Virus record (IMG/VR): IMGVR_UViG_3300043399_000371 | Coordinates: 36,285 to 100,284 of that record | Length of the DNA: 64,000 bases | Strand: one strand, 5' to 3' | From: a virus | In this document: one piece after another, positions 1 to 64,000 of the stretch | Numbering within the stretch: position 1 is the first letter of the stretch | Layout of the letters: every line of letters begins with the position of its first letter | Program-made: the position numbers and the translations under genes | Notes under the pieces: model-generated | The model's input: the letters and a program-made list of their open reading frames with translations, nothing else | The model's database searches: none | Told to the model about the DNA's origin: nothing

Positions 1-654
1 AATTGATACCCAATATTTCAGATTCTTGTTCTTGTTCTGAAATAGTGCAACTCCTTGTGAAGAGATTTGTACAGCATAACTTCCAGCAAGAATCTTTGTT
101 AGATTTTCTGTCTTGAAAATAAGCTTGAATGAAGAACCGTTGCCATCACAGATTTCAAGAGAGTCTGTGTGTGTAGAATCATCTTGCATATTAGTAGTTA
201 CGATATACACTTTACTACCATCAGATTCAACAGCAATATGTGGTGAGGAAAGAACAGATGCTGCCCTAAGAATCCAGTTAAAGTCATCAACAGTCAGATC
301 AAATTCTACCTCTGTGGTTGGCATATTGATTGCCTTGTCTGGAGGAAGAACAATCATGGTAGGCTCACAGAAACGATACTTGATCTTTGACCTATTGTTA
401 TTTCCAACAAGAATAACGTGTTTATCATCGAACTCAAATGATGGTGTATCCTTGTGAAGTGAAATTACAGATAGGAAATTATTTAGATCATAAACACCGA
501 AATCTGTAGGAATGTTCTCTTCGATCTCGACCTGTGCAAGAATTGTCTTGTGTGGGTTGACAGTCTTTAGAACATTCCCTGCCTTGAAAAGAATACCTTG
601 GTTGATATTACCAAAGTTTTTTAGAATTGAAATTGTGTCATCAGAAAATTGCAT
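1..654 (-). CDS. gp45: DNA polymerase sliding clamp gp45 (3' end cut by window edge)
   Basis: Reading from an ATG at 654, 218 codons run open to position 1 without a stop. T4 gp45 has 228 residues, so only the last few codons are missing. The start (MQFSDDTISILKNFGNIN) and the pattern ILKNFxxINxGIL then VYDLNNFLSVISL match the T4 clamp family closely. The protein is the trimeric ring that tethers DNA polymerase gp43 and, in T4, also activates late transcription with gp55 and gp33. An AGGAG site lies about 10 nt before the ATG. A sigma70-like promoter overlaps the end of the upstream dNMP kinase gene, so the clamp can be made independently of it. Confidence 0.92.
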   Translation of the reverse strand, partial: MQFSDDTISILKNFGNINQGILFKAGNVLKTVNPHKTILAQVEIEENIPTDFGVYDLNNFLSVISLHKDTPSFEFDDKHVILVGNNNRSKIKYRFCEPTMIVLPPDKAINMPTTEVEFDLTVDDFNWILRAASVLSSPHIAVESDGSKVYIVTTNMQDDSTHTDSLEICDGNGSSFKLIFKTENLTKILAGSYAVQISSQGVALFQNKNKNLKYWVSI

Positions 655-679
655 TATATAATTACTCCTGTAAAAACGT

Positions 680-708
680 AGTATATCACATCAAAATAGC
701 TTTTTCAA
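680..708 (-). promoter_or_regulatory. Sigma70-like promoter for gp45
   Basis: On the minus strand TTGAAA (708-703) is followed after exactly 17 nt by TATACT (685-680). The -35 lies inside the last codons of the dNMP kinase gene and the -10 in the short gap before gp45. This is a good match to host vegetative promoters; use in vivo is inferred. Confidence 0.55.
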
Positions 709-1302
709 CATCTCATCGACCTTTGCTTCTAGGTCATTGTATGTTCCATCGTTATAAATTATATGATCGAATGTTGAACCCACCCAATCCCATTCAGAAC
801 TGTGAATTGGAAACTGTGACATATATTCGTGGCGTTCATTTTTGTCATCAATTTCAGCAAGTTTTTGATACCAAATCGGTTCTTCTCCACGAATAATCCT
901 AACAATCTTCCCACCGTTTTTCTGAATATAATCAATTTCATTTCCGAATCGAACATCAGTAACAACAACTTTTCGTCCATTAGCCCTGTTCAGAAGTGAA
1001 ATGACCCAAATATCTGGGTGAAAAACATTCCTACCTGCTTCGGTGCCAAGTAGTTGTAATGCTTCCCTTGGTGTGAATTTGAAGCCAAATTTTTCTGACC
1101 AAAATGGATCTGGTAATTCTCTCCATTTTCTTGAAACTTCTGTATCGCCTTCAAGTAGTGAGCGGGGCCACCCAAAAATAAATGAACAAGCATCCTTTAA
1201 AGGTTTTGCGAAAGAATCTTTTTCGAAACCTTTTTGCTCAAGGATATCCCCAACAGTCCCCTTACCAGATCCAATAAACCCAACTAGACCGATCAAAGCC
1301 AT
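691..1302 (-). CDS. gp1: Deoxynucleoside monophosphate kinase (T4 gp1-like)
   Basis: A 203-residue protein with an N-terminal P-loop, GFIGSGKGT (residues 8-16), and the Pfam dNMP-kinase pattern: SFAKPLKDA, then the FGFKFTPREALQLLGTEAGR region and VVVTDVRFGNEID. T4 gp1 (241 aa) phosphorylates dTMP, dGMP and 5-hydroxymethyl-dCMP to feed phage DNA synthesis; this one is shorter but has the key motifs. The start overlaps the stop of the broken endonuclease just upstream (TAATG). AAAGGA lies about 10 nt before the ATG. The gp45 gene follows after 36 nt. Whether it uses modified nucleotides cannot be told from this window. Confidence 0.9.
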   Translation of the reverse strand: MALIGLVGFIGSGKGTVGDILEQKGFEKDSFAKPLKDACSFIFGWPRSLLEGDTEVSRKWRELPDPFWSEKFGFKFTPREALQLLGTEAGRNVFHPDIWVISLLNRANGRKVVVTDVRFGNEIDYIQKNGGKIVRIIRGEEPIWYQKLAEIDDKNERHEYMSQFPIHSSEWDWVGSTFDHIIYNDGTYNDLEAKVDEMLKKLF

Positions 1303-1511
1303 TATATATTATTCCTTTCAATCCAAATTCTTTTTCCAGTTTCTTTATCAACAATCCAAGTTTTACCTTTTAACTTTTTAGCACCACTTTTGTCGCCAGA
1401 TAATTGTGGACACTTTTTCCCTTATTCCAAGCAACCTGTCCTTTAGAATTTTCAGACATTTTTTTAAAGTTTTTTGTCAAACCAGATGTAAACAAACCCA
1501 TACTTTTCCAC
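1302..1511 (-). pseudogene. Remnant of a GIY-YIG/NUMOD3 homing endonuclease
   Basis: A GTG at 1511 with an ideally spaced AGGAG (1522-1518) starts MEKYGFVYIWFDKKL and then stops. This is the typical beginning of phage GIY-YIG endonucleases (KYGFxYxWxD). The next frame carries NFKKMSENSKGQVAWNKGK, a NUMOD3-like motif (xWNKGK). After a second frame change near the GGGAAAAAG run, the original frame reads KKCPQLSGDKSGAKKLKGKTW and ends RIWIERNNI-stop, overlapping the dNMP kinase ATG. Nearly all of the catalytic domain is missing. I read this as a degraded mobile intron-type endonuclease with a large deletion and frame breaks, not a working gene. A sequencing error could explain one frame change but not the missing domain. 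Confidence 0.65.
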
Positions 1512-1512
1512 A

Positions 1513-1548
1513 AAATACTCCTATAAAATTTATTCTACAGGAGTATTT
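1513..1548. repeat. 10-bp perfect inverted repeat around an RBS and late promoter
   Basis: AAATACTCCT (1513-1522) and AGGAGTATTT (1539-1548) are exact reverse complements separated by 16 nt. The left arm contains the ribosome-binding site of the endonuclease remnant; the right arm runs into the late-promoter box. In RNA a hairpin would hide the Shine-Dalgarno sequence. It could simply be a relic of the endonuclease insertion. Confidence 0.55.
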
Positions 1549-1551
1549 ATA
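1544..1551 (-). promoter_or_regulatory. T4-type late promoter box TATAAATA
   Basis: The minus strand reads TATAAATA at 1551-1544, identical to the T4 late -10 element recognised by gp55. It lies about 33 nt before the GTG of the endonuclease remnant and drives toward the dNMP kinase and clamp genes. Confidence 0.6.
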
Positions 1552-1562
1552 ATTTCATCGAT

Positions 1563-2378
1563 TTACAATTTTCCCGCGAACATTGCTACTGCTTGCATAT
1601 TGCCGGTAAATGCATATGAGCCGATATGCTGTGTCTTAACCCAAGGGCATAGGAAGATTGATCCACCTAGTTTACGCCACATTTGACAGAACATATAATC
1701 TTCACTTAGGTAACGATCACTACCACCACCTGTAATGCTGTTCTCGCTATCGATTACTGTATCAAAGTATGCGTGAATATAACGTGATCCATCAAAATTT
1801 GCTTGTCCAACATGATCTGGTTTGTAGTGAATCATTTGATAAGCTTCCTGCATCTTGTCAAAAACATGACGCTTGATCATCATGTAGCCTGTGCCGATTT
1901 CAAGAACTTCTAGTGGCTCAGTTACTGAGAATTGTGTGGTGCCTTTAACCACATTGAAAACATATTCGCCAACAAGGTTTTCTAGTTCGCGTGGTTCAAT
2001 GTTTGGATTCTTTAGAACTGCTTCTTTGATATTTCCCCAATTGATTGACTTTTTGGGATATGGTGCGCCAATGATATCTTTATCCAAAGCAAGCATTGCC
2101 ATAACGTCTTGTGGATTAAAATTGATATCGGAATCAATAAAGAGCAAATGTGTATAATCTGTACGTAGAAATTCATCAACAAGATAATTTCTAGCCCTAG
2201 TAATTAGGGATTCATTGAAGAGAAATGAAAACTTTACTTCAATACCATAACGCGAAAAGGTATTCTGAAGATCTAGACATGATTTAATGTAGAGACCATG
2301 TGCCATGCCGCCATACATTGGTGTGGCAATAAAAATTTTGTTTTTCTTCAATTCATCAACGGATACTTTAATTTCCAT
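1563..2378 (-). CDS. GT-A type glycosyltransferase
   Basis: A 271-residue protein. The ATG at 2378 is chosen because GGAG sits 5 nt upstream; the open frame extends further only via a TTG. N-terminal KIFIATPMYGG is followed by a GT-A-like nucleotide-sugar region with the metal-binding motif LLFIDSDI and ATGAC-like GAPYPKK downstream, then aromatic-rich C-terminal sequence. This type is common in marine T4-like phages. Acceptor and donor are unknown. It is far from the glycan cluster at 30-43 kb and lies next to the dNMP kinase, so a role on DNA or on another target is possible but unproven. A terminator-like hairpin lies directly upstream, so its expression may depend on read-through. Confidence 0.7.
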   Translation of the reverse strand: MEIKVSVDELKKNKIFIATPMYGGMAHGLYIKSCLDLQNTFSRYGIEVKFSFLFNESLITRARNYLVDEFLRTDYTHLLFIDSDINFNPQDVMAMLALDKDIIGAPYPKKSINWGNIKEAVLKNPNIEPRELENLVGEYVFNVVKGTTQFSVTEPLEVLEIGTGYMMIKRHVFDKMQEAYQMIHYKPDHVGQANFDGSRYIHAYFDTVIDSENSITGGGSDRYLSEDYMFCQMWRKLGGSIFLCPWVKTQHIGSYAFTGNMQAVAMFAGKL

Positions 2379-2393
2379 AATAACTCCATAATT

Positions 2394-2429
2394 AAAAAAG
2401 GGAAAGCCATACAAGTATATAGCTTTCCC
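2394..2429 (-). terminator. Rho-independent terminator after the HTH gene
   Basis: On the minus strand GGGAAAGC (2429-2422) pairs perfectly with GCTTTCCC (2407-2400), followed at once by six T residues. It ends transcription of the small HTH gene and sits only about 15 nt before the glycosyltransferase start. Confidence 0.75.
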
Positions 2430-2451
2430 ACCTCTAGACTACATCAGGTTT

Positions 2452-2706
2452 TTAGAACTTTTTTGATGTGGCCTTTACTTGTTTTGATGTTGTTTTTGGG
2501 GTAGTGTTGAGAACGTAGAAGTATGTTTTTGTTCCATCTTTACGAACTTTGGTTTTTGATACAATATCATAACCGTCTTTGCGAAGTTCACTAACCCTTG
2601 CGCGGACATTACAGATACCAAAACGTGCCTGTGCTTGGGCAACAGTTAGAGTTGCGCCTTCTTTTTTGGATAGTGCGGTTAGGATTTGTTCTTTTGCTGT
2701 TTTCAT
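2452..2706 (-). CDS. Small helix-turn-helix DNA-binding protein
   Basis: An 84-residue basic protein. Residues about 5-55 look like the HTH_39 type winged helix: EQILTALSKKEGATLTVAQA, then ARFGICNVRARVSELRKDGYDI. The C-terminus is lysine/threonine-rich (KTTSKQVKATSKKF). It is probably a transcription regulator of the phage or host. The gene has its own strong sigma70-like promoter at 2754-2782 with a palindrome across the spacer, and a terminator after it. The layout, a single-gene unit with an operator-like palindrome, suggests self-regulation, which is inference. GGAG lies 6 nt before the ATG. Confidence 0.7.
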   Translation of the reverse strand: MKTAKEQILTALSKKEGATLTVAQAQARFGICNVRARVSELRKDGYDIVSKTKVRKDGTKTYFYVLNTTPKTTSKQVKATSKKF

Positions 2707-2727
2707 AAAAACTCCATAATGTTATTC

Positions 2728-2748
2728 GGCTAAGACCAATTCTTAGCC
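2728..2748 (-). promoter_or_regulatory. Hairpin in the leader of the HTH gene
   Basis: GGCTAAGA (2728-2735) and TCTTAGCC (2741-2748) form a perfect 8-bp stem with a 5-nt loop between the promoter and the HTH start codon. There is no T-run, so it is more likely an operator or mRNA structure than a terminator. Confidence 0.45.
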
Positions 2749-2753
2749 TACTG

Positions 2754-2782
2754 ATTGTAACACAGATTTGATTCTGTGTCAA
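2754..2782 (-). promoter_or_regulatory. Strong sigma70-like promoter with an internal palindrome
   Basis: TTGACA (2782-2777), a 17-nt spacer and TACAAT (2759-2754) on the minus strand drive the HTH gene. A 7-bp inverted repeat, ACACAGA (2760-2766) and TCTGTGT (2773-2779), fills the spacer and enters the -35, which is where a repressor operator would sit. Confidence 0.65.
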
Positions 2783-3943
2783 TTAAAATTCTTCAACCTT
2801 GTTCGGATCGGTTTCTGATTCTTTTTTGGATTCTTCTTCCTTATGAGATCCATCATCAACTTTTGTATATAGATCCAAGAATGATGCTTTTGTATCATCA
2901 TCAAAACGATTCAGACAAAGTGTGATTGCTTTAATTTTGTCCTTGAAGATCCCATATGTCTCGACAATATGCACTAGACGACGGGTAGAAATTACTTCAT
3001 CACAACCACCATCATCAAATGTTTTACGAATGACATCTGCCCATAGAACAAGCTTTTCGGCAAAGTTATCATCATCACAACCAACTGAAGAAAGTTCTTT
3101 TTTGATGATTTTCTTTTCTGTGTTTACTGGTGCCCAACCCTGTTCGATAGTATTGCGGAAACGCTCAAGGAAAGCTTCATTTAGAACATTGGTAAACATA
3201 TACCGACCATCATCAGAACCTTTACCTTTTGTATTTGCAGTAGCGAATACGGTAAACCCCTCTGATGGGGTAACAAGTTCACCTTTCTTTTTGAGCATGA
3301 AAGGTTTGCCTTCTAGAACACGTTGAAGGCTAGATAGGTTTTGTGCGCCATAATCAATCTCATCGATACATAGAACTGCACCTTGACGAGCGGCAGTAGT
3401 AACAGGACCATCTCGCCAAACCATTTGTCCATCGATTAGAACAAAGTTGCCTAGAAGATCCGACTCATCTGTATCGGGAGTCATAGACACACAAATGAAT
3501 TTGCGTTTTGCTTTGGCGCAAGCTTGTTCAATACTCATGGTTTTTCCGTTTCCAGAATGACCAGAGATGAAGACTGGAAAGAAACGATTTGACTTGACGA
3601 TTTCAAGAATATCGTTAAAGTTTCCAAATGGGACATAATTCTTGTACACTTTTGGTACAAGATCATCAAGTTCAATGTCTGTAGAGACTGAACTAATCCT
3701 GTTGTGTTCATGATCGTTTTTCAATGGGATTACCTGCGCTTGTTGTTTAGCCATATCCATAACTGATGCGGGAACTTTGTATAGTCCACGGGAGATTCGG
3801 TTTTCTGGATCATTGACGAACCATTGTGGTACTGCCATTTTGTTTTCACGGCAAACGTCAATAATTTCGGTTTTAGTGATTTCAGTCTTACCAAGACCGA
3901 TGATTAGAGAAATAAACTTTTCACGAGTTTCATTATAATTCAT
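2783..3943 (-). CDS. CobS/MoxR-like AAA+ ATPase
   Basis: A 386-residue protein from the ATG at 3943 (AAAGG upstream). The N-terminal about 100 residues hold a small domain with VPQWFVND. The AAA+ core follows: Walker A GHSGNGKT (128-135), Walker B LCIDEID (about 191-197), then a sensor-1-like VFATANT and an arginine-finger-like FLERFRNTIE. Marine T4-like phages carry this ATPase under the name cobS after the cobaltochelatase subunit. MoxR-type ATPases work with VWA-domain partners to insert metals or remodel complexes. The VWA gene lies directly upstream (start 6180), supporting a functional pair. The real substrate in phage infection is unknown. The C-terminus is acidic and lysine-rich. Confidence 0.82.
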   Translation of the reverse strand: MNYNETREKFISLIIGLGKTEITKTEIIDVCRENKMAVPQWFVNDPENRISRGLYKVPASVMDMAKQQAQVIPLKNDHEHNRISSVSTDIELDDLVPKVYKNYVPFGNFNDILEIVKSNRFFPVFISGHSGNGKTMSIEQACAKAKRKFICVSMTPDTDESDLLGNFVLIDGQMVWRDGPVTTAARQGAVLCIDEIDYGAQNLSSLQRVLEGKPFMLKKKGELVTPSEGFTVFATANTKGKGSDDGRYMFTNVLNEAFLERFRNTIEQGWAPVNTEKKIIKKELSSVGCDDDNFAEKLVLWADVIRKTFDDGGCDEVISTRRLVHIVETYGIFKDKIKAITLCLNRFDDDTKASFLDLYTKVDDGSHKEEESKKESETDPNKVEEF

Positions 3944-3962
3944 TTTATTTCCTTTTAAGCTA

Positions 3963-4001
3963 GGGTGGTATAAGATTATACCACCCAATTCAAGTTGTCA
4001 A
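3963..4001 (-). promoter_or_regulatory. Perfect 11-bp palindrome overlapping a promoter-like element
   Basis: GGGTGGTATAA and TTATACCACCC (3963-3986) are exact inverted arms with a 2-nt centre. The minus-strand TATAAT (3980-3975) lies inside the palindrome and TTGACA (4001-3996) lies 15 nt upstream, a short spacer. It may be an operator-promoter for the AAA+ gene, or a hairpin ending the VWA transcript; there is no clear T-run. Confidence 0.55.
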
Positions 4002-4005
4002 TAGA

Positions 4006-6180
4006 TCAGAAAGAAATGTCTTCAACAAATTTAGAAACCATGACCCGAGAGACATTACGCTTCTTATACATTTTCATGAAAGCATTCTTCAATTTGTTTG
4101 CAGTCATTGTACCATCAACTTCAATTTCAACATCATCAGACCTCAGATCTTGACCACCCAATACAAAGAAAAATTTAGAATATCCGGGATTGCTGGATAC
4201 AATAAAATTTTGTGCCTTTAGTGTTGCATAAATTTTATTGATGAGGTTGGTTGATGCAGCATGATCTTTAATCTCTTTTTCTTTAAAAGATACTCTATCA
4301 TCAAAAACAAATTTCTTTCTTAGATTGGATTTCAACTTCGATTGTGGTGCAACAAAAAACCCAATAACTTTTGATCCAGTCTTGTGTGTAAACCACTCAA
4401 GTAAAGCCTGAGTAACAAGTTGCCTTTGTTCATACACAAAAGAAAATTCCAATTTCTTTTGAAAATGTGTACTCTTATCCTGAATTACAACATTAGCGTT
4501 CCTATTATCAAAACTATTATAATTCAAATTATGATCGTAAAATGATTCTGTTCTATCAGAATCGCCATCCTGAACAATAACAAGATTGGTAATATCCAAA
4601 CCATGTTTTTTCTTGAATTCTACCATAACATCCGCAACAGCAATAATAGCTTCGTTTAGTGGAGTTGAAGAAAGTGTTTCGCTACGAGGTCTGCCGATAT
4701 AATTAAATGGCTCATAAGATTTCATGAGACACACCATATTCCACAAACAATCATTAAATTGTTTCTTGGACATATCAGAATTCAAATATTCCCTGAGTTT
4801 AACATAACCCAATGCGATATTATTTTTTTCAATTTGGAAAAATGTATTTTTTGTTTGGAAATATGAATCTTTTGGTATGGGTGGAATGTCATTATCAAGC
4901 CTAATGACACTAATATCATCATTGAAACACAATACCCTAAAAGGAATGTTCACCTTTCGACAGAACATAGATAGCACAAGGATCTGTTCGATAGAACCAC
5001 TCATGTTGTCTTCCATAGATCCACTACCATCAAGAAGAAGAATCAGACCATGCGATTTTCCTTTTGGAACAACCATAACTTTCTTGAAAATATTGTCATC
5101 GAATTTGTAGTTAGAAAGTTTGCTGATATCAATGTCGCCAGTATCGGAAACTTTGGTCTTTGAAAAAACTTTTGCAGCTTTCTTCATCTCAAATTCTTTA
5201 ACGAGAAGATCTACATATTTTTCATTTTTTTCTTTAAATTCTTTTAGATTTGTGTCAGCTACCTTTTGGGTAAGTCCATTATTATTATTAATTTTTTCCA
5301 TATAGAAATCACGAAGTTGTGATTGGACTTTTTGCCAAGGAGTGACGATCAAATCATTTTCTGGTTTAGGAATATTCACATAAACATATTTTTTACATTT
5401 GTCATCAACGAGAGATGCTTCATTTTCCCTGAATTTCTCATCTGTGTTACAAGTTGGGAAAAATTCTTCAAGAAGTTGTGCAATGTCTTCTGGAATAGTG
5501 ATTGATTCATCATTATCATTATCATTAATATATTCATCATCAAAGTAATCATCGTTATCAATTGCAGCCCTTTCAATCCCAAAGGAAAATGGGTCTGCAT
5601 TTTTCAGTTTGAATTGTTCTTTTTTGGAATACACCCAGATGTCATTTGTTAGAGAAATTACATCATCCCACGTTTCAAGGTTCTTTGTCCTTACAACAAA
5701 ACCCGATTCGATGTTATTGAATTTAATATTATATGTGTACTGTGATTTTGAATAGATGTTTAGACGGTCAATGAATGGCAGTTTGTTGACATCATCATTG
5801 CCGATACCAAAGAAATCCCGATCAAATAGAATCTTGTAAGCGGCAACGAATGATGCGCGAAGACCGGGGTAACGACGTTGGATTTTCTTTTCAATCCGAG
5901 CGTCTTCCACAACATTTAGAAAATGTTTGAAGCTTAGTGGTTTGTTGTCTTCAAGTACAGCATCATGCCATCCTTGAACTGGAGTGTACAGAGCATGGCC
6001 GACCTCATGACCCGTAAGCAGATCATAGATCTCACCAGTCATATCTTTCCAGATGGGAAGATAGAGAATTCGATTTTTTACATCGAACTTTGCGGTACTT
6101 AGTTTTTGATGCTCAACCGTAAGATTTTCGGTTGCCATCAATTTTGCAAGACGAGATTTTGATTGAGTTGTGTAGGTCAT
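4006..6180 (-). CDS. VWA-domain protein with HExxH metallopeptidase-like motif (CobT-like partner)
   Basis: A 724-residue protein from the ATG at 6180 (AGGATGG upstream). Near the N-terminus it has GHEVGHALYTP (H58-H62 as HExxH), followed about 35 residues later by NVVEDARIEK, a plausible third ligand as in zinc peptidases. The middle has an acidic stretch and a lysine-rich coiled region. The C-terminal half holds a von Willebrand A domain with a full MIDAS set: LLLDGSGSM (DxSxS), STPLNEA (Thr) and VIVQDGDSD (Asp). It looks like the CobT-type partner of the neighbouring AAA+ protein. Peptidase activity is inferred from the motif only. The gene has its own promoter/palindrome at 6183-6238. Confidence 0.72.
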   Translation of the reverse strand: MTYTTQSKSRLAKLMATENLTVEHQKLSTAKFDVKNRILYLPIWKDMTGEIYDLLTGHEVGHALYTPVQGWHDAVLEDNKPLSFKHFLNVVEDARIEKKIQRRYPGLRASFVAAYKILFDRDFFGIGNDDVNKLPFIDRLNIYSKSQYTYNIKFNNIESGFVVRTKNLETWDDVISLTNDIWVYSKKEQFKLKNADPFSFGIERAAIDNDDYFDDEYINDNDNDESITIPEDIAQLLEEFFPTCNTDEKFRENEASLVDDKCKKYVYVNIPKPENDLIVTPWQKVQSQLRDFYMEKINNNNGLTQKVADTNLKEFKEKNEKYVDLLVKEFEMKKAAKVFSKTKVSDTGDIDISKLSNYKFDDNIFKKVMVVPKGKSHGLILLLDGSGSMEDNMSGSIEQILVLSMFCRKVNIPFRVLCFNDDISVIRLDNDIPPIPKDSYFQTKNTFFQIEKNNIALGYVKLREYLNSDMSKKQFNDCLWNMVCLMKSYEPFNYIGRPRSETLSSTPLNEAIIAVADVMVEFKKKHGLDITNLVIVQDGDSDRTESFYDHNLNYNSFDNRNANVVIQDKSTHFQKKLEFSFVYEQRQLVTQALLEWFTHKTGSKVIGFFVAPQSKLKSNLRKKFVFDDRVSFKEKEIKDHAASTNLINKIYATLKAQNFIVSSNPGYSKFFFVLGGQDLRSDDVEIEVDGTMTANKLKNAFMKMYKKRNVSRVMVSKFVEDISF

Positions 6181-6182
6181 TT

Positions 6183-6208
6183 CCACCATCCTTTGTTGAA
6201 GATGGTGG
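6183..6208 (-). repeat. 8-bp inverted repeat in the leader of the VWA gene
   Basis: CCACCATC (6183-6190) and GATGGTGG (6201-6208) are exact inverted arms with a 10-nt loop just after the promoter -10. The near arm overlaps the ribosome-binding region of the VWA gene, so it could be an operator or an RNA element hiding the RBS. Confidence 0.5.
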
Positions 6209-6209
6209 A

Positions 6210-6238
6210 ATCATAACTGATGCAGAATTGGTTGTCAA
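6210..6238 (-). promoter_or_regulatory. Sigma70-like promoter for the VWA gene
   Basis: TTGACA (6238-6233), a 17-nt spacer and TATGAT (6215-6210) on the minus strand. The -35 overlaps the stop codon of the deformylase gene. The match to consensus is strong. Confidence 0.65.
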
Positions 6239-6783
6239 GTCATTCGTTTGTATCTTTTTAGAATTTTTTGTTGCTTCTTTCTTGCCAACATCAATGTGGT
6301 GTTCCCTACCCTATCAACAAATCGAACACCATTCAGATGATCCAATTCGTGCAAGAAACATCTAGCGGTAATTCCTTCAAGCCTCATTTGTTTCTCATCA
6401 CCGAATTCATTTTGAAAACTAACTTCGATCCATGATGGTCTCGGAACAGTCATGAAAAGTGCTGGAAAAGATAAGCAACCTTCTTTGTCTTTAACAACAT
6501 CTTCAGACATTGTTAAAACTTTTGGATTGAAACAAACCAATTCAAAATCTTCTGTTCCAATAACAAAAGCCCTCATTGGAATACCACATTGATTTGCGGA
6601 TAAACCAATACCAGAATACAACCTACGTGTCAAATTCAATCGCCTTGCTAGAGTAATTGTATCGAAACCAAAACTTGATACCTCTGGCATACGTTTAGAC
6701 AACATAGAAAAATCTTCACCATATAAAGGTAAAGGTTCTACTGTCTGATTCTCTTCTGTGTTAAATGTAATAAATTCACTCAT
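6235..6783 (-). CDS. def: Peptide deformylase
   Basis: A 182-residue enzyme removing the formyl group from new N-terminal methionines. All three family motifs are present: GIGLSANQCG (GxGLAAxQ), EGCLSFP (EGCLS) and FLHELDHLNG (HExDH), giving the Cys and two His metal ligands and the catalytic Glu. Start MSEF at 6783 is chosen because it forms an ATGA overlap with the stop of the 61-residue gene upstream. Phage deformylases are common in marine T4-like phages and are thought to speed processing of host or phage proteins during infection. The C-terminus is lysine/arginine-rich, lacking an extra domain. Confidence 0.92.
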   Translation of the reverse strand: MSEFITFNTEENQTVEPLPLYGEDFSMLSKRMPEVSSFGFDTITLARRLNLTRRLYSGIGLSANQCGIPMRAFVIGTEDFELVCFNPKVLTMSEDVVKDKEGCLSFPALFMTVPRPSWIEVSFQNEFGDEKQMRLEGITARCFLHELDHLNGVRFVDRVGNTTLMLARKKQQKILKRYKRMT

Positions 6784-6965
6784 AATACCCAATCCTCTGC
6801 AAATATTTCAGCATCTTCTTCTCTTTCAAAAGTGTCTACAAGATACTCACTATCATCATTCAATATCTCATGTCTCTCAACAAAATATACCTTTTTAATC
6901 ATATCGAATGAAATTATAGAAGTTCTTTTCTTATCAGCACTTTCATACACGCTAATTGTTTTCAT
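6780..6965 (-). CDS. Small hypothetical protein
   Basis: A 61-residue acidic protein (ends EREEDAEIFAEDWVL) with an MKTISVYESADKK start. I do not recognise a family. It overlaps gp46 upstream by 4 nt (ATGA-type) and the deformylase downstream by 4 nt, so it is translated as part of the gp47-gp46-deformylase operon. The acidic C-terminal half with a predicted helix could be a small protein-protein inhibitor or adaptor, but nothing proves this. Confidence 0.6.
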   Translation of the reverse strand: MKTISVYESADKKRTSIISFDMIKKVYFVERHEILNDDSEYLVDTFEREEDAEIFAEDWVL

Positions 6966-8674
6966 TTTACTATCCTTGAAAAATTTTTGACTTTCTCAAA
7001 CTTAATCACATCATCAAACTTTTCATAAAGTATATCACCTTTATGGGAGATAACAAATAGGTTGACATCTTCTAACATATGGAGAATGTTCATCAGATAT
7101 TCTGTTCCATTAGTATCTAGTGAGGAATCGAAGATCTCATCCAGAAACAATAGATTTGTATTTGTTGAATTTTTTAACTTTGCAATTGCTCTCCATGTCA
7201 ACATCAGAGACATATCAATTCTTTGTTTCTCGCCTTCAGAGAAATTATTATATGTGAACTCATCTCTGTGCCTAGACTTGATTGTTTCCTTAAAAGATTC
7301 ATCCAAATTAAAATTAACGAAAAATTCCAATGCAGATAAATACTTATTTACTAGTTTATTAATTACTGGTAAATACTGTTTAATGATTTTTGTCTTGATT
7401 CCATTATCCTTTAGAAGAGATGAAGCAACATCATAATATTCTTTTTCTTCTATAAGACTTTTCAAATGATTTTGTTTTTCTTTCAACTCTTTCTGGAGAT
7501 CGACTAATGTATTTTCATCCTCTACACGCAATGTTTTGGTTTCATTTAATTCTTCAATTTCCTTATTCAGTTTGGTAATATATTTGTTGGTTTCATTTAT
7601 AGCAGTATTATTCGAAGAGATCTTTACCTGTAATGCTTGAGCCTTTTTCAAAGCAACCAAAATGTCATCGAGTTTGTGCTGCTGTTCTTGAATCTTTTCT
7701 TCTATCTTTTTCAAGCCTTCTCTTGATTCTTTTATTTTTGAATCAAGTTTCTTTAACTCTTCTTTCTTAAAGTCATCATCAATTTTTTGACGGCAAGTCG
7801 GACAGTTATCGTTCTCGGTAAAAAATGCAGAATCGGTTTCTAGTCTTGACAAATTATTTTCGATCTTTGATTCGATCTTATTGATTTCTTTTATCTTAGT
7901 TTCGACTGAAGATTTGTCTGAAATCTTTTCTTGGTACTCCGACAATAGTGTAGTATTGGTTTCGTTGTCTTTCAAAAGTTTTTCAATACTTTCATTGTAT
8001 TTTTTAATTTCTTCCTTATACTTCTCGATCTTCTCATTATTGTTTTGCTTCAATGCTTCGATATGTTTTTTCTCTAATTCATATTTCTGCTTCAACAATT
8101 CAATTTCGTTCTTGACACTAGAAAGAAGATCCTTATTGTTTGATACTTTGTCTTTGATGATTGTATTCATCGTGGAGAAGATTTGGATGTCTAGTAAATC
8201 TTCAATGATTGCTCTTCTATCTCCAGCCGACAATTGCATGAATGGAACAAATGATGCGGAACCTAGAATCACGATCTGAGTAAAAGACTTGAAGTTAAAT
8301 TTAAGAATTGTCTTCTCCAAAACTTCCTGATAGTCTTTCATTGTGGATTCTTGGTTCAACAAATTGCCATCCTGAAAGATCTGAAATACATTAGGTTTGA
8401 TTCCACGAACAATCTTATATCGCTTTCCATTTGTCGAAAACTCAAGTTCAACCACACAATCTTTTTGATTGATGCTATTTACAAGTTGACCCTTATTCAC
8501 GCTACGGAATGGTTTGCCGAAAAGAGCGAAACACAATGCATCTAGAACGGTAGACTTTCCTGCACCATTCTCACCAATGATCAAAGAGTTCTTGTTGCTA
8601 TTTAGTTGAATCTCTGTCCAATAATTTCCAGAACTTAATAGATTCTTATACCTAATACATTCAAAAATAATCAT
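6962..8674 (-). CDS. gp46: Recombination endonuclease ATPase subunit gp46 (Rad50-like)
   Basis: A 570-residue SMC/Rad50-type ATPase. Walker A is GENGAGKST (34-42). Long lysine/glutamate-rich coiled-coil arms flank a zinc-hook CPTC (291-294). The C-terminal half has the signature NFSEGEKQR and Walker B LLFLDEIFDS. With gp47 it forms the complex that resects DNA ends for recombination-dependent replication and degrades host DNA. Its start overlaps the gp47 stop by 4 nt, keeping the usual T4 gene order 47-46. T4 gp46 has 560 residues, so this is full length. Confidence 0.95.
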   Translation of the reverse strand: MIIFECIRYKNLLSSGNYWTEIQLNSNKNSLIIGENGAGKSTVLDALCFALFGKPFRSVNKGQLVNSINQKDCVVELEFSTNGKRYKIVRGIKPNVFQIFQDGNLLNQESTMKDYQEVLEKTILKFNFKSFTQIVILGSASFVPFMQLSAGDRRAIIEDLLDIQIFSTMNTIIKDKVSNNKDLLSSVKNEIELLKQKYELEKKHIEALKQNNNEKIEKYKEEIKKYNESIEKLLKDNETNTTLLSEYQEKISDKSSVETKIKEINKIESKIENNLSRLETDSAFFTENDNCPTCRQKIDDDFKKEELKKLDSKIKESREGLKKIEEKIQEQQHKLDDILVALKKAQALQVKISSNNTAINETNKYITKLNKEIEELNETKTLRVEDENTLVDLQKELKEKQNHLKSLIEEKEYYDVASSLLKDNGIKTKIIKQYLPVINKLVNKYLSALEFFVNFNLDESFKETIKSRHRDEFTYNNFSEGEKQRIDMSLMLTWRAIAKLKNSTNTNLLFLDEIFDSSLDTNGTEYLMNILHMLEDVNLFVISHKGDILYEKFDDVIKFEKVKNFSRIVK

Positions 8675-9759
8675 TCTGTTTTTTCCATATTCAATGCTTC
8701 AATATAAATTTCTCTCATAATACTTTTCAACTTATCTGGATCGACATTAATGTTTTGTTGATCTATAAACTTTGTGATAATTGAAAGATTATCTTCTGCC
8801 TGATCAACATCAGTATCGTCCTCTGCTTGTTCTTCGTCCTTCTCGGTGAAATCTTCTACGATACCAATATCACAGACTCCTGCTTTATAAAAGTTATCAA
8901 CAACGAAATCGAAAAGGTATGGATCTTTCTTGTTCAAAGTTACGATCTTGATGTATGTGTCTTTCTTGGATTCATAGTCATAATTTTTCCAGAATGTCAT
9001 ATCATTAACAGTATCGTCATATGTAATTTTATGAAACATCTGATATGGATTTTTGATGAATTCAAGTTCACGTTTTTCTGGATCAAAAATGTGGAATCCT
9101 CGTTCATCATTCCAGTCGGACCATGTTAGTTCATAAGGTGTTCCAACATAGTACACATGACCGTCATCTGACTTGTGGTGAAAGTGACCAGACAACACCA
9201 TATCATATTTCATTAAGTCTTTCTTGCTTAGATGACCACCACGAAACACATTTCCACGATCCATCTCAAAACCATCAAGTTCGAAATGGCCGACACATAT
9301 TTGGGATCGACTATTCTTGATCTTGTCTAGAATTTCTTTTTCGTTCTCTTCACATATCCAAGGAATGACATCAATAGGAATTCCACTAGCAATACCAATT
9401 TTTTCAAAATCTCTGAAAATTTTGATGTTGTCATAACCATCTAATAGAAGGAGTGGTGAATTTACTTCTAATGTATTCTTAAATGAAACATCATGATTGC
9501 CCAAAAGAGCAAATAATCTGATTTCATATTTCTTCAGTTTATCGAAAAACATTTTCCGTGAATGATACAGAGAATTGAAATTCACAAACTTTCTTCTGTC
9601 AAACAAATCACCAAGCTGAATTACGGTGTCGATACCTCTTGAGATCAACTCTGGGAAAAATACGTTATCATAAAACTTCTCATAATAACGTAAAAAGTCT
9701 AGGGAATCTCCACGTACTCCAAAATGTGTATCACCAAGAATAGCTATTTTATTGCTCAT
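8671..9759 (-). CDS. gp47: Recombination endonuclease nuclease subunit gp47 (Mre11-like)
   Basis: A 362-residue calcineurin-like phosphoesterase with all metal-binding motifs in order: GDTHFG (9-14), LGDLFDRR, LLGNHD, VGHFELDG and LSGHFHH. The C-terminal about 80 residues are acidic (EEQAEDDTDVDQAED), then helical, fitting the gp46-binding region. It cuts DNA as the Mre11 partner of gp46. It overlaps gp55 by 11 nt at its start and gp46 by 4 nt at its end, so the three are translated together. Confidence 0.95.
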   Translation of the reverse strand: MSNKIAILGDTHFGVRGDSLDFLRYYEKFYDNVFFPELISRGIDTVIQLGDLFDRRKFVNFNSLYHSRKMFFDKLKKYEIRLFALLGNHDVSFKNTLEVNSPLLLLDGYDNIKIFRDFEKIGIASGIPIDVIPWICEENEKEILDKIKNSRSQICVGHFELDGFEMDRGNVFRGGHLSKKDLMKYDMVLSGHFHHKSDDGHVYYVGTPYELTWSDWNDERGFHIFDPEKRELEFIKNPYQMFHKITYDDTVNDMTFWKNYDYESKKDTYIKIVTLNKKDPYLFDFVVDNFYKAGVCDIGIVEDFTEKDEEQAEDDTDVDQAEDNLSIITKFIDQQNINVDPDKLKSIMREIYIEALNMEKTE

Positions 9760-10303
9760 CGTCTAATTCCAAATTAGTTTCTTCTTCAATAAATTTTTCA
9801 ATACCCTTTAAGGTTTTCTTCTTTTTGTTTTTCTTATTCTCTTCAAATGTTTGAATGAATTCTGAAATATTATCGTATAGTTGGAATTGACTCATATTAC
9901 CATCTTCATCTTCATACATTTCGCCTTCATCCAAAATACCAAACTGTTCTGTAGCTTTATACTTGATATATAATTGTTTCTTTTCTCTTGTGATTCGACG
10001 GAGAAACGCATAGTAGATTATTTGGGTGAAATATGCAAAAGGATTATCTGACTTATTTGGATCAAAGTTTCTGAAGTACATAATACAATTTTCGACACCA
10101 TCAGAAATCATTTCATCCCTAAACGAATATGATACAAAGTTTGGTTTACGGGAAAGGTGTTCAGCGATCTTCAAGAAACACGAACCAATGTAATTTGGAA
10201 TTGGTGGGTCTTGTAAATTATTATTCTGTGCTTCAACGCATTTGGTTTTATAGTCAATTAATGCATTTAAAAATTCTGTGTTGTCAATGTAATGATTGCT
10301 CAT
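9749..10303 (-). CDS. gp55: Late sigma factor gp55
   Basis: A 184-residue protein matching T4 gp55 (185 aa) over the core: FLNALIDYKTK, IAEHLSRKPNFVSYSFRDEM, IxDGVENCIMYFRNFDPNKSDNPFAYFTQ and FLRRITREKKQ. The central block corresponds to sigma region 2, which recognises TATAAATA. The lysine-rich C-terminal end with a short acidic tail would contact the clamp gp45 region as in T4. TATAAATA boxes elsewhere in this window are its expected targets. GGAGAG lies 8 nt before the ATG. Confidence 0.9.
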   Translation of the reverse strand: MSNHYIDNTEFLNALIDYKTKCVEAQNNNLQDPPIPNYIGSCFLKIAEHLSRKPNFVSYSFRDEMISDGVENCIMYFRNFDPNKSDNPFAYFTQIIYYAFLRRITREKKQLYIKYKATEQFGILDEGEMYEDEDGNMSQFQLYDNISEFIQTFEENKKNKKKKTLKGIEKFIEEETNLELDDEQ

Positions 10304-10322
10304 AGTCTACTCTCCATTTTTT

Positions 10323-10345
10323 ATTATACTACCACAACTTTGTGG
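10323..10345 (-). promoter_or_regulatory. Promoter-like -10 with an adjacent palindrome upstream of gp55
   Basis: TATAAT (10328-10323, minus strand) lies about 20 nt before the gp55 start. Directly upstream is CCACAA-N2-TTGTGG (10332-10345), a perfect inverted repeat in the spacer. The -35 (TTTCTC-like) is poor, so activation may need a factor. The rest of the 137-nt gap (10304-10440) shows no gene. Confidence 0.4.
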
Positions 10346-10440
10346 AGAAATCACCAGATAGACCTCATGTTTGCCCAAATGTGCATTGACTTCCCTCTTG
10401 ACAAAGTATAGAATTCTGGGTGTCAGGGATGAAATGATAC

Positions 10441-10896
10441 TTAATGTAATAACTTATTACTAGTTTCTACATTAATTATCTGATCTTCCGTATCAAAAGA
10501 ATCATCGTTTTCTGATTCATCATATGACATAATTTTATTTTGATCCATTTCCATCTTCTCAAGTTTTTCTTTTAAGACTTGAATATTCTCGTCATAGTAT
10601 TTGATCAATTTATCTTTTGGTTCTATGATTGTCAAAACATTGTTTTTTGAAATTATAGCTTTATTCTCTTCAATGAACTCTACTGGTAGCCAAGGCAATA
10701 AAACCATAATACTACCAACTTCTGTTCTTTTGAAAATCATATGTAATGGTTCTGTGATGATGAATGAATCTTCATCTTCAAGGATTGATCCTATAAGATC
10801 CTCACCCGATAACAACCGTATAACTTTTACACCAAAAGGGTCATCTATTTTTGAGGTCGATTGGGTAGAATTTGTATTCGAATTTTTCTTCATCAT
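10441..10896 (-). CDS. Hypothetical protein, small beta-barrel-like N-terminal part
   Basis: About 151 residues from the ATG at 10896 (an upstream TTG at 10914 is possible). A serine/asparagine-rich start is followed by FGVKVIRLLSGEDLIGSILEDED, then ITEPLHMIF and VLLPWLPVEF, a strand-rich pattern seen in conserved unknown proteins of marine T4-like phages and reminiscent of Sm-like barrels. A coiled coil and an acidic tail follow. It overlaps the 3' end of uvsW by 56 nt in another frame. I cannot assign a function; RNA binding is only a guess from the barrel-like pattern. Confidence 0.6.
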   Translation of the reverse strand: MMKKNSNTNSTQSTSKIDDPFGVKVIRLLSGEDLIGSILEDEDSFIITEPLHMIFKRTEVGSIMVLLPWLPVEFIEENKAIISKNNVLTIIEPKDKLIKYYDENIQVLKEKLEKMEMDQNKIMSYDESENDDSFDTEDQIINVETSNKLLH

Positions 10897-12304
10897 ATAT
10901 TTTAACTCTTTCAATAAAATGTTTTAAGGTGTGGTTTGTATGTTTTCCAACTTTCAGATCATCAGCTATATCATAGAGTGTAGCCATTTCTTTGTTGTTG
11001 CCCAATCTTAAAGATCTTCCTATCGATTGTAGATTACGAATTCGTGACTTTGAAGGTGAGGCGAACACAATATTATGTAGGTTGTTGATATTAACGCCGC
11101 GAGAAAAAGTGCCATAAGAAGCAATGATAATCGAATCTGTTTCTTTTTCAACGATTGCTCTGATCTCTTCTCTGACCTCAACATCTGTATCACCATAGAC
11201 AAAAAATACATTTCTTTCTTTAGCCTTTTCTTTTATTAGTTCGTACAATTCTTTTCCGTGTTTCTCAACGAATTGGAAAAGAACCAGAGAATTTCCTTTA
11301 AGGGAAACTGTTAAATTCTTGATGAAATCGTTTCTTGCCTTATTCCTAACCAAAAAATCTATTTCTTTTTGATAGTCTTGTGATTTCATTTCCTTACAAA
11401 CTTCAGCAGGATATTTCAAAACCAAACATTTAATTTTGAACTTTGAAAGTTGTCCCTTCTGAATCAACTCTGTTGTTGTGGTTGATTTGTGTACCATACC
11501 AAACAATCCTTCAAGAACAAGCTTGTGTGTGTTTGTTCCATCGAGTGTTCCGGTTGTTCCTATTCTGTAGTCACAATTTACACAACTTGAAAGAATTGTG
11601 GTTAATGACTTTGCCTTGAATTCGTGTGCTTCGTCACCGATAATAAAATCAAATTGATGAAAGTATTTTTCTTTTAGTGTATACAGACTTTGCCATGTCG
11701 AGATATAGAGAAACTTGTCAGAATCTTTTTCTTGACCACCATATATTTTATGACAGTATTCATCAGAGTCATAACCATAATTTTTAAAGTCTTTATACAT
11801 CTGAGACACAAGAGAAATACTCGGAACCAAAAGCAATCCTTTTTGTTTGGTTTTCTGAAGGTATCGAATTATCAAGTATATGATTAATGATTTACCAGAA
11901 CCAGTTGGAGAAAGAATCAAAATGCGTTTGTGGTTTATGCTTGTCACAAACGCATTCAACTGATAATCTCTTACTTCAAATGGTATGTTCAAAGTGGATA
12001 TGAATTCTTTTGCTTCTTCTACTGTTAACCTCTGTTCTGGTTTTTCAGTATTGGTTTTTACTTTATATCCTCTTTCTAAACAAAAAGTTTCGATATAAGG
12101 AACCAACCCATAATAAATTGTATTGGTTCGTATATCGAATAGACGAATCTTTCCATCCCAGAGTTTATTCTTAAACGCTGGCATAAACTTGTATCCGGGA
12201 ACATAGAATTCGAAATACACGGAAAGTTCTTGTGCTATTCCACGATCACATTCTATTTTGACAAAAGCCTCATTCTTTTTGTTTATTACAATATCATATA
12301 CCAT
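10841..12304 (-). CDS. uvsW: DNA/RNA helicase UvsW
   Basis: A 487-residue superfamily 2 helicase. The N-terminal part (about 1-100) has the substrate-binding pattern KLWDGKIRLFD. Helicase motifs follow: I LSPTGSGKS, II IGDEAHEF, III GTTGTLDGT and VI QSIGRSLRLG. T4 UvsW (587 aa) unwinds R-loops and branched DNA, switching replication from origin-dependent to recombination-dependent mode; this one is somewhat shorter. It overlaps uvsY upstream by 11 nt and the small unknown gene downstream by 56 nt. Confidence 0.93.
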   Translation of the reverse strand: MVYDIVINKKNEAFVKIECDRGIAQELSVYFEFYVPGYKFMPAFKNKLWDGKIRLFDIRTNTIYYGLVPYIETFCLERGYKVKTNTEKPEQRLTVEEAKEFISTLNIPFEVRDYQLNAFVTSINHKRILILSPTGSGKSLIIYLIIRYLQKTKQKGLLLVPSISLVSQMYKDFKNYGYDSDEYCHKIYGGQEKDSDKFLYISTWQSLYTLKEKYFHQFDFIIGDEAHEFKAKSLTTILSSCVNCDYRIGTTGTLDGTNTHKLVLEGLFGMVHKSTTTTELIQKGQLSKFKIKCLVLKYPAEVCKEMKSQDYQKEIDFLVRNKARNDFIKNLTVSLKGNSLVLFQFVEKHGKELYELIKEKAKERNVFFVYGDTDVEVREEIRAIVEKETDSIIIASYGTFSRGVNINNLHNIVFASPSKSRIRNLQSIGRSLRLGNNKEMATLYDIADDLKVGKHTNHTLKHFIERVKIYDEEKFEYKFYPIDLKNR

Positions 12305-12731
12305 TTACAAATTTTTCCCAATCTATCATAGATCTTAATTGATAAGTTCTGCTGTTTAATTCTTTTAGTATTGATTGACACACATCAACGATTTCATCAT
12401 GTACTGCTTTCTGCGCGACATACTTATTGATGTCATCGTCGCTTTCAAGATATGTGCTTATTTCTGATTTGAGTACAAAAGGAAATGGTTCCCATCCCCT
12501 TTTCTTTAGAGTCTCATCATCTAATTTGCCTGTATAATATTCCCACTTCAACTTCTTCATCTTTGTGTATCTGAACTCAGATTCTTTTGAAAGCATTCTG
12601 TGTCTGGACAAAATCTGAAGATATTTTGCGTGTAGTTTTGGAATATCTAGTAAAGCTTTTCCGGGTTCTGTTCTATCAATTTCACAATCATTTTTCCACA
12701 TGGTCATTAATTCTTCAAGTTGTTCCATCAT
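12294..12731 (-). CDS. uvsY: Recombination mediator UvsY
   Basis: A 145-residue helical protein, close to T4 UvsY (137 aa). The pattern EEL..MWKNDCEIDRTEPGKALL, then ILSRHRMLSKESEFRYTKMKKLKWEYYTGK and a C-terminal helix matches the family: basic helices for ssDNA binding and a conserved YYTGK/YYSG core. UvsY loads UvsX recombinase on gp32-coated ssDNA. It is followed by uvsW with an 11-nt overlap, as in T4. GGAG is 5 nt before the ATG. Confidence 0.85.
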   Translation of the reverse strand: MMEQLEELMTMWKNDCEIDRTEPGKALLDIPKLHAKYLQILSRHRMLSKESEFRYTKMKKLKWEYYTGKLDDETLKKRGWEPFPFVLKSEISTYLESDDDINKYVAQKAVHDEIVDVCQSILKELNSRTYQLRSMIDWEKFVNGI

Positions 12732-12743
12732 ATAAACTCCATA

Positions 12744-13277
12744 TTAATTTATTCGTTCAATATCGTACCAAGAATATCTAAAGGTTGCATCTGCTGTGAT
12801 AATAACTTCTGGCGATTCTGTCATGCTCAATGGGAATGAAGAAACGGAAGTTGGGAAAATATCAACGAACTTAATATTATATAGTGGTTGATTTGCAGAA
12901 GAAAGAATAGTAAGTGTTGCAAATGAAAATTGTTCTTGTACAGGATTAAAATATGGTCTTCCTATATTTGTTAAGTTTCGATATTCAGCAAAGTCGGTTG
13001 GGAAACCCATACCACGAATCCAATCATGGACTTCGATCCATGCTTTCAATTCTTCATCAACAATAAATGTAACGTTCAAAATATCATATGATATCTTTTC
13101 TCCGGGAGAATATAGATCAACGAATGGGTTTGTTTTACCAACTTCCCCAATTGATACTCCGGGAAAAATTACAGATTGACAAAAATATTGAATGTTTGGT
13201 AATCTTGAAAAATGTAATTGAAACTTATTAGGATGCAATACATTTGGATTGCTTGGTATTCTTGTTAAAAATGACAT
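12744..13277 (-). CDS. Tail completion / tail-tube-like protein (gp3- or gp19-type)
   Basis: A 177-residue protein from the ATG at 13277 (AGGAG 7 nt upstream). It begins MSFLTRIPSNPNVLHPNKFQ and has the tube-protein pattern IFPGVSIGEV..., DILNVTFIVDEELKAW and EVHDWIRGMG, then FVDIFPTSVSSFPL and FRYSWYDIE. This is the gp19-fold family. In marine T4-like phages a protein of this kind between gp23 and uvsY is annotated as the tail completion and sheath stabiliser gp3, while the main tube gp19 is at 21040-21585. I favour the tail-completion role but a second tube protein cannot be excluded. Confidence 0.65.
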   Translation of the reverse strand: MSFLTRIPSNPNVLHPNKFQLHFSRLPNIQYFCQSVIFPGVSIGEVGKTNPFVDLYSPGEKISYDILNVTFIVDEELKAWIEVHDWIRGMGFPTDFAEYRNLTNIGRPYFNPVQEQFSFATLTILSSANQPLYNIKFVDIFPTSVSSFPLSMTESPEVIITADATFRYSWYDIERIN

Positions 13278-13294
13278 TAAATAACTCCTTTCCA

Positions 13295-13951
13295 CTATTT
13301 ATCAATTTTAATACAAGTCCATCCTTTATGTTTGCCCCTAGACATATTACCTTGATCTAAATTATTTTCTTTACAGAATTTTCTAAGATTGTGTATAATA
13401 TAGATTTGTCCGTTTGGGGTAGTGATTTGCCAAATTTTTGATAATGCTTTTGATACTTTTTCTTTTTGGGATTCTGGTTGTGGTATTCCTGTACGCCTTG
13501 ACTTGTCTATATGCTCTTGTGTCAATTTTTTTCCTTTTTTAGCATCACTCATTTTTTGTTTCGACTCTTCGCTGTATTTGAAACTTTTTCTAAATGCGCT
13601 TACAAGTTCACCATGACCTTCTGGTTTGGGAATACCTTTAAGTTTGTCGCTAATTTTTCTTTTAGTTTCTTCAGATGTAATATAACCAATTGTCGTATCT
13701 CCACCATCTGTTCTATTTAATAATATTCCAGTACCAGTATCTTTACGTCCATACCACCTAATATAAAAACGCTCCAATGACAAAGCACCTAATTCGGTTA
13801 AATCAGATTCCATTATAACAATTTTAGATTTGTCTTTTGGTACAGACACATTATGGTCTTTACTCCATGCTCTTTTGTTCTTGCCTTTACCAATATAGTA
13901 TGGTGTGTTATCGGACTTTCTCAAATAAGCGTAGATATAATAAATTAACAT
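13295..13951 (-). CDS. GIY-YIG homing endonuclease
   Basis: A 218-residue protein from the ATG at 13951 (AAGG 7 nt upstream). The catalytic domain starts LIYYIYAYL and [13 protein letters not shown] (GIY-YIG pair), with [10 protein letters not shown] (conserved Arg and Glu region) and [13 protein letters not shown]3-type repeats follow: [37 protein letters not shown] and [12 protein letters not shown]-terminal HTH-like part holds [19 protein letters not shown]. It is a mobile element that cuts target DNA to spread itself. It sits between gp23 and the tail-completion gene, behind the gp23 terminator and under its own late box. Confidence 0.9.
13296..13303 (-). promoter_or_regulatory. Late promoter variant GATAAATA
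   Basis: GATAAATA on the minus strand overlaps the end of the homing endonuclease gene and lies 19 nt before the tail-completion gene ATG. It is a one-base variant of the late box. Confidence 0.45.
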
Positions 13952-13981
13952 ATAATTACCTTTAAGTTTCATAACTATATG

Positions 13982-13989
13982 TATTTATA
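13982..13989 (-). promoter_or_regulatory. Late promoter box TATAAATA
   Basis: Exact TATAAATA on the minus strand directly after the gp23 terminator T-run and 31 nt before the homing endonuclease ATG. It restarts late transcription toward the endonuclease and tail-completion genes. Confidence 0.65.
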
Positions 13990-13991
13990 AT

Positions 13992-14022
13992 AAAAAAAGA
14001 GAGTAAACCGAAATTTACTCTC
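13992..14022 (-). terminator. Rho-independent terminator after gp23
   Basis: Arms GAGAGTAAA (13999-14007) and TTTACTCTC (14014-14022) form a perfect 9-bp stem with a 6-nt loop, followed on the minus strand by seven T residues. A weaker 6-bp GGATTT/AAATCC hairpin lies between it and the gp23 stop. Confidence 0.85.
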
Positions 14023-14079
14023 CGAAAAATAAAGGATTTGTTATTATTATTATAAAATCCCTTATGAATCAACTACTTA

Positions 14080-15402
14080 TCACATGAGATTGCTGATTTT
14101 GAACGCTCTGTAATAGAAGTTGCTTTGTGCAGTCAATGCACCTGATCCCTGACTTGTACCACCAGCAAATGGATTAGCAACTAGACCATAACGGGTCTTG
14201 AAGCCAATCTTTGGTTGGAAGTTACCAGTATCAACGGCACGAACCATCTGTAATGGAACGTATGGGCAATAGAACATACCTGAATCGTATGCATTTGCAC
14301 CTTTGTAACCGATTACAGCAAATTCACGGGCAGAAGAAACTGGAGCGTATGGATCGATGTAGACCTTGATACGACCGAATAGAGTACCAGCAAAAGTATT
14401 ACCAGTATCATCAACAGTTAGGTTAACTTGACCTTGTAGTGCTGATTGATAGTCTAGAATACCTGCCATAGCTAGGGCTGAAGCAACATCAGATGATACG
14501 ATCATGATGTTACCTTTTCCTCTACGAGTTGTCTTTGCGATAGTGTTAGCTTCGCGCTCGATTTGGAATGCTAGACCCTTAACTTTTTCAACCATCCAAC
14601 GACCATTTGAGTCGGTGTCTAGGTCGAATGTACCGGCAGTTGTAGTACCAACTTGGCAACCTGTCTTAGCAATACCGTAAATTGTACGAACAACTTCACG
14701 GTTGATTTCAGCTAGAATCTCTGAACTTAGAATGTTGCTTAGTTCAGTTTCAGCATCTAGACCATGAACTGCTTTTAGGTCTTGTGCTAGTTCTAGTGAG
14801 TATTCGGCTTTTAGGGCGCGAGTCTTAGCAGTAACAGTAACCTTCTCGATTGAGAATCCCATTTCTTGGAATGTTAGGTCTTCTGCTGTTGCTGTTGGCA
14901 TACCAGTACCAGTTGTTAGTGCGGCAAATGTAGCTGCTGTGTTTGCTGCAACGTCAACTGCTAGTGCGCTATGAGTATTGGCACCTGCGAACTGAGTATT
15001 TGCTTCATTGAAGAATGCTTCTACACCAGTTGAAGGAACGCGATCAGTACCATACATAGTACGCATTGCGAAGATTAGACCAGTAGGACCAGTCATTGGC
15101 TGAACGCCGCAAACATCATATGCGATTAGGTTTGGTAGTGAACGACGAACCAAGCTGATTAGGATTGGGTCGAAACCAGCAACTGGACCTGTTGAAGTTG
15201 CACCACCACTAAAACCACCAGTACCAGCAGAGTTAGTTGGGGTTGCTTCATTTAGAATTGATGAAGCTTTTGACATTTCCTGTGCTTGGTTTTCTAGAAT
15301 TACGGCAGTAACTGCTTTACGATATGGGTCTGCAATTGCTGGTAGTTCTGGATGGTCGAGAACTGCTGACCATTTGCTTTGTAGTTGTTCGGACAAATAC
15401 AT
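14080..15402 (-). CDS. gp23: Major capsid protein gp23
   Basis: A 440-residue protein (T4 precursor 521). The start MYLSEQLQSKW and the block SLVRRSLPNLIAYDVCGVQPMTGPTG are diagnostic. A likely gp21 processing site is SILNE|ATPTN at residues 52/53 (LxE|A). Mature subunits form the capsid hexamers. No gp24 vertex paralogue is seen in this window, so gp23 may also serve the vertices or gp24 lies elsewhere. AAGGAG lies 7 nt before the ATG. The gene follows gp22 by 26 nt and is closed by a strong terminator. Confidence 0.97.
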   Translation of the reverse strand: MYLSEQLQSKWSAVLDHPELPAIADPYRKAVTAVILENQAQEMSKASSILNEATPTNSAGTGGFSGGATSTGPVAGFDPILISLVRRSLPNLIAYDVCGVQPMTGPTGLIFAMRTMYGTDRVPSTGVEAFFNEANTQFAGANTHSALAVDVAANTAATFAALTTGTGMPTATAEDLTFQEMGFSIEKVTVTAKTRALKAEYSLELAQDLKAVHGLDAETELSNILSSEILAEINREVVRTIYGIAKTGCQVGTTTAGTFDLDTDSNGRWMVEKVKGLAFQIEREANTIAKTTRRGKGNIMIVSSDVASALAMAGILDYQSALQGQVNLTVDDTGNTFAGTLFGRIKVYIDPYAPVSSAREFAVIGYKGANAYDSGMFYCPYVPLQMVRAVDTGNFQPKIGFKTRYGLVANPFAGGTSQGSGALTAQSNFYYRAFKISNLM

Positions 15403-15428
15403 TTATATCTCCTTAGATTATTTTTTAC

Positions 15429-16427
15429 TTAAAATGGTTTTGTTTTAGAAATTGCTTTTGAAACTGCTGCAACGAATGGATCGGCAGGAGCAACTGCTTT
15501 CACATCGTCTTCAACGGTTTCATGTAATTGTGAAACATCAGCTTTCTTTACATTCGATGGGAAATAGTTCTCACGAATTGTCTCAAGCTTTTCTTTGTAT
15601 TCGTCCTCTGTGGAGAATTCTACACTCTCTGCGAGTGCTTTAATTTTTTCTGCTTGAGTTGCTGTTAAACCTTCACAAATATCGCGTGTGATTTCTGTCT
15701 TGCGTGATTCGATTAGTGCTTTACGATATTCGATACCACGTTCGATTTCTTCATCCAACTTGCTTTCAAGCTGAACGACTTTTTCTGATAGTTCATCAAC
15801 TAGATTTACTTTATCTTCTGGAACATCGATATAATGTTCAGCAAATAGATTTCTCAATCCAGAAATAAACTCTTCAGAAAGTTCTGTACGAAGACCGTTA
15901 TCGATTGCTAGTTGATTCTCATCCATCCATTGTTCAACAACATATGAAAGGTAATCATCAATCTTCTGTGATAGATCTTCTTGAATTTGTGTAACTGCTT
16001 CTTCTAACATTGAAGCATATTTTGATTCCATTTCTTCTTGAATTTGCATAACCTTATCGTTTAAGCGAGCCTCAAAAATTGTTGCTGCTTTCTGTTTAAA
16101 GTCTTCAGAAATGTATTCGTTATCTTCAAAAATAGCATCAATATCTTCTGTGCTTGTTTCTTCTTTCTTCAAATGATCAACAACTTTAGCTGATGCTGCT
16201 GATGCCTTTGTTGAGATTGAAGATTTGTTTTGACCAGAAGTATCCTTTGAACCTTTTTCTGTATGGATTTTTTCTGAGTCATCTGTTGGTTTACCATTAA
16301 ATGGTGTTGGCCCGCCCAAATCTACAGCATCTGCACCGGGAAGTTTTTCTGCTGGCATTGCTGTTGCTTTGCTTTTGCTTCCAGATAGGATATCTGCTGC
16401 GGCTTCCATTAATTTATTTGTTGACAT
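15429..16427 (-). CDS. gp22: Prohead core scaffolding protein gp22
   Basis: A 332-residue acidic, helical protein between gp21 and gp23, the T4 order. The N-terminal about 110 residues are serine/lysine-rich and low in complexity; the middle has coiled-coil heptads (AATIFEARLNDKVMQIQEEM, LSQKIDDYLSYVVEQW); the C-terminal part ends VAAVSKAISKTKPF. It forms the inner scaffold and is then degraded by gp21. T4 gp22 is 269 residues; the extra length is in the N-terminal linker. A TATAAATA box and AAGGAG lie upstream. Confidence 0.88.
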   Translation of the reverse strand: MSTNKLMEAAADILSGSKSKATAMPAEKLPGADAVDLGGPTPFNGKPTDDSEKIHTEKGSKDTSGQNKSSISTKASAASAKVVDHLKKEETSTEDIDAIFEDNEYISEDFKQKAATIFEARLNDKVMQIQEEMESKYASMLEEAVTQIQEDLSQKIDDYLSYVVEQWMDENQLAIDNGLRTELSEEFISGLRNLFAEHYIDVPEDKVNLVDELSEKVVQLESKLDEEIERGIEYRKALIESRKTEITRDICEGLTATQAEKIKALAESVEFSTEDEYKEKLETIRENYFPSNVKKADVSQLHETVEDDVKAVAPADPFVAAVSKAISKTKPF

Positions 16428-16449
16428 TTAGGAATCTCCTTGTGATATC

Positions 16450-16457
16450 TTTATTTA
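16450..16457 (-). promoter_or_regulatory. Late promoter box TATAAATA
   Basis: Exact late box on the minus strand 23 nt before the gp22 start codon, in the gap between gp21 and gp22. It should drive gp22 and gp23, the most abundant head products. Confidence 0.65.
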
Positions 16458-16462
16458 TAAAA

Positions 16463-17113
16463 TTAAAGTTTTCGTAAATATTGTTCAAAAAGCTTTAGCG
16501 CAATAGTTTCAACTTGGGCACTAGATGCTTCTTTAATCATTCTTTTTGCATTATCGAAGTCTTTTTCGGTATACTTACCATCAACGATAACCCATTCTTT
16601 ATTTTCCATGATGCCATTAACAAAAGCACCGGGGGCGGATGGATCTGCAACAACATCTGCTGCTGTAGCCAACCTTAAATCGTCTTGGACTAAGTTATAA
16701 CCTTCTTTGGTCATAGTTAAAGAACCCAAGGCGCGTGATGAAACTCCTAGGTTTACACCACTCTCAATTAGGTTTTTCACTATTTGACCATAAGGTGTTT
16801 CTAATACTAAAGCTTTGCCTCTGAATGTATTACCTTCTTCTTTTAGAGAAACGATTTTAATACAGGCTCGCTCTAGGTTTAATGATGGTGTATCTGGATG
16901 ACCTAGTTCACCCAAAGCACGATTTGTTTTGATATATTCTTCATTATATCTACCAACTTCGCGTCTTAGTGTGTCCATTTTATACATTCTATTATTTCTA
17001 TTAACAGCATCACCAACTAAGAATGTTCCTTCGATGAAAAGCTTTTTCTTTCCGTTTTCTGATGCTTCTGTTAAATATTGAATGTCATCAATAGTTTCTG
17101 TTATTAGTTTCAT
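16463..17113 (-). CDS. gp21: Prohead maturation protease gp21
   Basis: A 216-residue serine protease of the herpes-protease-like fold (T4 gp21 212 aa). The catalytic His lies in ALGELGHP (H72) and the Ser in GVNLGVSSRALG (S125 or S126). The ATAADVVADPSAPGAFV block is the conserved C-terminal part. It cleaves gp22, gp23, gp67 and gp68 after LxE/IxE sites during head maturation. It lies between the small genes for the prohead core and gp22. Confidence 0.93.
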   Translation of the reverse strand: MKLITETIDDIQYLTEASENGKKKLFIEGTFLVGDAVNRNNRMYKMDTLRREVGRYNEEYIKTNRALGELGHPDTPSLNLERACIKIVSLKEEGNTFRGKALVLETPYGQIVKNLIESGVNLGVSSRALGSLTMTKEGYNLVQDDLRLATAADVVADPSAPGAFVNGIMENKEWVIVDGKYTEKDFDNAKRMIKEASSAQVETIALKLFEQYLRKL

Positions 17114-17114
17114 T

Positions 17115-17468
17115 TTAGATACCTACTAATGGTGTGTTATATGTTGTGTCTTTTGTTACTTCCATTACAACTGTTCCACCAGAAGTAACAGTAATAACGA
17201 TTGCTGATGTTTGGTTTTTACTTACTACATGACCAATTTCAGAGAAACGCATATCGCCGCCACCAAATAGTTCCAATAAAACTTCTCCATTTCTTGCGAT
17301 TGTTATGCTGCCATTTGTAGTCCACATAACTCTCTTAATAGATGCAGAATTAACAGTTTCTACTGATACGTTTGATGATAGATTAGCTAATTGTATTGTT
17401 GATGTTCCTGCACCTGTATATCTGATAATAGAGGCGGAACGTAATGAATTTGTAATTTCTTGTGCCAT
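17115..17468 (-). CDS. Small conserved virion-type protein, function unknown
   Basis: A 117-residue strand-rich protein (SASIIRYTGAGTSTIQLANL, KRVMWTTNGSITIARNGEVLLEL, AIVITVTSGGTVVMEVTKD) without charged helices. No family is recognised. It lies between gp68 and gp21 with 1-nt gaps, so it is made with the prohead proteins. A decoration or core protein would fit the position and beta-rich make-up, but this is inference. Confidence 0.65.
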   Translation of the reverse strand: MAQEITNSLRSASIIRYTGAGTSTIQLANLSSNVSVETVNSASIKRVMWTTNGSITIARNGEVLLELFGGGDMRFSEIGHVVSKNQTSAIVITVTSGGTVVMEVTKDTTYNTPLVGI

Positions 17469-17469
17469 T

Positions 17470-17886
17470 TTATCTTAGTCCTAAAGAATATCTTCTACGC
17501 ATTGACATTTTACGTTTTAATAATGTTCTCGACAGTCTAGCCCTTCTTGACGATTTCCATTGTCTTTTAAGAGCCTGTGATCTACGCATTCTGTCATATG
17601 CGGAAATTCGTTTTATAGATCTACCAGAAACCATATATCCTTTTATGGCCGATCTAGTTCTATTTGTTTGAACTATAATTCTACCTTTGGCGTCTCTTCT
17701 GACACGTTTTCTTATTTTATGAATCCTACCCATCCTTACGATGTTATGATTCTCTTCAAGTTGTTCAAGAGCAATATATTGTTTAGCCTCATCAAGATAA
17801 TTCATAGACTTTTCTGTTAGTCTTTTGTATATGAGATCTTTCGCCTCTTGTAATTTATTTTCTATTAATAGATTTATAATATTCAT
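17470..17886 (-). CDS. gp68: Prohead core protein gp68-like
   Basis: A 138-residue protein that is strongly basic in its last 90 residues (VRMGRIHKIRKRVRRDAKGR, then RRSQALKRQWKSSRRARLSR). T4 gp68 (141 aa) has the same size, position and arginine/lysine-rich IKRxGR/IKGF pattern. It is a component of the prohead core, cleaved by gp21. It starts at the stop of the upstream gene (TAATG-type overlap). Confidence 0.75.
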   Translation of the reverse strand: MNIINLLIENKLQEAKDLIYKRLTEKSMNYLDEAKQYIALEQLEENHNIVRMGRIHKIRKRVRRDAKGRIIVQTNRTRSAIKGYMVSGRSIKRISAYDRMRRSQALKRQWKSSRRARLSRTLLKRKMSMRRRYSLGLR

Positions 17887-18512
17887 TATTGATTATCTGA
17901 TAAAAATTGCTTTAGCTTATTATATGTATTTTCATTATTATTAATCATTTCAATCATCATTTGCTTATTCTCTTCATCTAACTTCAGATATAATTCGAAT
18001 AATGAAGACACAACATCTCTTTCATCTGTTATTGTCTCTTCTGCTTGAATGTTGATTTTTGCAACTTCGTCATCTATAATGGGAACAGTAAAATATTTAT
18101 CTAATTTTTCATTGTGATAAACGGCAACTTTAATTTTTCCATTTATCATTCTTATGTTTTTTCTTTTTAATACGAGAACATAAGGTGCTTCTTCAACAGA
18201 TTCGTTTATCTCTGTTGTGTCTTCTTTTCGAAGATTTAAAGCTTGAATATATTTTTTATAATATTTTGTGAAAAGATCTATAGTTCTATCTTTATCTTGT
18301 TCAGCATCATTAGAACCAACATCCGGACCAGAAATACCTATTGGGGATGGGGCTTTCTTGCCCACCTGAATTCTTCTTGCTCGGACAGTTCGGTAGACAG
18401 GACGACCTTCTGAATCTATATCAGGAACTTGTTTAGAGTCACTTCCATAGACATATCTACCTTCACCTTGCACTTCATTAAGTTGTGTCTTTATTTGGTC
18501 TAATGTTTTCAT
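17886..18512 (-). CDS. Hypothetical prohead-region protein
   Basis: A 208-residue acidic/polar protein between gp67 and gp68. It begins MKTLDQIKTQLNEVQGEGRYVYG; the middle has TKYYKKYIQALNLRKED, then strand-like APYVLVLKRKNIRMINGKIKVAVYH and a C-terminal helix. I do not recognise it. The position suggests a prohead core or connector protein; marine T4-like phages often have an extra gene here. It shares one base with the gp68 start. Confidence 0.6.
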   Translation of the reverse strand: MKTLDQIKTQLNEVQGEGRYVYGSDSKQVPDIDSEGRPVYRTVRARRIQVGKKAPSPIGISGPDVGSNDAEQDKDRTIDLFTKYYKKYIQALNLRKEDTTEINESVEEAPYVLVLKRKNIRMINGKIKVAVYHNEKLDKYFTVPIIDDEVAKINIQAEETITDERDVVSSLFELYLKLDEENKQMMIEMINNNENTYNKLKQFLSDNQ

Positions 18513-18515
18513 TGC

Positions 18516-18680
18516 TTATTCTGTTTCTGGAACTTCTTGTTTAAATAAGTTTTGTGCGACTTCTTTTTTTCTTGCATCTAAAGCATCTAAAGCAAAACTT
18601 GAAAGCAAATCATTTATCGCTTCCTTTGCTTGTGCTGCATCGCCTTGGGCAGCATATTTAATAATGTCTACTGAATTCAT
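18516..18680 (-). CDS. gp67: Prohead core protein gp67-like
   Basis: A 54-residue protein (MNSVDIIKYAAQGDAAQAKE..., ending FKQEVPETE). It fits the T4 gp67 pattern of a short helix starting xxIIxxxxxGDxxxAKxxF with a C-terminal acidic tail; T4 gp67 is 80 residues with a longer acidic tail. It lies just after gp20, as in T4. AAGGGTG lies 5 nt before the ATG. It is a prohead scaffold component and a gp21 substrate. Confidence 0.8.
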   Translation of the reverse strand: MNSVDIIKYAAQGDAAQAKEAINDLLSSFALDALDARKKEVAQNLFKQEVPETE

Positions 18681-18691
18681 AAAATCACCCT

Positions 18692-20356
18692 TTATCTTTT
18701 ATTTAGTAATGTAGAATATTTATTAACTTGAGAATCTAGCATAGGAGTTCTGGATTCCGTTTCCTGATTATCTTCAGAATTGTCTTCTGGAGGATACTCA
18801 TTTGGGTCAACTTGTTCCGGTTGTTGTTCTGCTGCTGCTTGATCCTGAGTTAATGATGTCACACCATTAGCTTCATCTTCTTGCATTTCTGCTTCTAGTT
18901 CTTCTATCTCTTGTTCATTTTGCTGAAGAACATATTTCTTGACCCATTTCATTGAATAGTATTTTCCGATGTATGGATCAATCATTCCTAATGAAGTCAA
19001 TCTTTCTCTCAACAATTCTGCATCACGAAGTTCTGTGAAGTTGTTATCTTTCTTATAATCGTAGTAGATCGATTCTTTGAAATCTTCCCACTCTTCTCTT
19101 GTGCAAACACCCTTAAGCGCAAGTTGAATACCTAGTGCTTGGTCGAATATTTGGGAGAATTTGATTCTCAATCTTTGAATAAACTTTGAGAACTTAACTT
19201 CGTCTCTAGTTACTTCTGTTGATCTACCAACACCAATCATTCCACCATCAGTTGGTTCTAGTCTTGAGATTGGAACGTTTAGTGAATTCAATAGTTTCTT
19301 TCTGAAATAAACAACGTCTTCGATTTCACCAAGATTCTGTCCTGCTGGTAATGTTGTGATTTCTGTGCCCTTACCACCTTCTCTTCGTGGTAGCCAGAAA
19401 TCTTCTAGCATTGAGAGGTGTTTACGATCATCTCTTAGTTCACCTGTTGATGCGTCATATACCATTTTGTTACGATACTTAATCATAACGTCACGTAGAT
19501 ATTGTTCGGCTTTACCTTTTGGAAGATTACCAACGTCGATGTAGAATATTCTTCTTTCTGGTGCGCGAGAAAGCCTATAGATAACGACTGCATCCTCAAT
19601 CATTCTAAGTTGATTGAGAGGTTTAATTGCTTTGTGTAGGTAAGAGATAACGAATGTGTTCTTAGCATCCATCAAACCAGAGTTGACATTGATGATGGAA
19701 TCTGGTGAAATACGTACACCTTGATTCACGCTTGCTGTGTATGTCTGTGTGGTTGTACCTCTTTCGGTATACACATAATACTCAGCAATAGATTTGATAA
19801 TCATTGCTCCAGTTTTTGCGTCTTTTTCTCTATTGATCTCACGAACTTTTCTAATCTTTCGTGGATCAATATATCTTAATTCTTTGATACCTTCTTTTGG
19901 ATTAGCTTCGTCAACAACTATTTGATAAAAAATTCTACCATCGATATACCATCTTTTGAAAAGGTCATCTGCTAGAGTTTTGAAGTTCAACATTTTCTGA
20001 ACATTTTCGAACTCTTCAATGATTTTCTTTTTGATTGTTTCTGGTTGTTTTAGTTTATCAAGATTAATGTCTACAATTTTACCAAACTCATCTCTAGTAA
20101 TTGCTTCATTGACAATCTCATCGATAGCCATTTCCAATTCTGGATGGTTTGCCATTTCACGATAACGTGTTATCAGTTCTAGTTCATTTCGAACAGAACC
20201 TTCTAGATCGACGTATGTGCCATAATACGCATTAGATGTGATAGTAACTGCACCATCATCCAATGCTTCTGTTGGTAAAGTGAATACTGGTTGAGATGGT
20301 TTTTGGGTATCAACAATACCTTCTCTACCAATAGTAAAACCGAATAGTTTAATCAT
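18692..20356 (-). CDS. gp20: Portal vertex protein gp20
   Basis: A 554-residue portal (T4 524 aa). Diagnostic blocks include ELITRYREMANHPELEMAIDEIVNEA, LRYIDPRKIRKVREI, RAPERRIFYIDVGNLPKGKAEQYL, EITTLPAGQNLGEIEDVVYFRKKL and SLNVPISRL. The twelve-subunit ring is the DNA entry channel and head-tail joint. The C-terminal about 60 residues are acidic, glutamine-rich and likely disordered. GGAGATA lies 9 nt upstream of the ATG. Confidence 0.97.
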   Translation of the reverse strand: MIKLFGFTIGREGIVDTQKPSQPVFTLPTEALDDGAVTITSNAYYGTYVDLEGSVRNELELITRYREMANHPELEMAIDEIVNEAITRDEFGKIVDINLDKLKQPETIKKKIIEEFENVQKMLNFKTLADDLFKRWYIDGRIFYQIVVDEANPKEGIKELRYIDPRKIRKVREINREKDAKTGAMIIKSIAEYYVYTERGTTTQTYTASVNQGVRISPDSIINVNSGLMDAKNTFVISYLHKAIKPLNQLRMIEDAVVIYRLSRAPERRIFYIDVGNLPKGKAEQYLRDVMIKYRNKMVYDASTGELRDDRKHLSMLEDFWLPRREGGKGTEITTLPAGQNLGEIEDVVYFRKKLLNSLNVPISRLEPTDGGMIGVGRSTEVTRDEVKFSKFIQRLRIKFSQIFDQALGIQLALKGVCTREEWEDFKESIYYDYKKDNNFTELRDAELLRERLTSLGMIDPYIGKYYSMKWVKKYVLQQNEQEIEELEAEMQEDEANGVTSLTQDQAAAEQQPEQVDPNEYPPEDNSEDNQETESRTPMLDSQVNKYSTLLNKR

Positions 20357-20998
20357 TTATAAATATCTCCACTCACCATTTTGTTGTAGCCTATCCCATA
20401 TCATTTTATAAGTATATCCTTCTATTTGTTTTGCAGCATCTTTTATACTTCCATACACACCAAAAGGAGTTATGATACTTTTTGAATTGTTGTTTTTGCT
20501 CCCGGTTTGATTAACATGACCACGCTTTCCTCGCATATTATTTTTATGTTCTTCTGTTTTGGGAACACCTTTCAATTTTTCTTTTGCTGCTCTTGCTGCT
20601 AATGATTGTATTATTTTTATATATTTTTCTATATGATCAAGATGTTTTTTTCTACTTATTGGATTTCTCTGGCCCAATTTTGTTTTTTCGCCATGAAGCT
20701 TTTTATCGATAACTGTATTGCCGCCTTGTCCCTCTTCATTACACAAATTAGCCCATTCTTTTGAATTAATAACATCATACTTTAAAGAGTATTCTAAAGC
20801 AACTTTTTTAAATTCATTCTTATCTTCTGTCATAAAAACACATTCTGTTTTGATATGTTTTCCATGTTTTTTTAAATGCAATTTCCAATATGTACCAGAT
20901 CCAGAATATCGTTCACAGTCTGAAAATGATTGTGCTTCGTGTTTACACAGATATTTTAAACCTGTTTTTTCGTGAGTTTTTATTAAAAGATATACCAT
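20357..20998 (-). CDS. Putative homing endonuclease (GIY-YIG-like with C-terminal NUMOD-type domain)
   Basis: About 213 residues from the ATG at 20998; the open frame extends further into the end of gp19. MVYLLIKTHEKTGLKYLCKHE and YSGSGTYWKLHLKKHG match a phage endonuclease family (KYxGSGxYWxxHLKKHG). GKRGHVNQTG precedes a NUMOD-like C-terminal part (TPFGVYGSIKDAAKQIEGYT, then WDRLQQNGEWRYL). It is a free-standing mobile endonuclease inserted between gp19 and gp20. No good Shine-Dalgarno is visible, and it lies behind the gp19 terminator, so expression should be low. Confidence 0.72.
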   Translation of the reverse strand: MVYLLIKTHEKTGLKYLCKHEAQSFSDCERYSGSGTYWKLHLKKHGKHIKTECVFMTEDKNEFKKVALEYSLKYDVINSKEWANLCNEEGQGGNTVIDKKLHGEKTKLGQRNPISRKKHLDHIEKYIKIIQSLAARAAKEKLKGVPKTEEHKNNMRGKRGHVNQTGSKNNNSKSIITPFGVYGSIKDAAKQIEGYTYKMIWDRLQQNGEWRYL

Positions 20999-21011
20999 AT
21001 ATAAAAATATT

Positions 21012-21037
21012 AAAAGAGGGAAAAACTTCCCTCTTTT
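21012..21037 (-). terminator. Rho-independent terminator after gp19
   Basis: AAAAGAGGGAA (21012-21022) and TTCCCTCTTTT (21027-21037) form a perfect 11-bp stem with a 4-nt loop, two bases after the gp19 stop codon. T-rich sequence follows on the minus strand. Confidence 0.75.
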
Positions 21038-21039
21038 AT

Positions 21040-21585
21040 TTATTGTACTCCGTCCTCGACGGCTTCCCACCATTGATATGCTAAAGTAACGCTAAATTCT
21101 TCGATTTGATCATTTGCGCCCCAATCAACATCTATTGCACTAACATCTACAGGGAACATACCTATGAATTTATATTTCTTTAGAATATTTCCTGTTTTAC
21201 CATATTGATAAACATCGCTGTCTACTGTATAGTTTAGTGGTGATAGTGCTGCTGGATTACGTAAGTTTGTTACGTGAGTATTGATACCGACCAACCATCT
21301 TTCGAATGCGTTTCTGATTAAGAAGTCTTCGTCATTCATAATGGTGATTGTCCAGTTATCAAATGTACGATTACCAGCAAACTTTAGTTCACGACCAAAA
21401 TAATTTGCAGTAGCTATACCGATAGATGAACCGGGTAATTGTGCTGTCTTGCATAGGAATGTAGTTTTTACCTGTGCGTTTCCGGGTGCGGAAAACGATG
21501 GGAACGGTAAAGAAACTTCAAACAAATTAGGACGGGCACCATCACCAACCATCTGTGATCGAAACTCGTTTACATTAAAAGCCAT
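21040..21585 (-). CDS. gp19: Tail tube protein gp19
   Basis: A 181-residue protein. The pattern MVGDGARPNLFEVSLPFPSF, CKTAQLPGSSIG, ANYFGRELKFAGNRTFDNWT and TIMNDEDFLIRNAFERW matches T4 gp19 (163 aa), ending SVTLAYQWWE. Stacked hexamers form the inner tube through which DNA passes. It follows gp18, as in T4. GGAG lies upstream of the ATG. Confidence 0.95.
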   Translation of the reverse strand: MAFNVNEFRSQMVGDGARPNLFEVSLPFPSFSAPGNAQVKTTFLCKTAQLPGSSIGIATANYFGRELKFAGNRTFDNWTITIMNDEDFLIRNAFERWLVGINTHVTNLRNPAALSPLNYTVDSDVYQYGKTGNILKKYKFIGMFPVDVSAIDVDWGANDQIEEFSVTLAYQWWEAVEDGVQ

Positions 21586-21607
21586 TTAATTTCTCCTGTT
21601 ATTCTTT

Positions 21608-21642
21608 TATTTATGCGTCCACCAGTTATTTGATGGACGCAT
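21608..21642 (-). promoter_or_regulatory. Hairpin after gp18 with a late-box variant CATAAATA for gp19
   Basis: ATGCGTCCA (21613-21621) and TGGACGCAT (21634-21642) form a perfect 9-bp stem in the gap between gp18 and gp19. The proximal arm runs into CATAAATA (21615-21608, minus strand), a late-box variant 23 nt before the gp19 ATG. The hairpin may end or pause gp18 transcripts, or stabilise mRNA ends; a T-run is missing. Confidence 0.55.
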
Positions 21643-21652
21643 ATTATTTTAA

Positions 21653-23587
21653 TTAGAATCTACCAACAACTTCTTCAAATGCAACACCAGTTCTAACGGC
21701 AACAAAATTCAACTGAATGAAGTTGATAGAACGTGCTGGTTTGATGTAGATATCCCCAACGAACTCATTTCGATCAATAACTTCTGGAGTGTTATTTGTT
21801 TCATCACAAACCACACGGAAGTCATAGATACCACGACGACCTTGTACATCACGTAGATATGGCTCAACTAACGCAACAAATTGGGCGCGTGTAAATTGAT
21901 CATTGAATTCGAATAAGGTAGAACGTGCTGCTCTTGCAATTGTTTTCTCAAGAACGATAAACAATCTACGAACATTGATTCTATCAAATGCTGATGGACG
22001 AGATAGAAGAGTCTTATCGCCATACAACATTGTTCCTTCTCCGGGGAAGGTTACAACAGGATTTATCCCTTTTAAGTATAGGTCATCTCGTTCAGCTTTA
22101 CTTGCGTTCCATGCAAGTTTGATGACATTCTTAATGATTCCTCTGTTTAGACCAGCAGGAGAGAACCAAGGGTCACGATCATTATCTGTTCTTGCAGCTA
22201 GACCAGCAATGTCACCGTTTAATGGAACCCATCTGTAAGTGTCATTGTACTTGTCATACTGATATTTCCAAGTTGAATCCATTACTGCATATGAAGTGCT
22301 TGTCAATGAATTTCTTGTTGTTAGTACATCATTCAATTCTTGTCCATAGTTATCAACAACATCGTTCTTTGCTGGTGAAACGAAAACGATACAATCTTTT
22401 CGTGATTCGACCATTGCGATAATTGATGTGCAAACTGTTGCATTTGCTGGACCTGACATTACTAGTGAGATATCAACACTTTCTGGATTTGCAAACTTAT
22501 CGTATGCTTGGATTAGTTCGCCATTAGTTACGGAACTTGCTGAGGTTCCACCTGATAGTGTGTAGTAAAGGTTGTAAGAACCATCTTCTGCAAATGTTCT
22601 GTTGGCACCCTCTTGACCCCAATTTGTTTCAATTGATGGGTGTACTAGATGCCATAGGTAGCTTGATCTGTTATTAATTACTTCTTTGTAGTAATTTGTA
22701 GATCCATCAGAATTCTTAGCATCAGAGGCTTTTGATACGAAACCAAACTTCTCGATGATTGTCTCTTTTGTTCCTGTGATTAGACCTAAACGATCATATA
22801 CAACAATATGCATTTCATCGCTTGAACCATTTCTTGAAGAAACGTAATCTGAAGTTGCTGGAACATCTGAGAAATCGTTGTAATATTTCCAACGTCTTAC
22901 GATTGATGAGTTTGCTGGTACTGTTGCGCTAAATCCTTCTGCGACAGTAATGACGTTACCAGATCCATTAACTGCTGTAACAGAAACGAAATCTGTTCCA
23001 ACTTCACCTGAAGCTGAATTTGCTAGAGCGATTAGATCGCCAACTTTAATGTAGCTTGAGACATTTCCAGCAGCAGTTATTGAAGTATTACCTTCTGCTG
23101 TTGATGTTGCTACAATAGCGTTTGCAGTTGCAGTTGCTACGTTCATCGACCAAGCATTTGCATTTGGGCAGATTGAGATACCAAGTGTGTTACCAAATGA
23201 ACCAGCATATTTAGCAGCAAATTCACCATAAACTTCTAGTGATGAACTGTTGTTTGAGAAATACTGTTCGTATTGATCTGTGTTCTTAATAAGAACTGCT
23301 GTGTTTGTTGTTGCATTTTTAAGTGCGTTGTTTGCTGCACGAACAACTCTTACATTGTTTGAGTAAGCCAAGAAGTTTGCTACAGTAAACCAATTCTCAT
23401 ATGTGTTTGCTGTTGGCTCACCGAAAACTTCTACTAGCTTATTCTCGTTCGAAATAGTAACGATTTCATCGACTGGACCCCAATCAAAATTTCCAGCAAA
23501 AGCACCGATAGAAGTTGAAAGCGAAGGAATAATAGTTGTCAGATCTGTTTCTGAAACATTTATCCCCGGTGATAGTTGAAATGCCAT
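21653..23587 (-). CDS. gp18: Tail sheath protein gp18
   Basis: A 644-residue contractile sheath protein (T4 659). The start ISPGINVSETDLTTIIPS-type (SPGINVSETDLT) and the C-terminal block RRLFIVLEKTIARAARSTLFEFND, LVEPYLRDVQGRRGIYDFRV and FVGDIYIKPARSINFIQLNFVAVR are diagnostic. The protease-resistant middle part is rich in serine, threonine and asparagine. Rings of six wrap the gp19 tube and contract to drive the spike into the host envelope. GGAG lies before the ATG. Confidence 0.96.
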   Translation of the reverse strand: MAFQLSPGINVSETDLTTIIPSLSTSIGAFAGNFDWGPVDEIVTISNENKLVEVFGEPTANTYENWFTVANFLAYSNNVRVVRAANNALKNATTNTAVLIKNTDQYEQYFSNNSSSLEVYGEFAAKYAGSFGNTLGISICPNANAWSMNVATATANAIVATSTAEGNTSITAAGNVSSYIKVGDLIALANSASGEVGTDFVSVTAVNGSGNVITVAEGFSATVPANSSIVRRWKYYNDFSDVPATSDYVSSRNGSSDEMHIVVYDRLGLITGTKETIIEKFGFVSKASDAKNSDGSTNYYKEVINNRSSYLWHLVHPSIETNWGQEGANRTFAEDGSYNLYYTLSGGTSASSVTNGELIQAYDKFANPESVDISLVMSGPANATVCTSIIAMVESRKDCIVFVSPAKNDVVDNYGQELNDVLTTRNSLTSTSYAVMDSTWKYQYDKYNDTYRWVPLNGDIAGLAARTDNDRDPWFSPAGLNRGIIKNVIKLAWNASKAERDDLYLKGINPVVTFPGEGTMLYGDKTLLSRPSAFDRINVRRLFIVLEKTIARAARSTLFEFNDQFTRAQFVALVEPYLRDVQGRRGIYDFRVVCDETNNTPEVIDRNEFVGDIYIKPARSINFIQLNFVAVRTGVAFEEVVGRF

Positions 23588-23648
23588 GATTTCTCCTTAT
23601 TATTAGGTATATTCTTATTTTATATTTAGTATTTTGGGTTTTTGTGAA

Positions 23649-25250
23649 TTACTTCCAATAATCGAAACCATCAAAATGTATTTCTTCTTGCATTCCGTCA
23701 TCAATGAAACCAACAGGAGAAATGTTTTCTTCAATCAATAAATTTTGCTCTTCCAACATAACTTTTCTGATGTCTATGTTAGTGGAGTCTTTGAAATAAG
23801 ACTGTGCTGTCAACCAAGAAAAAAGAACCAGACCCATCACAAGGTCATCATTATTACCTTCTTCTGCTGCATAAGAATCCCTGATCCTAACAAAAGTGTT
23901 CAACTCTGCAATAGTATCAAAATCTTTTATCAACAATTTATCGTTCTCAATTAATGTTTTCAAGTTTGCACAACCAATCTTTTTTACAGATTTTGTTGTT
24001 TTTACACCAATACTGATATTTCGTTTGAAACCAGATGAAATGGTTTGACCTTTAATATGGTGTTGTTCTAATTTATAGATGTTGTCATACTCTAGATCAT
24101 AGTGTAAAATATCAACAACTTGCTGCCCAATATTATTTGTCTCAACAAGAACAAATGCCTCATTGTATTTCATGGCAACATTGAATATTATGGTTGGGAA
24201 AAATAGAAGTGGGAGATTGTTACTTCTATATTTTGCAACCTGTTTATATGGTATCTGTGTGACATCAATAACATTAATTGTTGAGTAGTCTGCCCCAACA
24301 CCCTCTGAACAGTCTACAGTACAGATATACAAATGCCCCTTGATTGGTTGTTCGTATATGTCGAGATTATCCGCAGAATATTCTGGGTTATTAAATGCCA
24401 ATGACCTAAGTTTTGCACCAGACACAAGAGTTGCAGATGAACCAATGAATTCGCCTTCAATCTCCTGTCTCCAAGATTCTTCTCCGTTATTTCGAATGAA
24501 TTCTTGTTTCCACTTTTCATCTCTACCGGGAACCATATCCCAACGAATTTCATATGGCACATAAGTAGATCTTTTCTCAATAGCATCCATCCACATTTTG
24601 TAAAATAGATTCAATCCATTTGGTGTGGAAATGATTACTACTTTGGAGGTTTGACCTGATGAAATTACTGGATATGTTGACTGGAAGAATTCGTATGCTA
24701 TACTGTTTTGAACGAATGCGAACTCGTCAAGGATTACACAGTTGAATGTTCCGCCTCGGACACCTGATGCTGATGTGGCATAAGCATAAATCTTGGATTT
24801 GTTTTCAAGTTCTATGTTACCACGGTTCCATTGAATGATACCTTGTTGTAACCACTTTGGAAGACCTTCATAAGAATATTTTATACGATCAAGAATCTCT
24901 CTTGCTAGTGAACCTTTGTTTGCAAGAATAGCTATCGAATAGTTTTCTTGAAATAGTACGCACCAAAGAGCATATGCTGCTGTGGTAGTTGTTTTACCAA
25001 CCTGTCTTGAAAGTTTAGCAATAGAGAATCTATTGTTGTGAATTACATCAATCAATTCTTCCTGAAAAGGCCACATCTCAAAAGGAACAAGACCTTTATC
25101 TACGTTTACGATCTTGATGTAATTCTTGATGAAGTAGATAGGATCATTCATGCACTTTATCAGTTCATGTGTCTGTTCCTCGGTGTAGACTACTTCTTCT
25201 CCGACCCTTTTTAAATTTTGATTACCTAAGTATCCTTTATCGTCACTCAT
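23649..25250 (-). CDS. gp17: Terminase large subunit gp17
   Basis: A 533-residue packaging motor (T4 610). The ATPase domain has Walker A SRQVGKTT (81-88) and Walker B VILDEF (171-176), with an ISTPNG coupling motif near 207. The RNase H-like nuclease has VDCSEGVGADYS (Asp312), VLVETNN and NDDLVMG for the metal-binding acids. It cuts concatemers and pumps DNA into the prohead through gp20. The ATG overlaps the Dps-like gene stop (TAATG). Confidence 0.97.
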   Translation of the reverse strand: MSDDKGYLGNQNLKRVGEEVVYTEEQTHELIKCMNDPIYFIKNYIKIVNVDKGLVPFEMWPFQEELIDVIHNNRFSIAKLSRQVGKTTTTAAYALWCVLFQENYSIAILANKGSLAREILDRIKYSYEGLPKWLQQGIIQWNRGNIELENKSKIYAYATSASGVRGGTFNCVILDEFAFVQNSIAYEFFQSTYPVISSGQTSKVVIISTPNGLNLFYKMWMDAIEKRSTYVPYEIRWDMVPGRDEKWKQEFIRNNGEESWRQEIEGEFIGSSATLVSGAKLRSLAFNNPEYSADNLDIYEQPIKGHLYICTVDCSEGVGADYSTINVIDVTQIPYKQVAKYRSNNLPLLFFPTIIFNVAMKYNEAFVLVETNNIGQQVVDILHYDLEYDNIYKLEQHHIKGQTISSGFKRNISIGVKTTKSVKKIGCANLKTLIENDKLLIKDFDTIAELNTFVRIRDSYAAEEGNNDDLVMGLVLFSWLTAQSYFKDSTNIDIRKVMLEEQNLLIEENISPVGFIDDGMQEEIHFDGFDYWK

Positions 25251-25687
25251 TATTTCTTACTAAAGCTTCTCAACATCCAACCATGTTTTTCGTGGGCATC
25301 AATTCTTCCTGTTAGAAAATCTTGTAGACCAAACTTTTCATATTTCTCTGCTAACTTTGATGCAAGAATTAGTGTTTCTAATACTTTTTTATTATCTTCG
25401 GTCAATCTTTTAATCATAGACATTGCATCTGGAACATTTGTTTCATCTTCAATGTCTGTAAGTTCACCGAAACGCTTAAATGATCCGGGTGCATATGTAT
25501 CTAGTGTTCTAATTTCTTCGGCAATAAGATCAACTGAAGCATGAAGTTCTTCATACAATCCTTTAAAGAATGCATGATATTCTGTGAAATTTGGTCCTTC
25601 AACATTCCAATGATAGTTATGTGATTTTAGATAAAGAGCAAACGTATCTGCCAGTACCTTTTTCATTAATTCTTGTAAGGTTTCCAT
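25250..25687 (-). CDS. Dps-like ferritin
   Basis: A 145-residue four-helix ferritin-like protein of the Dps class. Ferroxidase residues match the family with correct spacing: H26 (NYHWN), H38 (EYHAFF), D53 and E57 (VDLIAEE). APGSFKRFGEL is typical of bacterial Dps. Dps forms 12-subunit shells that oxidise and store iron, and some bind DNA. There is no lysine-rich N-terminal tail, so strong DNA binding is less likely. It lies between gp16 and gp17, which are normally adjacent, and is joined to both by TAATG overlaps. A host-derived gene to protect DNA from oxidative damage or hold iron during infection is a reasonable inference. Confidence 0.9.
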   Translation of the reverse strand: METLQELMKKVLADTFALYLKSHNYHWNVEGPNFTEYHAFFKGLYEELHASVDLIAEEIRTLDTYAPGSFKRFGELTDIEDETNVPDAMSMIKRLTEDNKKVLETLILASKLAEKYEKFGLQDFLTGRIDAHEKHGWMLRSFSKK

Positions 25688-26124
25688 TATACATCTTCCT
25701 TATTTTGTTGTTTTATTAATTTAATTAATTCTGCTGTAGATCCTGTAAATACAACTGCTTTATCAACATTTATATTTTGCTGCTTTCCATAATCTTTAGG
25801 TGATAGTTCTTTCTTTCTTTTTTGTATCTCCAAAAGATCTTTATTCATTTCAGCGACACTCTTCATCAAACCAGCAATAACCTCATATGCTCTTGCTGTT
25901 TCCGCTTCTTTTGCCAAAATCAATAATTGGTCCAAGGCAGTATTACCCTTTTCTATAAGAGATTTTAAGTTTGTTCTAGCATATTCAGTATCTGCATCAA
26001 CAACAGTATTGTGTTGTGGTTCCTCATCAACTTCTTGGTTGGTGGCGACTATGTTGGTTTGTGGAGTCTCATTTATTGGTTGGATGTCCAATATTGTAGA
26101 AAGGTTTTCATTAATATTTTTCAT
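25687..26124 (-). CDS. gp16: Terminase small subunit gp16
   Basis: A 145-residue helical protein (T4 164). The central coiled region (NLKSLIEKGNTALDQLLILAKEA, ARAYEVIAGLMKSVAEMNKDLLEIQK) and the end NINVDKAVVFTGSTAELIKLI match gp16 (T4 NIQNATVFMGSPTEL). It forms the ring that regulates gp17 and recognises DNA for packaging. Low-complexity N-terminus. The stop overlaps the Dps-like start. Confidence 0.88.
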   Translation of the reverse strand: MKNINENLSTILDIQPINETPQTNIVATNQEVDEEPQHNTVVDADTEYARTNLKSLIEKGNTALDQLLILAKEAETARAYEVIAGLMKSVAEMNKDLLEIQKRKKELSPKDYGKQQNINVDKAVVFTGSTAELIKLIKQQNKEDV

Positions 26125-26127
26125 ATT

Positions 26128-26907
26128 TTATGTGAAATGATATGTTATGGTTTCAGTAAATCCAAAGTCATCATCCGGATTCGCATCTATTGGATCAGGT
26201 GTTGTTGTTATGGTTACAACTGGTTGATCTGTCTGAACATTCATAGTTTCTATATTTGAAGTATGAATGTTTGTATTTGCTTTTCGAATAATATTGTTCG
26301 AACCATTCTTAGTTGGGGGCCAGATATATCCTTTGGCAGTAAATGAAAGATCCCAGACTATTAATCGCGTTCCTTCTGCTGTTGCACCTTCATAGTCAGT
26401 TGTTGTTTCTACCGAATTTAGTATGATCGGTATATCATACTTATGATCCATCTCTGGTATAAAATCAACAGTTGGTGTAAAATCTGGAGTGAAGAATGGT
26501 AATATTTGTTCTAATATTTGTGCGCCATCTTCGGTGTTTCTAACAAACACCGAAAGACCAAATTCAAAGTTATATGGAATTGGAACGTACTGAATATTTG
26601 TTATGCCACTATTAGTTGCATAATTCATCAAAGTTGTTATTTGTTTTCTTGTGGCATCATATGCCATACTCTTCAATTGAAAAGATATTCTTGGTACATA
26701 AATGGAAATAGATTTAGTCAAATTCGGATCTGACTGAATCCTATTAATGTACTTTTCCTTAGGACCATATATTAATGGAACTTTTACTCTTTCTTTTTCT
26801 GTACCATCTTTTGTGAATCGTATTAACTGAATATCATTAAACAATGTTCCAAATGTTACAACAACCTTTCTGATCGATCTGTGATAAAAATGAGGATTTC
26901 CTAACAT
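26128..26907 (-). CDS. gp15: Tail sheath terminator / stabiliser gp15
   Basis: A 259-residue protein matching T4 gp15 (272 aa): MLGNPHFYHRSIRKVVVTFGTLFNDIQLIR, VPLIYGPKEKYINRI and ISIYVPRISFQLKSMAYDATRK. It forms the ring on top of the tail to which the neck (gp13/gp14) binds. The C-terminal about 50 residues are polar and threonine-rich. Its ATG overlaps the gp14 stop. Confidence 0.92.
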   Translation of the reverse strand: MLGNPHFYHRSIRKVVVTFGTLFNDIQLIRFTKDGTEKERVKVPLIYGPKEKYINRIQSDPNLTKSISIYVPRISFQLKSMAYDATRKQITTLMNYATNSGITNIQYVPIPYNFEFGLSVFVRNTEDGAQILEQILPFFTPDFTPTVDFIPEMDHKYDIPIILNSVETTTDYEGATAEGTRLIVWDLSFTAKGYIWPPTKNGSNNIIRKANTNIHTSNIETMNVQTDQPVVTITTTPDPIDANPDDDFGFTETITYHFT

Positions 26908-27788
26908 TATGCTTCTCCAAATGGATTCTTCTCAGTCCAATCTAAAATCAAATCAGATTCTGTTTCTATTCTATTGTTGTCGATAATATCTTCGAATGCG
27001 TTATCCATTATTACAGTATCGGAAGAGAATGTCACATTAGCAACAGCGCCGGAATTTCTGCCGATTATGGTTCCTGTTTGGAATTCCCCGATAGTTCTAT
27101 ACACATCAACATGGGAACTTGGTGAGAAGTCATAAACAACTGCTTCTGCTGTTCTTGTTTCATAGGTGTTTCCTTGATAAACAGTTTCGTCATTCAAGAA
27201 TCTACCTGAAACATTGTCTAATGATATCCTTGTTCTTGGATATTCGTCTCTTATTTGCTCGTCTATTTCTAGTATCCCTGTCTGTATAATTTCGTTTGAG
27301 AATACGAATTGTTTAAGTTTCAATGCATAAACATAAACATTCCCGCCTCTACCTCTACCTAAGGTGTAGAACATCGCTTGATTGTTTTCATGCTCAACGA
27401 ATGTTATTTCGAAAAAGTTTTGTACTAGGGGAACATATATTAGATCCCCTTCGTTTGGTCTAATTTGTGGAATGGTGAAAGCAAATCTTCTTCGTGATAC
27501 TAATAAAGTTATTTCGTCACGAATTTCAAGACCAAATTTAGAAATGAAGTCGCCCTCACCTTCCATACCAGTAACATCTTCCAAATACATCTCTATTGGA
27601 TATGCATTTACATATTGTTTTAATGGATCTTCACCATAAAGCAGATCAACAGAATCTCTTGTTGATCGTGGCATATAAAACACATCCATCCCGTGTATCT
27701 TAAGGGATTCTATCACCAGATCTTCTACTAGAAGTTGTTCTGGTGTTATGTGTTTCGGAAAGTTGTTCCAGTATAAATTGGTTGGCAT
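26907..27788 (-). CDS. gp14: Neck protein gp14
   Basis: A 293-residue protein: MPTNLYWNNFPKHITPEQLL, VEDLVIESLKIHGMDVFYMPR and FEITFVEHENNQAMFYTLGR are characteristic of T4 gp14 (256 aa). With gp13 it forms the connector between the head portal and the tail. It begins 8 nt after the gp13 stop and overlaps gp15 by one base. Confidence 0.93.
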   Translation of the reverse strand: MPTNLYWNNFPKHITPEQLLVEDLVIESLKIHGMDVFYMPRSTRDSVDLLYGEDPLKQYVNAYPIEMYLEDVTGMEGEGDFISKFGLEIRDEITLLVSRRRFAFTIPQIRPNEGDLIYVPLVQNFFEITFVEHENNQAMFYTLGRGRGGNVYVYALKLKQFVFSNEIIQTGILEIDEQIRDEYPRTRISLDNVSGRFLNDETVYQGNTYETRTAEAVVYDFSPSSHVDVYRTIGEFQTGTIIGRNSGAVANVTFSSDTVIMDNAFEDIIDNNRIETESDLILDWTEKNPFGEA

Positions 27789-27795
27789 TTATAAA

Positions 27796-28752
27796 TTATC
27801 CCATAAAGATTTCATTAGGCATAACATTATAAATTTGCATTTCTTCTTCTATCTTGTCGATCTCAATTTGTGCTTCTTGCATAATTCTTGGACCGTCAAG
27901 AGTAACACCACCGGGAAGTTGAACACCAGCAAATTTACTAAGGTTTGTTCCCCATTGATATTTAATTTTTGCTGTGGCATACTGCTTCAAGAAACGATCA
28001 TTCCATATATCAGAAAGACCTTCTTTAACATAACCAAGACCAGTTATATCAGAAGTTAATTCTTTTGTAAGTTCTGCTGTTGTTGGACTATTGATCTTTT
28101 GGAATTGAATTTCCCTTCCATCAGACAATTTAACGATATCCCCTTCAATCAATTCCTGATCGAAAATTGTGTTTGTTCCAGTAATAATCTTTGATCCTGT
28201 TGTTCCAGATAATGTTCCTGTTAGCGAAACAGAATTTGGGTTCATCACTCTATAACACTCAACAATAACATATCGACCAAGATCAGCATCCCTTGCCCAA
28301 TCGATATCTAGATATAATTTATTGTGGTGTCGATTAAATCTGAATTGTGGTGTGCCAGAGAACAATAGATTTAGTGTTCTCAAATGTTGCATTGTGATTT
28401 CGTATGACACATAAGAAACTGATGTGAAGTCATAGAGATCATGCAATCTTAATTGATACCTTAGGTCAAACATATTCACAGAAGAATTTGAATCGTCCCA
28501 AGGAAATACACCTGTGACGAAATTGATAGCCTCTGGACAATATATCCATTTACGATCAATGTCTTCTTGTGTGAATTGATGCTTCATGTAAATTTTTTCC
28601 GTACCATCAAAATGATAGTCTTGGAAGAATTGTAGAGCATCATCGATTCTGTCTTCTATTTGATCATCATCCACGTTAATTTCAATAACGGGCCAGCCTA
28701 ATCTTCTTAGACAGTATTCTTTAAATTGTTTTCTTGTTGATGGATTTGCCAT
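27796..28752 (-). CDS. gp13: Neck protein gp13
   Basis: A 318-residue protein (T4 309). NPSTRKQFKEYCLRRLGWPVIEINVDDDQIEDRIDDAL-type opening (KEYCLRRLGWPVIEINV) and FNRHHNKLYLDIDW plus IVECYRVMNP are family signatures. It is the head-completion adaptor that binds gp20. The order gp13-gp14-gp15-gp16-gp17-gp18-gp19-gp20 is that of T4 apart from the Dps insertion. Confidence 0.94.
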   Translation of the reverse strand: MANPSTRKQFKEYCLRRLGWPVIEINVDDDQIEDRIDDALQFFQDYHFDGTEKIYMKHQFTQEDIDRKWIYCPEAINFVTGVFPWDDSNSSVNMFDLRYQLRLHDLYDFTSVSYVSYEITMQHLRTLNLLFSGTPQFRFNRHHNKLYLDIDWARDADLGRYVIVECYRVMNPNSVSLTGTLSGTTGSKIITGTNTIFDQELIEGDIVKLSDGREIQFQKINSPTTAELTKELTSDITGLGYVKEGLSDIWNDRFLKQYATAKIKYQWGTNLSKFAGVQLPGGVTLDGPRIMQEAQIEIDKIEEEMQIYNVMPNEIFMG

Positions 28753-28757
28753 TTAAT

Positions 28758-29135
28758 TTATTCCGTAGGCATAGTGGGCCAAATGACATCTGTAGGATAT
28801 CCAGTTTGTCCTGTGAGATCCCTTAGTTGTTGTCTATAGTCAGCCCATTCTTGTCTTTTTTGTTCAGTAATTGGATAATCTAATAACATATATTTATCAG
28901 ATAATTGAAGATACTTGTCTCTTCTACTTCTAACTCTCCAACACAATTCACCATATGTTAATTCTGGTTCGTTAGTTTGCCACTCTCCATTTTGAAGAAG
29001 TGTCCAACCAACTTCACCATCGTTTCTCGGTGACTTAATGAAATATGCATGATCTTTCCATTCGGATTCATCTTCCAAAAAAAGAATATTGATACATTGA
29101 TTATTCCTTGAATCTAATATACATAAACGATTCAT
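28758..29135 (-). CDS. Tail fibre assembly chaperone-like protein
   Basis: A 125-residue protein. The C-terminal half (VRSRRDKYLQLSDKYMLLD, QKRQEWADYRQQLRDLT, TDVIWPTMP) matches the Phage_tail_APC family of tail assembly chaperones (RxxRDxLLxxTD...WxxYRQALRDLP...WP). These assist folding of an adjacent fibre/adhesin. The gene lies 9 nt downstream of the collagen-like adhesin, its likely client. The N-terminal part contains strand-like ILDSRNNQCINILFLEDESEW. Confidence 0.78.
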   Translation of the reverse strand: MNRLCILDSRNNQCINILFLEDESEWKDHAYFIKSPRNDGEVGWTLLQNGEWQTNEPELTYGELCWRVRSRRDKYLQLSDKYMLLDYPITEQKRQEWADYRQQLRDLTGQTGYPTDVIWPTMPTE

Positions 29136-29144
29136 ATTTTTTCC

Positions 29145-30116
29145 TTAGATAGACAAATACTCTATAACTCTTATATAACCAGCAGCACCATTTCCTCCAA
29201 CAACACCACCAGTTGCGTTTGTGTTTACTCCACCAGATCCACCTCCACCATAAACTGTTGCATTTACACCAGCAGTTGAACCAGCAGCATTTAATCCCGG
29301 CCCTTGAGCACCAGATCCCCAAAAGGAATGACCGCCGTTTCCACCGCGAACAATTGGTCCAGCCGCGCCGACACCATCACCACCATCTTGCCCTTCAAGA
29401 TTTAAAGTTCCACCAGTAGGAAGTCCACCTGCGCCACCACCAAATGTTCCCCAAGTGTTACCATAAGCAGATCCTGTTCCTGTACCGGCAGCGCCACCTG
29501 TACCTGTAATAACCCCGGCAGTACCAGTTGGTGTGAATGTCGAATTACCACCACCAGTACCATTACCACCAGCAACTGAACCACCGCCCCCGGCAGTACC
29601 TATCGAATAGGTCGCATTAGCACCCAACTGTTGTGGAAAAAGTATTGCAATCGCCGTTCCTCCAGCCCCACCACCTCCAGATGCACTAGAAGAAGTTCCA
29701 TCAGAGTCACAACCACCCCCACCACCCCCGGCACCAGTAACATATACTTCGGTGTATAATGTCGATGCGTTTGCGGTAAATGTTCCAGTTCCTGTTGTGT
29801 ATTCTGTTATTAGTATACTTTTTGCATAAGCAGTCCCAGAGTATCCAGAGATACCAGAGTATCCAGATGTTCCTATACCAGAATATCCGGAGTATCCAGA
29901 AATACCCGAATAGCCTGATATACCCGAATAGCCTGATATACCCGAATAGCCTGATATACCAGAGTATCCAGAAAAACCTGAGTATCCAGATGTTCCAGAA
30001 TATCCAGAGATGCCTGAAAATGAAACAGAACCGGGTTGTCCTGAGTATCCAGAATATCCTGAAATACCAGATTGTCCGGTAAAGTTTGTATTGAGAAGTG
30101 AACTTAAAATAGCCAT
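29145..30116 (-). CDS. Collagen-like and polyglycine adhesin / tail fibre
   Basis: A 323-residue protein in two parts. Residues 14-94 are GxSGYSG repeats, including the exact 18-nt unit three times in tandem. After a short linker (SILITEYTTGTGTFTA) comes a glycine-rich domain with VYVTGAGGGGGG, SGGGGAGGTA, GGAAGTGTG, GGGGSGG and similar runs, ending YIRVIEYLS. The latter is the glycine-rich tip type used by phage receptor-binding proteins with polyglycine-II bundles. The protein probably forms a trimeric fibre tip that contacts the host. It has a late box directly upstream and a chaperone gene downstream. One CDSD motif lies in the tip. Confidence 0.75.
   Translation of the reverse strand: MAILSSLLNTNFTGQSGISGYSGYSGQPGSVSFSGISGYSGTSGYSGFSGYSGISGYSGISGYSGISGYSGISGYSGYSGIGTSGYSGISGYSGTAYAKSILITEYTTGTGTFTANASTLYTEVYVTGAGGGGGGCDSDGTSSSASGGGGAGGTAIAILFPQQLGANATYSIGTAGGGGSVAGGNGTGGGNSTFTPTGTAGVITGTGGAAGTGTGSAYGNTWGTFGGGAGGLPTGGTLNLEGQDGGDGVGAAGPIVRGGNGGHSFWGSGAQGPGLNAAGSTAGVNATVYGGGGSGGVNTNATGGVVGGNGAAGYIRVIEYLSI
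29838..30068 (-). repeat. GYSGIS coding repeats
   Basis: DNA encoding the GxSGYSG series. Three exact head-to-tail copies of an 18-bp unit (TACCCGAATAGCCTGATA on the plus strand) occupy 29903-29956; flanking copies have diverged. Such units change in number easily, so fibre length may vary between isolates. Confidence 0.8.
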
Positions 30117-30123
30117 ATTGTTT

Positions 30124-30131
30124 TATTTATA
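30124..30131 (-). promoter_or_regulatory. Late promoter box TATAAATA
   Basis: Exact box on the minus strand, only 8 nt before the adhesin ATG and overlapping the stop region of the upstream gene. A transcript from here would have an almost absent leader, so it may be weak or coincidental for this gene. Confidence 0.4.
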
Positions 30132-30555
30132 AGTATTTAATTATTTCTTTCGGTTCTAAAAAACAGTCATTACGATATGAAACCATCTCCCACATAAAGA
30201 ATTGTTTTTCCAGAAGATAGTTTCTGCCTTTCAACAAATTTATGTTTTCTGGATGACCGAATATATTTGGATCTGATTGTCCCCAAATAACAATTCCGTA
30301 TTTACCAACATCCCAACAAAAGTGTTGAAAGAAACTGTCAACAGAAATCCAAGTTCTACATTGTAAAACAAGTTCTTTTAGTTCTGGTAAAGACAAATTT
30401 TTTCTAAAGTCTTCAACCAATTGTTCTTCACCATCGACACCAACTTGTACAATCGGTTCTTTGATCAATGAAATCAGTTCTTTCCAATAGGGATAATCTT
30501 TTGGGTTTGGTTTTCCGTTAAGTAGTTTTTTAGCAAATGGAGATACAATAATCAT
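30127..30555 (-). CDS. GT9-like glycosyltransferase C-terminal domain protein
   Basis: A 142-residue protein. It starts MIIVSPFAKKLLNGKPNP, then DYPYWKELISLI and VQVGVDGEEQLVEDF, then SFFQHFCWDVGKYGIVIWGQSDPNIFGHP. This is the second Rossmann domain of heptosyltransferase-like GT9 enzymes (spG/PxKxWP, vqvGxxxE, vDSxxxH, VxWGxS.P). The N-terminal domain is not here but appears at the C-terminal end of the upstream gene. The two genes overlap by 4 nt (ATGA), so the halves may form one enzyme from two chains. Substrate unknown. Confidence 0.65.
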   Translation of the reverse strand: MIIVSPFAKKLLNGKPNPKDYPYWKELISLIKEPIVQVGVDGEEQLVEDFRKNLSLPELKELVLQCRTWISVDSFFQHFCWDVGKYGIVIWGQSDPNIFGHPENINLLKGRNYLLEKQFFMWEMVSYRNDCFLEPKEIIKYL

Positions 30556-31526
30556 TTTTCAACCATATACAATTTTCTATAAGCATTTTCAATGGAACCT
30601 TTCCATCCCCATTCATCCATTTTCTTATAAATGTTAAATTGTTCGATATCACCAAAAAGACATTTTGCTTCTTCTATAGATCTCCCCGGTATTATTTGTG
30701 GGTAAGAACTGAAAACAACTGGATCTTTTATATCTTTAAGAACACGTTTAAAAACAATGTGATCTCCCATCCCATTATTTATAACAACAATTGTTTTATT
30801 TTTTAGTTGAACTATGTTGCGAAAAATGTTCTCATCATGCTCATATAATTCTTGTCGTTTTTCTGAACGTATTCCACCATTTGGATTTTTACTGTGCCAA
30901 GTTATAGTATTCGGAATAGCCAATATTCGATATCCCTTTTTCTTTATTTCGTATGTGAAAAGAGTTTCTTCCCGGTGTGCAACTCTGGACAGTCCGAGAT
31001 TATAGTTTGCAATCCGCGTTCTATACAAAAACGAACAATGAAGATGATCAACCTCTTTGACTTCACGAATTAAATTCCATTGAATATTGCTTTCTGTGTC
31101 GATGTTTTCTATTTTACCTGTTGACCTTGTTGTATCAAAATTTGTATTTGGAATAATTATAGAACCGCCGATTGCCCCAACATCATCTGAAATGTAAGAG
31201 CATAAGTTTTCCAAGACATTGTTCTCAGCAATATTGTCATCGTCAATTCTCCACACCCAATCAAATTTAGTATTGTTTGCCAATTCGTGATTATAATGCT
31301 GACCTTTTTTCTGACCAAAAATAACTTCCCAACTGATTTGTTTTTGTGTCAGTATCTCAAATACAAATCGAATATGAGGAAGATTTCTCATATCAATTGG
31401 ATTATCGTTGTCATCAAATATTATTAGATGGTCAACCTTTCTTGTTTGATTGACTATTGACATCAAGGCCAAAGAAAGGGTAGAATCATATCTACCCCTA
31501 GTTGAGATAGAACACAGAACTCTCAT
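30552..31526 (-). CDS. GT2 glycosyltransferase fused to a GT9-like N-terminal domain
   Basis: A 324-residue protein. Residues 1-230 are a GT-A family 2 enzyme: LCSISTRGRYDSTLSLAL, IIFDDNDNP, FDWVWRIDDDNI (DxD-like) and RIANYNLGLSRVAHREE. Residues about 240-324 begin KTIVVINNGMGDHIVFKRVL, the nucleotide-binding start of GT9 enzymes, then PQIIPGRSIEEAKCLFG. The rest of GT9 is in the downstream gene. It overlaps its neighbours by 4 nt on both sides, so three glycan genes form one coupled unit. Confidence 0.72.
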   Translation of the reverse strand: MRVLCSISTRGRYDSTLSLALMSIVNQTRKVDHLIIFDDNDNPIDMRNLPHIRFVFEILTQKQISWEVIFGQKKGQHYNHELANNTKFDWVWRIDDDNIAENNVLENLCSYISDDVGAIGGSIIIPNTNFDTTRSTGKIENIDTESNIQWNLIREVKEVDHLHCSFLYRTRIANYNLGLSRVAHREETLFTYEIKKKGYRILAIPNTITWHSKNPNGGIRSEKRQELYEHDENIFRNIVQLKNKTIVVINNGMGDHIVFKRVLKDIKDPVVFSSYPQIIPGRSIEEAKCLFGDIEQFNIYKKMDEWGWKGSIENAYRKLYMVEK

Positions 31527-33388
31527 TTGAAAGCCTCAACGGTTAGAAACAAATGAGCAGTTTCTGGCATCACATAATTAGATGCTGGTGGTAGTCTTCT
31601 TACAAATTTAAAACCAGACCAAGACAAATTTGTTCTAAGTTGTGTTTCTGTGAATAGAAATTTGTGAGTCTGACCGGGAACCCAAGGTTGAGCAAACATA
31701 TGTCCATACAACCTTATCCTCCATTGTTCTATATCACAAGTTGGACTGCCTTCAACAAAAGAACGACAAGTCTCCAACAGATCAGGAGTTTCTAAATAAA
31801 GTCTACCATTAGGCTTTAGAACCCTATACCATTCATCCAATATATTTTTAATTTCCAAAAAATCGAAATGCTCTATTATGTGAAATGCTTTTATTTCATC
31901 TACTGAGTTATCTGGATATGGAAGCTTTTTGACATCAAATCTTGCGTCACACTTAGCATCTTCTGGGGAATATAAATCGATATTAATATATTCTTCATTA
32001 TAATCGTAACCACAAGCAAGATGTAATTTCAATTGATTCAAAAGCTTATACTTGTTTTTGAATTTTTCAGATGGAATATTCTCTTCAGGGAGAACTAAAA
32101 AGGAAACATTCTCCTGACACGAATAAAAAGTATAATTGCTTTCGTGAAGTCTTATACACAAGTCCCAAAACTCATCACTATCCAAAGATTCGTCAAATCT
32201 ATGATTCTTAAAACATTCTCTTTGTATCAGCACACTTGAACTATCTATGAAATTGTTGTGATATAATTGTCTACCCAAAAAGACATTCGGAGATATTACC
32301 TGTGGATTTGGGTTTGTAGAATATATTATATTGGCGTGTTCTTTTTGTGTAAGAAGAGTTTGTAAAAAAATACTTGACCAAAAACGATTGGAGTCCAAAA
32401 AACATATGTAATCACAAAAACCAAAAAGTGCTTCTTTTATTAATATATTTTTTGCTTCACTCGGAGAATTGTTTTTTCCTGTAATCAATACCACACTATG
32501 ATCTCTTGGAAACATACTCTTTATGAGTTCTTTGCCACCAAACTTTTCATCGATGTATATGTAATGAATAACATTATCTACGTTCTGTCTTTTAACGGAA
32601 TCGACAGTTTGAAACAGATCCTCGATTCTATCTGTTATAGTAGTCAATACTGCTATTTTTTTATCGTTGGTTTGTTTTGATAATTTCCAATAAAAGTTTT
32701 TTTCGTATGCAAGAGATAATTTGTTTTTTGTGAATGTAACATCCCAAAGACTTACAAGGTTTTTGTCTAGCATTGTTCCCTCTGCGACATGATATATCGG
32801 AAAAGCCCCTGTATAGAATTCGGTTGTTAATGATTTATCTGTGATTTCGTAAATCTCAAATCCAGCATCTTCCACCTTCATGGAAAATTCTATATCTTCA
32901 CAAGAACCAATTCCATATTTTTCGTTGAGTAGTCCTATCTTATCGAACACTTTTCGGTCTATCATCACACAGAAAAATATGGCATAATGTCTACAGGTTA
33001 CTGGTGTGAATTCTTTTACTACACAAGATATACCACAATCTGGATTTTGGAATGGTTTTTCCAAAGTTTCCAACCAAAAATTTTTAGGTTGATTTAGAAG
33101 TCTTGTATCATTGTTTAAAAGAATAATTTTATCACACGTTGCTTCTTTGATGCCATTGTTTGTTGCTTTTGGATAACCCAAAGGAACATCATTCCACACA
33201 AGCTTTATGTGATTGCCGTAAATGTATTTGAGTTCGTTGACGTATTCGCGTGTATTGTCTGTACAACCATTTGCGGAGATAATTATTTCGATGTCTTCTA
33301 TATTGGAATATAGAAGAATCGATTCGACACAATTGACCAAAAAATCATTACAATGATTGTATGTTGGGATGACTATGCTATATTTCAT
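31523..33388 (-). CDS. Trifunctional protein: two glycosyltransferase domains plus a methyltransferase
   Basis: A 621-residue protein. Domain 1 (1-225) is GT2: SIVIPTYNHCNDFLVNC, IISANGCTDNT, KIILLNNDTRL (DxD-like) and GSCEDIEFSMK. Domain 2 (245-445) is another GT-A-like unit: KIAVLTTITDRIEDLFQTVDS and YICFLDSNRFW. Domain 3 (455-621) is a class I methyltransferase: LKLHLACGYDYNEEYINIDL, AKCDARFDVKKLPYPDNSVDEI, FHIIEHF and EWYRVLKPNGRLYLETPD. It would build and methylate a glycan. Its acceptor could be the virion fibres or host surface sugars; both are inference. Confidence 0.82.
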   Translation of the reverse strand: MKYSIVIPTYNHCNDFLVNCVESILLYSNIEDIEIIISANGCTDNTREYVNELKYIYGNHIKLVWNDVPLGYPKATNNGIKEATCDKIILLNNDTRLLNQPKNFWLETLEKPFQNPDCGISCVVKEFTPVTCRHYAIFFCVMIDRKVFDKIGLLNEKYGIGSCEDIEFSMKVEDAGFEIYEITDKSLTTEFYTGAFPIYHVAEGTMLDKNLVSLWDVTFTKNKLSLAYEKNFYWKLSKQTNDKKIAVLTTITDRIEDLFQTVDSVKRQNVDNVIHYIYIDEKFGGKELIKSMFPRDHSVVLITGKNNSPSEAKNILIKEALFGFCDYICFLDSNRFWSSIFLQTLLTQKEHANIIYSTNPNPQVISPNVFLGRQLYHNNFIDSSSVLIQRECFKNHRFDESLDSDEFWDLCIRLHESNYTFYSCQENVSFLVLPEENIPSEKFKNKYKLLNQLKLHLACGYDYNEEYINIDLYSPEDAKCDARFDVKKLPYPDNSVDEIKAFHIIEHFDFLEIKNILDEWYRVLKPNGRLYLETPDLLETCRSFVEGSPTCDIEQWRIRLYGHMFAQPWVPGQTHKFLFTETQLRTNLSWSGFKFVRRLPPASNYVMPETAHLFLTVEAFK

Positions 33389-33410
33389 GATATAAATTCC
33401 AATTCAAAAA

Positions 33411-34574
33411 TTATTTTTTATCTATTTCTTTTTTCAGTTCTTTTATAGCCTCTATTAGAAGTCCTATGATATTTCCATACGAAACTGTTTTCTCACCGTT
33501 CTCATTTGTCTGAACAACTTCAGGAATTATCTTTTCAATCTCTTGAGCGATAACACCAATAGATTCCTGTCCGGTATCTTTTAGCGTATATGAAACACCA
33601 CGTAATGACAAAACTTTTTCAAGAGAATTTGTTATAGTCTCTATGTTTTCTTTCTTTCTTGCGTCAGAAAGTGTATTGAAATTTGTTGTAGTTAATGATC
33701 CTGTTGTTGCATCAAATTCAAGTTTATTGGTTGTCGTTGTAACTTTTGCAGCTTGACCACCGGCAGCAGAAACCATTACTGGATACAAAGCAGATGTTGT
33801 TGTGTCATTTGTTGCTTTGATAACTTCTGTTGATGGTGATGTGATGGATGGAAATATCTCCCATGTTGACCCATCATATACAAACTCCATTCTTAGAGTT
33901 CCAATATCAACAGTTAAATTTTCTGCGAGACCTTCAATAGTTGAACCATTTCTACCAATAATTAAATTGTTTGTTCCCCAATTAGCACCATCAACAATAA
34001 CAACAGAATGACCAGTTGTTGGTGTTGCTGGTAGATTAATCGTGAAGGAACCACCAGACGTATCCGCTACAATTTTATCACCATTGACTGCCGTGTATGC
34101 GCTTGTTTTTATTAGGTAAGAGGTTGCTCCACTTGTACTAGATGCTGCTTTGCTGACCCATGTACCACCTTCTGATGTCAAAACATTACCAGCAGTTCCG
34201 GGTGCTACAGTAAGAACGTTTCCAGTACCATTTCCTAATATTACAGCATTAGCACTAATTGTACTTAATCCTGTACCACCACTCGATACAACTAACGGAT
34301 TTGAAAGTGTTAGGCGACCTGCGGATAGAGTTCCTGTTGCTTTGTCAAATGTTAGAGATGCATTTGCCCCAAGAACCCCACCGTCATTAAATTGTATTTC
34401 CTTATTTAATCCAGATGGTCCAGTAAAACTTTGTAAATATTTTATGGCACCAGTTGTGTTGGAATAGAATAGCCGACCGTCAGTTGTGTTAATGGCTAGT
34501 TCACCATTAGCAAGTGATGTCGGCGTATTTCCTGTTACCGTAGAATATTTTATCTGAATTACTGTGTTTGCCAT
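33411..34574 (-). CDS. Tail fibre with C-terminal S74 intramolecular chaperone
   Basis: A 387-residue protein. The N-terminus (MANTVIQIKYSTVTGNTPTS, LANGELAINTTDGRLFYSN) is a phage fibre start shared with the protein at 35280-36674. A glycine/threonine-rich shaft follows. The C-terminal about 95 residues are a Peptidase_S74 chaperone: SDARKKENIETI, GVSYTLKDTGQESIGVIAQEI and ending with a coiled coil (LLIEAIKELKKEIDKK). S74 domains fold trimeric fibres and cut themselves off in many relatives. Side-fibre or adhesin role inferred. Confidence 0.82.
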   Translation of the reverse strand: MANTVIQIKYSTVTGNTPTSLANGELAINTTDGRLFYSNTTGAIKYLQSFTGPSGLNKEIQFNDGGVLGANASLTFDKATGTLSAGRLTLSNPLVVSSGGTGLSTISANAVILGNGTGNVLTVAPGTAGNVLTSEGGTWVSKAASSTSGATSYLIKTSAYTAVNGDKIVADTSGGSFTINLPATPTTGHSVVIVDGANWGTNNLIIGRNGSTIEGLAENLTVDIGTLRMEFVYDGSTWEIFPSITSPSTEVIKATNDTTTSALYPVMVSAAGGQAAKVTTTTNKLEFDATTGSLTTTNFNTLSDARKKENIETITNSLEKVLSLRGVSYTLKDTGQESIGVIAQEIEKIIPEVVQTNENGEKTVSYGNIIGLLIEAIKELKKEIDKK

Positions 34575-35234
34575 TTAGAATGTACCACCAGATTGAACTT
34601 TAGTATTATTTAGTTCAGGTGGTTCGGGAAGTTTTTTCTGTTTTGTTGTTGGGACTGCCTCAAGAATTTGAGTAGCATATGTTTTCAATTCATTATAGCT
34701 AGCAACAAATTTCTTTTGGTTTTCTTTTATTTCATTTTTAAGTTGCTCAATTTCTTGATCTTTTTGTGAAACTAATTCATTAACTTGTTGAAGTTTTGTT
34801 TTAAAATATCCAACTTTATTGTCAGACTCTTGTTTCTGTGCAACAAGTTCATTTTTAGTATGTAGATCTTGCCTCAATGAATCGATCTCATTCTGCTTTC
34901 TCTGCAATTCTTGTTCCAAACCAACAACCCTCTGCGTTGTCTCATTCAAAGCTTGTTGAACTCTATTTTTTTCTAATAGAATGGCATCACCATCAACAAC
35001 TCTTTGCTTTAAAGATTCGGCAGAGGATAGTTCAATTTGTTGTTGAGAGATTGTCAAATTCAATCTCTCAAGTTCGGTTAGTAGTTCTTGAATCTTTTGA
35101 TCAGCTTCTGCTTTTTCGTTTTTAATGTTTGACACAATCTTTAGTTGTGTCTGAAAAATTAAGTTTTGTTTCAGAACTGCATCAAAATTTTCAAGAACTA
35201 CATCCTTGTAATTGTTTAGAAATTCCACATCCAT
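34575..35234 (-). CDS. Coiled-coil structural protein with SGGTF C-terminus
   Basis: A 219-residue protein almost wholly coiled coil (residues about 35-180, heptads such as QQQIELSSAESLKQRVVD and QKDQEIEQLKNEIKENQKK), then a proline-rich linker (KKLPEPPELNN) and KVQSGGTF. The last five residues equal the end of the fibre at 35280-36674. Located between two fibre genes, it may be a fibre stalk or hinge, but no homologue is recognised. The start is an ATG at 35234 with GGAG upstream. Confidence 0.65.
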   Translation of the reverse strand: MDVEFLNNYKDVVLENFDAVLKQNLIFQTQLKIVSNIKNEKAEADQKIQELLTELERLNLTISQQQIELSSAESLKQRVVDGDAILLEKNRVQQALNETTQRVVGLEQELQRKQNEIDSLRQDLHTKNELVAQKQESDNKVGYFKTKLQQVNELVSQKDQEIEQLKNEIKENQKKFVASYNELKTYATQILEAVPTTKQKKLPEPPELNNTKVQSGGTF

Positions 35235-35279
35235 ATTGTTTCTCCTTTTTCACAATAATTAAAAAGTTGTCTAAACTAT

Positions 35280-36674
35280 TTAGAAGGTTCCTCCAGATAG
35301 GTGTGAGAAGGTTGGAACACCAGAGGCATTGATTGTTAGTACGTGACCTTCTGTTGATGAAGAAGCAGCGGTAATCGCATTTGTTCCTTGACCCAATAGA
35401 ACACCATTGTTGGTTAATGTTGTTGCTCCTGTACCACCACGGGCAATTGGTAATGTGCCAGATGTAACTTGTGTTGCAGAGATTGCAATTGGTGTTGCTG
35501 TAACTGCTGTAATTCTACCATAACCATCTGTTGATACAGAAGTTAGTGTATTGCTTGTTGCTAGAGTTGTGCTTGTTACAGTTACGTTAGCAAGTTCGCC
35601 CAATGCTCCAGTACCAGCACCAACAAGGATTGCGCCAGTTGTAAATGTTCCGCGACCTGTACCACCATCTGCAACTGCGATATCTGCACTTAGACCAGAA
35701 ACTGTACCACCAGTAATATTTGCAACAAGAGTACCAGTTGAGAATGCAGCTACGTTTACTGTATTTCCTGATGGTAATTCAGTACCAGCAGTTAATAGCT
35801 TATATTGACCATCTGATGCATCTCGGATAAGACCAGTATATTTAGTACCAGTAGCGTTATATTGACCAAAGAAACCTATATCCAAGACATCTGTAGCATT
35901 GTTTGATGCCAGTTGGATTAATGGGTCTTCTGTTCTTACGTTTTCTACATCTTGTGTTACTGTGTTACCAGAAACAATAAGGTTTCCTGTAATAGCAAGA
36001 TCACCAGAAATTGTACCACCAGTTGTTCTAACAACAGTATTATCGACATCAAATGTTACGTTATTTGTTCCTACTGTTGATGTTATACCAGCACCACCAA
36101 CAAAAGTTAATGTATCTGTACCAACAACAATAGTATCTGTACCAGAATCGCCAGCAATTGCCAATGATGCAGATAGACCAATACCTGTTGTTGTGACGTT
36201 AGTAACCCTACCGTTTGCAGCAACAGTAATAACAGGAATAAGAGTTCCGCTACCATATGAACCAGCAGTAACACCTGTATTTGTAAGTGTTAGAGGTATG
36301 TTTGCGTTTGCTGAACCATCAACAGAGACAACACCAGTAGCTTCACCAGTTAGACCAATATTTCTTGCTGTTTGCCATTTTGTTGCTGTTGATGCGTTGC
36401 CAGTTAGTGGACCAACAAAAGAAGTTGCTGTTATTACATTTGCTGCAAAACTTCCATTTGTATCTCGTTTAACAAGCGTACTTACTGCATTCAGATCAGT
36501 TGCTGCATCAACAATATCGGTATAATACTTACCACCAATTGTTATTACACCATTAGTATTGTTACCAATGAATAACTTATTTGATTGAAACGAGTATGCT
36601 GCTTCCGCTACGTTTAAGCTTGCTGGCGCTGCTGTAGCCAGAGAGTATTTAAGTTGAATTACGGTATTTGCCAT
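35280..36674 (-). CDS. Tail fibre / virion structural protein
   Basis: A 464-residue threonine/glycine-rich protein. The N-terminal MANTVIQLKYSLATAAPAS module matches the S74 fibre. The body contains fibre-type repeats (TGNASTATKWQTARNIGLTG, GLTGEATGVVSVDGSANANI, then ADGGTGRGTFTTGAIL and LPIARGGTGATTLTNNGVLL), typical of phage fibre repeat families. It ends SHLSGGTF. An AATAAATA late-box variant lies 35 nt before the start. Trimeric shaft protein inferred. Confidence 0.75.
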   Translation of the reverse strand: MANTVIQLKYSLATAAPASLNVAEAAYSFQSNKLFIGNNTNGVITIGGKYYTDIVDAATDLNAVSTLVKRDTNGSFAANVITATSFVGPLTGNASTATKWQTARNIGLTGEATGVVSVDGSANANIPLTLTNTGVTAGSYGSGTLIPVITVAANGRVTNVTTTGIGLSASLAIAGDSGTDTIVVGTDTLTFVGGAGITSTVGTNNVTFDVDNTVVRTTGGTISGDLAITGNLIVSGNTVTQDVENVRTEDPLIQLASNNATDVLDIGFFGQYNATGTKYTGLIRDASDGQYKLLTAGTELPSGNTVNVAAFSTGTLVANITGGTVSGLSADIAVADGGTGRGTFTTGAILVGAGTGALGELANVTVTSTTLATSNTLTSVSTDGYGRITAVTATPIAISATQVTSGTLPIARGGTGATTLTNNGVLLGQGTNAITAASSSTEGHVLTINASGVPTFSHLSGGTF

Positions 36675-36718
36675 TTTTATAACCTTTTAAAATAATGAAC
36701 TATTTTATTATTTATTCA

Positions 36719-36976
36719 TTAGAAAAATCCGCCGGCAATCCGATCCAGATTTTCTAATGAAATTGCTTTTGCTTCGTATTTTTGTGTTATTGAATTATAA
36801 ATTAATGTGAAACCATCTTGGACGTTGTTGGTATTAACGTCATTCAACTCACCTATAGATAAATCCAAAACTGGAGAAAAATTTGGATTTGCAATTGTTG
36901 TTTGAACACTTTCCCGTATTCTAATTCTTCTATTAGAACTATTATTTGAAATAGTAACCTTGCCTATATTTGGCAT
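36719..36976 (-). CDS. Small virion structural protein
   Basis: An 85-residue protein: NIGKVTISNNSSNRRIRIRE, LDLSIGELNDVNTNNVQDGFTLIYN and ends ENLDRIAGGFF. The modular end (IAGGFF) resembles the SGGTF ends nearby. Similar short proteins accompany fibre genes in marine T4-like phages. It follows the Ig-like gene by 1 nt. Function not known. Confidence 0.6.
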   Translation of the reverse strand: MPNIGKVTISNNSSNRRIRIRESVQTTIANPNFSPVLDLSIGELNDVNTNNVQDGFTLIYNSITQKYEAKAISLENLDRIAGGFF

Positions 36977-36977
36977 T

Positions 36978-37310
36978 TTATCTAGTTACTCCCGGTAAAA
37001 CGACAGCGATCCCTTCAACTACCCTTGTAACTTCTCCGGTATCCGATGTAATTGTCACATCATAAAAATATCTTCCGGGATCTAAGTTTGCGGTATTTGC
37101 TGAAGACATTGATATGGTAATTTCTCCATTCGAACTGTCTGTAATGGTTGCTACGAAATCTTTTGCTGTTGACGAGTAGAAAGACTTCCTCATCTGTGAA
37201 GCAGCAGAATAAGACGATAGATTTAAAGAATCGCCTTGTATATCTTCCACGTTTAAAGAAGTAGAAAATGTCGTATACTGCTCAATTGTTATTTCTGAAT
37301 ATGCGGCCAC
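36978..37310 (-). CDS. Ig-like / baseplate-upper-protein-like structural protein
   Basis: A 110-residue all-beta protein (ITIEQYTTFSTSLNVEDIQG, ATITDSSNGEITISMSSANT, YFYDVTITSDTGEVTRVVEG). The pattern LxxGrYfYDVxitsxxGxxxrvveG is that of short Ig-like virion proteins near fibres. TATAAATA and GGAG lie upstream. It may anchor fibres to the baseplate; this is inferred from fold and neighbours. Confidence 0.6.
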   Translation of the reverse strand: MAAYSEITIEQYTTFSTSLNVEDIQGDSLNLSSYSAASQMRKSFYSSTAKDFVATITDSSNGEITISMSSANTANLDPGRYFYDVTITSDTGEVTRVVEGIAVVLPGVTR

Positions 37311-37335
37311 GAATGTCTCCGTATGTTATTTATTA

Positions 37336-37343
37336 TATTTATA
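37336..37343 (-). promoter_or_regulatory. Late promoter box TATAAATA
   Basis: Exact box on the minus strand 26 nt before the Ig-like gene, within the divergent gap to the plus-strand glycosyltransferase. It would drive the fibre genes 37.3 to 33.4 kb. Confidence 0.65.
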
Positions 37344-37368
37344 CATAACTAGTATTGAGGTGAGAAAA

Positions 37369-38070
37369 ATGCAAAGAAAAATAACAATAGGCACGACGTA
37401 TTATAACAATCCCGACAATCTAAAGGGGTTCTTGAAAAACCATTTAGAATACTGTGATGAGTTTTTGATTGTTGATGATGGGTCCGAAATACCTATGGAC
37501 AAACATCTTCCCAAAGACGAAAGAATAAAAGCCTTCAAAGTTAAAAAGGACTATGGCTTTAATTCACATGGATGTAGAAATCTGATAATGAAACAGACAA
37601 GCAATGAATGGAACATTCTTTTGGATATAGATCGGTATTTTGTTGATGCTCAGTATTCATTCAATACACTAAAACAAAGACCACTAAAAAACAATGTTCT
37701 TTATAAATTCATGGCATTTACAGAATGGGCATCAAAATCAGACTCCGCACATGAATCTGTTAATGATTTTCTTATTCACAAAGACTACTTTTTTAGTGCT
37801 GGTGGGTATGATGAAGAACTAATGGGGTATAGAACTGGTGATAGAGAATATTTTTATCAGCTAGAACATTTCGGGCACAAAAGAGTTCTTTATGATATTG
37901 AAATCATGCTATGTCGAAAACCTTCCACCACATTACACTCAAATGAAAAATCTAAATTTGACAAGAAACAAAAACTTGATTGGGCAACACAAAAACTAAT
38001 TTATGATAGAATAAAGTCCCCACAGAAGGTAAAACCAATTCTTACCTTCGAATGGGAACGTATTGTTTAA
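37369..38070 (+). CDS. GT2-like glycosyltransferase on the plus strand
   Basis: A 233-residue protein; the ATG at 37369 is chosen because GAGGTGA lies upstream. N-terminal KITIGTTYYNNPDNLKGFL, then FLIVDDGSE, KAFKVKKDYGFNSHGCRNLIM and WNILLDIDRYF (DxD) form a GT-A core. It is the only complete gene on the plus strand in the window, divergent from the fibre genes and convergent with the radical SAM gene (shared stop region at 38067-38070). No TATAAATA is seen on the plus strand. It may be a recent acquisition or inverted cassette. Confidence 0.75.
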   Translation: MQRKITIGTTYYNNPDNLKGFLKNHLEYCDEFLIVDDGSEIPMDKHLPKDERIKAFKVKKDYGFNSHGCRNLIMKQTSNEWNILLDIDRYFVDAQYSFNTLKQRPLKNNVLYKFMAFTEWASKSDSAHESVNDFLIHKDYFFSAGGYDEELMGYRTGDREYFYQLEHFGHKRVLYDIEIMLCRKPSTTLHSNEKSKFDKKQKLDWATQKLIYDRIKSPQKVKPILTFEWERIV

Positions 38071-39056
38071 ATGTTTTGATATGTCTTTAGGTCAAACTTT
38101 GTTCCTTTCATTTTATTGATAGAAACTAGATCGTTGTTCTTCCAGACAAGAACTTCGTTGTCATCATAAAGAAAATCACAATCCTTACAGAAAGAAACTT
38201 CATCAAATCTTTTTTCGTGGTGCATCTGTCTCAACCATTGATATTTTTCGCCATTCCAGACTTCGGCAACAGACTTCCCATCAAGACTTCCAAGATCTGC
38301 TTCAGCGTCTCTTCCTAGAGTTTGGCAACATGGAGCAACAGTTAATTTGCCACCATTGTTTCCTCCAGCCCTAACGGTCAAGTCTGGAGAGAATGGTCTA
38401 CCACAACTTCTCTTTTCTCCGCGACGTTTATAATCAGAATCGTAAACACCAGACCAATTATGCATTTTCCAAATTTCTGCAAATGATCCAACTGGTTCAA
38501 TGAAATTTTTACGATATTGCTCGATCTCAAAGTCAACTTTATCATTATCAAGTATTAAGTGGTATGATGCGACAATACAGTCAGATCCAGTTTCACCAAT
38601 ATATTTTTTCATGTTGATTGCATTGGATTTGATGACATTGAATGCGTCACGGTTCATCCATTTCATATACTGCAATTGACTGTATCCGATCACCGAGAAA
38701 CGTGCTAACGAGAGACCAGCATCCACACATCGTTTCATATAATCATCTTTTAAATTAAATCCGTTTGTGTAGATGAATACCTTTGCACCATATTTTCTAA
38801 CTATCTTGATGTAATCTGGGAGGTTTCTATTTAGTGTTGGCTCACCAGAACCCTCAAGGTTTACAACATTGAGTCCTGCCTCTGCACATTCAGCTACGAT
38901 CCTCTCAAAGTCTTTAAGAGACATCTTTTTGAGCCAGTCCTTGCCTCGTCCTGTTGTTTGTGGACACATACCACAGGAATAGTTACATCCCCCATTGATT
39001 TCAATTACAGCACGGTCAATAGATAAAGGAATTATAAAGTTCGTGTTTTGTTGCAT
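38067..39056 (-). CDS. Radical SAM protein with SPASM-like C-terminus
   Basis: About 329 residues from the ATG at 39056. The radical SAM [4Fe-4S] motif is CNYSCGMC (C24, C28, C31), followed by LEGSGEPTLNRNLPDYI and VFIYTNGFNL typical of the TIM barrel. The C-terminal part has cysteines at CGRPF, VAPCCQ and FCKDCDFL, with VAEVWNGEKYQWLRQMH, typical of SPASM auxiliary clusters. Such enzymes modify peptides or sugars by radical chemistry. Position among glycan genes suggests modified sugar or fibre modification; substrate unknown. Confidence 0.85.
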   Translation of the reverse strand: MQQNTNFIIPLSIDRAVIEINGGCNYSCGMCPQTTGRGKDWLKKMSLKDFERIVAECAEAGLNVVNLEGSGEPTLNRNLPDYIKIVRKYGAKVFIYTNGFNLKDDYMKRCVDAGLSLARFSVIGYSQLQYMKWMNRDAFNVIKSNAINMKKYIGETGSDCIVASYHLILDNDKVDFEIEQYRKNFIEPVGSFAEIWKMHNWSGVYDSDYKRRGEKRSCGRPFSPDLTVRAGGNNGGKLTVAPCCQTLGRDAEADLGSLDGKSVAEVWNGEKYQWLRQMHHEKRFDEVSFCKDCDFLYDDNEVLVWKNNDLVSINKMKGTKFDLKTYQNI

Positions 39057-39795
39057 CTTTTTTCTCACTAATGTAATTTTGATGGAGTTGTTTCACTTCC
39101 TCGACTCTTTTCTGACTTGCTCTGACATAATTCTTAATGTTAGAATCGAGAAATCTTTTTGGGTTATCTTCTAGAACTGCTTGTGGTATGAGAACACTAT
39201 TTAATGGTTTTCTTTTACAGAAAACGATCAAAGGTTTCCACATAAATTTAAATAATTGGTGTGCTAAACCATCATAACCAATACCGAATTCACATTCATT
39301 TATGTGTCTAATTACTTGTTTGATTGGTGTTCTATATGTCACTTCATAAATATCATACCCAGACATATGTAGCTTTGCACGAATATCAAGCCAATGTTTA
39401 TGTGCTGGATCTTTATTTATTCCGGGAAATTCTATATTGAAATCTGTTGTCCAGAGAACAACTTTTTTCTTGGTTTCTTGTGGTTCAAGATTAGTGTACC
39501 ACAAACCATGTAGAGGATTAAATTCGTCTAGTTGGTTATAGAATCTAAATTTCGGATTACTATTGAATTTGTGATGGATAGTTATTCCATCAGTTTGTTT
39601 GAAAATAGATTCTATGTATTGAAATCTATCAAATAGAGTTTCAGTATCAAGTGGTGAGTATAGGTGATTTTTGTCATCCTTCCAATGAAACGTTATGTCT
39701 ATTGGTCTTTCATATTTTAGTCTTGATGTGTGTGCATAGCCAAGACCAGTTACAAAATCACCATACCCAATTCCAGTTCGCCATTCTATATTCAT
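39016..39795 (-). CDS. GT9-like (GT-B) glycosyltransferase family protein
   Basis: A 259-residue protein: IEWRTGIGYGDFVTGLGYAH (nucleotide-binding-like glycine loop of GT9), DITFHWKDD, then VVLWTTDFNIEFPGIN and CEFGIGYDGLAHQLFKFMWKPLIVFC, the second domain with a conserved xDGLxHxxF. Similar proteins are in cyanophage glycan clusters. It overlaps the radical SAM start by 41 nt. Donor and acceptor unknown. Confidence 0.65.
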   Translation of the reverse strand: MNIEWRTGIGYGDFVTGLGYAHTSRLKYERPIDITFHWKDDKNHLYSPLDTETLFDRFQYIESIFKQTDGITIHHKFNSNPKFRFYNQLDEFNPLHGLWYTNLEPQETKKKVVLWTTDFNIEFPGINKDPAHKHWLDIRAKLHMSGYDIYEVTYRTPIKQVIRHINECEFGIGYDGLAHQLFKFMWKPLIVFCKRKPLNSVLIPQAVLEDNPKRFLDSNIKNYVRASQKRVEEVKQLHQNYISEKKDATKHELYNSFIY

Positions 39796-39797
39796 AA

Positions 39798-40466
39798 TTA
39801 CTGATTGAAGATTTCTGGATCACAATCTCCTTTTGTAATTTCTTTGATCATATTAATCCACATATCTTTATTGTGCATTACCCAAGCTAGAGTTACCCTT
39901 TGTTTTTTGGTTTCTGCCATATGCCAGAAAACCCTATTTGGTTCTTTTCTTTCATTTGGGTAATATCCTACACGAACATTCCATCCGGGTTGATCTTGTA
40001 GTCTCACGATTGATTTTGTGTTATAGTCCCAATAGCTGAAGTTACCATCACCATCTTGACTGTATGTTAGAAGTACATTGTAACCGGGAGCATTTCCATT
40101 ATGGTGCCATCCGATATATCCATTATCTGGGTATGACATGATTAGAGCATTTACCGGAGTTCCCAAAAAGTTTCCGATTCTTGCTGCTTTCTTTCGAACA
40201 GATTCAACTTTATCCCAAATTTGTTGGCTAGCATTATTCATTCCTAATCCAAGAACTGCCCTTGGGAATCCATATTCAGATACGGGATGCTTAAATGCTT
40301 CAAACAAATACTCGTCGGAGCATGGGTGAAAATTTGGATTTAATTTATCTTTTTGCTCTGGAAGACTGAAAACTAAGTCCTTAACAACTCCCGAATAAAA
40401 CTCATCAGTTATACTCGATAATAGGGTCGTTAGTCGCTCGCTTTTTAACTTTACGGGTTTCATCAT
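39798..40466 (-). CDS. 2OG-Fe(II) oxygenase-like protein
   Basis: A 222-residue protein with a jelly-roll pattern: LIMSYPDNGYIGWHHNGN, NVLLTYSQDGDGNFSYWD, WNVRVGYYPN and VFWHMAETKKQRVTLAWV. It fits 2-oxoglutarate/Fe(II) dioxygenases of marine phages: first His H121, last His H182 and R190 for 2OG. The usual HxD is here H-H-N (N123), so the metal site may differ. It overlaps the next glycosyltransferase by 62 nt. Hydroxylation of a sugar, peptide or base is possible. Confidence 0.6.
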   Translation of the reverse strand: MMKPVKLKSERLTTLLSSITDEFYSGVVKDLVFSLPEQKDKLNPNFHPCSDEYLFEAFKHPVSEYGFPRAVLGLGMNNASQQIWDKVESVRKKAARIGNFLGTPVNALIMSYPDNGYIGWHHNGNAPGYNVLLTYSQDGDGNFSYWDYNTKSIVRLQDQPGWNVRVGYYPNERKEPNRVFWHMAETKKQRVTLAWVMHNKDMWINMIKEITKGDCDPEIFNQ

Positions 40467-41232
40467 TTATCCTTTTCTGTATTTCTTGCCAAACAAATGG
40501 CATTTTACTCCAAGACTGCTTATCAATTTGTGTGATAACTGCTGGACCATCATTGTCTTCTGGTAAGTCCTGTCCTGAGTTGTTCCACCTTCTCGGCAAA
40601 GTTATTATGTTTAAATCATCAAATCTGCTAAATTCAGGAAACCTTTTGCTGGTCATTCTCCACAAAGTAAACATATCAAAATTCTGCCATTCCTGATAAT
40701 GGTCTTTGTATGTCCAAGGAGTGGTTACTTGTTTGATATATTCTTCATACCATGTTGTCATGAAGTCTATACTTTTTTCGTTTTTGTGATAACCGAAACA
40801 AGAACCATGCAACTTAGCAAAGTGCTTTCTCTGTTTATCTATGTAAGCCCATTTGAGATTTCCAACAGTATACACCATATTGCTGCCAAAGAACATATCA
40901 CAATTATCAAGAAAATCGTGCATATTCCTGATGTCTCTATGTCTTACAATAGAGTCACAATCATTAAAAATAGTTCTCTGGTATGGTGTTCTAGCACAAC
41001 ACCACATTCTTGCTCTGGCGTGGATTGGAATATTTGTTATAACCCTATCGAAAACCTTACATCTTTCGTCTGTAAATTTTTCGTGGGTGAATAGGGTTAT
41101 ATGTGAGTTTGGATAATAGTCTTTTAGAGACTGTGCTGAAATTAAAGCCAACTCATAATATAAAACGTCTTTAGAAGCGGTGTACACGAATCCATCTTGT
41201 GCGCTTCTTCCATTATCATAATGTATATTCAT
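40405..41232 (-). CDS. GT8-like glycosyltransferase
   Basis: A 275-residue protein. DGFVYTASKDVLYYELALIS, then ITLFTHEKFTDERCKVFD and PYQRTIFNDCDSIVRHRDI (DxD) resemble GT8-type enzymes. The C-terminal 60 residues include LPRRWNNSGQD and a lysine/arginine-rich tail. It lies 3 nt after a 161-residue gene. It is another step in the glycan cluster. Confidence 0.7.
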   Translation of the reverse strand: MNIHYDNGRSAQDGFVYTASKDVLYYELALISAQSLKDYYPNSHITLFTHEKFTDERCKVFDRVITNIPIHARARMWCCARTPYQRTIFNDCDSIVRHRDIRNMHDFLDNCDMFFGSNMVYTVGNLKWAYIDKQRKHFAKLHGSCFGYHKNEKSIDFMTTWYEEYIKQVTTPWTYKDHYQEWQNFDMFTLWRMTSKRFPEFSRFDDLNIITLPRRWNNSGQDLPEDNDGPAVITQIDKQSWSKMPFVWQEIQKRINDETRKVKKRATNDPIIEYN

Positions 41233-41235
41233 AAA

Positions 41236-41721
41236 TTATTTATTAAATTGCAAATCATCGATCATATCAAATAGATCTATAAATGACATTCCTTTTTCTG
41301 TTATGTATTTCTGTGCAAGATGCATGATGATGATATTTAGCATCAATGGGTCTGGGGCGCGACGAACAGCAGCTTTGTCTTCATCAGATGCCTCAGACAC
41401 AAATGGTAAGCTGAAACATCTCATTTTCATGTCGAACAACATTTTCAGTTTGTCGTTTTCTATTGCTGCTTTTCGCTTTTTATCTGCAAATTCTTGATTC
41501 TGTTTAGCACGTTCCTCAATGCGATTTCTTTGATCACGCATTTGTTTCTCATCGAACTCGTCAAGAATTCGATCCCAATATTCGTTCACTCCACGTTCCC
41601 TATTTGCTGGAACTGTGAATTCTGCCAAGGACTCAATACCATTTTCACGAACAAGAGTCATTCGAATTCTTGTTTTTTTGGCATCAACGTAAACTGGATT
41701 TTTTATGATAGGATATTTCAT
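41236..41721 (-). CDS. Hypothetical coiled-coil protein
   Basis: A 161-residue protein: strand-rich start (YPIIKNPVYVDAKKTRIRMT), a long charged helix (QRNRIEERAKQNQEFADKKRK), then DPLMLNIIIMHLAQKYIT. No function is recognised. It may be a structural or chaperone protein, since it sits among glycan genes near the fibre genes. An AATAAATA late-box variant lies 20 nt upstream. Confidence 0.55.
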   Translation of the reverse strand: MKYPIIKNPVYVDAKKTRIRMTLVRENGIESLAEFTVPANRERGVNEYWDRILDEFDEKQMRDQRNRIEERAKQNQEFADKKRKAAIENDKLKMLFDMKMRCFSLPFVSEASDEDKAAVRRAPDPLMLNIIIMHLAQKYITEKGMSFIDLFDMIDDLQFNK

Positions 41722-41744
41722 TTGTATACCTCTTTAAACATTAT

Positions 41745-42497
41745 TTATTTAGCTTTCTGTATCACCACAATATATTCGTTGTGGTTGTCTTCTGCTTTGT
41801 CACCTATATTATATCTTTTTCTGAGTTGTTTGTTGTTCAGAATATGTCTTAGTCCCAAATTCTCATGGCTATAGATTTTTATTTTGTTACCTTCTTTTCG
41901 TTTCTGCTCAAGTACCGAAGATAAACTTTCTAATTCTTCTCTACCGTATCTATGTGATATATCTTCGATGAAATAGAAACCGCCTTTTTTCAAATAATCC
42001 CAAGAAGATTCTAGAGTCTTTATTTGTGAATATGGGTGGTGGTCTCCATCGTCGATAATAATATCAAACTCTTTACCATATAATTCCAACCAATCATCTT
42101 TCTTTGTGCTATCAAAATACAATGTCTTGACTTTATTGAATGATTGAAATTTCTTTCTGAGTTCTTGAATGTTCATCACTCTGTCTTGGTTTATCACAAT
42201 ATCCACACCATAAACAGTTGACTTTGTAAAATATTTTTGCCAAGCTAATAAACCAAAACCATAATGTGTTCCAACTTCAATAATACTCAGATTCTTGTCT
42301 TTTAATTTAGAAATGTATTTTGAGTAAACAGCATAGTATCCCCTCCATCCACCTCGATCCGTTTCATTAGGATCTCTGTCTGGAAAGTTTTGCTTCATTG
42401 TATATCTGTTGTGGTTTGGATTATAATTCAAAAGTTTCTTCAATTCTTCATCGTAACTTTTGATTGTCTTATAACTTTTGGCTTCTGTGAATATCAT
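41745..42497 (-). CDS. Class I SAM-dependent methyltransferase (cephalosporin hydroxylase/MycE-like)
   Basis: A 250-residue protein: IIEVGTHYGFGLLAWQKYF (motif I, ExGxxxGxS-like), STVYGVDIVINQD, FDIIIDDGDHHPYSQI (metal-binding DDGxH) and KKGGFYFIEDI. This set is typical of metal-dependent sugar O-methyltransferases near CmcI/MycE. It would methylate a glycan made by neighbouring enzymes. It overlaps the GT25 gene by 4 nt. Confidence 0.8.
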   Translation of the reverse strand: MIFTEAKSYKTIKSYDEELKKLLNYNPNHNRYTMKQNFPDRDPNETDRGGWRGYYAVYSKYISKLKDKNLSIIEVGTHYGFGLLAWQKYFTKSTVYGVDIVINQDRVMNIQELRKKFQSFNKVKTLYFDSTKKDDWLELYGKEFDIIIDDGDHHPYSQIKTLESSWDYLKKGGFYFIEDISHRYGREELESLSSVLEQKRKEGNKIKIYSHENLGLRHILNNKQLRKRYNIGDKAEDNHNEYIVVIQKAK

Positions 42498-43147
42498 ATT
42501 TCTATAAATTTGTGAAATTTATCCTGTGACCAATGTTCTGGGTGAATGTTACAATAATGCTCAACGGTATTACCATATTTAGATGACATGACTTGGTTGC
42601 TACATGGAACATATTTTTTATGGGAGGAGTTTACAACTTTGTCAACAATTTTTTCATGCAAGGCAAATCCATGTATGAATGAATATGGTCCTGCTGTTAT
42701 TTCTGTATCCATAGAAACTTCGACCAATTTTTTTGCAAACCAAGGTTTTATTGCATAACTTCCCATTGCAGCTTTATCATAGAAAATAATACCATAATTG
42801 TCATTTTTCCATAATTTTTCTGGGTGTTCAAGAAACGAATCATGTTCCATAATCAAAATTTCTTGATTCAAAAAACAACATTCTTGCCAAAGCTTGAAAT
42901 GACTGTACCAAACTGCTTTTTCCGTATCTGTTATCTCTGCTTTTAAATTTAGATTTAAATATTTTCTGGCATGAGAATATTTGGTGAATCTAAGTTCCTT
43001 TTGCTTAACAAGTGTCTTTGGTGTTATAGCAGGAAACTTTTTTACTTTTAGGCCAGCTTTTTCCCATGATGGTATACAGTAGCTGGCATAATAGTTGGAT
43101 GCTTCACTATCTTCAACAACAATCATAAAACAATTTTCAAATAACAT
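42494..43147 (-). CDS. GT25-like glycosyltransferase
   Basis: A 217-residue protein from the ATG at 43147, overlapping the upstream stop as TAATG. The pattern MIVVEDSEASNYYASYCIPSW, ITDTEKAVWYSHFKLWQECC and EILIMEHDSFLE fits GT25 (xLtxGEigCalSHxxlw, IlEDDa), with EHD in place of EDD. GT25 enzymes add sugars to lipopolysaccharide or collagen-like proteins. The presence of collagen-like fibres nearby makes protein glycosylation an attractive but unproven idea. Confidence 0.65.
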   Translation of the reverse strand: MLFENCFMIVVEDSEASNYYASYCIPSWEKAGLKVKKFPAITPKTLVKQKELRFTKYSHARKYLNLNLKAEITDTEKAVWYSHFKLWQECCFLNQEILIMEHDSFLEHPEKLWKNDNYGIIFYDKAAMGSYAIKPWFAKKLVEVSMDTEITAGPYSFIHGFALHEKIVDKVVNSSHKKYVPCSNQVMSSKYGNTVEHYCNIHPEHWSQDKFHKFIEI

Positions 43148-44805
43148 TATGCAACTCGTTTCCAAAGAGTAATTTCTGTGATAATTTCTGTTGTTACCTG
43201 TACTCTTTCGCCTTCATATGTTAGAATGTATGCTGTTGGGTTTCCAAGATAGTCTGTGCCACCGGGGTCTAATGATGTATATGATACCTGTCCAGTAAAT
43301 CCTACAGCACCAACGTAATCAGATCCGCCGAATGATGCACCATCATATGCAACTGCGGCATCATATAGTCCAACACCATAAAGGTCGCCGGTATATGATG
43401 TAATGAATCCACCAATAAATCCAGCATATGTCCCCCAGAATGTAATACCTGCCAAATATTCATTACCAACAGAACCTTGATATAAACCACCCCAATAAGT
43501 TTCCACACCAGTATATGTTGCGGTATAGGATGAAGCAACCCCTGCTGTATATGTAACACTACCTGTATATGTTGCACCGGGAGAATTGTAATTTGTAGAT
43601 GTTGCTGAATTAAATGCTTCCTCGGACGAATATGATGCTGAGAGACCAGTATATGGTGTTATATCTGCTGGACCAGTATAGTTAGTAAATAAGCTTGCAT
43701 AATCTGTTTCACCACCAAGATAATCTGTAAAATTGATTGCATATTCTGGGTTAAGATATACAGGACCATATGAACCAGCGTCAGGATCTTCGCCTATAAA
43801 ATCTGTTGGAGAGTTATATGAACCACCAGCATAAGATACTGCACCATCAACACCAGTATAATTTGATACCCCCTGATAAACAGCAGTTACATAGTTCGTG
43901 TCAGTACCAACATAACCAACTTGACTTGTGTATATACCCTGAACAGATCCAAGATATTCATTTTGACCACCACCAATATATGAACCAGTATCAACAAGAC
44001 CAAGATATTCTGGATTCATATAATCGACACCATAGGATATGGTATCTGCATTAAATGATATGTCTGCTGTTATTCTACGAATATCTTGTACACTTCCACA
44101 GTCGGCCCAAACCCCGGTTACTGGTGGAGAACTCTGTAGAGCATAGAAACCAATGCCCGTAGAAATCATTGAACTTTCAACAGTTTTAATCAAAAGTCTC
44201 AAATCCATTTCCGAGAATTGAGTTAACTGTGAACCAGAAAGTTTTAGTGGTGCCAAAAATGATTCTTGATAACCATTATCAATTTTATGCCACAAATAAT
44301 ATGTGTTGTTTACTATTGTAAAATTTTCTAATGTGTCTTTTAATTCACCGATACTAACCCAAGTTCCACCATCTGCCGGTGCTGTTGGTCCAAGATAATA
44401 ACTGTTGATGCTGTTTTCGCCAGCAATCATATCCAAAATATAATTTGCTACGTTTTGGATTGGTGTGATACCTTCTTTTAATACAATAGTTGGAGAAGTT
44501 GATGTATCCAATCCAACATATTTTGGGGCATCTGGTTGTGCGCCATATGTTGATGTCTGTTGTTGAGAAAGTGTGTATGTGTTTGAATATACAGTAACGT
44601 TTGCGGAATCTACCCCTCCACCACGAACAGTATCTACGAACGTACCAATTGGATTTGTTGTGCCAAGAGTTATGGTTCCTGCAAAAGTCCCATTTGCCAT
44701 CTCTTGAAGAATCCAATTTGATATTCTCTGAATATCAGTATCATTTGCTTGAGTTAACTCTGATAACCCTTCATTTTGTTTTAGATATACTAGATTGATA
44801 CTCAT
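43147..44805 (-). CDS. YxG-rich fibre-like structural protein
   Basis: A 552-residue protein. The N-terminal about 270 residues are ordered and include two ISNWILQEM / VANYILDMIAG-type helical modules. The C-terminal half has more than 30 Tyr/Phe-x-Gly steps (YVG, YLG, YTG, YAG, YQG, WGG) at 6-14 residue spacing and no long helix. It ends ITEITLWKRVA. This type of aromatic-glycine repeat protein is a tail fibre or decoration of marine T4-like phages. It is coupled with the 55-residue gene upstream by TAATG. Confidence 0.65.
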   Translation of the reverse strand: MSINLVYLKQNEGLSELTQANDTDIQRISNWILQEMANGTFAGTITLGTTNPIGTFVDTVRGGGVDSANVTVYSNTYTLSQQQTSTYGAQPDAPKYVGLDTSTSPTIVLKEGITPIQNVANYILDMIAGENSINSYYLGPTAPADGGTWVSIGELKDTLENFTIVNNTYYLWHKIDNGYQESFLAPLKLSGSQLTQFSEMDLRLLIKTVESSMISTGIGFYALQSSPPVTGVWADCGSVQDIRRITADISFNADTISYGVDYMNPEYLGLVDTGSYIGGGQNEYLGSVQGIYTSQVGYVGTDTNYVTAVYQGVSNYTGVDGAVSYAGGSYNSPTDFIGEDPDAGSYGPVYLNPEYAINFTDYLGGETDYASLFTNYTGPADITPYTGLSASYSSEEAFNSATSTNYNSPGATYTGSVTYTAGVASSYTATYTGVETYWGGLYQGSVGNEYLAGITFWGTYAGFIGGFITSYTGDLYGVGLYDAAVAYDGASFGGSDYVGAVGFTGQVSYTSLDPGGTDYLGNPTAYILTYEGERVQVTTEIITEITLWKRVA

Positions 44806-44972
44806 TAATTACCCCAGACAATAGTACCTGTAGAATCTTTTATAACAAGAGTCCTACTTGAACTATCCAAAAAACCAGATGATTGTACAGAACTTGAGAA
44901 TATTGCAGAATTTGCGTTTGTTACATTTCTATTGTCATCAACTACAATAATACCAGAAACTTTTATTGCCAT
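44805..44972 (-). CDS. Small virion-type protein (C-terminal module only)
   Basis: A 55-residue protein: MAIKVSGIIVVDDNRNVTNA, then the module VQSSGFLDSSSRTLVIKDS with an ending GTIVWGN. The same module ends the 216-residue protein just upstream (45010-45660), so this gene is a truncated paralogue or a stand-alone tip. Not long enough to be a fibre on its own. TAA/ATG overlap with the YxG-rich protein; AAGGA lies upstream. Confidence 0.7.
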   Translation of the reverse strand: MAIKVSGIIVVDDNRNVTNANSAIFSSSVQSSGFLDSSSRTLVIKDSTGTIVWGN

Positions 44973-45003
44973 CTTCGTAATCCTTACTCGGCAGTTGTTT
45001 TAC

Positions 45004-45011
45004 TATTTATC
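45004..45011 (-). promoter_or_regulatory. Late promoter variant GATAAATA
   Basis: GATAAATA on the minus strand at the end of the 216-residue gene, 32 nt before the small 55-residue gene. One-base variant of the late box. Confidence 0.4.
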
Positions 45012-45660
45012 ACTCACCCCAAACCACATTACCATTAGAATCCTTTACAACTAATGTTCTGCTTGAACTGTCTAGGAAACCAGATGATTGAACTTTTTTG
45101 GAATATAGAGTTCCTGTATCTGGGTAAAAATAAATTTGTGTGTTTGAAACTTTTACATCAGAAACTGCACCAGTATCAGTATCGATGAATAACATATACT
45201 GAATGCTACTTGATACGGTATCATTGATAATCTGTAATGAAATGTTGTTTGCTTTATCAAATGCTGCTTGTGCTGTGATAACTGCACCATCATATTGATC
45301 AAGAGTAACTTTGTCTAATTGTTGACCAGAAAAATTAATAACACTTGCACTTATATTTGATATGTTTGCATTAGCAGCAAGAATACTTGTTGCGTTTAAA
45401 ATGGAAGTGTTAGAAACATTCGAATAACTAGTATTGCTACTAATAGAGACAACATTAATCGTATTAGCATATAGTTGATTTATATTTGCCGAATTATCGA
45501 CAATCAGTTTTGATCCAGTTCCAGATATTTTTAATATTGTGTTCGATGTGAATGTTGCACCATTACCATCAGTTAATGTGTTTGCAAACTGAATTAATGA
45601 CTGTGTTGCTGTTAGCCATTGTTGAAAAGTATTATTGGATGTTATTTGATTGATGGGCAT
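45010..45660 (-). CDS. Fibre-like structural protein
   Basis: A 216-residue polar protein rich in Asn, Ser and Thr (NTSYSNVSNTSILNATSILA, NISNISASVINFSGQQLDKV), likely a beta-rich shaft. A predicted helix QQWLTATQSLIQFANTLTDG opens it. It ends VQSSGFLDSSSRTLVVKDS and NVVWGE, the module shared with the next gene. Located between the coiled-coil protein and the YxG fibre. Structural role inferred from composition and place. Confidence 0.6.
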   Translation of the reverse strand: MPINQITSNNTFQQWLTATQSLIQFANTLTDGNGATFTSNTILKISGTGSKLIVDNSANINQLYANTINVVSISSNTSYSNVSNTSILNATSILAANANISNISASVINFSGQQLDKVTLDQYDGAVITAQAAFDKANNISLQIINDTVSSSIQYMLFIDTDTGAVSDVKVSNTQIYFYPDTGTLYSKKVQSSGFLDSSSRTLVVKDSNGNVVWGE

Positions 45661-45666
45661 TTTTCA

Positions 45667-45876
45667 TTAAACCTTAGTCTGTTGTATAAGCTGATATAAC
45701 ATCGCTTTTATTTCATTCATGTCATTGGTCATTTCATCGACCTTTTTTTCAAGAGTTTCCATTTTTCTTGATTGTTCTTTTTTTCTTTTGTAAGATAGCA
45801 GCGCATCGTTATTTTTATTTATCAATGCGCCACTATCGGTTCTAAAGATTCCGTTTACTGTTGTTGGTTTGTCCAT
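45667..45876 (-). CDS. Small coiled-coil protein
   Basis: A 69-residue protein with GIFRTDSGALINKNNDALLS at the N-terminus and a coiled coil (RKMETLEKKVDEMTNDMNEI, AMLYQLIQQ) at the end. It lies 3 nt after the giant tail protein and before the fibre-like genes. Possibly a fibre connector. No family recognised. Confidence 0.6.
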   Translation of the reverse strand: MDKPTTVNGIFRTDSGALINKNNDALLSYKRKKEQSRKMETLEKKVDEMTNDMNEIKAMLYQLIQQTKV

Positions 45877-45879
45877 TTT

Positions 45880-48800
45880 TTATTTCTGTAATGCTATTGC
45901 CCTCAAATCACCGACTCTTGGAACAATTGCGCTATCATCACCTAGAATACCAATCTTGATAGAGAATTGTTTGAATCCTGTTAACAAGCTACCAGAAGAT
46001 GTTGTATATTGAACTTCTTGGTTCGGTCCTGTTAACATAGAAGTTGGAATCGAATATGTAAACTCTTTGAAATCACCTTTATTAACTAATGATGAGTAAA
46101 CAGTTTCGTTTCTTGTCATCTCAACCCAAGGTCTTTGATTAAATTCTTGACCATCTTCAACATTCTTAATCTTCATCCAAACTTTGATATCACTATTTGT
46201 TGATGGTGGTAGATATGCGGTAAGCTTAACAAGTAAGTCTTCGGCATCTTGACCATCAGCTAGTGTAACAACTTTTGATATGTATTTATTGATCAAGCTA
46301 CCACCAGAAGATGCTGTTTCTCCTGTTGTATTGCTGTTGATCAAGTTTTGTACGAATACGCAATGTGTAGCAGAAACGTCAACAACTGGTGAAACATAAG
46401 CTGAAGCACTTTGTAATGTTGCCTTAATCAATGAAGAATTGCTTGAAGAGAAATCTTGCAATTCGATTGTTCTTGATTTTAGAGTCTTTTCTTCTGAGAA
46501 CTCAAAGCTAGTATCAGGTGTAAACTGCTGATATGTGCTATATGTGTTTGAAGACAACAAGATGCTACTCATCGAGAATGTGCAAGTTGTTTTTGGCAAC
46601 TGTAATACTCTTGGCTTAAAGTTAACAGTAGAGTGAACGTATTCTTGTATTTCACTTATTGTTGTTATATTTCCAGATGTTGAACCAGCAATAGTTGCAT
46701 TGGCAAAGAAACTTCCATTTGATGATGAAAGGATCATTGTATCATCGCTAGAGTTGTATTTGACAATATTACCTGAACCAGAACTGATTGCAGATATATT
46801 TGCAGTTGCTCCAGATGATGCTGCAATGCTTCCAACATTGAATGAGAAACCATCTGTGTAATAAACACTACCAGAAATTGACAATACGTTTGCGGTATTG
46901 GTTCCCTGAGTAATTGTATTACCCACACTAATTGTTCCACCAGCAATGTTTGTCAATGTTAGTGCTTGACTTGAAACAATAGTCTCACCGAAAACATCGA
47001 ATGAATTTTGTGGTGTGGCTAACTTCAAGAACTCATAAGGTTTATTACCAAATACTGCCTGACCAGTTACTGCTGTATTGAAGTTTGCTCTGTTAAACTT
47101 AACTTTCAAATCAACATCAGGAACAATGCTCCAGTTCAAGTTGTTGTTTGTTGTGAATAAGCTTCCTGTTAGCTGTCTTCCTGTTACTGGTGTGTTTGTA
47201 ATAACATCAGTCTCGCCCAAACGTGATACCCAGAAATATGTGTCTGGATTCAAACCTTCTGTGTGAATAACGAATGCATACTGTGTGTTATTTTGTAAGA
47301 ACACAGGAGATTGGAATTTAACATTATGTGGTGTTGTTCCGTCTGATGTTGTTGTTACTTCGCTAGATCTGTACCAAACTTCACTATAAGGAACTTGTGT
47401 TCTTGTGATTCCGCCATCAGAACTCATCTCACGAATTTCAAACCAAACACCTAATGTTGGATGAACTTGTTGGATGAATACGTCAACAGAGGTTAAGAAT
47501 ACTCCAGCCTCAGTTTCTGGCACTTCAACCTTGAATGAGTATGCCATGCAAGATGGTCCGAAAATTTGGACTTCCTGCTTACCAGAAACAGTTTGTGATT
47601 CGTTAATTGGTCTTGTGATATACTTTGTTTCTCTGGTTGAAAGAATTGTGTTTTGCTTCTGTGCGTAGATACCACTTGCATAGAAATAGTTCTTAGCGTA
47701 TGATGTAGCATCGATTGCATTTGTTGGACTATCTGTAATTATTACTTCTTTGCTTCCAACTCTAAATCTCTTACCTTCTGCTGGCAATCTCAATAGACCA
47801 GCAAGAATTCCGTATGAGTTTGTTTTCCATGCAGCACCTTCAGCTAGGTATGAGACTGTGCCTGAACTGATATCATCACTATCTGCCAATACTCTTGGTG
47901 TGATATAATCAGACATATCTTCACCATCGAAGAATGTGTAATATGTTGTGTTGGCTTTTAGACCACGAACAACAACATTGATTACCTGAGGTCTGATATA
48001 TGGAATTACAGAAACGTCTGTAACATATGTACCAATTTGTTGCTGAATCTTTTCAGTTGTTGCTATTGTCTGAATACCTGTTCGTACTCTTTCTGATGGT
48101 GGAGTAACGATTTCGATATATCCACGATCTGTAGTGTCTGCTGTGTTTAATGTACCAACAGAAGCAGATGCGGCAACAGCATCAGCATAGCTTGTGAAAG
48201 AACCAACTAATTGTGCCCTTGACAAATCTCCGGATCTATCACCATAGTTTCTGGCGTAAACGTTATAGACAGTTTTACCTGTTTGATATGTTTCCCATGA
48301 ACCCCACTCTGTTGTCATTATCTTGTCTGGTGGAATACTATTACCAAACTCGACAACTCTATCTACTGTTGTGGAATCAGTCCAAACGTCAATATCTGGA
48401 CTTAGTGTTATATTACCAACAAATCGGAAAACACTCTGTTCGATATTTCTTATTGTTGTTACTCTTGACTGTTCCAACAATGTGGTTTCTGTATATGGTA
48501 ATGTTACCAAGTTTCCTGTCTTAACAACATTTGTACTCTCGGCACTTGCATATTCGTATGCAAATGATTCCATATCAAAAACTGGTCTGATTACATTTTC
48601 TGCTTTATCAACAGCAATATTGTAATCTGAACTGTATGTTGCGCCTAATGAATGGTCCAAGAAACCATCAACGAAGAAACCATTCTTGAACCTGTCATTA
48701 CCTGATGAGTCTAGAACCATAAGGTCAACAGCACTCTTTTCTAATAGTGAAAGAGCATTGTAGTATTCAAGGTTTTCGATTCTTTGCTTTAGAACACCAA

Positions 48801-51699
48801 TGTCTCTCATTGTGTGTCTAGAATTTGTTATTCTTTTAATAGACACACCTTCAGGTTGTCTGTTGAGAATTCTAGCGTATGTTGTAGCTAATGATGGATA
48901 TGGTGGGATATACAAATTAGCGATGCCCATTACATCATCAGGAACTTGTGGTGTGACAGGGAAGATGTCTGGAACACCACGAATTATTGAGTAGTTTCCT
49001 TGTATGTCAGTTATAACAACATCTCGTCTAGCAAGGTAGTAAGAATAATCGCAAGAAATTTGACTTGCTGGTTTTGGTATTCTCAAACCTTCTGCTGGTG
49101 TGTTGAATGAATTTGTTGTTGCTGGGTTAACACTAGCACCAGAAGGAGTAAATGCGTCACTTGCTGTATTTGTTTTTACTGGTCTGAAATCCAAATACTT
49201 TCTAAGATTAAATGTTTGTCCAGTAACAGGTGATTTATATACTGGAACCTGATATGTGAAAATTGTTGATGTTGATTCTGTGTCATCATCTATTGGGTAC
49301 GAATCAATAGAGAAATAACCGAAACCATTTGTAAAGTCTGGTTTGAAGTAATCCAACTCAACAAGAATTCTATCATTTGTTGTCAGAGCAACTACAGGTA
49401 TTAATTTTGCATGGTCATAAAGATCATCTCTTTGACCATTATCAAAAACGAAGTCATTTGTTACTAATGTGCCTTCAGTATTTGATGTGAAGTTTGTTCC
49501 TGTTTTCTTTCTGATTTGTTTGATTCGGAAAACATCAGAGATACCAAGGTTGATTGGGTCTGTCAATGATGATAAAGTTGCACAGTTTGCTTGTACATAA
49601 ACGCTAGAAATCAAATCTTTCTTGATTTCTTTTGCTGAACTTCTTGTAACATCATATGCTATTGTTGCTGGTACTGTTGTTGGGTAAGTTTCTTTTAGGT
49701 CGAAGCTTAGTATTTTGTTTGATATTGCTGTTACATCTCGTTCAGTACCGGCAACATATCCCTTACCAGTTAGATCAATAATATCTCCGGTTGTGTAAAC
49801 TTTTGATACTGTTTGTGCTGTAAATGATGATGGGAAAGTTGTTGTTATTGTTAGGTTCACATTATTTGCAATTGATGCAATTTTGAATCTTCCAGTAACG
49901 TTGTTGATAGAGATTAGGTCTCCAACGTTTAGATTCAAGAATTGTGTTCCATTTCCAACCAAAACATTTCCACTTATTGTACCATTTGCAGTACCAACTA
50001 GAACATTTGAGAAAGGATTTGCGTTTCTCAAAGTTAGAATCATTGTTCGTTTTTCGATATCGGACAATGATCCAGAAGAACCGTATGAATGTGTTTCGTT
50101 TGATGGTGTAACTTCCAATGAGAATGTACCATCTTGGTTAATTGTAATGTCTGTGCTTCTCTTAAATGTGAATGATGTATCCGAATCAGTATCGTTGTCT
50201 GAACGAACACTTCTGATATAATCAGAACCTAGTGGATACAATAAGGTGCTTTGTAGTGTATCTTGAAGAACTGCATCTCCAGAAGTTAGCACAACGTCAG
50301 CAAAGAATCCATTGTTGTCTGAACTATAGACAGAACGAACATTTGAGAATGTGTTTGATCCTGTCATATTAATATCAAACAAATACAAATCGTATTGGTC
50401 ATTTGTTGAGTATTCTAGGAATTTTACTTTTGCGGTTCCTATTGCCTGACCAATTGGAGTTGTAGAACTGAAAGAGTTTACGTTTGAAACTCTCTGTTCT
50501 GCTTGATTGTATAGGGTTACTGTTTGTGCGGTATCTAGATCCAATGAACCAACAGCTTGAGTTATTGTTATATAATTACCATTTCTTGCACTCAATACTT
50601 CAGAGTTGATTCGTGTGAAGTCTAAACTTTTTTCTGTTTCGATGTATTTTGTAACAAGACTGTCAACCTCATAACCTTTAACATAAGCTAGTCCGGGTTC
50701 TACACCAACTGCCAACAAACTCACATTTCCGCCATTTGATTCTGACAAATATCCTTCATTTGAACCTGTATCAAGATGTTCCCTGACTCTTACACCAAAA
50801 CCTCTTACAACATAATCACCAGATTCGTCATAAGTTCTTTTTGCGAATTCGTCATATATTCTTGAGTATTCAGATCTTTCATATAATTCTGTAACAACAC
50901 CATCTTTGATAATGAATAGTGTTGTGAAATCTGGTGTTGTTGTGTCATCGTTAATATCAAGTTTAGTTAACAATAATGACACTTTTAGACGATCTGCTCC
51001 GGGTGCAGAATAGTTGTATGATCCTAATGCTGGATCTAATAGTGATGTGTCCTGACCAGAAACAATTATTTCTTCTAATGAATCAAATCCAACTTTTGCT
51101 GTTGGTGTTTGACTTGTTGGGCTTAGGATTATTTTCTGTTTTACGAAGCTTACAAAATATCCTTTTGAGAAAACAGTACCATCCTCGATTGTAAATAGAG
51201 AACCTTTTCCTGTTGCTCCTGTTGCTTTTACAGTATATGTTATGGGTTCGACACCTGTTTCTAAACGTAATTGTTCACCACCAACAAAAGTAGATGATGA
51301 TGTGCCAGAAGAAAGATAGCGAATAAGAAGAATGTCTTCTGCTTCGCCCCAAACTGTTTTCGAAGCAAAAGCATGGACATAAGCACGAATTCCAGTTGTA
51401 TTGCCAACAATTATTTTTCCAACGAGACTGTTTAGGTCTGTATTTGTAACTCCACTTGTTTGTGTCAGTCTTATTGTATCAACATCAGTTTCGATATTGA
51501 ATTGACCACCCAATACAATAGCACCTTCTTTGAAAATGTGCTTACCAAAACGTTCTATCTGTTTTTGTAGTGCTGTTTGAAGTTGTGTTAATTCTCTTGC
51601 CTGTACCGCATATCCGGGTTTGAAAAGAACTCTATAAAAGTTCTTTGTCTCATCGAAATCATCGTAGTAAGGATTTAAATTAAAATTTATTGATGACAT
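45880..51699 (-). CDS. Giant DUF4815 tail/baseplate protein
   Basis: A 1939-residue protein. The N-terminal part (NLNPYYDDFDETKNFYRVLF, PGYAVQARELTQLQTALQKQ, FGKHIFKEGAIVLGG) is the DUF4815 family of marine T4-like phages. The body is beta-rich with Asn/Ser/Thr-rich segments; later parts contain SVDVFIQQVHPTLGVWFEIREM and FVIHTEGLNPDTYFWVSRLG. In position it follows gp8, where T4 has gp9, gp10 and gp11, so it may be the fibre-bearing baseplate arm. This is inference. It is the largest gene in the window. Confidence 0.78.
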   Translation of the reverse strand: MSSINFNLNPYYDDFDETKNFYRVLFKPGYAVQARELTQLQTALQKQIERFGKHIFKEGAIVLGGQFNIETDVDTIRLTQTSGVTNTDLNSLVGKIIVGNTTGIRAYVHAFASKTVWGEAEDILLIRYLSSGTSSSTFVGGEQLRLETGVEPITYTVKATGATGKGSLFTIEDGTVFSKGYFVSFVKQKIILSPTSQTPTAKVGFDSLEEIIVSGQDTSLLDPALGSYNYSAPGADRLKVSLLLTKLDINDDTTTPDFTTLFIIKDGVVTELYERSEYSRIYDEFAKRTYDESGDYVVRGFGVRVREHLDTGSNEGYLSESNGGNVSLLAVGVEPGLAYVKGYEVDSLVTKYIETEKSLDFTRINSEVLSARNGNYITITQAVGSLDLDTAQTVTLYNQAEQRVSNVNSFSSTTPIGQAIGTAKVKFLEYSTNDQYDLYLFDINMTGSNTFSNVRSVYSSDNNGFFADVVLTSGDAVLQDTLQSTLLYPLGSDYIRSVRSDNDTDSDTSFTFKRSTDITINQDGTFSLEVTPSNETHSYGSSGSLSDIEKRTMILTLRNANPFSNVLVGTANGTISGNVLVGNGTQFLNLNVGDLISINNVTGRFKIASIANNVNLTITTTFPSSFTAQTVSKVYTTGDIIDLTGKGYVAGTERDVTAISNKILSFDLKETYPTTVPATIAYDVTRSSAKEIKKDLISSVYVQANCATLSSLTDPINLGISDVFRIKQIRKKTGTNFTSNTEGTLVTNDFVFDNGQRDDLYDHAKLIPVVALTTNDRILVELDYFKPDFTNGFGYFSIDSYPIDDDTESTSTIFTYQVPVYKSPVTGQTFNLRKYLDFRPVKTNTASDAFTPSGASVNPATTNSFNTPAEGLRIPKPASQISCDYSYYLARRDVVITDIQGNYSIIRGVPDIFPVTPQVPDDVMGIANLYIPPYPSLATTYARILNRQPEGVSIKRITNSRHTMRDIGVLKQRIENLEYYNALSLLEKSAVDLMVLDSSGNDRFKNGFFVDGFLDHSLGATYSSDYNIAVDKAENVIRPVFDMESFAYEYASAESTNVVKTGNLVTLPYTETTLLEQSRVTTIRNIEQSVFRFVGNITLSPDIDVWTDSTTVDRVVEFGNSIPPDKIMTTEWGSWETYQTGKTVYNVYARNYGDRSGDLSRAQLVGSFTSYADAVAASASVGTLNTADTTDRGYIEIVTPPSERVRTGIQTIATTEKIQQQIGTYVTDVSVIPYIRPQVINVVVRGLKANTTYYTFFDGEDMSDYITPRVLADSDDISSGTVSYLAEGAAWKTNSYGILAGLLRLPAEGKRFRVGSKEVIITDSPTNAIDATSYAKNYFYASGIYAQKQNTILSTRETKYITRPINESQTVSGKQEVQIFGPSCMAYSFKVEVPETEAGVFLTSVDVFIQQVHPTLGVWFEIREMSSDGGITRTQVPYSEVWYRSSEVTTTSDGTTPHNVKFQSPVFLQNNTQYAFVIHTEGLNPDTYFWVSRLGETDVITNTPVTGRQLTGSLFTTNNNLNWSIVPDVDLKVKFNRANFNTAVTGQAVFGNKPYEFLKLATPQNSFDVFGETIVSSQALTLTNIAGGTISVGNTITQGTNTANVLSISGSVYYTDGFSFNVGSIAASSGATANISAISSGSGNIVKYNSSDDTMILSSSNGSFFANATIAGSTSGNITTISEIQEYVHSTVNFKPRVLQLPKTTCTFSMSSILLSSNTYSTYQQFTPDTSFEFSEEKTLKSRTIELQDFSSSNSSLIKATLQSASAYVSPVVDVSATHCVFVQNLINSNTTGETASSGGSLINKYISKVVTLADGQDAEDLLVKLTAYLPPSTNSDIKVWMKIKNVEDGQEFNQRPWVEMTRNETVYSSLVNKGDFKEFTYSIPTSMLTGPNQEVQYTTSSGSLLTGFKQFSIKIGILGDDSAIVPRVGDLRAIALQK

Positions 51700-51708
51700 T
51701 TATTGCCC

Positions 51709-53250
51709 TTAACATTTAATAATTATTTTTATTTCTTCTGACTGTCCTTCGGTTCTTTCTATAGCCGAGACATTATTAACATAAATTATGTGACCAGAAT
51801 ATGGTTCAAATCTAGGTAATGTATATGAAACTACTGGTCTTGAAACAGTATTACCTTTCAATAGTGTTCCAATATCTGGTGTGCCTTTAACGTTTGTCAA
51901 TTTCAATATAGTGTCTGTCTGTGAAATTACCAATCCGCTAAAGTTGGAATCTTGTAGTGATACACCTTGGTAAACAAATTCGTTTTGTTCATAAGGCAAA
52001 CCGTCTGCAACAACGACATCAGTAGTCTGTGAAACTATGTTGTTTGTCACATTATATGAAACTTGTATCTCACTATTATATAGGTGTGGAGACATCAACA
52101 TACCATATTGTCTAAATGATATATCTGTTGGAACGACACCACTATCTGTAGAATCTATATCACCGATTCTTTTTACAACAATGACTGCTTTACAAAACAG
52201 TTCCAAGGCTGGAGCAAAACCATGACCGTGCTTTGGTGGTAAAACTGCTCTAACAACAGCATCATTGGAAGTTCCATATAGAATTACATTTGCTCGACTA
52301 TAATCGGAACCAGAAGATAGAATATTTATCTTTTTAATAGTATCATTTTCCAATACTACAGATGCTGTGGCGTCTGTTCCATCACCTTCAATAACAACTC
52401 TGGTTAATGTTGTGAATGTGTTTCCGCTACCTATTGTTGGGTATGATAAAAATACTCTGTTTGTATCTGTATCAATAGATGACACATAAGTTACACCATC
52501 AAGAATTCCATTTCCTGTAACAGACATACCAACAGAAACGTTTGCAATATCTGATGTGACAAGGTAACTTTGACCATTGCTGTAGTTGTATGTGTGTGTC
52601 TTGTGATAGTATCCAGAACCACCATCGTCCACAACGATTAAGTTTATAGCACCATCTATCAAACTTGAAAAGTCCATGTCATAATCAGGAGTATATGTCA
52701 ATGGAATGTTGAATGGTACTGGCATCCAAGTGTTGGTCAAGAACCTATTGCTTGCTTCGATGTTATACATATATTTCCAAACGTAATCGTCTGGGGTTGT
52801 TATGTAACCATTTGATGAAGTATAGTTTCCTGTTGGTTCGATTGTCGAATTTGCTGATGCGTTATTTGATAGACACTTGTATACATTTCCTTCAGAGTTG
52901 ATGACATAAAAAGCCCTAATGTCATTTTCTAAATCTGGTTCTGCCATATCTGATGTATATGACATATCATCAAATTGCTTGTAGGTGACATTATCTTCCC
53001 AATTGTATCTTGGTATGACTAATTCAACATCTCCGGGTTCGATTTGTTTTGCTACAATCATATTGTCCCAGATTGTCTTTTCATCTTTTACAGTATCTGT
53101 TATACTGTCGATGGATTGGACATTTGCATACTCTAAACTTCTACCAATGAATATAAAGCCAACTTCAGTATTACTTCTGTTGGCAAAAATGTCCCTAAAT
53201 CGCTTTGATGCGAAGGTCTTTAATCGTGTTGAAACGTAATTTGTGCTCAT
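51709..53250 (-). CDS. gp8: Baseplate wedge protein gp8
   Basis: A 513-residue protein (T4 gp8 334). Shared landmarks are FIFIGRSLEY (T4 IFITFGRS), ELVIPRYNW (AVIPRRDW), DDYVWKYMYNI (DGYVWEYLFEI) and C-terminal SGHIIYVNNVSAIER... (SGEMIYMENRPPI). The extra length lies in a middle beta-rich insert. It forms part of the wedge with gp6, gp7 and gp10. No clear Shine-Dalgarno is seen before the ATG. Confidence 0.8.
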   Translation of the reverse strand: MSTNYVSTRLKTFASKRFRDIFANRSNTEVGFIFIGRSLEYANVQSIDSITDTVKDEKTIWDNMIVAKQIEPGDVELVIPRYNWEDNVTYKQFDDMSYTSDMAEPDLENDIRAFYVINSEGNVYKCLSNNASANSTIEPTGNYTSSNGYITTPDDYVWKYMYNIEASNRFLTNTWMPVPFNIPLTYTPDYDMDFSSLIDGAINLIVVDDGGSGYYHKTHTYNYSNGQSYLVTSDIANVSVGMSVTGNGILDGVTYVSSIDTDTNRVFLSYPTIGSGNTFTTLTRVVIEGDGTDATASVVLENDTIKKINILSSGSDYSRANVILYGTSNDAVVRAVLPPKHGHGFAPALELFCKAVIVVKRIGDIDSTDSGVVPTDISFRQYGMLMSPHLYNSEIQVSYNVTNNIVSQTTDVVVADGLPYEQNEFVYQGVSLQDSNFSGLVISQTDTILKLTNVKGTPDIGTLLKGNTVSRPVVSYTLPRFEPYSGHIIYVNNVSAIERTEGQSEEIKIIIKC

Positions 53251-53259
53251 AATTTATAT

Positions 53260-55509
53260 TTATGTGATTATTTTAATTAATTGGTTGTTTGCGTCAGAAG
53301 TAAATGCAACATCGACATTCATGCTTGTTGAAGAATCGACAGTTATAACATTTCTTGTTTCATTATTGATTACTATAACATTTGAACTTACATTGTCAAA
53401 ACCAGTATTAGATCCTGTGATTACAACAGATCCATTTGTCACAGAAACCCTACCAGAGTAACCCAAGGTTATTTCTGTATCCACAATATTGGTCAACTGT
53501 ACATTTGCTTGAGATATCAATGAGTATCTAGCATATGGTTTCAACCCTGCTGGATGTAGCAAATTCTTCAATATTTCTTTATATTTCTTGAATTCTACCT
53601 GTGAAGTTATGACATAAGAGAAGTCTATGAAATAATCTCTTCCCTGTAGGTTGATGTCTCTATTTGACAATTTACCATCTGATGTTGTCCACCTTCCGGG
53701 TATTGTGGTATAGCTTTCACTTAATTGTGCTTCAGCAGTAGCTTGTCCGTTTCCAAAACCACTTAAATGAATAGTTGGGGTGTTTGAGTAATTCAAGCCG
53801 GGATATATGATTTTGATTTTTCTTATTCTACCAGCAACACCATCGGACAATAATGCTAACAATGATTCTCCGTCGCCCATAATTCCTGAAACAGCAAGAG
53901 ATGCTCCTGAACCAGTACCAGAACTTACGGTCAATGTTGGAGGATATTGCATACTGTAACCAATACCACCATCTACAATATGTACCTGTGTGATAGCGCC
54001 ATTATCATCGACCACTCTAACGAAAGCATTAGCACCTTGACCAGAATATGATAGCGTGTTGTTAAAATATATCTGATCCCCGACAGTATAGTTTTGACCA
54101 CCATCCAAAATTGTTATTTCACCAATAATACCCAAATCTTTTAATGTTATGTCACCAGTTACTGTGACTGGTGTTATTTCAAAAGATGGGTTTAATGTTG
54201 ATGTGATTGTGGAAACTGCAACATTAACTGATGTGATTGGACCAAGATCAGTTATGGTTACAGTTTGCAATGTCTCAGATATTATTGCTGTATTTGTGGC
54301 ATTAACGTTTGCTGGAAACCCATATGGATTGTCAATGGCAATATTCAGATATGGGAATATGATATCTGGACTGAAAGATACTGTATTTGATGAATATGTT
54401 CCAGATGAGTCTACTGTCTGAACTGTTGCGGAAAAAGAATTTGTCGCATATCCAACTGCTGTTATATTATTGTTGACTTTAAAACCAACACCACCGTCTG
54501 CAATAATCAGATCTTCGATAAGTCCGCTTGTGACATCATCAATTACAGCAATAGCATCTTCCAATGCATTGCCATAGATTATAATTGGATCTCCGATATT
54601 ATAGCTTGCACCACCATTCAATATAACAATATCTTTAAGGTCAGAATATGGCACACAATTAATGGTTATTAGATTATCACCAGAAACAACAGTAAACTCT
54701 AATACCTCATTCCTTAAGAAATTTCCTACTTTTGTTTTTTCGTTTATGAAAAGTTCGAAGAAAGGAAAATCTCCAAGTTTGCTCTCTGTTATTTTCTCAA
54801 TAATAGAAACTGCATTGGATGTCTTGCCTATTAATCTTCTGCTAACCAATAAAGATGTGTTGAACTTTAAATATGATATTCTTACAACATCACCATTGGT
54901 TAAAGATTCTTGTAGAACTAATTTTTTGGTTTCGACATAATGTAGAAAATTTGTTGTCTCTATTCCATTAATTGTTACTGCTATATCGCTCGTAGCATAT
55001 ACTTCTGGTAAAAAATATGTGGTAGTTGTGCCATCATAGACATACTCAGAATAGAAAATATCTGATACTCTAAGAATATTCTCTATAACCCATCTTCCAT
55101 CTGATGCTCTTAGAATGTTGTCCTTAGGATAATTCAAAGTGACATCAGCATCAAAGAGCATTCGGAACAATAGCTTGAATGACTTTTCAGACCCCTTCTC
55201 AAGATAAAGGGGCATTATATTTTTTATTATTAGATCTTTATTTGCTGCTGTCTCTTTTGGTAGGTATGGAAGAAACGAATTGAAAAAGTGTTCCTCAAAA
55301 GTGTCCAAAGAAACATCAATATCAGAGAGATTTCTTAGAAAATCAATCTTATTTTGAATATCATTTTTTTGACTTACAGAACCAGTAAACTGTTCATTCT
55401 CTAGGAATTCATAATACGCTTCCAAAAACGAAATGAATTTTGGATACTCATCTCGTATGAATCCGGGAACCTGCTTATTTACTAGAAGTGATATCTTTTT
55501 GTCTAACAT
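53260..55509 (-). CDS. Baseplate wedge protein (gp7 position)
   Basis: A 749-residue protein. N-terminal VPGFIRDEYPKFISFLEAYY and EKGSEKSFKLLFRMLFDADV are signatures of a conserved tail protein of marine T4-like phages. The rest is beta-rich repeats with VxDGGxxYxVGDxI motifs (ILDGGQNYTVGDQI, IVDGGIGYSM, ILNGGASYNIGDPI). It lies between gp6 and gp8, the T4 place of gp7, so a wedge role is likely, although sequence similarity to T4 gp7 is not clear. It overlaps the gp6 stop (TAATG). Confidence 0.7.
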   Translation of the reverse strand: MLDKKISLLVNKQVPGFIRDEYPKFISFLEAYYEFLENEQFTGSVSQKNDIQNKIDFLRNLSDIDVSLDTFEEHFFNSFLPYLPKETAANKDLIIKNIMPLYLEKGSEKSFKLLFRMLFDADVTLNYPKDNILRASDGRWVIENILRVSDIFYSEYVYDGTTTTYFLPEVYATSDIAVTINGIETTNFLHYVETKKLVLQESLTNGDVVRISYLKFNTSLLVSRRLIGKTSNAVSIIEKITESKLGDFPFFELFINEKTKVGNFLRNEVLEFTVVSGDNLITINCVPYSDLKDIVILNGGASYNIGDPIIIYGNALEDAIAVIDDVTSGLIEDLIIADGGVGFKVNNNITAVGYATNSFSATVQTVDSSGTYSSNTVSFSPDIIFPYLNIAIDNPYGFPANVNATNTAIISETLQTVTITDLGPITSVNVAVSTITSTLNPSFEITPVTVTGDITLKDLGIIGEITILDGGQNYTVGDQIYFNNTLSYSGQGANAFVRVVDDNGAITQVHIVDGGIGYSMQYPPTLTVSSGTGSGASLAVSGIMGDGESLLALLSDGVAGRIRKIKIIYPGLNYSNTPTIHLSGFGNGQATAEAQLSESYTTIPGRWTTSDGKLSNRDINLQGRDYFIDFSYVITSQVEFKKYKEILKNLLHPAGLKPYARYSLISQANVQLTNIVDTEITLGYSGRVSVTNGSVVITGSNTGFDNVSSNVIVINNETRNVITVDSSTSMNVDVAFTSDANNQLIKIIT

Positions 55510-57557
55510 TATGCAACATTCTCTAAGTTAACTACAATTGCTGCTGGATCGTTTTCGTCTATAGTAAGAATAGTATTTCTAACTGATTGAATTATTCCAT
55601 TTTGGACACCACAATTCAATCTAATATATCCATCAACATATGGGACAGATAATATATTTAAATCATTTAGTGTGAGTATACCATTTTCATAATCGATAGT
55701 ACCGGCATTATTATTTACGATGACTCTCTCAGAATTGATGTTATAATATACTGTTCTCAATGTTCCTATTTTTGTGTTGACGATAGGAACAGCAACAGCA
55801 CCAGAACCGCCACCACCAGTTATTGTAACGATTGCTGTTGTGTAATCGATACCGGGATTAGTTACAGTTATACTTTCAATTCTTCCAAATCTTATGGTTG
55901 CAGTTGCAGTTGCTCCAGAACCGTCTCCAGTAATAGTTACTGTTGGTGTTGTTGAATAGTTTACACCGGGATCTGTTATTCGTATCTCACTAATACCAGT
56001 AAATGATTTTGGTACTTCTTCTAATACAACAGTTCTTTGAATTCCATTAGAATCAAAAACAACGAATTCTGTTGATGAGAATTTGTTACTTGTTGTTCCC
56101 TGTAATAATGGTATATTGAAATTTATTGTATAATTTGTTTGTGTGTTTAATGTCGGTGTGAATCTTTTTTGAACTCTAGAAGTAGTGTCACAACCTATTA
56201 TGGAATTCAAATCTGTATTATTTATTGCTTCTTCCAACTTTGATGTAACAAATGTCGAAGAGAACTTGTTTAGATAAAGATCCTTAAAATCAATTATAGT
56301 CTGTCTTATTTGTTGTGCTAATGCTGTCTGAGTTAAAGTTGTTTTTGTTTTTCTATATTGTACTTTTGTATTAGTCATTAAAAACAAATATTCGGGATCT
56401 CTGATTTCTGTTTTTATTGTTGGCATTGATTTTGGTAGAATGATGTCGTTTATAATGCTTTGCTTTTCTGCTTCTGATATGAAGTAATTTTCTTTTGGTT
56501 TTAGTGAAACAAAAACCTTACCGAAAACAGGAGGAATCTCGTCCTCACCACCCCAAACAGAAATGGATTCTAGTGCAGCATATTCTCTCTTCAAATATGA
56601 AACGTAGTCATTAGATGTCACTAACCTGTTCTGTGAAACGAATTGTGTTGGCGCTAAAAACTTGATCTCATCAATTGTTTCTGCATCAGCACCACCAGAA
56701 GATTTTGATATCACATCAACAAAGAACGTGTTATACCCATCAACAGAATTTGCTACGGAGAAACCATCAATTCCATTTGCAGCTTTTCCGCTTGTTACCA
56801 AATATTCAACATTTACGACAGAACCATCTTTCAGTTTCTTACCTAAAACACCATCACCGAAATAGATGTCATATTTCTGATCTCTGCCTTCCTGTAAGAA
56901 GAAAACTAAGCTTGTCCCATCAATATCTGATATGTCTGTAACTTGATTGTATGTTTGTATTTCAGAATTGCTAATAGAATCTCTTACTGTAATTTTTATT
57001 GTTGAGGTGTCTATATTTTTTTCTGGAAGGGTGAATATTGATTTTGGGTTGCTTGATTCGACATAAACATAATCATAGTTAACCAAATTACCTTCATATA
57101 TCTCAAGGTCTTCAAATACAAAATCTGTTCCAACTTTTGTGACTGTTGTGTCATTTAGTAAAACAAAGTTGTAGGAAACAAAATCCAAAACACTAGACTT
57201 GAAGGTCAATCCTTTAGGTAATGTAAGAAGACCATATGTTGTATTTGATGTGGGTACTGTAATGTTTATTATTGCTCTTGAAGCTTTTGTTGAATAAGGG
57301 ACATAACCCAATGTTTTTGCGTGTGATACTACTGAATCCCTCAATATAGCAGAATCCAAGAAAGATTCGTTTGCTATCATGTTCAGATAGTATGCATTGT
57401 AGTGTGTGTTATATGCTAAGATATCCAATAAAATATTAAGACCAGAACCTTCAAAATCATAGTCTTGAAATTCTGATTGTGTTCTTAGAAAGTTTTTTAG
57501 ATTTCTTTTTATTGTATCGAAATCTAATTCTGCTATTTGCAATTTATTTGTTGACAT
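55509..57557 (-). CDS. gp6: Baseplate wedge protein gp6
   Basis: A 682-residue protein (T4 660). N-terminal LDFDTIKRNLKNFLRTQ, FEGSGLNILLDILAYNTHYN and MIANESFLDSAILRDSVVSH are diagnostic. A baseplate J-like middle and C-terminal repeats with TDPGVNYSTTPTVTITG and TNPGIDYTTAIVTITG follow, similar to the repeats of the next gene. Dimers form the inner ring of the baseplate. It begins 1 nt after gp25. Confidence 0.92.
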   Translation of the reverse strand: MSTNKLQIAELDFDTIKRNLKNFLRTQSEFQDYDFEGSGLNILLDILAYNTHYNAYYLNMIANESFLDSAILRDSVVSHAKTLGYVPYSTKASRAIINITVPTSNTTYGLLTLPKGLTFKSSVLDFVSYNFVLLNDTTVTKVGTDFVFEDLEIYEGNLVNYDYVYVESSNPKSIFTLPEKNIDTSTIKITVRDSISNSEIQTYNQVTDISDIDGTSLVFFLQEGRDQKYDIYFGDGVLGKKLKDGSVVNVEYLVTSGKAANGIDGFSVANSVDGYNTFFVDVISKSSGGADAETIDEIKFLAPTQFVSQNRLVTSNDYVSYLKREYAALESISVWGGEDEIPPVFGKVFVSLKPKENYFISEAEKQSIINDIILPKSMPTIKTEIRDPEYLFLMTNTKVQYRKTKTTLTQTALAQQIRQTIIDFKDLYLNKFSSTFVTSKLEEAINNTDLNSIIGCDTTSRVQKRFTPTLNTQTNYTINFNIPLLQGTTSNKFSSTEFVVFDSNGIQRTVVLEEVPKSFTGISEIRITDPGVNYSTTPTVTITGDGSGATATATIRFGRIESITVTNPGIDYTTAIVTITGGGGSGAVAVPIVNTKIGTLRTVYYNINSERVIVNNNAGTIDYENGILTLNDLNILSVPYVDGYIRLNCGVQNGIIQSVRNTILTIDENDPAAIVVNLENVA

Positions 57558-57558
57558 T

Positions 57559-57963
57559 TTATCTTAATCTTTGTAATAAAAATTTAATTCTTACTGGATT
57601 GTTGGTGTTAATAACAGTAAATCCGACCTCTACATTAAATGCATTCTTTTCATATTCTGGTTTTACATTAACGTATTTTAGTAATGCTCTTGGTTCAAAA
57701 TTTGTTATGACGAGTTCTATTTCTCTTTTTAATGCAGAAGCAGTAATAATGTCCATATTTTCAAATAGTAGTTTCCTAATATTTGATCCAATTTCAGGAC
57801 GAAACGGCTTTTCATAAGACGAAATCAAAACAAGATTTTTTATTGAGTTTGTTACTGCAATCTCGTTTTTGTGTTTATTGATATCTTTCTTTACCGGATG
57901 AATAGTAAAATTCAAATCCAGATCTAGATATTGTTTTGCTGTCGGTATTGTTATCTGTGCCAT
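57559..57963 (-). CDS. gp25: Baseplate wedge protein gp25
   Basis: A 134-residue protein (T4 132). LDLDLNFTIHPVKKDINKH, SIKNLVLISSYEKPFRPEIG and ITNFEPRALLKYV with the EPR signature of the gp25/VgrG-neighbour family. It helps seed sheath assembly. It precedes gp6, as expected. CATAAATA is seen just before the start, but only 6 nt away. Confidence 0.93.
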   Translation of the reverse strand: MAQITIPTAKQYLDLDLNFTIHPVKKDINKHKNEIAVTNSIKNLVLISSYEKPFRPEIGSNIRKLLFENMDIITASALKREIELVITNFEPRALLKYVNVKPEYEKNAFNVEVGFTVINTNNPVRIKFLLQRLR

Positions 57964-57971
57964 AATTATAT

Positions 57972-58739
57972 TTATGTTGTTTGGATATAACTATTAACCA
58001 TATTTGCCTGTGCTTGTGCAATACTATTAATGAAATTTGCTGATGCCGTTCTTATCTGTATGGTTGAATTTACAAATGCCTGTTCGTCTGCCTCTCTCTT
58101 TTCATCAACAAAAATAGTCAACTGAGAAAAAGATGATGTCATTTCATTAATTCTTTGTGTTGTCAGAGTTGTTGTGTTTGATGACTCACCAACGACAATA
58201 CTATTTGTTATTTCTTGTGGATATCCGCCAACTTCTGCCAAGAAAGATGTTAAATTGGAATATGTGTATGCACTTGCAAAATTGTCTTTCAGATATGTGT
58301 CATCAACAATATTGTTTTGAACATAATTGATGTATGCCAAAGATCTTCCAATATTAGCGACCACAATGAGATATGGAACTGGTCTTGTGACTTCATCTGT
58401 TCCGGGTTGTGTTTTTCCGCATAGTCTGTTAGTATGCATGAAGAATTCTGTGGTTTGTTCGAATGCTGTTTGTGCTGTTTGTTTTAGGTTCTCAAGAGCA
58501 ACAACATCACTACAAGCATCTCTTGAGTCACTTGATGCTGTCATGAGGCTTATAGTTACATTCGAAACAGGATTTACCCAATCGTTAGTATCGGTAAAAT
58601 CCACATTATCTGCTAGTGGGTCTGCCATGATGATTTCTGGATAGCATCTTATATTACTTGCTCCCGGATTTGACATCCTTTGAACTATAGGTGGAACATT
58701 TGTATTTGCAGATTTTGGATTATTATAAGCATAGAACAT
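57972..58739 (-). CDS. Virion structural protein, function unknown
   Basis: A 255-residue protein between the gp5 spike and gp25. It starts MFYAYNNPKSANTNVPPIVQ. The middle is helical with polar faces (LENLKQTAQTAFEQTTEFFM, SLAYINYVQNNIVDDTYL) and two cysteine-containing motifs. Proteins of this size occur at this site in marine T4-like phages. Likely part of the hub or wedge, by position only. Confidence 0.6.
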   Translation of the reverse strand: MFYAYNNPKSANTNVPPIVQRMSNPGASNIRCYPEIIMADPLADNVDFTDTNDWVNPVSNVTISLMTASSDSRDACSDVVALENLKQTAQTAFEQTTEFFMHTNRLCGKTQPGTDEVTRPVPYLIVVANIGRSLAYINYVQNNIVDDTYLKDNFASAYTYSNLTSFLAEVGGYPQEITNSIVVGESSNTTTLTTQRINEMTSSFSQLTIFVDEKREADEQAFVNSTIQIRTASANFINSIAQAQANMVNSYIQTT

Positions 58740-58751
58740 AATATATTTCCT

Positions 58752-59681
58752 TTAAACCATTGGTGGAACAGGAATACCAGTCCATCCTCTAGGGGCTGGA
58801 TGTGTGTGGCAATCATACATTGAGGTGTTTACTAAGTCTGTCATTAATATTGCGCCCATAGTACCAAAGGTTCCTAATGGCGCATTAACAACACCAGAAG
58901 AAGAAACAGCAGCAAGAGCATATACAACACCGGGAACAGCAAAAGGTATGCCAACAGAAAGACCACCAAATTGAGAAACGAAACCAAGAGGTCCAGCACT
59001 CATACCAGTACCAGCATCTACTCTGGTTGCTGAAGTCATTTTATCTGCAACGATTTCTCCAGATGTGAATAGATCTCCAAATAGATGTAGATAACCACCT
59101 GTGTTTATATTTAATGTTCCTGTTACAGATGTTGGATTTACAGTAACACGCATATCATCGTTTGATATTATGTTAGTTTCTTTTTCTACAGTTTGTGTAA
59201 AATTACCCTCAACAACTAGATCGTAATCACCCTTAACTCTTTGTGTTAGATTTCCTTCGATGTTGATATTGACATCACCAGTAATTGTCATGTTACATTT
59301 ACCACCAACAATTATGTGTTTGTCTTTTACTGTAATATCGTATCCATCACCTTGTATTTTATGAACAACAGTACCATCTGGATGCATCTCAATAAATGAT
59401 TCGATTCTGTGTTGAATCCTCACCCTTTCTCTTCCGGGTGTATCATCCATTTCAAATGTATGTCCAGATTCGGATTGTGTTATCTTGTTGTATGGGTATT
59501 TTGGTTTTGTGTCTTCGTTTGCTTTTGATTCTGGCTCGATACCAAAACTTCCAAGTTCTTTTGTTATATCAGATGTAGCAGTACCAGATGAAACATCATC
59601 TTGTAATGTCTGAACTTCGGAATCGAGTTCTACTGAAACCTGTGGTTCCAGATCAGCTATTTGTGTAAATGTTTCTGCCAT
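58752..59681 (-). CDS. gp5: Spike part of split gp5 (beta-helix with HxH tip)
   Basis: A 309-residue protein. Residues about 62-115 (YPYNKITQSESGHTFEMDDT, PGRERVRIQH) align with T4 gp5 after its internal cleavage site (YPYVHTMETESGH...DDTPGQERYR). Then an octad beta-helix follows: TGDVNINIEGNLTQRVKGDY and VVEGNFTQTVE. The C-terminus ends DCHTHPAPRGWTG, with H292-T-H294, an HxH motif like the iron-binding tips of P2-type spikes. A hydrophobic glycine/alanine segment precedes it. This would be the needle. It starts 1 nt after the N-terminal-half gene. Confidence 0.8.
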   Translation of the reverse strand: MAETFTQIADLEPQVSVELDSEVQTLQDDVSSGTATSDITKELGSFGIEPESKANEDTKPKYPYNKITQSESGHTFEMDDTPGRERVRIQHRIESFIEMHPDGTVVHKIQGDGYDITVKDKHIIVGGKCNMTITGDVNINIEGNLTQRVKGDYDLVVEGNFTQTVEKETNIISNDDMRVTVNPTSVTGTLNINTGGYLHLFGDLFTSGEIVADKMTSATRVDAGTGMSAGPLGFVSQFGGLSVGIPFAVPGVVYALAAVSSSGVVNAPLGTFGTMGAILMTDLVNTSMYDCHTHPAPRGWTGIPVPPMV

Positions 59682-59682
59682 A

Positions 59683-60855
59683 TTAAAGTTCCGGTGTAGG
59701 TTCTACTGGTGTGTTTGGATCGGTATTCATGTTAAATTGAGAAGATGTGAATTGTGTTGCTGCTGCACTCACTTCTGATGATATGTATTTTCCAATATCA
59801 CTAGTCACAGTATTCAAATCTTCTATACTGGATATGTCACTCAATCCGTTCACAATATTTTCGGCAGCAGGAGTTAATGCTGAATTTGCATTCAATAGAT
59901 TAGATGCTGCATTAAATGTGTCGTTTATTACTTGACCAGTTGTTTGTATCTCTTGTTTTAGTTCTGTTAATGAAGGCAATCCATCTATACCAACAGCAGA
60001 AGAAATTAATTGTTTAATATCATTAAATACTTTTTTAATACAATTCAAAACAAATTTAATTAGTCTTGCTGGTAATGAAAGAATGAAAGATAAAATTGCT
60101 CTTAATAAATTGATTATATTAAATATTCTCTTTATCATGTCGGCAATAACTTTTATGTAATCTCTTATTCTTTTTAGTTCTGCTTGTATCCCCTGAAGAA
60201 TACTTATTGCTTGCGAAACTAGACCTGTTGGGTCAAAACCTAATGCTTTAATTAATGCTCTTATTGCTTGTCTTATCTTTTCAATTGCTTTTGCTAAAAA
60301 TGTATCCTTTGCGATTTTTGCATTTGCGATTGCTTTCACATCACAGGCATGGGATAGTGAACTATTTGTGTTATAAACACCAGTTCTTTCGACAATACCT
60401 CTTGAAAGGTTTGGATATGTTGCAGGTTTACCAGAAACCCTAGTATCAACATTTTCTTTTGGTTTTGGTCCTGCCTCAACCTGTGCTGCTGATAACCCAT
60501 CACCAACGAAGCCTTCATTCTTCTGCTGAACAAATGTTTTTCCCGCAACATTTACTGCCTGATCGATACCAGAAAAGACACCAACCACAACTGGAATTTG
60601 TGCAGCTTCACCGTCTTGGAAGAATCCCCAAACCCAATCTCCTTCACGCGGACCTGATGAAGTTTGGGCGCCTGTGGTTGGGTGCAATTGTTGTGCCCAA
60701 GGTAAAGCACTTGTTGGTACTAGTTCTTTTTCTTTTGGGTGGAGTCCTATGATACGAACACGAAGACAACCCATCTTCAATGGATCTATTCTATCTTCGA
60801 CGCATCCTACCCACCAGACAAAAGGTTTCTTGCCGTAAAAATCTTCACTTAACAT
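59683..60855 (-). CDS. gp5: N-terminal OB-fold part of split gp5, no lysozyme domain
   Basis: A 390-residue protein. Residues 10-100 (WWVGCVEDRIDPLKMGCLRV, RIIGLHP, EGDWVWGFFQDGE) match the OB-fold start of T4 gp5 (WFVGVVEDRMDPLKLGRVRV). The lysozyme domain that follows in T4 is absent: there is no E-x8-DxxxT-type catalytic core. Instead residues 178-290 are amphipathic and hydrophobic helices (IRQAIRALIKALG, IFNIINLLRAILSFILSLPARL). It is the hub base; the helices could be membrane-active or hold the gp27 ring. The downstream gene provides the beta-helix. Confidence 0.82.
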   Translation of the reverse strand: MLSEDFYGKKPFVWWVGCVEDRIDPLKMGCLRVRIIGLHPKEKELVPTSALPWAQQLHPTTGAQTSSGPREGDWVWGFFQDGEAAQIPVVVGVFSGIDQAVNVAGKTFVQQKNEGFVGDGLSAAQVEAGPKPKENVDTRVSGKPATYPNLSRGIVERTGVYNTNSSLSHACDVKAIANAKIAKDTFLAKAIEKIRQAIRALIKALGFDPTGLVSQAISILQGIQAELKRIRDYIKVIADMIKRIFNIINLLRAILSFILSLPARLIKFVLNCIKKVFNDIKQLISSAVGIDGLPSLTELKQEIQTTGQVINDTFNAASNLLNANSALTPAAENIVNGLSDISSIEDLNTVTSDIGKYISSEVSAAATQFTSSQFNMNTDPNTPVEPTPEL

Positions 60856-60856
60856 T

Positions 60857-62209
60857 TTATTTTTGCTTTATTGAGGAATCTGATGCTACTTCTATTAGAG
60901 TTTCGTGTCTGTCATATTTAATTGTATGACGAACACCTGTAATGATGTATCTTCCACTAAATTCAATATCTCTGCTATCTACGGAGACATCATTTTCATA
61001 ATTTGCACCAGTATATTTAGGGACATCAAGTTCAACCATAATGCCTGTATATAATGCAAAATTACCGGGCATTGTTAGCTGAAGTCTTTTCATAGCCAAA
61101 TTTCCAAAAAAGTGTTTTCTTTGGAAAACGTATTCATGTGTGTTATCATCCATCAATGCTAATTCTGGATTAAACTCTTTTACATATTCGCCTTCTTGTG
61201 TTGTTCTTGGATATGAAAACGGATATGTTGTTACTCTAGACTTTTTGAATTCTTCTGTTGGTAACATATCATTTTTTATTTCTGGTAATTTTTTGGTCAA
61301 TGGAATATTTGGGTATGGGTTCGCATGATGCTCTTTTCCAAGTTGATACAAGTTTGAAAACGTGAAAACATTTTCTTTGTATGTTCTTGTTAGTGTATCA
61401 AAACCAACAAATGTCCCACCATAAACACCACTCATTAGACTTTCTAGAACAGTAAATTGTGATACTATTTTCAGATCTCTTGCGCCAAAAAGTTCAGTAC
61501 CAAGCTTATTACCCTTCATATCTTTCCAGAAAAAGTTAATTTTATATGAGGTTGGGTAATCGAATAAACGTGATAATGATGCAAAACAATAACCATGTTT
61601 TATTTCAAAAAACACAAAATCTGGTTTTTTGTTTTGCCATATTGCTCGTCTTGCTATCCAGTCTATTCCTTGAAATGGTGTAAGATTTGGAATAACAATA
61701 TGGTGTATTCCAAGAGATTCGACCCAATATGGTTTGTATATTTTTGGACCATTCAGAGTATTCAATATTTTTTCAGCAATACTTGAATATGTCCCCTTGT
61801 AATACTTCTGTTCCTTTGTATTCTCGGAAAGCAAATGTTCTTCTGATGTGAAATGTAATGTGTATATCTGTGCAGTAGCAGATACGTTTGTTCTATTTTG
61901 TACTTTGTGTATTCTGAATCTCTTATCGAAACTTAGTTCTTCGATTTCTTCCTCTGCATTGACTTTTTTGATTTTTATGTGTATAAACTCATTACCATCA
62001 AGAGAAAGAGAATCTATCATTCCGAGACCGTCTCTTATCACTATATTACCAGACATACACGAAACGAACATATTATCGAATATGCTCAACTCTTCAAATA
62101 TAGAACTCACATCGTAAGAAAAGTCAGAACCATTTGGATATTTACCAATTATCTCTAACTTCTCAATAAAAAAATCTGTTGGGTTGACTGCTTGTTGTGA
62201 ATTACTCAT
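60857..62209 (-). CDS. gp27: Baseplate hub protein gp27-like
   Basis: A 450-residue protein from the ATG at 62209 (8-nt overlap with gp53). Its N-terminal part IVIRDGLGMIDSLSLDGNEF then IHIKIKK resembles T4 gp27 (LTMRDSLYGR...MDGNEIIQISV), and the order of hub strands is similar. It directly precedes the gp5 genes, as expected for the gp27-gp5 torus and spike. Similarity is remote, so the assignment rests on both sequence pattern and place. C-terminal FSGRYIITGVRHTIKYDRHE is typical of hub proteins. Confidence 0.7.
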   Translation of the reverse strand: MSNSQQAVNPTDFFIEKLEIIGKYPNGSDFSYDVSSIFEELSIFDNMFVSCMSGNIVIRDGLGMIDSLSLDGNEFIHIKIKKVNAEEEIEELSFDKRFRIHKVQNRTNVSATAQIYTLHFTSEEHLLSENTKEQKYYKGTYSSIAEKILNTLNGPKIYKPYWVESLGIHHIVIPNLTPFQGIDWIARRAIWQNKKPDFVFFEIKHGYCFASLSRLFDYPTSYKINFFWKDMKGNKLGTELFGARDLKIVSQFTVLESLMSGVYGGTFVGFDTLTRTYKENVFTFSNLYQLGKEHHANPYPNIPLTKKLPEIKNDMLPTEEFKKSRVTTYPFSYPRTTQEGEYVKEFNPELALMDDNTHEYVFQRKHFFGNLAMKRLQLTMPGNFALYTGIMVELDVPKYTGANYENDVSVDSRDIEFSGRYIITGVRHTIKYDRHETLIEVASDSSIKQK

Positions 62210-62834
62210 TAAAAATACTTTCAAATTGTGATTGTGCTATATCGAGAAATTGTAGTTTCAATACCTTAATATTTCTCCTACTCTCATTTATATCTCTTTC
62301 ATACTCAAAATAACTTTTAACTTTTTTGGTTGTTGTTTCTGTTATTGTGTTGCCATCTGGAAGTGTTATACTGTTTGTGTCATTTGTTAAAGCGTTGTAT
62401 GTTGCCTCATCTATCTGCAATTCTGTAACGATAGTTTTTGTTTGTATTTTTTGAGATATGACTTTATAATAGGAGTGTGTATTTGTTCTTGCCCACTCCA
62501 GACCATTTTTGTTTTCTAATAGACCTTCAGCAGAATATTTGTTTTTAACATATTCGTTAAATGTCCTTTCATCCAAAACCCAATCAAACAAAGGGTTCAC
62601 TATGTCATTCATTAACAGAATGATCCAATGCTTTTCAGATGATCCATAGAAACGATGTGCTAGCATTTCTGGAGTTTCGCCATCTTTTACGATATACTCA
62701 TAATAGGCAATAGAATTTTCTTTCAATTTTTCATCGAAAGAAAATCTAGAGGTTATTTTTGTTGCTATAACATTCGATTCCTTTTCCGAAAATCTATATT
62801 CGGTTAGGGGGAAGAAATTAAAATATTTTGCCAT
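62202..62834 (-). CDS. gp53: Baseplate wedge protein gp53
   Basis: A 210-residue protein (T4 196). FNFFPLTEYRFSEKESNVIA, then YIVKDGETPEMLAHRFYGSS, KHWIILLMNDIVNPLFDWVL and the C-terminal helix match gp53 (IKGSPRPEELANAIYGNPQLYWVLLMCNDNYDPYYGW). It locks wedges together around the hub. It overlaps the gp27-like start by 8 nt and follows gp48 by 2 nt. Confidence 0.9.
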   Translation of the reverse strand: MAKYFNFFPLTEYRFSEKESNVIATKITSRFSFDEKLKENSIAYYEYIVKDGETPEMLAHRFYGSSEKHWIILLMNDIVNPLFDWVLDERTFNEYVKNKYSAEGLLENKNGLEWARTNTHSYYKVISQKIQTKTIVTELQIDEATYNALTNDTNSITLPDGNTITETTTKKVKSYFEYERDINESRRNIKVLKLQFLDIAQSQFESIFNE

Positions 62835-62836
62835 TT

Positions 62837-63913
62837 TTAAACGTCTGTCGATGATTCAAAAGGATTTCCAGAATCCTCTTGTATTTGTTGTGTTTCTGGT
62901 GTAGATGTTGTTTGTTCTCCATAACCAGCAGATGCAGCATAGTTTTCTTTTGTCATGTATTCCATCTCTAGGAAAGAAAGTGTCATACCAATAACAACAG
63001 GCATACCAGTTTTTCCGTTTGATGGTGTTGGTTCCCCGAAAACTTCATATGCCGCCCAACCATTTGGAGCATAGTCCAGATCAATACTTTCTAGAACACA
63101 AGTTGATATGCTTTCTATATTCGGATTCTTTTGCCCATTATAGAAGAATTCAATATCAAACGTTGAAGGTGGAACTAGGAAGAAACCCTTAGATCCTTTA
63201 AGTATTTCTGGTGCTTGATGGAATTTCAGTTTAGATATAATACTATTCAATTCTTGCGCTTCCTTCACATTCCTTGGATACATTTTAAACTCAAATGAAA
63301 ACTTCCTCATTGATGGGGATTGGTAAATGATTTCCATCATAGGGTTCATGACCATACCAGTTAATTGTCTAAATGCGCCGTTCCAGAATGGGTCTTTTTG
63401 TGTAAGTATTCCTGCTGCCGCCCCGAGAACAGCAATCGAAGCGTTTCTAGCAGAACCCGAAATCTGATCTTTACTTCCAGCCCTAGCCTTCATATTTTCT
63501 TGGAATGAACCCATACCAGTCAATGCTGCGGCTTTCCAGTTCTTACCGAAATTTGGTGCATCAAACTCTTGTCTGTTACTGAATGCCAAGGTGTCTGGAA
63601 TATATAATGCTATTGCTTCTTTAGTTCGTTGTACATTATTATAAGAACTTAGAATGCTTTCAATACCACCAAGATTTTTCAAATTGGTCATATTGTATTC
63701 CATGTTTGTCGGTGTGTTACCATCAACTTCAAAATCGTACTTCGATCTTTTTTGTGTGTTGATATATAACAACATATAGTGACCTTTATCCGTCGATCCT
63801 AAATCAACTGGATACCTAAGTACATTATAACCCTGTGCTGGATTGTCTAATGCATTTGAGTATGTGCGTTCTTCGTCACTAACAGAAATATCTGTAAAAG
63901 TAAATAACCCCAT
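62837..63913 (-). CDS. gp48: Baseplate tail tube cap gp48-like
   Basis: A 358-residue protein: YNVLRYPVDLGSTDKGHYML, the typical RYPxDLGxxxxxHxxxxxI start of gp48-type tube initiator proteins, then IPDTLAFSNRQEFDAPNFG, MRKFSFEFKMYPRNVKEAQEL and NGWAAYEVFGEPTPSNGKTG. The C-terminal 40 residues are polar (SGNPFESSTDV). It caps the hub and starts the tube. gp54 is not seen in the window, so it may cover both roles. A CATAAATA box and AGGAAA lie upstream. Confidence 0.78.
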   Translation of the reverse strand: MGLFTFTDISVSDEERTYSNALDNPAQGYNVLRYPVDLGSTDKGHYMLLYINTQKRSKYDFEVDGNTPTNMEYNMTNLKNLGGIESILSSYNNVQRTKEAIALYIPDTLAFSNRQEFDAPNFGKNWKAAALTGMGSFQENMKARAGSKDQISGSARNASIAVLGAAAGILTQKDPFWNGAFRQLTGMVMNPMMEIIYQSPSMRKFSFEFKMYPRNVKEAQELNSIISKLKFHQAPEILKGSKGFFLVPPSTFDIEFFYNGQKNPNIESISTCVLESIDLDYAPNGWAAYEVFGEPTPSNGKTGMPVVIGMTLSFLEMEYMTKENYAASAGYGEQTTSTPETQQIQEDSGNPFESSTDV

Positions 63914-63937
63914 ATATTTTCCTATTGTTTTATAAAG

Positions 63938-63945
63938 TATTTATG
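63938..63945 (-). promoter_or_regulatory. Late promoter variant CATAAATA
   Basis: CATAAATA on the minus strand, 25 nt before the gp48 ATG, in the divergent gap between gp48 and the plus-strand gene. It is the first late box of the baseplate operon that runs left. Confidence 0.5.
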
Positions 63946-63949
63946 CGTT

Positions 63950-64000
63950 ATGCTAAAAGGAATACCGAAACCAAAAATATTTAAACCAAAAAATCCCCAA
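63950..64000 (+). CDS. Start of a plus-strand gene, probably head completion gp4 (cut by window edge)
   Basis: Seventeen codons from the ATG at 63950 read MLKGIPKPKIFKPKNPQ and stay open at the window end. The KPKNPQ pattern resembles the start of gp4 head-completion endonucleases (xPKNPxKYxGDxxxI). No strong Shine-Dalgarno is visible. The gene is divergent from gp48. The assignment is tentative because so little is present. Confidence 0.4.
   Translation, partial: MLKGIPKPKIFKPKNPQ

Follow-up and report, generated by a model that had tools for sequence, protein, structure and literature searches.

A conserved AAA+/VWA gene pair of T4-like aquatic phages, commonly assigned to vitamin B12 synthesis, carries a putative zinc site

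What purpose does the cobS gene of marine phages serve? It is commonly listed as an "auxiliary metabolic gene" and taken as a sign that the phage boosts vitamin B12 in its host. The window analysed here, a stretch of 64,000 nucleotides from a T4-like aquatic virus, carries this gene next to one encoding a protein with a von Willebrand factor A (VWA) domain. The pair is already known as the cyanophage "CobS" (PHROG 249) and "peptidase" (PHROG 459) and is usually classed under vitamin B12 synthesis, although a machine that cuts or remodels proteins fits better. New here are the counts of HExxH retention in the phage proteins, the lack of this motif in cellular CobT, the absence of CobN alongside a class I ribonucleotide reductase (RNR), and promoters kept across relatives.

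Domains of the two proteins

Both genes are real open reading frames, adjacent on the minus strand, in agreement with the original prediction of a CobS/MoxR-like AAA+ gene adjoining an HExxH-VWA gene. The AAA+ ATPase of the NorQ/CbbQ/CobS class (T4-GC 150; 386 aa) occupies 2783..3943, with its ATG at 3943 and stop at 2783, and the phage CobT-like HExxH-VWA protein (T4-GC 146; 724 aa) occupies 4006..6180, with its ATG at 6180 and stop at 4006. Profile searches assign them to PHROG 249 (7e-104) and PHROG 459 (4e-165) respectively, the matches spanning most of both proteins, and the synteny also fits membership in this phage pair. All protein features below are on the minus strand.

By its core, its Walker motifs and its C-terminal domain, the AAA protein belongs to the MoxR/CbbQ/NirQ/NorQ class of AAA+ ATPases. 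Its translation contains Walker A (GHSGNGKT, residue 128; 3539..3562) and Walker B (LCIDEID; 3353..3373), and Pfam recognizes AAA_5 (PF07728; 2.8e-20, 73 bits) and, above its cut-off of 20.6, CbbQ_C (PF08406; 22.8 bits). The structure comparison proposed earlier as a check gave CbbQ2 (Foldseek, 9.6e-19) and NorQ (5e-18) as the best PDB matches of the AAA model, and the VWA domains of NorD in NorQD complexes as those of the VWA model. The NorQ-NorD and CbbQ-CbbO pairs therefore resemble the phage pair in both modelled proteins and in the CbbQ_C domain, but they have a different N-terminal domain, and the phage genes are not linked to a NOR or Rubisco client.

The VWA protein begins with a helical, zincin-like domain (residues 10-195; 5596..6153), which the AF2 model predicts with a pLDDT mostly of 78-96 from residue 21 and which is homologous to that of SSU5-like phage CobT (hhalign 4.6e-16). 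Alignment and model place HEVGH (residues 58-62; 5995..6009), a putative zinc site, within helix 49-65, and NVVEDARIE (residues 89-97; 5890..5916), the putative second half of the metal site, within helix 84-103; N89, E92, D93 and R95 of the latter do not vary across a family alignment of 79 sequences. At the level of sequence and secondary structure, this is a gluzincin-like pattern: HExxH lies in one helix, and a candidate acidic ligand further along the chain lies in another. An acidic, poorly predicted linker follows (residues 196-230; 5491..5595; pLDDT <50 at 200-227). The VWA domain itself (residues 377-611; 4348..5052), recognized in the AF2 model and by structure search, contains the MIDAS motif DGSGS (384-388; 5017..5031), completed by T506 (4663-4665) and D538 (4567-4569). 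All are invariant in the 79 sequences, and the complete DxSxS-T-D set puts the protein in the VWA/MIDAS class. The expected combination of an N-terminal HExxH with a complete MIDAS is thus present, and it is not a chance occurrence, since both are invariant in the family alignment and in a set of loci picked by the AAA gene only.

That set replaced a scan baited with the peptide GHEVGHA, which was biased towards HExxH, and the counts of complete N-termini given next refer to AAA-selected loci only. HExxH is kept in 49/49 complete N-termini, with H, E and H fixed and the middle residues varying (HEVGH, HEVSH, HECSH, HECAH, HEIGH, HETGH), and all 49 carry NxxEDxRI[ED] or a close variant downstream. 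Among nine more distant phage CobT-like proteins, seven keep the motif (SSU5, Rhizobium N1_10, CRP-810, Cobavirinae T5S1, ICP2-like, Gordonia Woes and XG4). Its loss from those of Pseudomonas hairong and Stenotrophomonas ANB28 implies that peptidase activity is not indispensable for every pair. The earlier suggestion that the protein may be a peptidase is upheld as far as motif conservation goes; the activity stands as a prediction from sequence. Searches with the VWA protein returned no Pfam match and no peptidase family above threshold, and nothing useful from NCBIfam, PADLOC or single-sequence PDB searches; a PDB profile search picked up acidic stretches of low complexity and further hits due to chance, and nothing else.

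Occurrence, synteny and promoters

The pair is core in Kyanoviridae and Pelagibacter phages, and remote cousins occur in SSU5- and ICP2-type, Rhizobium, Roseobacter and Gordonia phages. The survey of related phages revealed a nearly perfect co-occurrence, with a VWA partner in 46/46 AAA-selected loci having enough upstream DNA. Conversely, the AAA gene was present in all searched contigs of at least 63 kb. It seemed missing from the fetched flank of 13 loci, six of whose records were searched whole: one holds it elsewhere (G014), and the other five, all fragments of 62 kb or less, gave no match. In almost all relatives, the pair is found within the core block of replication and recombination genes, between gp46/gp47/gp55 and gp45. 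The cyanophage T4-GC 146 and T4-GC 150 genes have the same VWA-AAA order and the same neighbours, gp47-gp46 upstream and gp45-gp44 downstream. The proteins encoded here show 28-36% (VWA) and 45-62% (AAA) identity to those of named cyanophages and Pelagibacter phages; in some cyanophages pcyA, petE or other genes separate the two, whereas here they are adjacent. A scan of genome contigs for a cellular origin yielded only 10 loci, mostly on MAG contigs that are presumed phage fragments, and this origin was rejected.

Each gene is preceded by a promoter-like element near the sigma-70 consensus and by an exact palindrome, as originally described. For the VWA gene, these are TTGACA-17-TATGAT (6210..6238, minus strand) and a 10+10 inverted repeat with a loop of 10 (6181..6210) over the -10/+1 region and ribosome-binding site; for the AAA gene, TTGACA-15-TATAAT (3975..4001, minus strand) and an 11+11 repeat with a loop of 2 over the -10 (3963..3986). 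A third element, TTGACA-17-TACAAT with an 8+8 hairpin (2728..2782, minus strand), precedes a small winged-helix (HTH) gene at 2706-2452, and these three are the sole near-consensus promoters adjoining a hairpin of at least 8 bases per arm in the whole 64 kb. Among relatives, a score of at least 11 of 12 is reached by 43/98 regions upstream of the VWA gene (background 2.3%) and by 51/78 upstream of the AAA gene, 39 of them perfect. Consensus sigma-70 promoters are therefore kept across relatives at both genes, and not at most neighbours.

The palindromes are real, but they go with the promoter elements and not with the function of the proteins. Because both overlap the -10/+1 region, the complete hairpin would form mainly in read-through RNA, which we take to favour an operator or a PeSL-like element over a 5' hairpin in the mRNA of the gene itself. 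The PeSL (promoter early stem-loop) of T4-like phages, as it appears through the citations in PMC4503421, likewise joins an early-type promoter to an adjacent palindrome ahead of single genes; in the present case the palindromes lie across -10/+1, and from one relative to the next they differ in sequence and placement. No shared operator is proposed, as the palindromes of the two genes and of their relatives differ in sequence and half-site order. A literature search for the timing of cobS expression in cyanophages found no paper.

The vitamin B12 question

Like cobaltochelatase CobS-CobT, the phage pair joins an AAA+ protein to a VWA/MIDAS protein, and its N-terminal and VWA domains are homologous to those of CobT through the SSU5-type phage CobT: hhalign gives E 1.5e-4 directly against cellular CobT, and 4.6e-16 and 2.3e-50 by way of the SSU5-type protein. 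It has been proposed that viral CobS-CobT borrow the host CobN so that more B12 is made (PMC8651126). In this virus we find such a role very unlikely, for all the remote homology of the pair to CobS and CobT. The AAA protein scores 69.5 bits against the CobS equivalog (TIGR01650), far under the cut-off of 558.55; the CobT domains PF06213 and PF11775 have no match in the VWA protein or its 17 aligned relatives, and only several HExxH-bearing remote phage CobT proteins pass the Pfam CobT cut-offs. Cellular CobS-CobT, encoded with cobS before cobT where the order was read, requires CobN, and neither CobN nor BchH was found in the 168-kb phage record (perhaps incomplete) or in an E. coli control genome, and yet phage-plasmids of E. 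coli do have the pair. The phage moreover encodes a diiron-type class I RNR, an enzyme that works without B12, and this gives no sign of a nucleotide supply that depends on the vitamin. Cobalamin metabolism, one of the roles first suggested, is thus disfavoured. B12 synthesis is not known from the SAR11 hosts of the phages HTVC008M and Mosig.

The zinc motif would serve no purpose in cellular CobT, which lacks it: HExxH is missing at the aligned position in 31/31 cellular CobT. This casts doubt on a remark in the literature, according to which phage cobT is wrongly labelled as a peptidase.

A proposed remodelling machine and its rivals

Our preferred reading, to which we give roughly even odds, is that the two proteins make up an AAA+/VWA remodelling machine specific to phages and of the NorQ-NorD/CobS-CobT type, whose VWA partner has kept a zinc-metallopeptidase-like N-terminal domain. 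The AAA+ protein would form a hexamer with the VWA domain docked in its pore, as in NorQD (PMC13036017). ATP hydrolysis would, via the acidic linker, turn the VWA domain relative to the N-terminal one, and the HExxH...ED zinc site would then cut, or be gated to cut, a client protein held by the MIDAS. The target could be a host protein, or replication or transcription complexes, and the machine would probably be made early, as a separate host-type promoter precedes each gene.

The same architecture would also suit a metallocofactor chaperone, which, like NorQD or CbbQO, would open a phage or host metalloenzyme for metal insertion while HExxH holds the metal. The closest folds, NorQ and NorD, are an iron-insertion pair, and the phage encodes a diiron enzyme; yet the RNR genes are unlinked, some 35 kb off in the record, and metal delivery has no need of the catalytic-type Glu of HExxH, whose invariance argues for more than metal storage. 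We regard this reading, for which the phage class I RNR would be one example of a client, as unlikely. Quite unlikely, in our view, is a non-proteolytic, Rea1/MoxR-like machine disassembling replication or late-transcription complexes, with the zincin domain as a structural or binding module. The fixed place beside gp45 in almost all relatives, the DNA polymerase, ligase or helicase genes adjoining the pair in SSU5-, Cobavirinae- and ICP2-type phages, and the two distant members that dropped HExxH speak for it; the Kyanoviridae-like family, which strictly keeps both HExxH and the motif that follows it, speaks against it. Counter-defence, also suggested at first, would agree with the early-type promoters but is most improbable for a pair that is core, syntenic and nearly universal in its clade, with no PADLOC match for the VWA protein and a weak one to the AAA core (E 3e-4) as the sole defence-related match.

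Building on the remodelling machine with a zinc site, a bolder and tentative proposal is that phage "CobS-CobT" pairs are early AAA+-driven zinc proteases, and cellular CobT a catalytically dead relative whose zinc site was lost on co-option for cobalt insertion. If true, the B12-boost reading would fall for many genomes and the B12 "auxiliary metabolic gene" label would be wrong on hundreds of phage genomes, and phages would be seen to have a new combination, metalloproteolysis gated by AAA+ and MIDAS. A working zinc peptidase would make a core, nearly universal and unexplained infection step of abundant aquatic viruses accessible to point mutants, and could also account for the origin of the CobT N-terminal domain.

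A comparable arrangement, with a MoxR ATPase, exists in bacteria. DUF2201 proteins (PF13203), putative metallopeptidases with a VWA-like domain, were rejected as the ancestor: DUF2201_N is touched by 1/18 relatives (best E 0.93), and hhalign gives a weak match (E 0.02) to a set of four DUF2201 proteins, too little to show common descent. They are shorter and have no long linker, but they carry similar motifs, HExxH...N.A.D..IN and DxSxS, and a P-loop ATPase gene adjoins them in at least two of the four loci read.

A gene pair shared by many phages

Two adjacent genes were confirmed where originally predicted, one encoding a 724-aa VWA protein (4006-6180, minus strand) and the other a 386-aa AAA protein (2783-3943, minus strand) with Walker A and Walker B motifs and AAA_5 and CbbQ_C domains. 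The N-terminal HExxH and complete MIDAS attributed to the VWA protein were also found, as HEVGH at residues 58-62 and as D384, S386, S388, T506 and D538. Ahead of the AAA core, residues 1-56 of the AAA protein are confidently predicted to form a domain of helices and strands arranged in a winged-helix-like order; they matched no family in our searches.

Such a pair is a known but unexplained core module of phages. The VWA protein belongs to PHROG family 459 ('peptidase', 4e-165) and the AAA protein to PHROG family 249 ('porphyrin biosynthesis', 7e-104), with the P-SSM4 counterparts PSSM4_122 (peptidase, T4-GC 146) and PSSM4_124 (cobS, T4-GC 150). The VWA partner was retrieved from 463 phage records and the AAA protein from 507, with the same number in both searches from Synechococcus phages (365), from 'Cyanophage' (61) and from Prochlorococcus phages (24). 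The window, bases 36285-100284 of a 168-kb virus record, has a T4-like gene order, named by synteny with P-SSM4 and S-SSM4: uvsW, gp55, gp47, gp46, peptide deformylase, the VWA and AAA proteins, then a small winged-helix protein, a glycosyltransferase-like protein, a kinase-like protein and gp45. The neighbourhood of the pair is common to Kyanoviridae and to Pelagibacter phages Mosig and HTVC008M.

Co-occurrence in other phages, suggested as a check on the original prediction, proved extensive. The partner lies at most about 0.5 kb from the AAA gene in all 46 AAA-selected contigs with at least 2.6 kb upstream. Among partner-selected contigs with room, 84 of 97 have a same-strand AAA gene, usually 60-90 bases downstream, and it is present in every wholly searched record of at least 63 kb from that set. 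Remote pairs, often with genes for DNA polymerase, ligase or helicase alongside, are carried by SSU5-type phage-plasmids (from Salmonella, Klebsiella and E. coli), by ICP2-type vibriophages, by Cobavirinae phages and by phages of Rhizobium, Pseudomonas, Stenotrophomonas, Roseobacter and Gordonia. The order is AAA then CobT, as in cells, in CRP-810, T5S1 and Gordonia Woes, and the reverse in SSU5, ICP2-like, Rhizobium and Kyanoviridae-like phages.

A putative zinc site on a CobT-type protein

Residues H58, E59, H62, N89, E92, D93 and R95, together with all MIDAS residues, are invariant across 79 family members. Because part of this set had been retrieved with GHEVGHA as bait, HExxH was counted again on AAA-selected contigs: it is present in all 49 complete N-termini, with variable middle residues and N..ED.RI[ED] downstream, the sole exception being a 537-aa frame devoid of the N-terminal part. 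In the AlphaFold2 model (mean pLDDT 85.7, pTM 0.79), helix 49-65 holds HExxH and helix 84-103 holds NVVED, and we infer that this putative site binds zinc. HExxH is kept in 7 of 9 remote phage proteins; Pseudomonas phage hairong and Stenotrophomonas phage ANB28 carry SEIAK and REVST instead, with the MIDAS retained, and their sequences may represent natural losses of the site. In Pseudoalteromonas phage vB_Psh_XG4 (5941-9493 of its record), the CobT-like protein is apparently rearranged, with HEVSH in a 350-aa ORF (7149-8198), and the next, AAA-like frame (8573-9493) starts late with no Walker A seen; this pair may be decaying or recoded.

Proteins of the SSU5, CRP-810 and T5S1 types exceed the Pfam cut-offs of both CobT domains. 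By hhalign, the window family is related to them in the N-terminal domain (E 4.6e-16), and they match cellular CobT within the VWA half (2.3e-50); compared directly, the window family and cellular CobT give 1.5e-4 with a probability of just 52%. A MAFFT alignment places the SSU5 phage stretch RGFLDHEVAHILFTD over cellular RGxADAxALRLRHHD, where all three HExxH residues are substituted and, of the ED further downstream, E is mostly retained. HExxH is missing at the aligned position from all 31 cellular CobT proteins compared (23 aligned and 8 others), which come from one bacterial class. Phage cobT has been described as 'mistakenly annotated as a peptidase' (PMC8651126); with a peptidase-type motif conserved in phages and found in none of the 31 cellular proteins, this remark therefore overlooks the motif. 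The control genome of Caulobacter vibrioides has a CobT family match and no CobN match, and its protein is perhaps a cellular CobT without cobaltochelatase.

Motor or cobaltochelatase

Structure comparison, also envisaged originally, was made against the PDB. The VWA model is nearest to the NorD VWA domains of NorQD complexes (9qhe, 1.1e-4; 9qh6, 6.6e-4), with the Rea1 MIDAS lower among its PDB matches, while the AAA model best matches CbbQ2 and NorQ. Like NorD, the window protein is laid out as an N-terminal domain, a flexible acidic linker and a VWA domain. In NorQD, a VWA finger inserts into the NorQ pore and VWA rotation stretches the linker leading to the N-terminal domain (PMC13036017). 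By analogy, the window pair would form a NorQD-like motor bearing a zincin-like head.

Cobalamin metabolism had been listed among the possible roles; in a published proposal (PMC8651126), phage CobS and CobT would use host CobN. It has become less probable. The AAA protein scores well under the CobS equivalog cut-off, neither the 168-kb record nor the E. coli control genome has a match to CobN/BchH, and E. coli phages such as PhiR41_1 carry the pair despite that CobN-free genome. The phage also encodes the large and small subunits of a class I ribonucleotide reductase, and thus has no evident need of a B12-dependent one; these genes lie at 1786-4438 of the whole virus record, outside the window. 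The VWA partner is best treated as a candidate CobT-type zinc metallopeptidase with a NorQ-class motor rather than as a cobaltochelatase subunit. This candidate-metallopeptidase view, with a mechanism that we infer, is the most useful addition to the known phage pair.

Promoters of the pair

The promoter-like elements predicted before each gene are near-consensus sigma-70 promoters. In relatives, scores of 11-12 of 12 were reached upstream of the AAA gene by 51 of 78 distinct regions and upstream of the VWA gene by 43 of 98 (background 2.3%). Kinship inflates these counts, but the contrast with same-genome neighbours holds: gp47, gp46, def and the glycosyltransferase gene each have 0-3 such regions, and gp55, HTH and gp45 show intermediate values of about 20%. 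In six named records from cyanophages and Pelagibacter phages, matches are weaker (8-10 of 12). Of 77 AAA intergenic regions, 19 contain palindromes of at least 9 bases per arm, varying in sequence and position among relatives, compared with 2% of background windows. The arrangement resembles PeSL elements, which PMC4503421 cites, and suggests that the pair may be expressed early, separately from the surrounding DNA-metabolism genes.

The peptide deformylase gene (6235-6780, minus strand), which many relatives also have immediately 5' of the VWA gene, lacks a consensus promoter. A third promoter-plus-hairpin element (2728-2782) precedes the winged-helix gene (HTH_39, PHROG 4973; 2452-2706, minus strand), which lies downstream of the pair in many relatives and whose product is a possible regulator of the module.

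Follow-up and report, generated by a model that had tools for sequence, protein, structure and literature searches.

A T4 gp5-like protein divided between two genes, with a helical region in the place of the lysozyme, in uncultured phages

The gp5 protein of phage T4 is the textbook example of a cell-puncturing device, a single chain that is cut once and carries a lysozyme. Its needle is capped by a protein of the PAAR family. According to the accessible text of PMC3004832, the maturation cut lies between Ser351 and Ala352, and the C-terminal part, gp5C, trimerises the entire gp5 while still attached to it, before cutting; the mature product is (gp27-gp5*-gp5C)3.

Departures from this plan have been described. 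A "split T4 gp5" is in print for the rhizobial phages phiM9, vB_RleM_P10VF and Atu_ph04 (PMC6630229, accessible text), the only paper in which our literature search, whose reach left out most subscription papers, found it. Divergent gp5 clusters are reported in pelagiphages and cyanophages, and the accessible part of that report makes no mention of a split (PMC7029224). In other contractile systems, an HxH motif binds iron in the spikes of P2, phi92 and R2 pyocin (accessible text of PMC6116203 and PMC10715212). Our search found no description of a helical replacement, of a three-gene form, or of an alternation between HxH and PAAR on T4-type needles. The split of gp5 is already known in itself; the combination seen here is new.

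We analyzed a stretch of 64,000 nucleotides (the window) from a virus record of 168,163 bases, which may itself be a fragment. On the minus strand, the window encodes in order a tail-tube-cap match (PHROG 230, baseplate), gp53, a hub-like protein, an OB-domain protein, a needle protein, a 255-aa protein, gp25 and a 682-aa ORF, which on its position can be read as standing in the place of gp6 (Table 1). The hub-like gene matches PHROG 350 ("tail protein", E 1.7e-69) and lies ahead of the OB gene in those loci where it is present; searching PDB with a profile built from 17 homologues gave no chain at E<=0.1. The 255-aa gene has no match in Pfam, PHROGs or PDB, and divergent counterparts (20-25% identity) occur right after the needle gene in the four loci inspected.

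Table 1. Features of the gene pair and its surroundings, numbered from the first nucleotide of the window.
Feature	Position	Strand	Remark
Hub-like tail gene, 455-aa ORF	60857-62224	-	in the place of gp27; likely start ATG 62206
OB gene, upstream half, 390 aa	59683-60855	-	by position, T4 gp5*
OB domain	60556-60855	-	residues 1-100 of the upstream protein
Conserved residues of the middle region	60034-60351	-	H169, C171, P262, C272
Helical region	59737-60300	-	residues 186-373 of the upstream protein, where T4 has the lysozyme
Lone base from OB-gene stop to needle-gene ATG	59682	-	junction TAA-T-ATG
Needle gene, downstream half, 309 aa	58752-59681	-	by position, T4 gp5C
gp5C-like base and start of the beta-helix	59172-59537	-	needle residues 49-170 (EPES, YPYN, SGH..DDTPG)
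HxH motif	58800-58808	-	H292-T-H294; predicted iron-binding apex of the needle
Gene after the needle, 255 aa	57972-58739	-	possible further part

An earlier note on this DNA had claimed that gp5 is divided here between two genes, the upstream one having the T4 gp5 OB fold, and both statements are borne out. The OB gene aligns with residues 10-103 of T4 gp5 (42% over 95 columns, E 1e-19, BLASTP) and the needle gene with residues 384-548 (33% over 165 columns, E 1e-18), both E values being those of pairwise comparisons with one sequence. Family profiles also reach the T4 gp5 chain in PDB, at E 2.7e-19 for the OB family and E 2.2e-29 for 28 needles, the latter matching the chain of a phage KP1 variant (9f4a) at E 8.2e-33. 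The OB gene covers positions 14-111 of the PHROG 430 profile (E 6.9e-29) and the needle gene positions 327-454 (E 5.4e-39), so that the pair corresponds to the two ends of a single family profile, and neither gene matches the lysozyme stretch in between. The Pfam matches lie under the curated cut-offs (Gp5_OB, E 2.6e-4 and 21.7 bits for a cut-off of 25; Gp5_trimer_C, E 1.7e-4), and Gp5_trimer_C matches 27 of the 28 needle homologues at E<=1. The monomer models are weak overall (pLDDT 62.9 and 61.5); within them the OB domain mostly reaches 75-91, with a Foldseek match to 1k28_A at E 2.9e-8.

The single polypeptide cut at Ser351/Ala352 of T4 is thus absent here and replaced by two genes, 1 nt apart as first described. 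From the start of the chain to the EPxS motif there are 26 residues in T4 gp5C (EPVS) and 48 in the window needle (EPES), and the needle genes of 40 loci of the window clade start 7-45 residues ahead of this motif. The claim that the downstream gene begins at the sequence following the T4 cut is therefore accurate within some tens of residues, and does not hold to the residue. The gene boundary plausibly makes a T4-type maturation cut unnecessary. Nevertheless, the idea that the boundary simply does the job of the cleavage is too simple, because trimerisation of the single T4 chain through gp5C comes ahead of the cut. Separate chains lose this trimerisation through an attached gp5C, and trimerisation therefore needs another solution.

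Scanning viral contigs with the needle gave 51 loci, which are not independent as they hold 40 distinct needle sequences. Both OB and needle are present in 47 of them, with 37 distinct needle sequences counted by class (9 + 20 + 8); L031, L035 and L052 have no OB part and L032 has only its far end. A scan with the OB-helix protein added one more locus, L059, which is cut off ahead of the needle. OB and needle lie on different ORFs in all 47 testable loci, so that the break seen in the window recurs in its relatives, and no joined frame occurs among them. Three layouts are found. The window type, with OB and helices on one ORF followed by the needle, accounts for 12 loci, and another 25 encode OB, helices and needle as three ORFs. 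A distant group of 10 loci has OB and Phage_lysozyme2 on one ORF, a middle gene of about 500 aa, and the needle (lysozyme checked in L048 and L053). In the three-piece form (L010, L017, L018, L021, L039, L042, L044 and others), the OB protein alone measures 89-204 aa and the helical protein 197-377 aa, in addition to the needle.

We also examined fifteen named phage records, a small share of the 1,520 and 1,880 records matching OB and needle, respectively. By profile, OB and needle share a single ORF in seven of them (T4, avDM4, LIMEstone1, HTVC008M, Mosig, P-TIM40 and ACG-2014b) and are on two ORFs in five (P-HM2, S-CREM2, S-B68, S-H34 and RHph_I1_18); no needle match was obtained for Syn9, S-CAM1 and AG-345-D19, which stand outside this score. 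Both domains occur together in 60 loci or records, from which a tree was built (46 unique rows, of which 45 were used and one, truncated, was omitted). Labelled with 38 split and 7 fused rows, it needs at least two changes; the data do not reject a split that arose only once (p-AU 0.196), and the deep nodes are unsure because of long branches. On the same tree the break between OB and helices needs at least two changes inside the window clade, and the presence of a hydrolase two.

The earlier note had further stated that the lysozyme is gone. None is detected in either protein: Pfam gave no lysozyme or other hydrolase domain in the OB or needle gene, 32 members of the OB-helix family showed none among the best 25 of 27 Pfam families, and the OB-plus-helix model had none among the Foldseek matches listed. 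However, this is not a plain absence, since about 190 residues of amphipathic helix fill the lysozyme's place in the upstream protein. Elsewhere, Phage_lysozyme is found in gp5 of T4 and avDM4 (PF00959, present in 0 of 9 viral contigs), a CHAP domain in LIMEstone1 gp5 and Phage_lysozyme2 in RHph_I1_18, and the OB genes of the other eight scored named phages gave no hydrolase match.

The split does not follow from the lysozyme loss, as relatives show in both directions. The L048-type loci and RHph_I1_18 are split and yet carry Phage_lysozyme2 on the OB gene, whereas HTVC008M and Mosig are unsplit and have no hydrolase match. Together with the separate change counts on the tree for the split and for hydrolase presence, this indicates that the split and the lysozyme loss are separate events. 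In the distant group, the gene of about 500 aa between OB-lysozyme and needle (L053:4132-5745, L048:4325-5833) has an Amidase_2 domain in L053; in L048 its only amidase match is a weak one in PHROGs (E 8e-4). The needle of RHph_I1_18 (L065:6254-8161) matches Peptidase_M15_3 near its C-terminus, under the cut-off (E 0.0011), and may itself carry a peptidoglycan enzyme.

These shifting hydrolases bear on a first alternative, namely that another part of the window phage's virion carries a cell-wall enzyme associated with the tail. The Amidase_2 gene between OB and needle in L053, the sub-threshold peptidase on the RHph_I1_18 needle and the CHAP domain of LIMEstone1 gp5 all speak for such relocation. 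On the other hand, five hydrolase families (PF00959, PF18013, PF01510, PF01464 and PF08291) have no match at E<=1 in the window's own record, which is possibly a fragment, and we regard this alternative as somewhat unlikely, though the strongest of those considered.

The helical region itself is predicted to form six long helices (residues 186-373, model pLDDT mostly 50-70). Its helical periodicity exceeds that of shuffled sequences, with z 4.9 for residues 185-300 and 4.2 for residues 300-375, compared to 1.6 for the T4 lysozyme domain, -0.3 for the hub and -1.2 for the needle. Among 23 aligned rows of at least 180 residues, H169 is kept in 22 and C171, P262 and C272 in all 23, and the end of the helical gene falls at a conserved site close to a proline (20/21 rows). 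The two invariant cysteines, about 100 residues apart, might form a disulphide or a metal site. The region stands between OB and needle in the 12 two-gene and the 25 three-gene loci, so that 25 of these 37 close loci encode it separately. Because it always lies there in the window clade and is often separate, it is the best candidate for replacing attached-chain trimerisation, as its position, composition and conservation suggest.

The middle regions of cyanophage gp5 also show helical periodicity (z 2.0 to 10.4), that of RHph_I1_18 none (0.0). The searches did not establish homology between the window region and these cyanophage regions: a profile search of all collected ORFs recovered the window lineage only, and hhalign gave 76% probability over 55 columns with 7% identity. 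When 50,697 phage records were searched by tblastn, residues 128-310 matched none of them at E<=0.01, and the BLAST match between the full-length protein and P-TIM40 (residues 5-303) is probably driven mostly by the OB domain. Nor did hhalign establish homology to the middle gene of the L048 type (probability 5.7%).

Alternatively, the gene split may merely substitute for the T4 maturation cleavage, the helices being a leftover spacer after lysozyme loss. The break is indeed close to the Ser351/Ala352 position, and in the lysozyme-bearing L048 type and RHph_I1_18 the gene boundary likewise falls between lysozyme and needle, which would fit a boundary that is itself functionally equivalent to cleavage. 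A spacer, however, would not be expected to keep two cysteines and a proline in every aligned row, nor to be encoded separately in 25 of the 37 close loci, which makes this explanation quite unlikely.

Even less probable, in our view, is that the helices are membrane-active or tape-measure-like and replace the lysozyme by acting at the inner membrane once the outer one has been pierced. They are amphipathic and basic, with a hydrophobic stretch at residues 244-262 (mean hydropathy 1.8), and residues 183-375 weakly match PHROG tape measure proteins (best E 7.3e-5). Nevertheless, the hydrophobic peak ranges from 0.62 to 1.99 among relatives and is thus inconsistent, and composition lets long helices match a large number of helical models. 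The needle, a beta protein, reaches 1.95, and since it scores as high, we dropped membrane insertion as a reading of hydropathy. Lastly, a chance ORF, or one gene cut in two by a sequencing or assembly frameshift, for which only the 1-nt spacing of the frames speaks, can be dismissed almost entirely given the equal break in 47/47 testable loci with their 37 distinct needles, the conserved end of the helical gene near its proline, and the needle starts confined to 7-45 residues before EPxS.

At the other end of the device, the needle carries an HxH motif, with H294 invariant and H292 kept in at least 90% of 28 needles. The motif lies in the last 50 residues in 36 of 40 window-clade loci and further in for L031; L038 and L040 have QxH and the needle of L047 is cut off, giving HxH in 37 of 39 assessable loci. 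We predict, by analogy with the P2 and phi92 spikes, that it forms an iron-binding apex. The Pfam GpV Apex family matches at the HxH of L043 (E 0.018) and in 2 of 28 needle members in all, each time under the cut-off and the window protein not among them. Foldseek relates the needle model to phi92 (3pqi, E 0.021) and R2 pyocin (4s37, E 0.026); the apex is modelled at pLDDT below 50, and the phi92 alignments (VIA-align) span model residues 61-127, without the HxH.

PAAR genes show the opposite distribution. They are found in 8 of 9 named phages (under the cut-off in P-HM2, not found in ACG-2014b), and the needles of all nine lack HxH. The six HxH records searched, the window's own and five window-clade contigs, gave no PAAR match; they may be fragments. 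Two contigs of the L048 type have neither. In the records searched, HxH tips and PAAR genes are thus mutually exclusive: 8 have PAAR without HxH, 6 HxH without PAAR, and 3 neither.

We consider it fairly probable that the window pair forms the central spike in a contractile tail of the T4 type, with a separate base and needle, and propose the following steps for it. The needle would trimerise alone, as T4 gp5C does, and its three HxH tails would bind one metal ion in a sharp, closed apex, so that no PAAR cap would be needed. Three OB domains would be seated in the hub. An adapter formed by the helical region, whether on the OB gene or on its own, would gather the three OB chains and grip the needle base, holding the two parts together without a covalent link. 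Base and needle being made as separate chains, freeing the needle would require no maturation protease. Upon contraction, the needle would pierce the outer membrane and drop off, opening the tube, with no lysozyme on the device. The adapter role is suggested by the position and composition of the helices. Counting against it, HTVC008M and Mosig join OB and needle without a long helical region, and RHph_I1_18 is split without a helical signal; against the reading of the tip, the L048-type loci lack both HxH and PAAR, so that a tip is not always recognisable.

Compared to T4 gp5/gp27, the window pair has a homologous OB domain and a homologous gp5C base and beta-helix, and the end product is likewise predicted to comprise nine chains. 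It differs in being encoded by two genes rather than one cleaved polypeptide, in having a helical region and no detected lysozyme domain, and in a needle that ends in HxH with no PAAR gene found, where T4 has one. The rhizobial phages, compared through RHph_I1_18, also have gp5 on two genes, but RHph_I1_18 has Phage_lysozyme2 on the OB gene, the weak M15 match on the needle and a 116-aa gene between OB and needle, and it shows no helical signal. The cyanophages P-HM2, S-CREM2, S-B68 and S-H34 share the separate needle and an OB gene without hydrolase match, and the P-HM2 record annotates two "gp5" genes; their OB genes are, however, much longer (812-928 aa), and their needles lack HxH, each record having a PAAR match. 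The Pelagibacter phages HTVC008M and Mosig also have a gp5 without hydrolase match, but as one fused ORF of 350 and 361 aa, respectively, with a PAAR gene and no HxH.

The P2 gpV, phi92 and R2 pyocin spikes resemble the window needle in the HxH close to the C-terminus of a trimeric beta-helix, and differ in that the window needle has a base of the T4 gp5C type and its OB domain on another gene; their HxH binds iron, and that of the window needle is predicted to do so. The phiCD508 needle is similarly reported to have no enzymatic domains and a hexahistidine apex, but lacks the beta-helix that the window needle has (PMC11948020, accessible text).

More broadly, and only tentatively, we suggest that a puncturing device of the T4 type, but modular and enzyme-free, is widespread in uncultured phages. 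It would consist of an OB socket, a helical adapter and a self-capped needle as distinct parts, encoded by three genes in many loci and held non-covalently; the adapter would make the OB trimer and hold the needle, both of which the one gp5 chain does in T4, HxH would replace the PAAR cap, and release would require neither protease nor lysozyme.

Natural versions of the device without the enzyme and the cut, and with a different tip, would reveal which of its features are dispensable. With them it can be tested which purpose the T4 cut has, releasing the needle or activating the lysozyme, and whether HxH apex and PAAR cap can stand in for each other.
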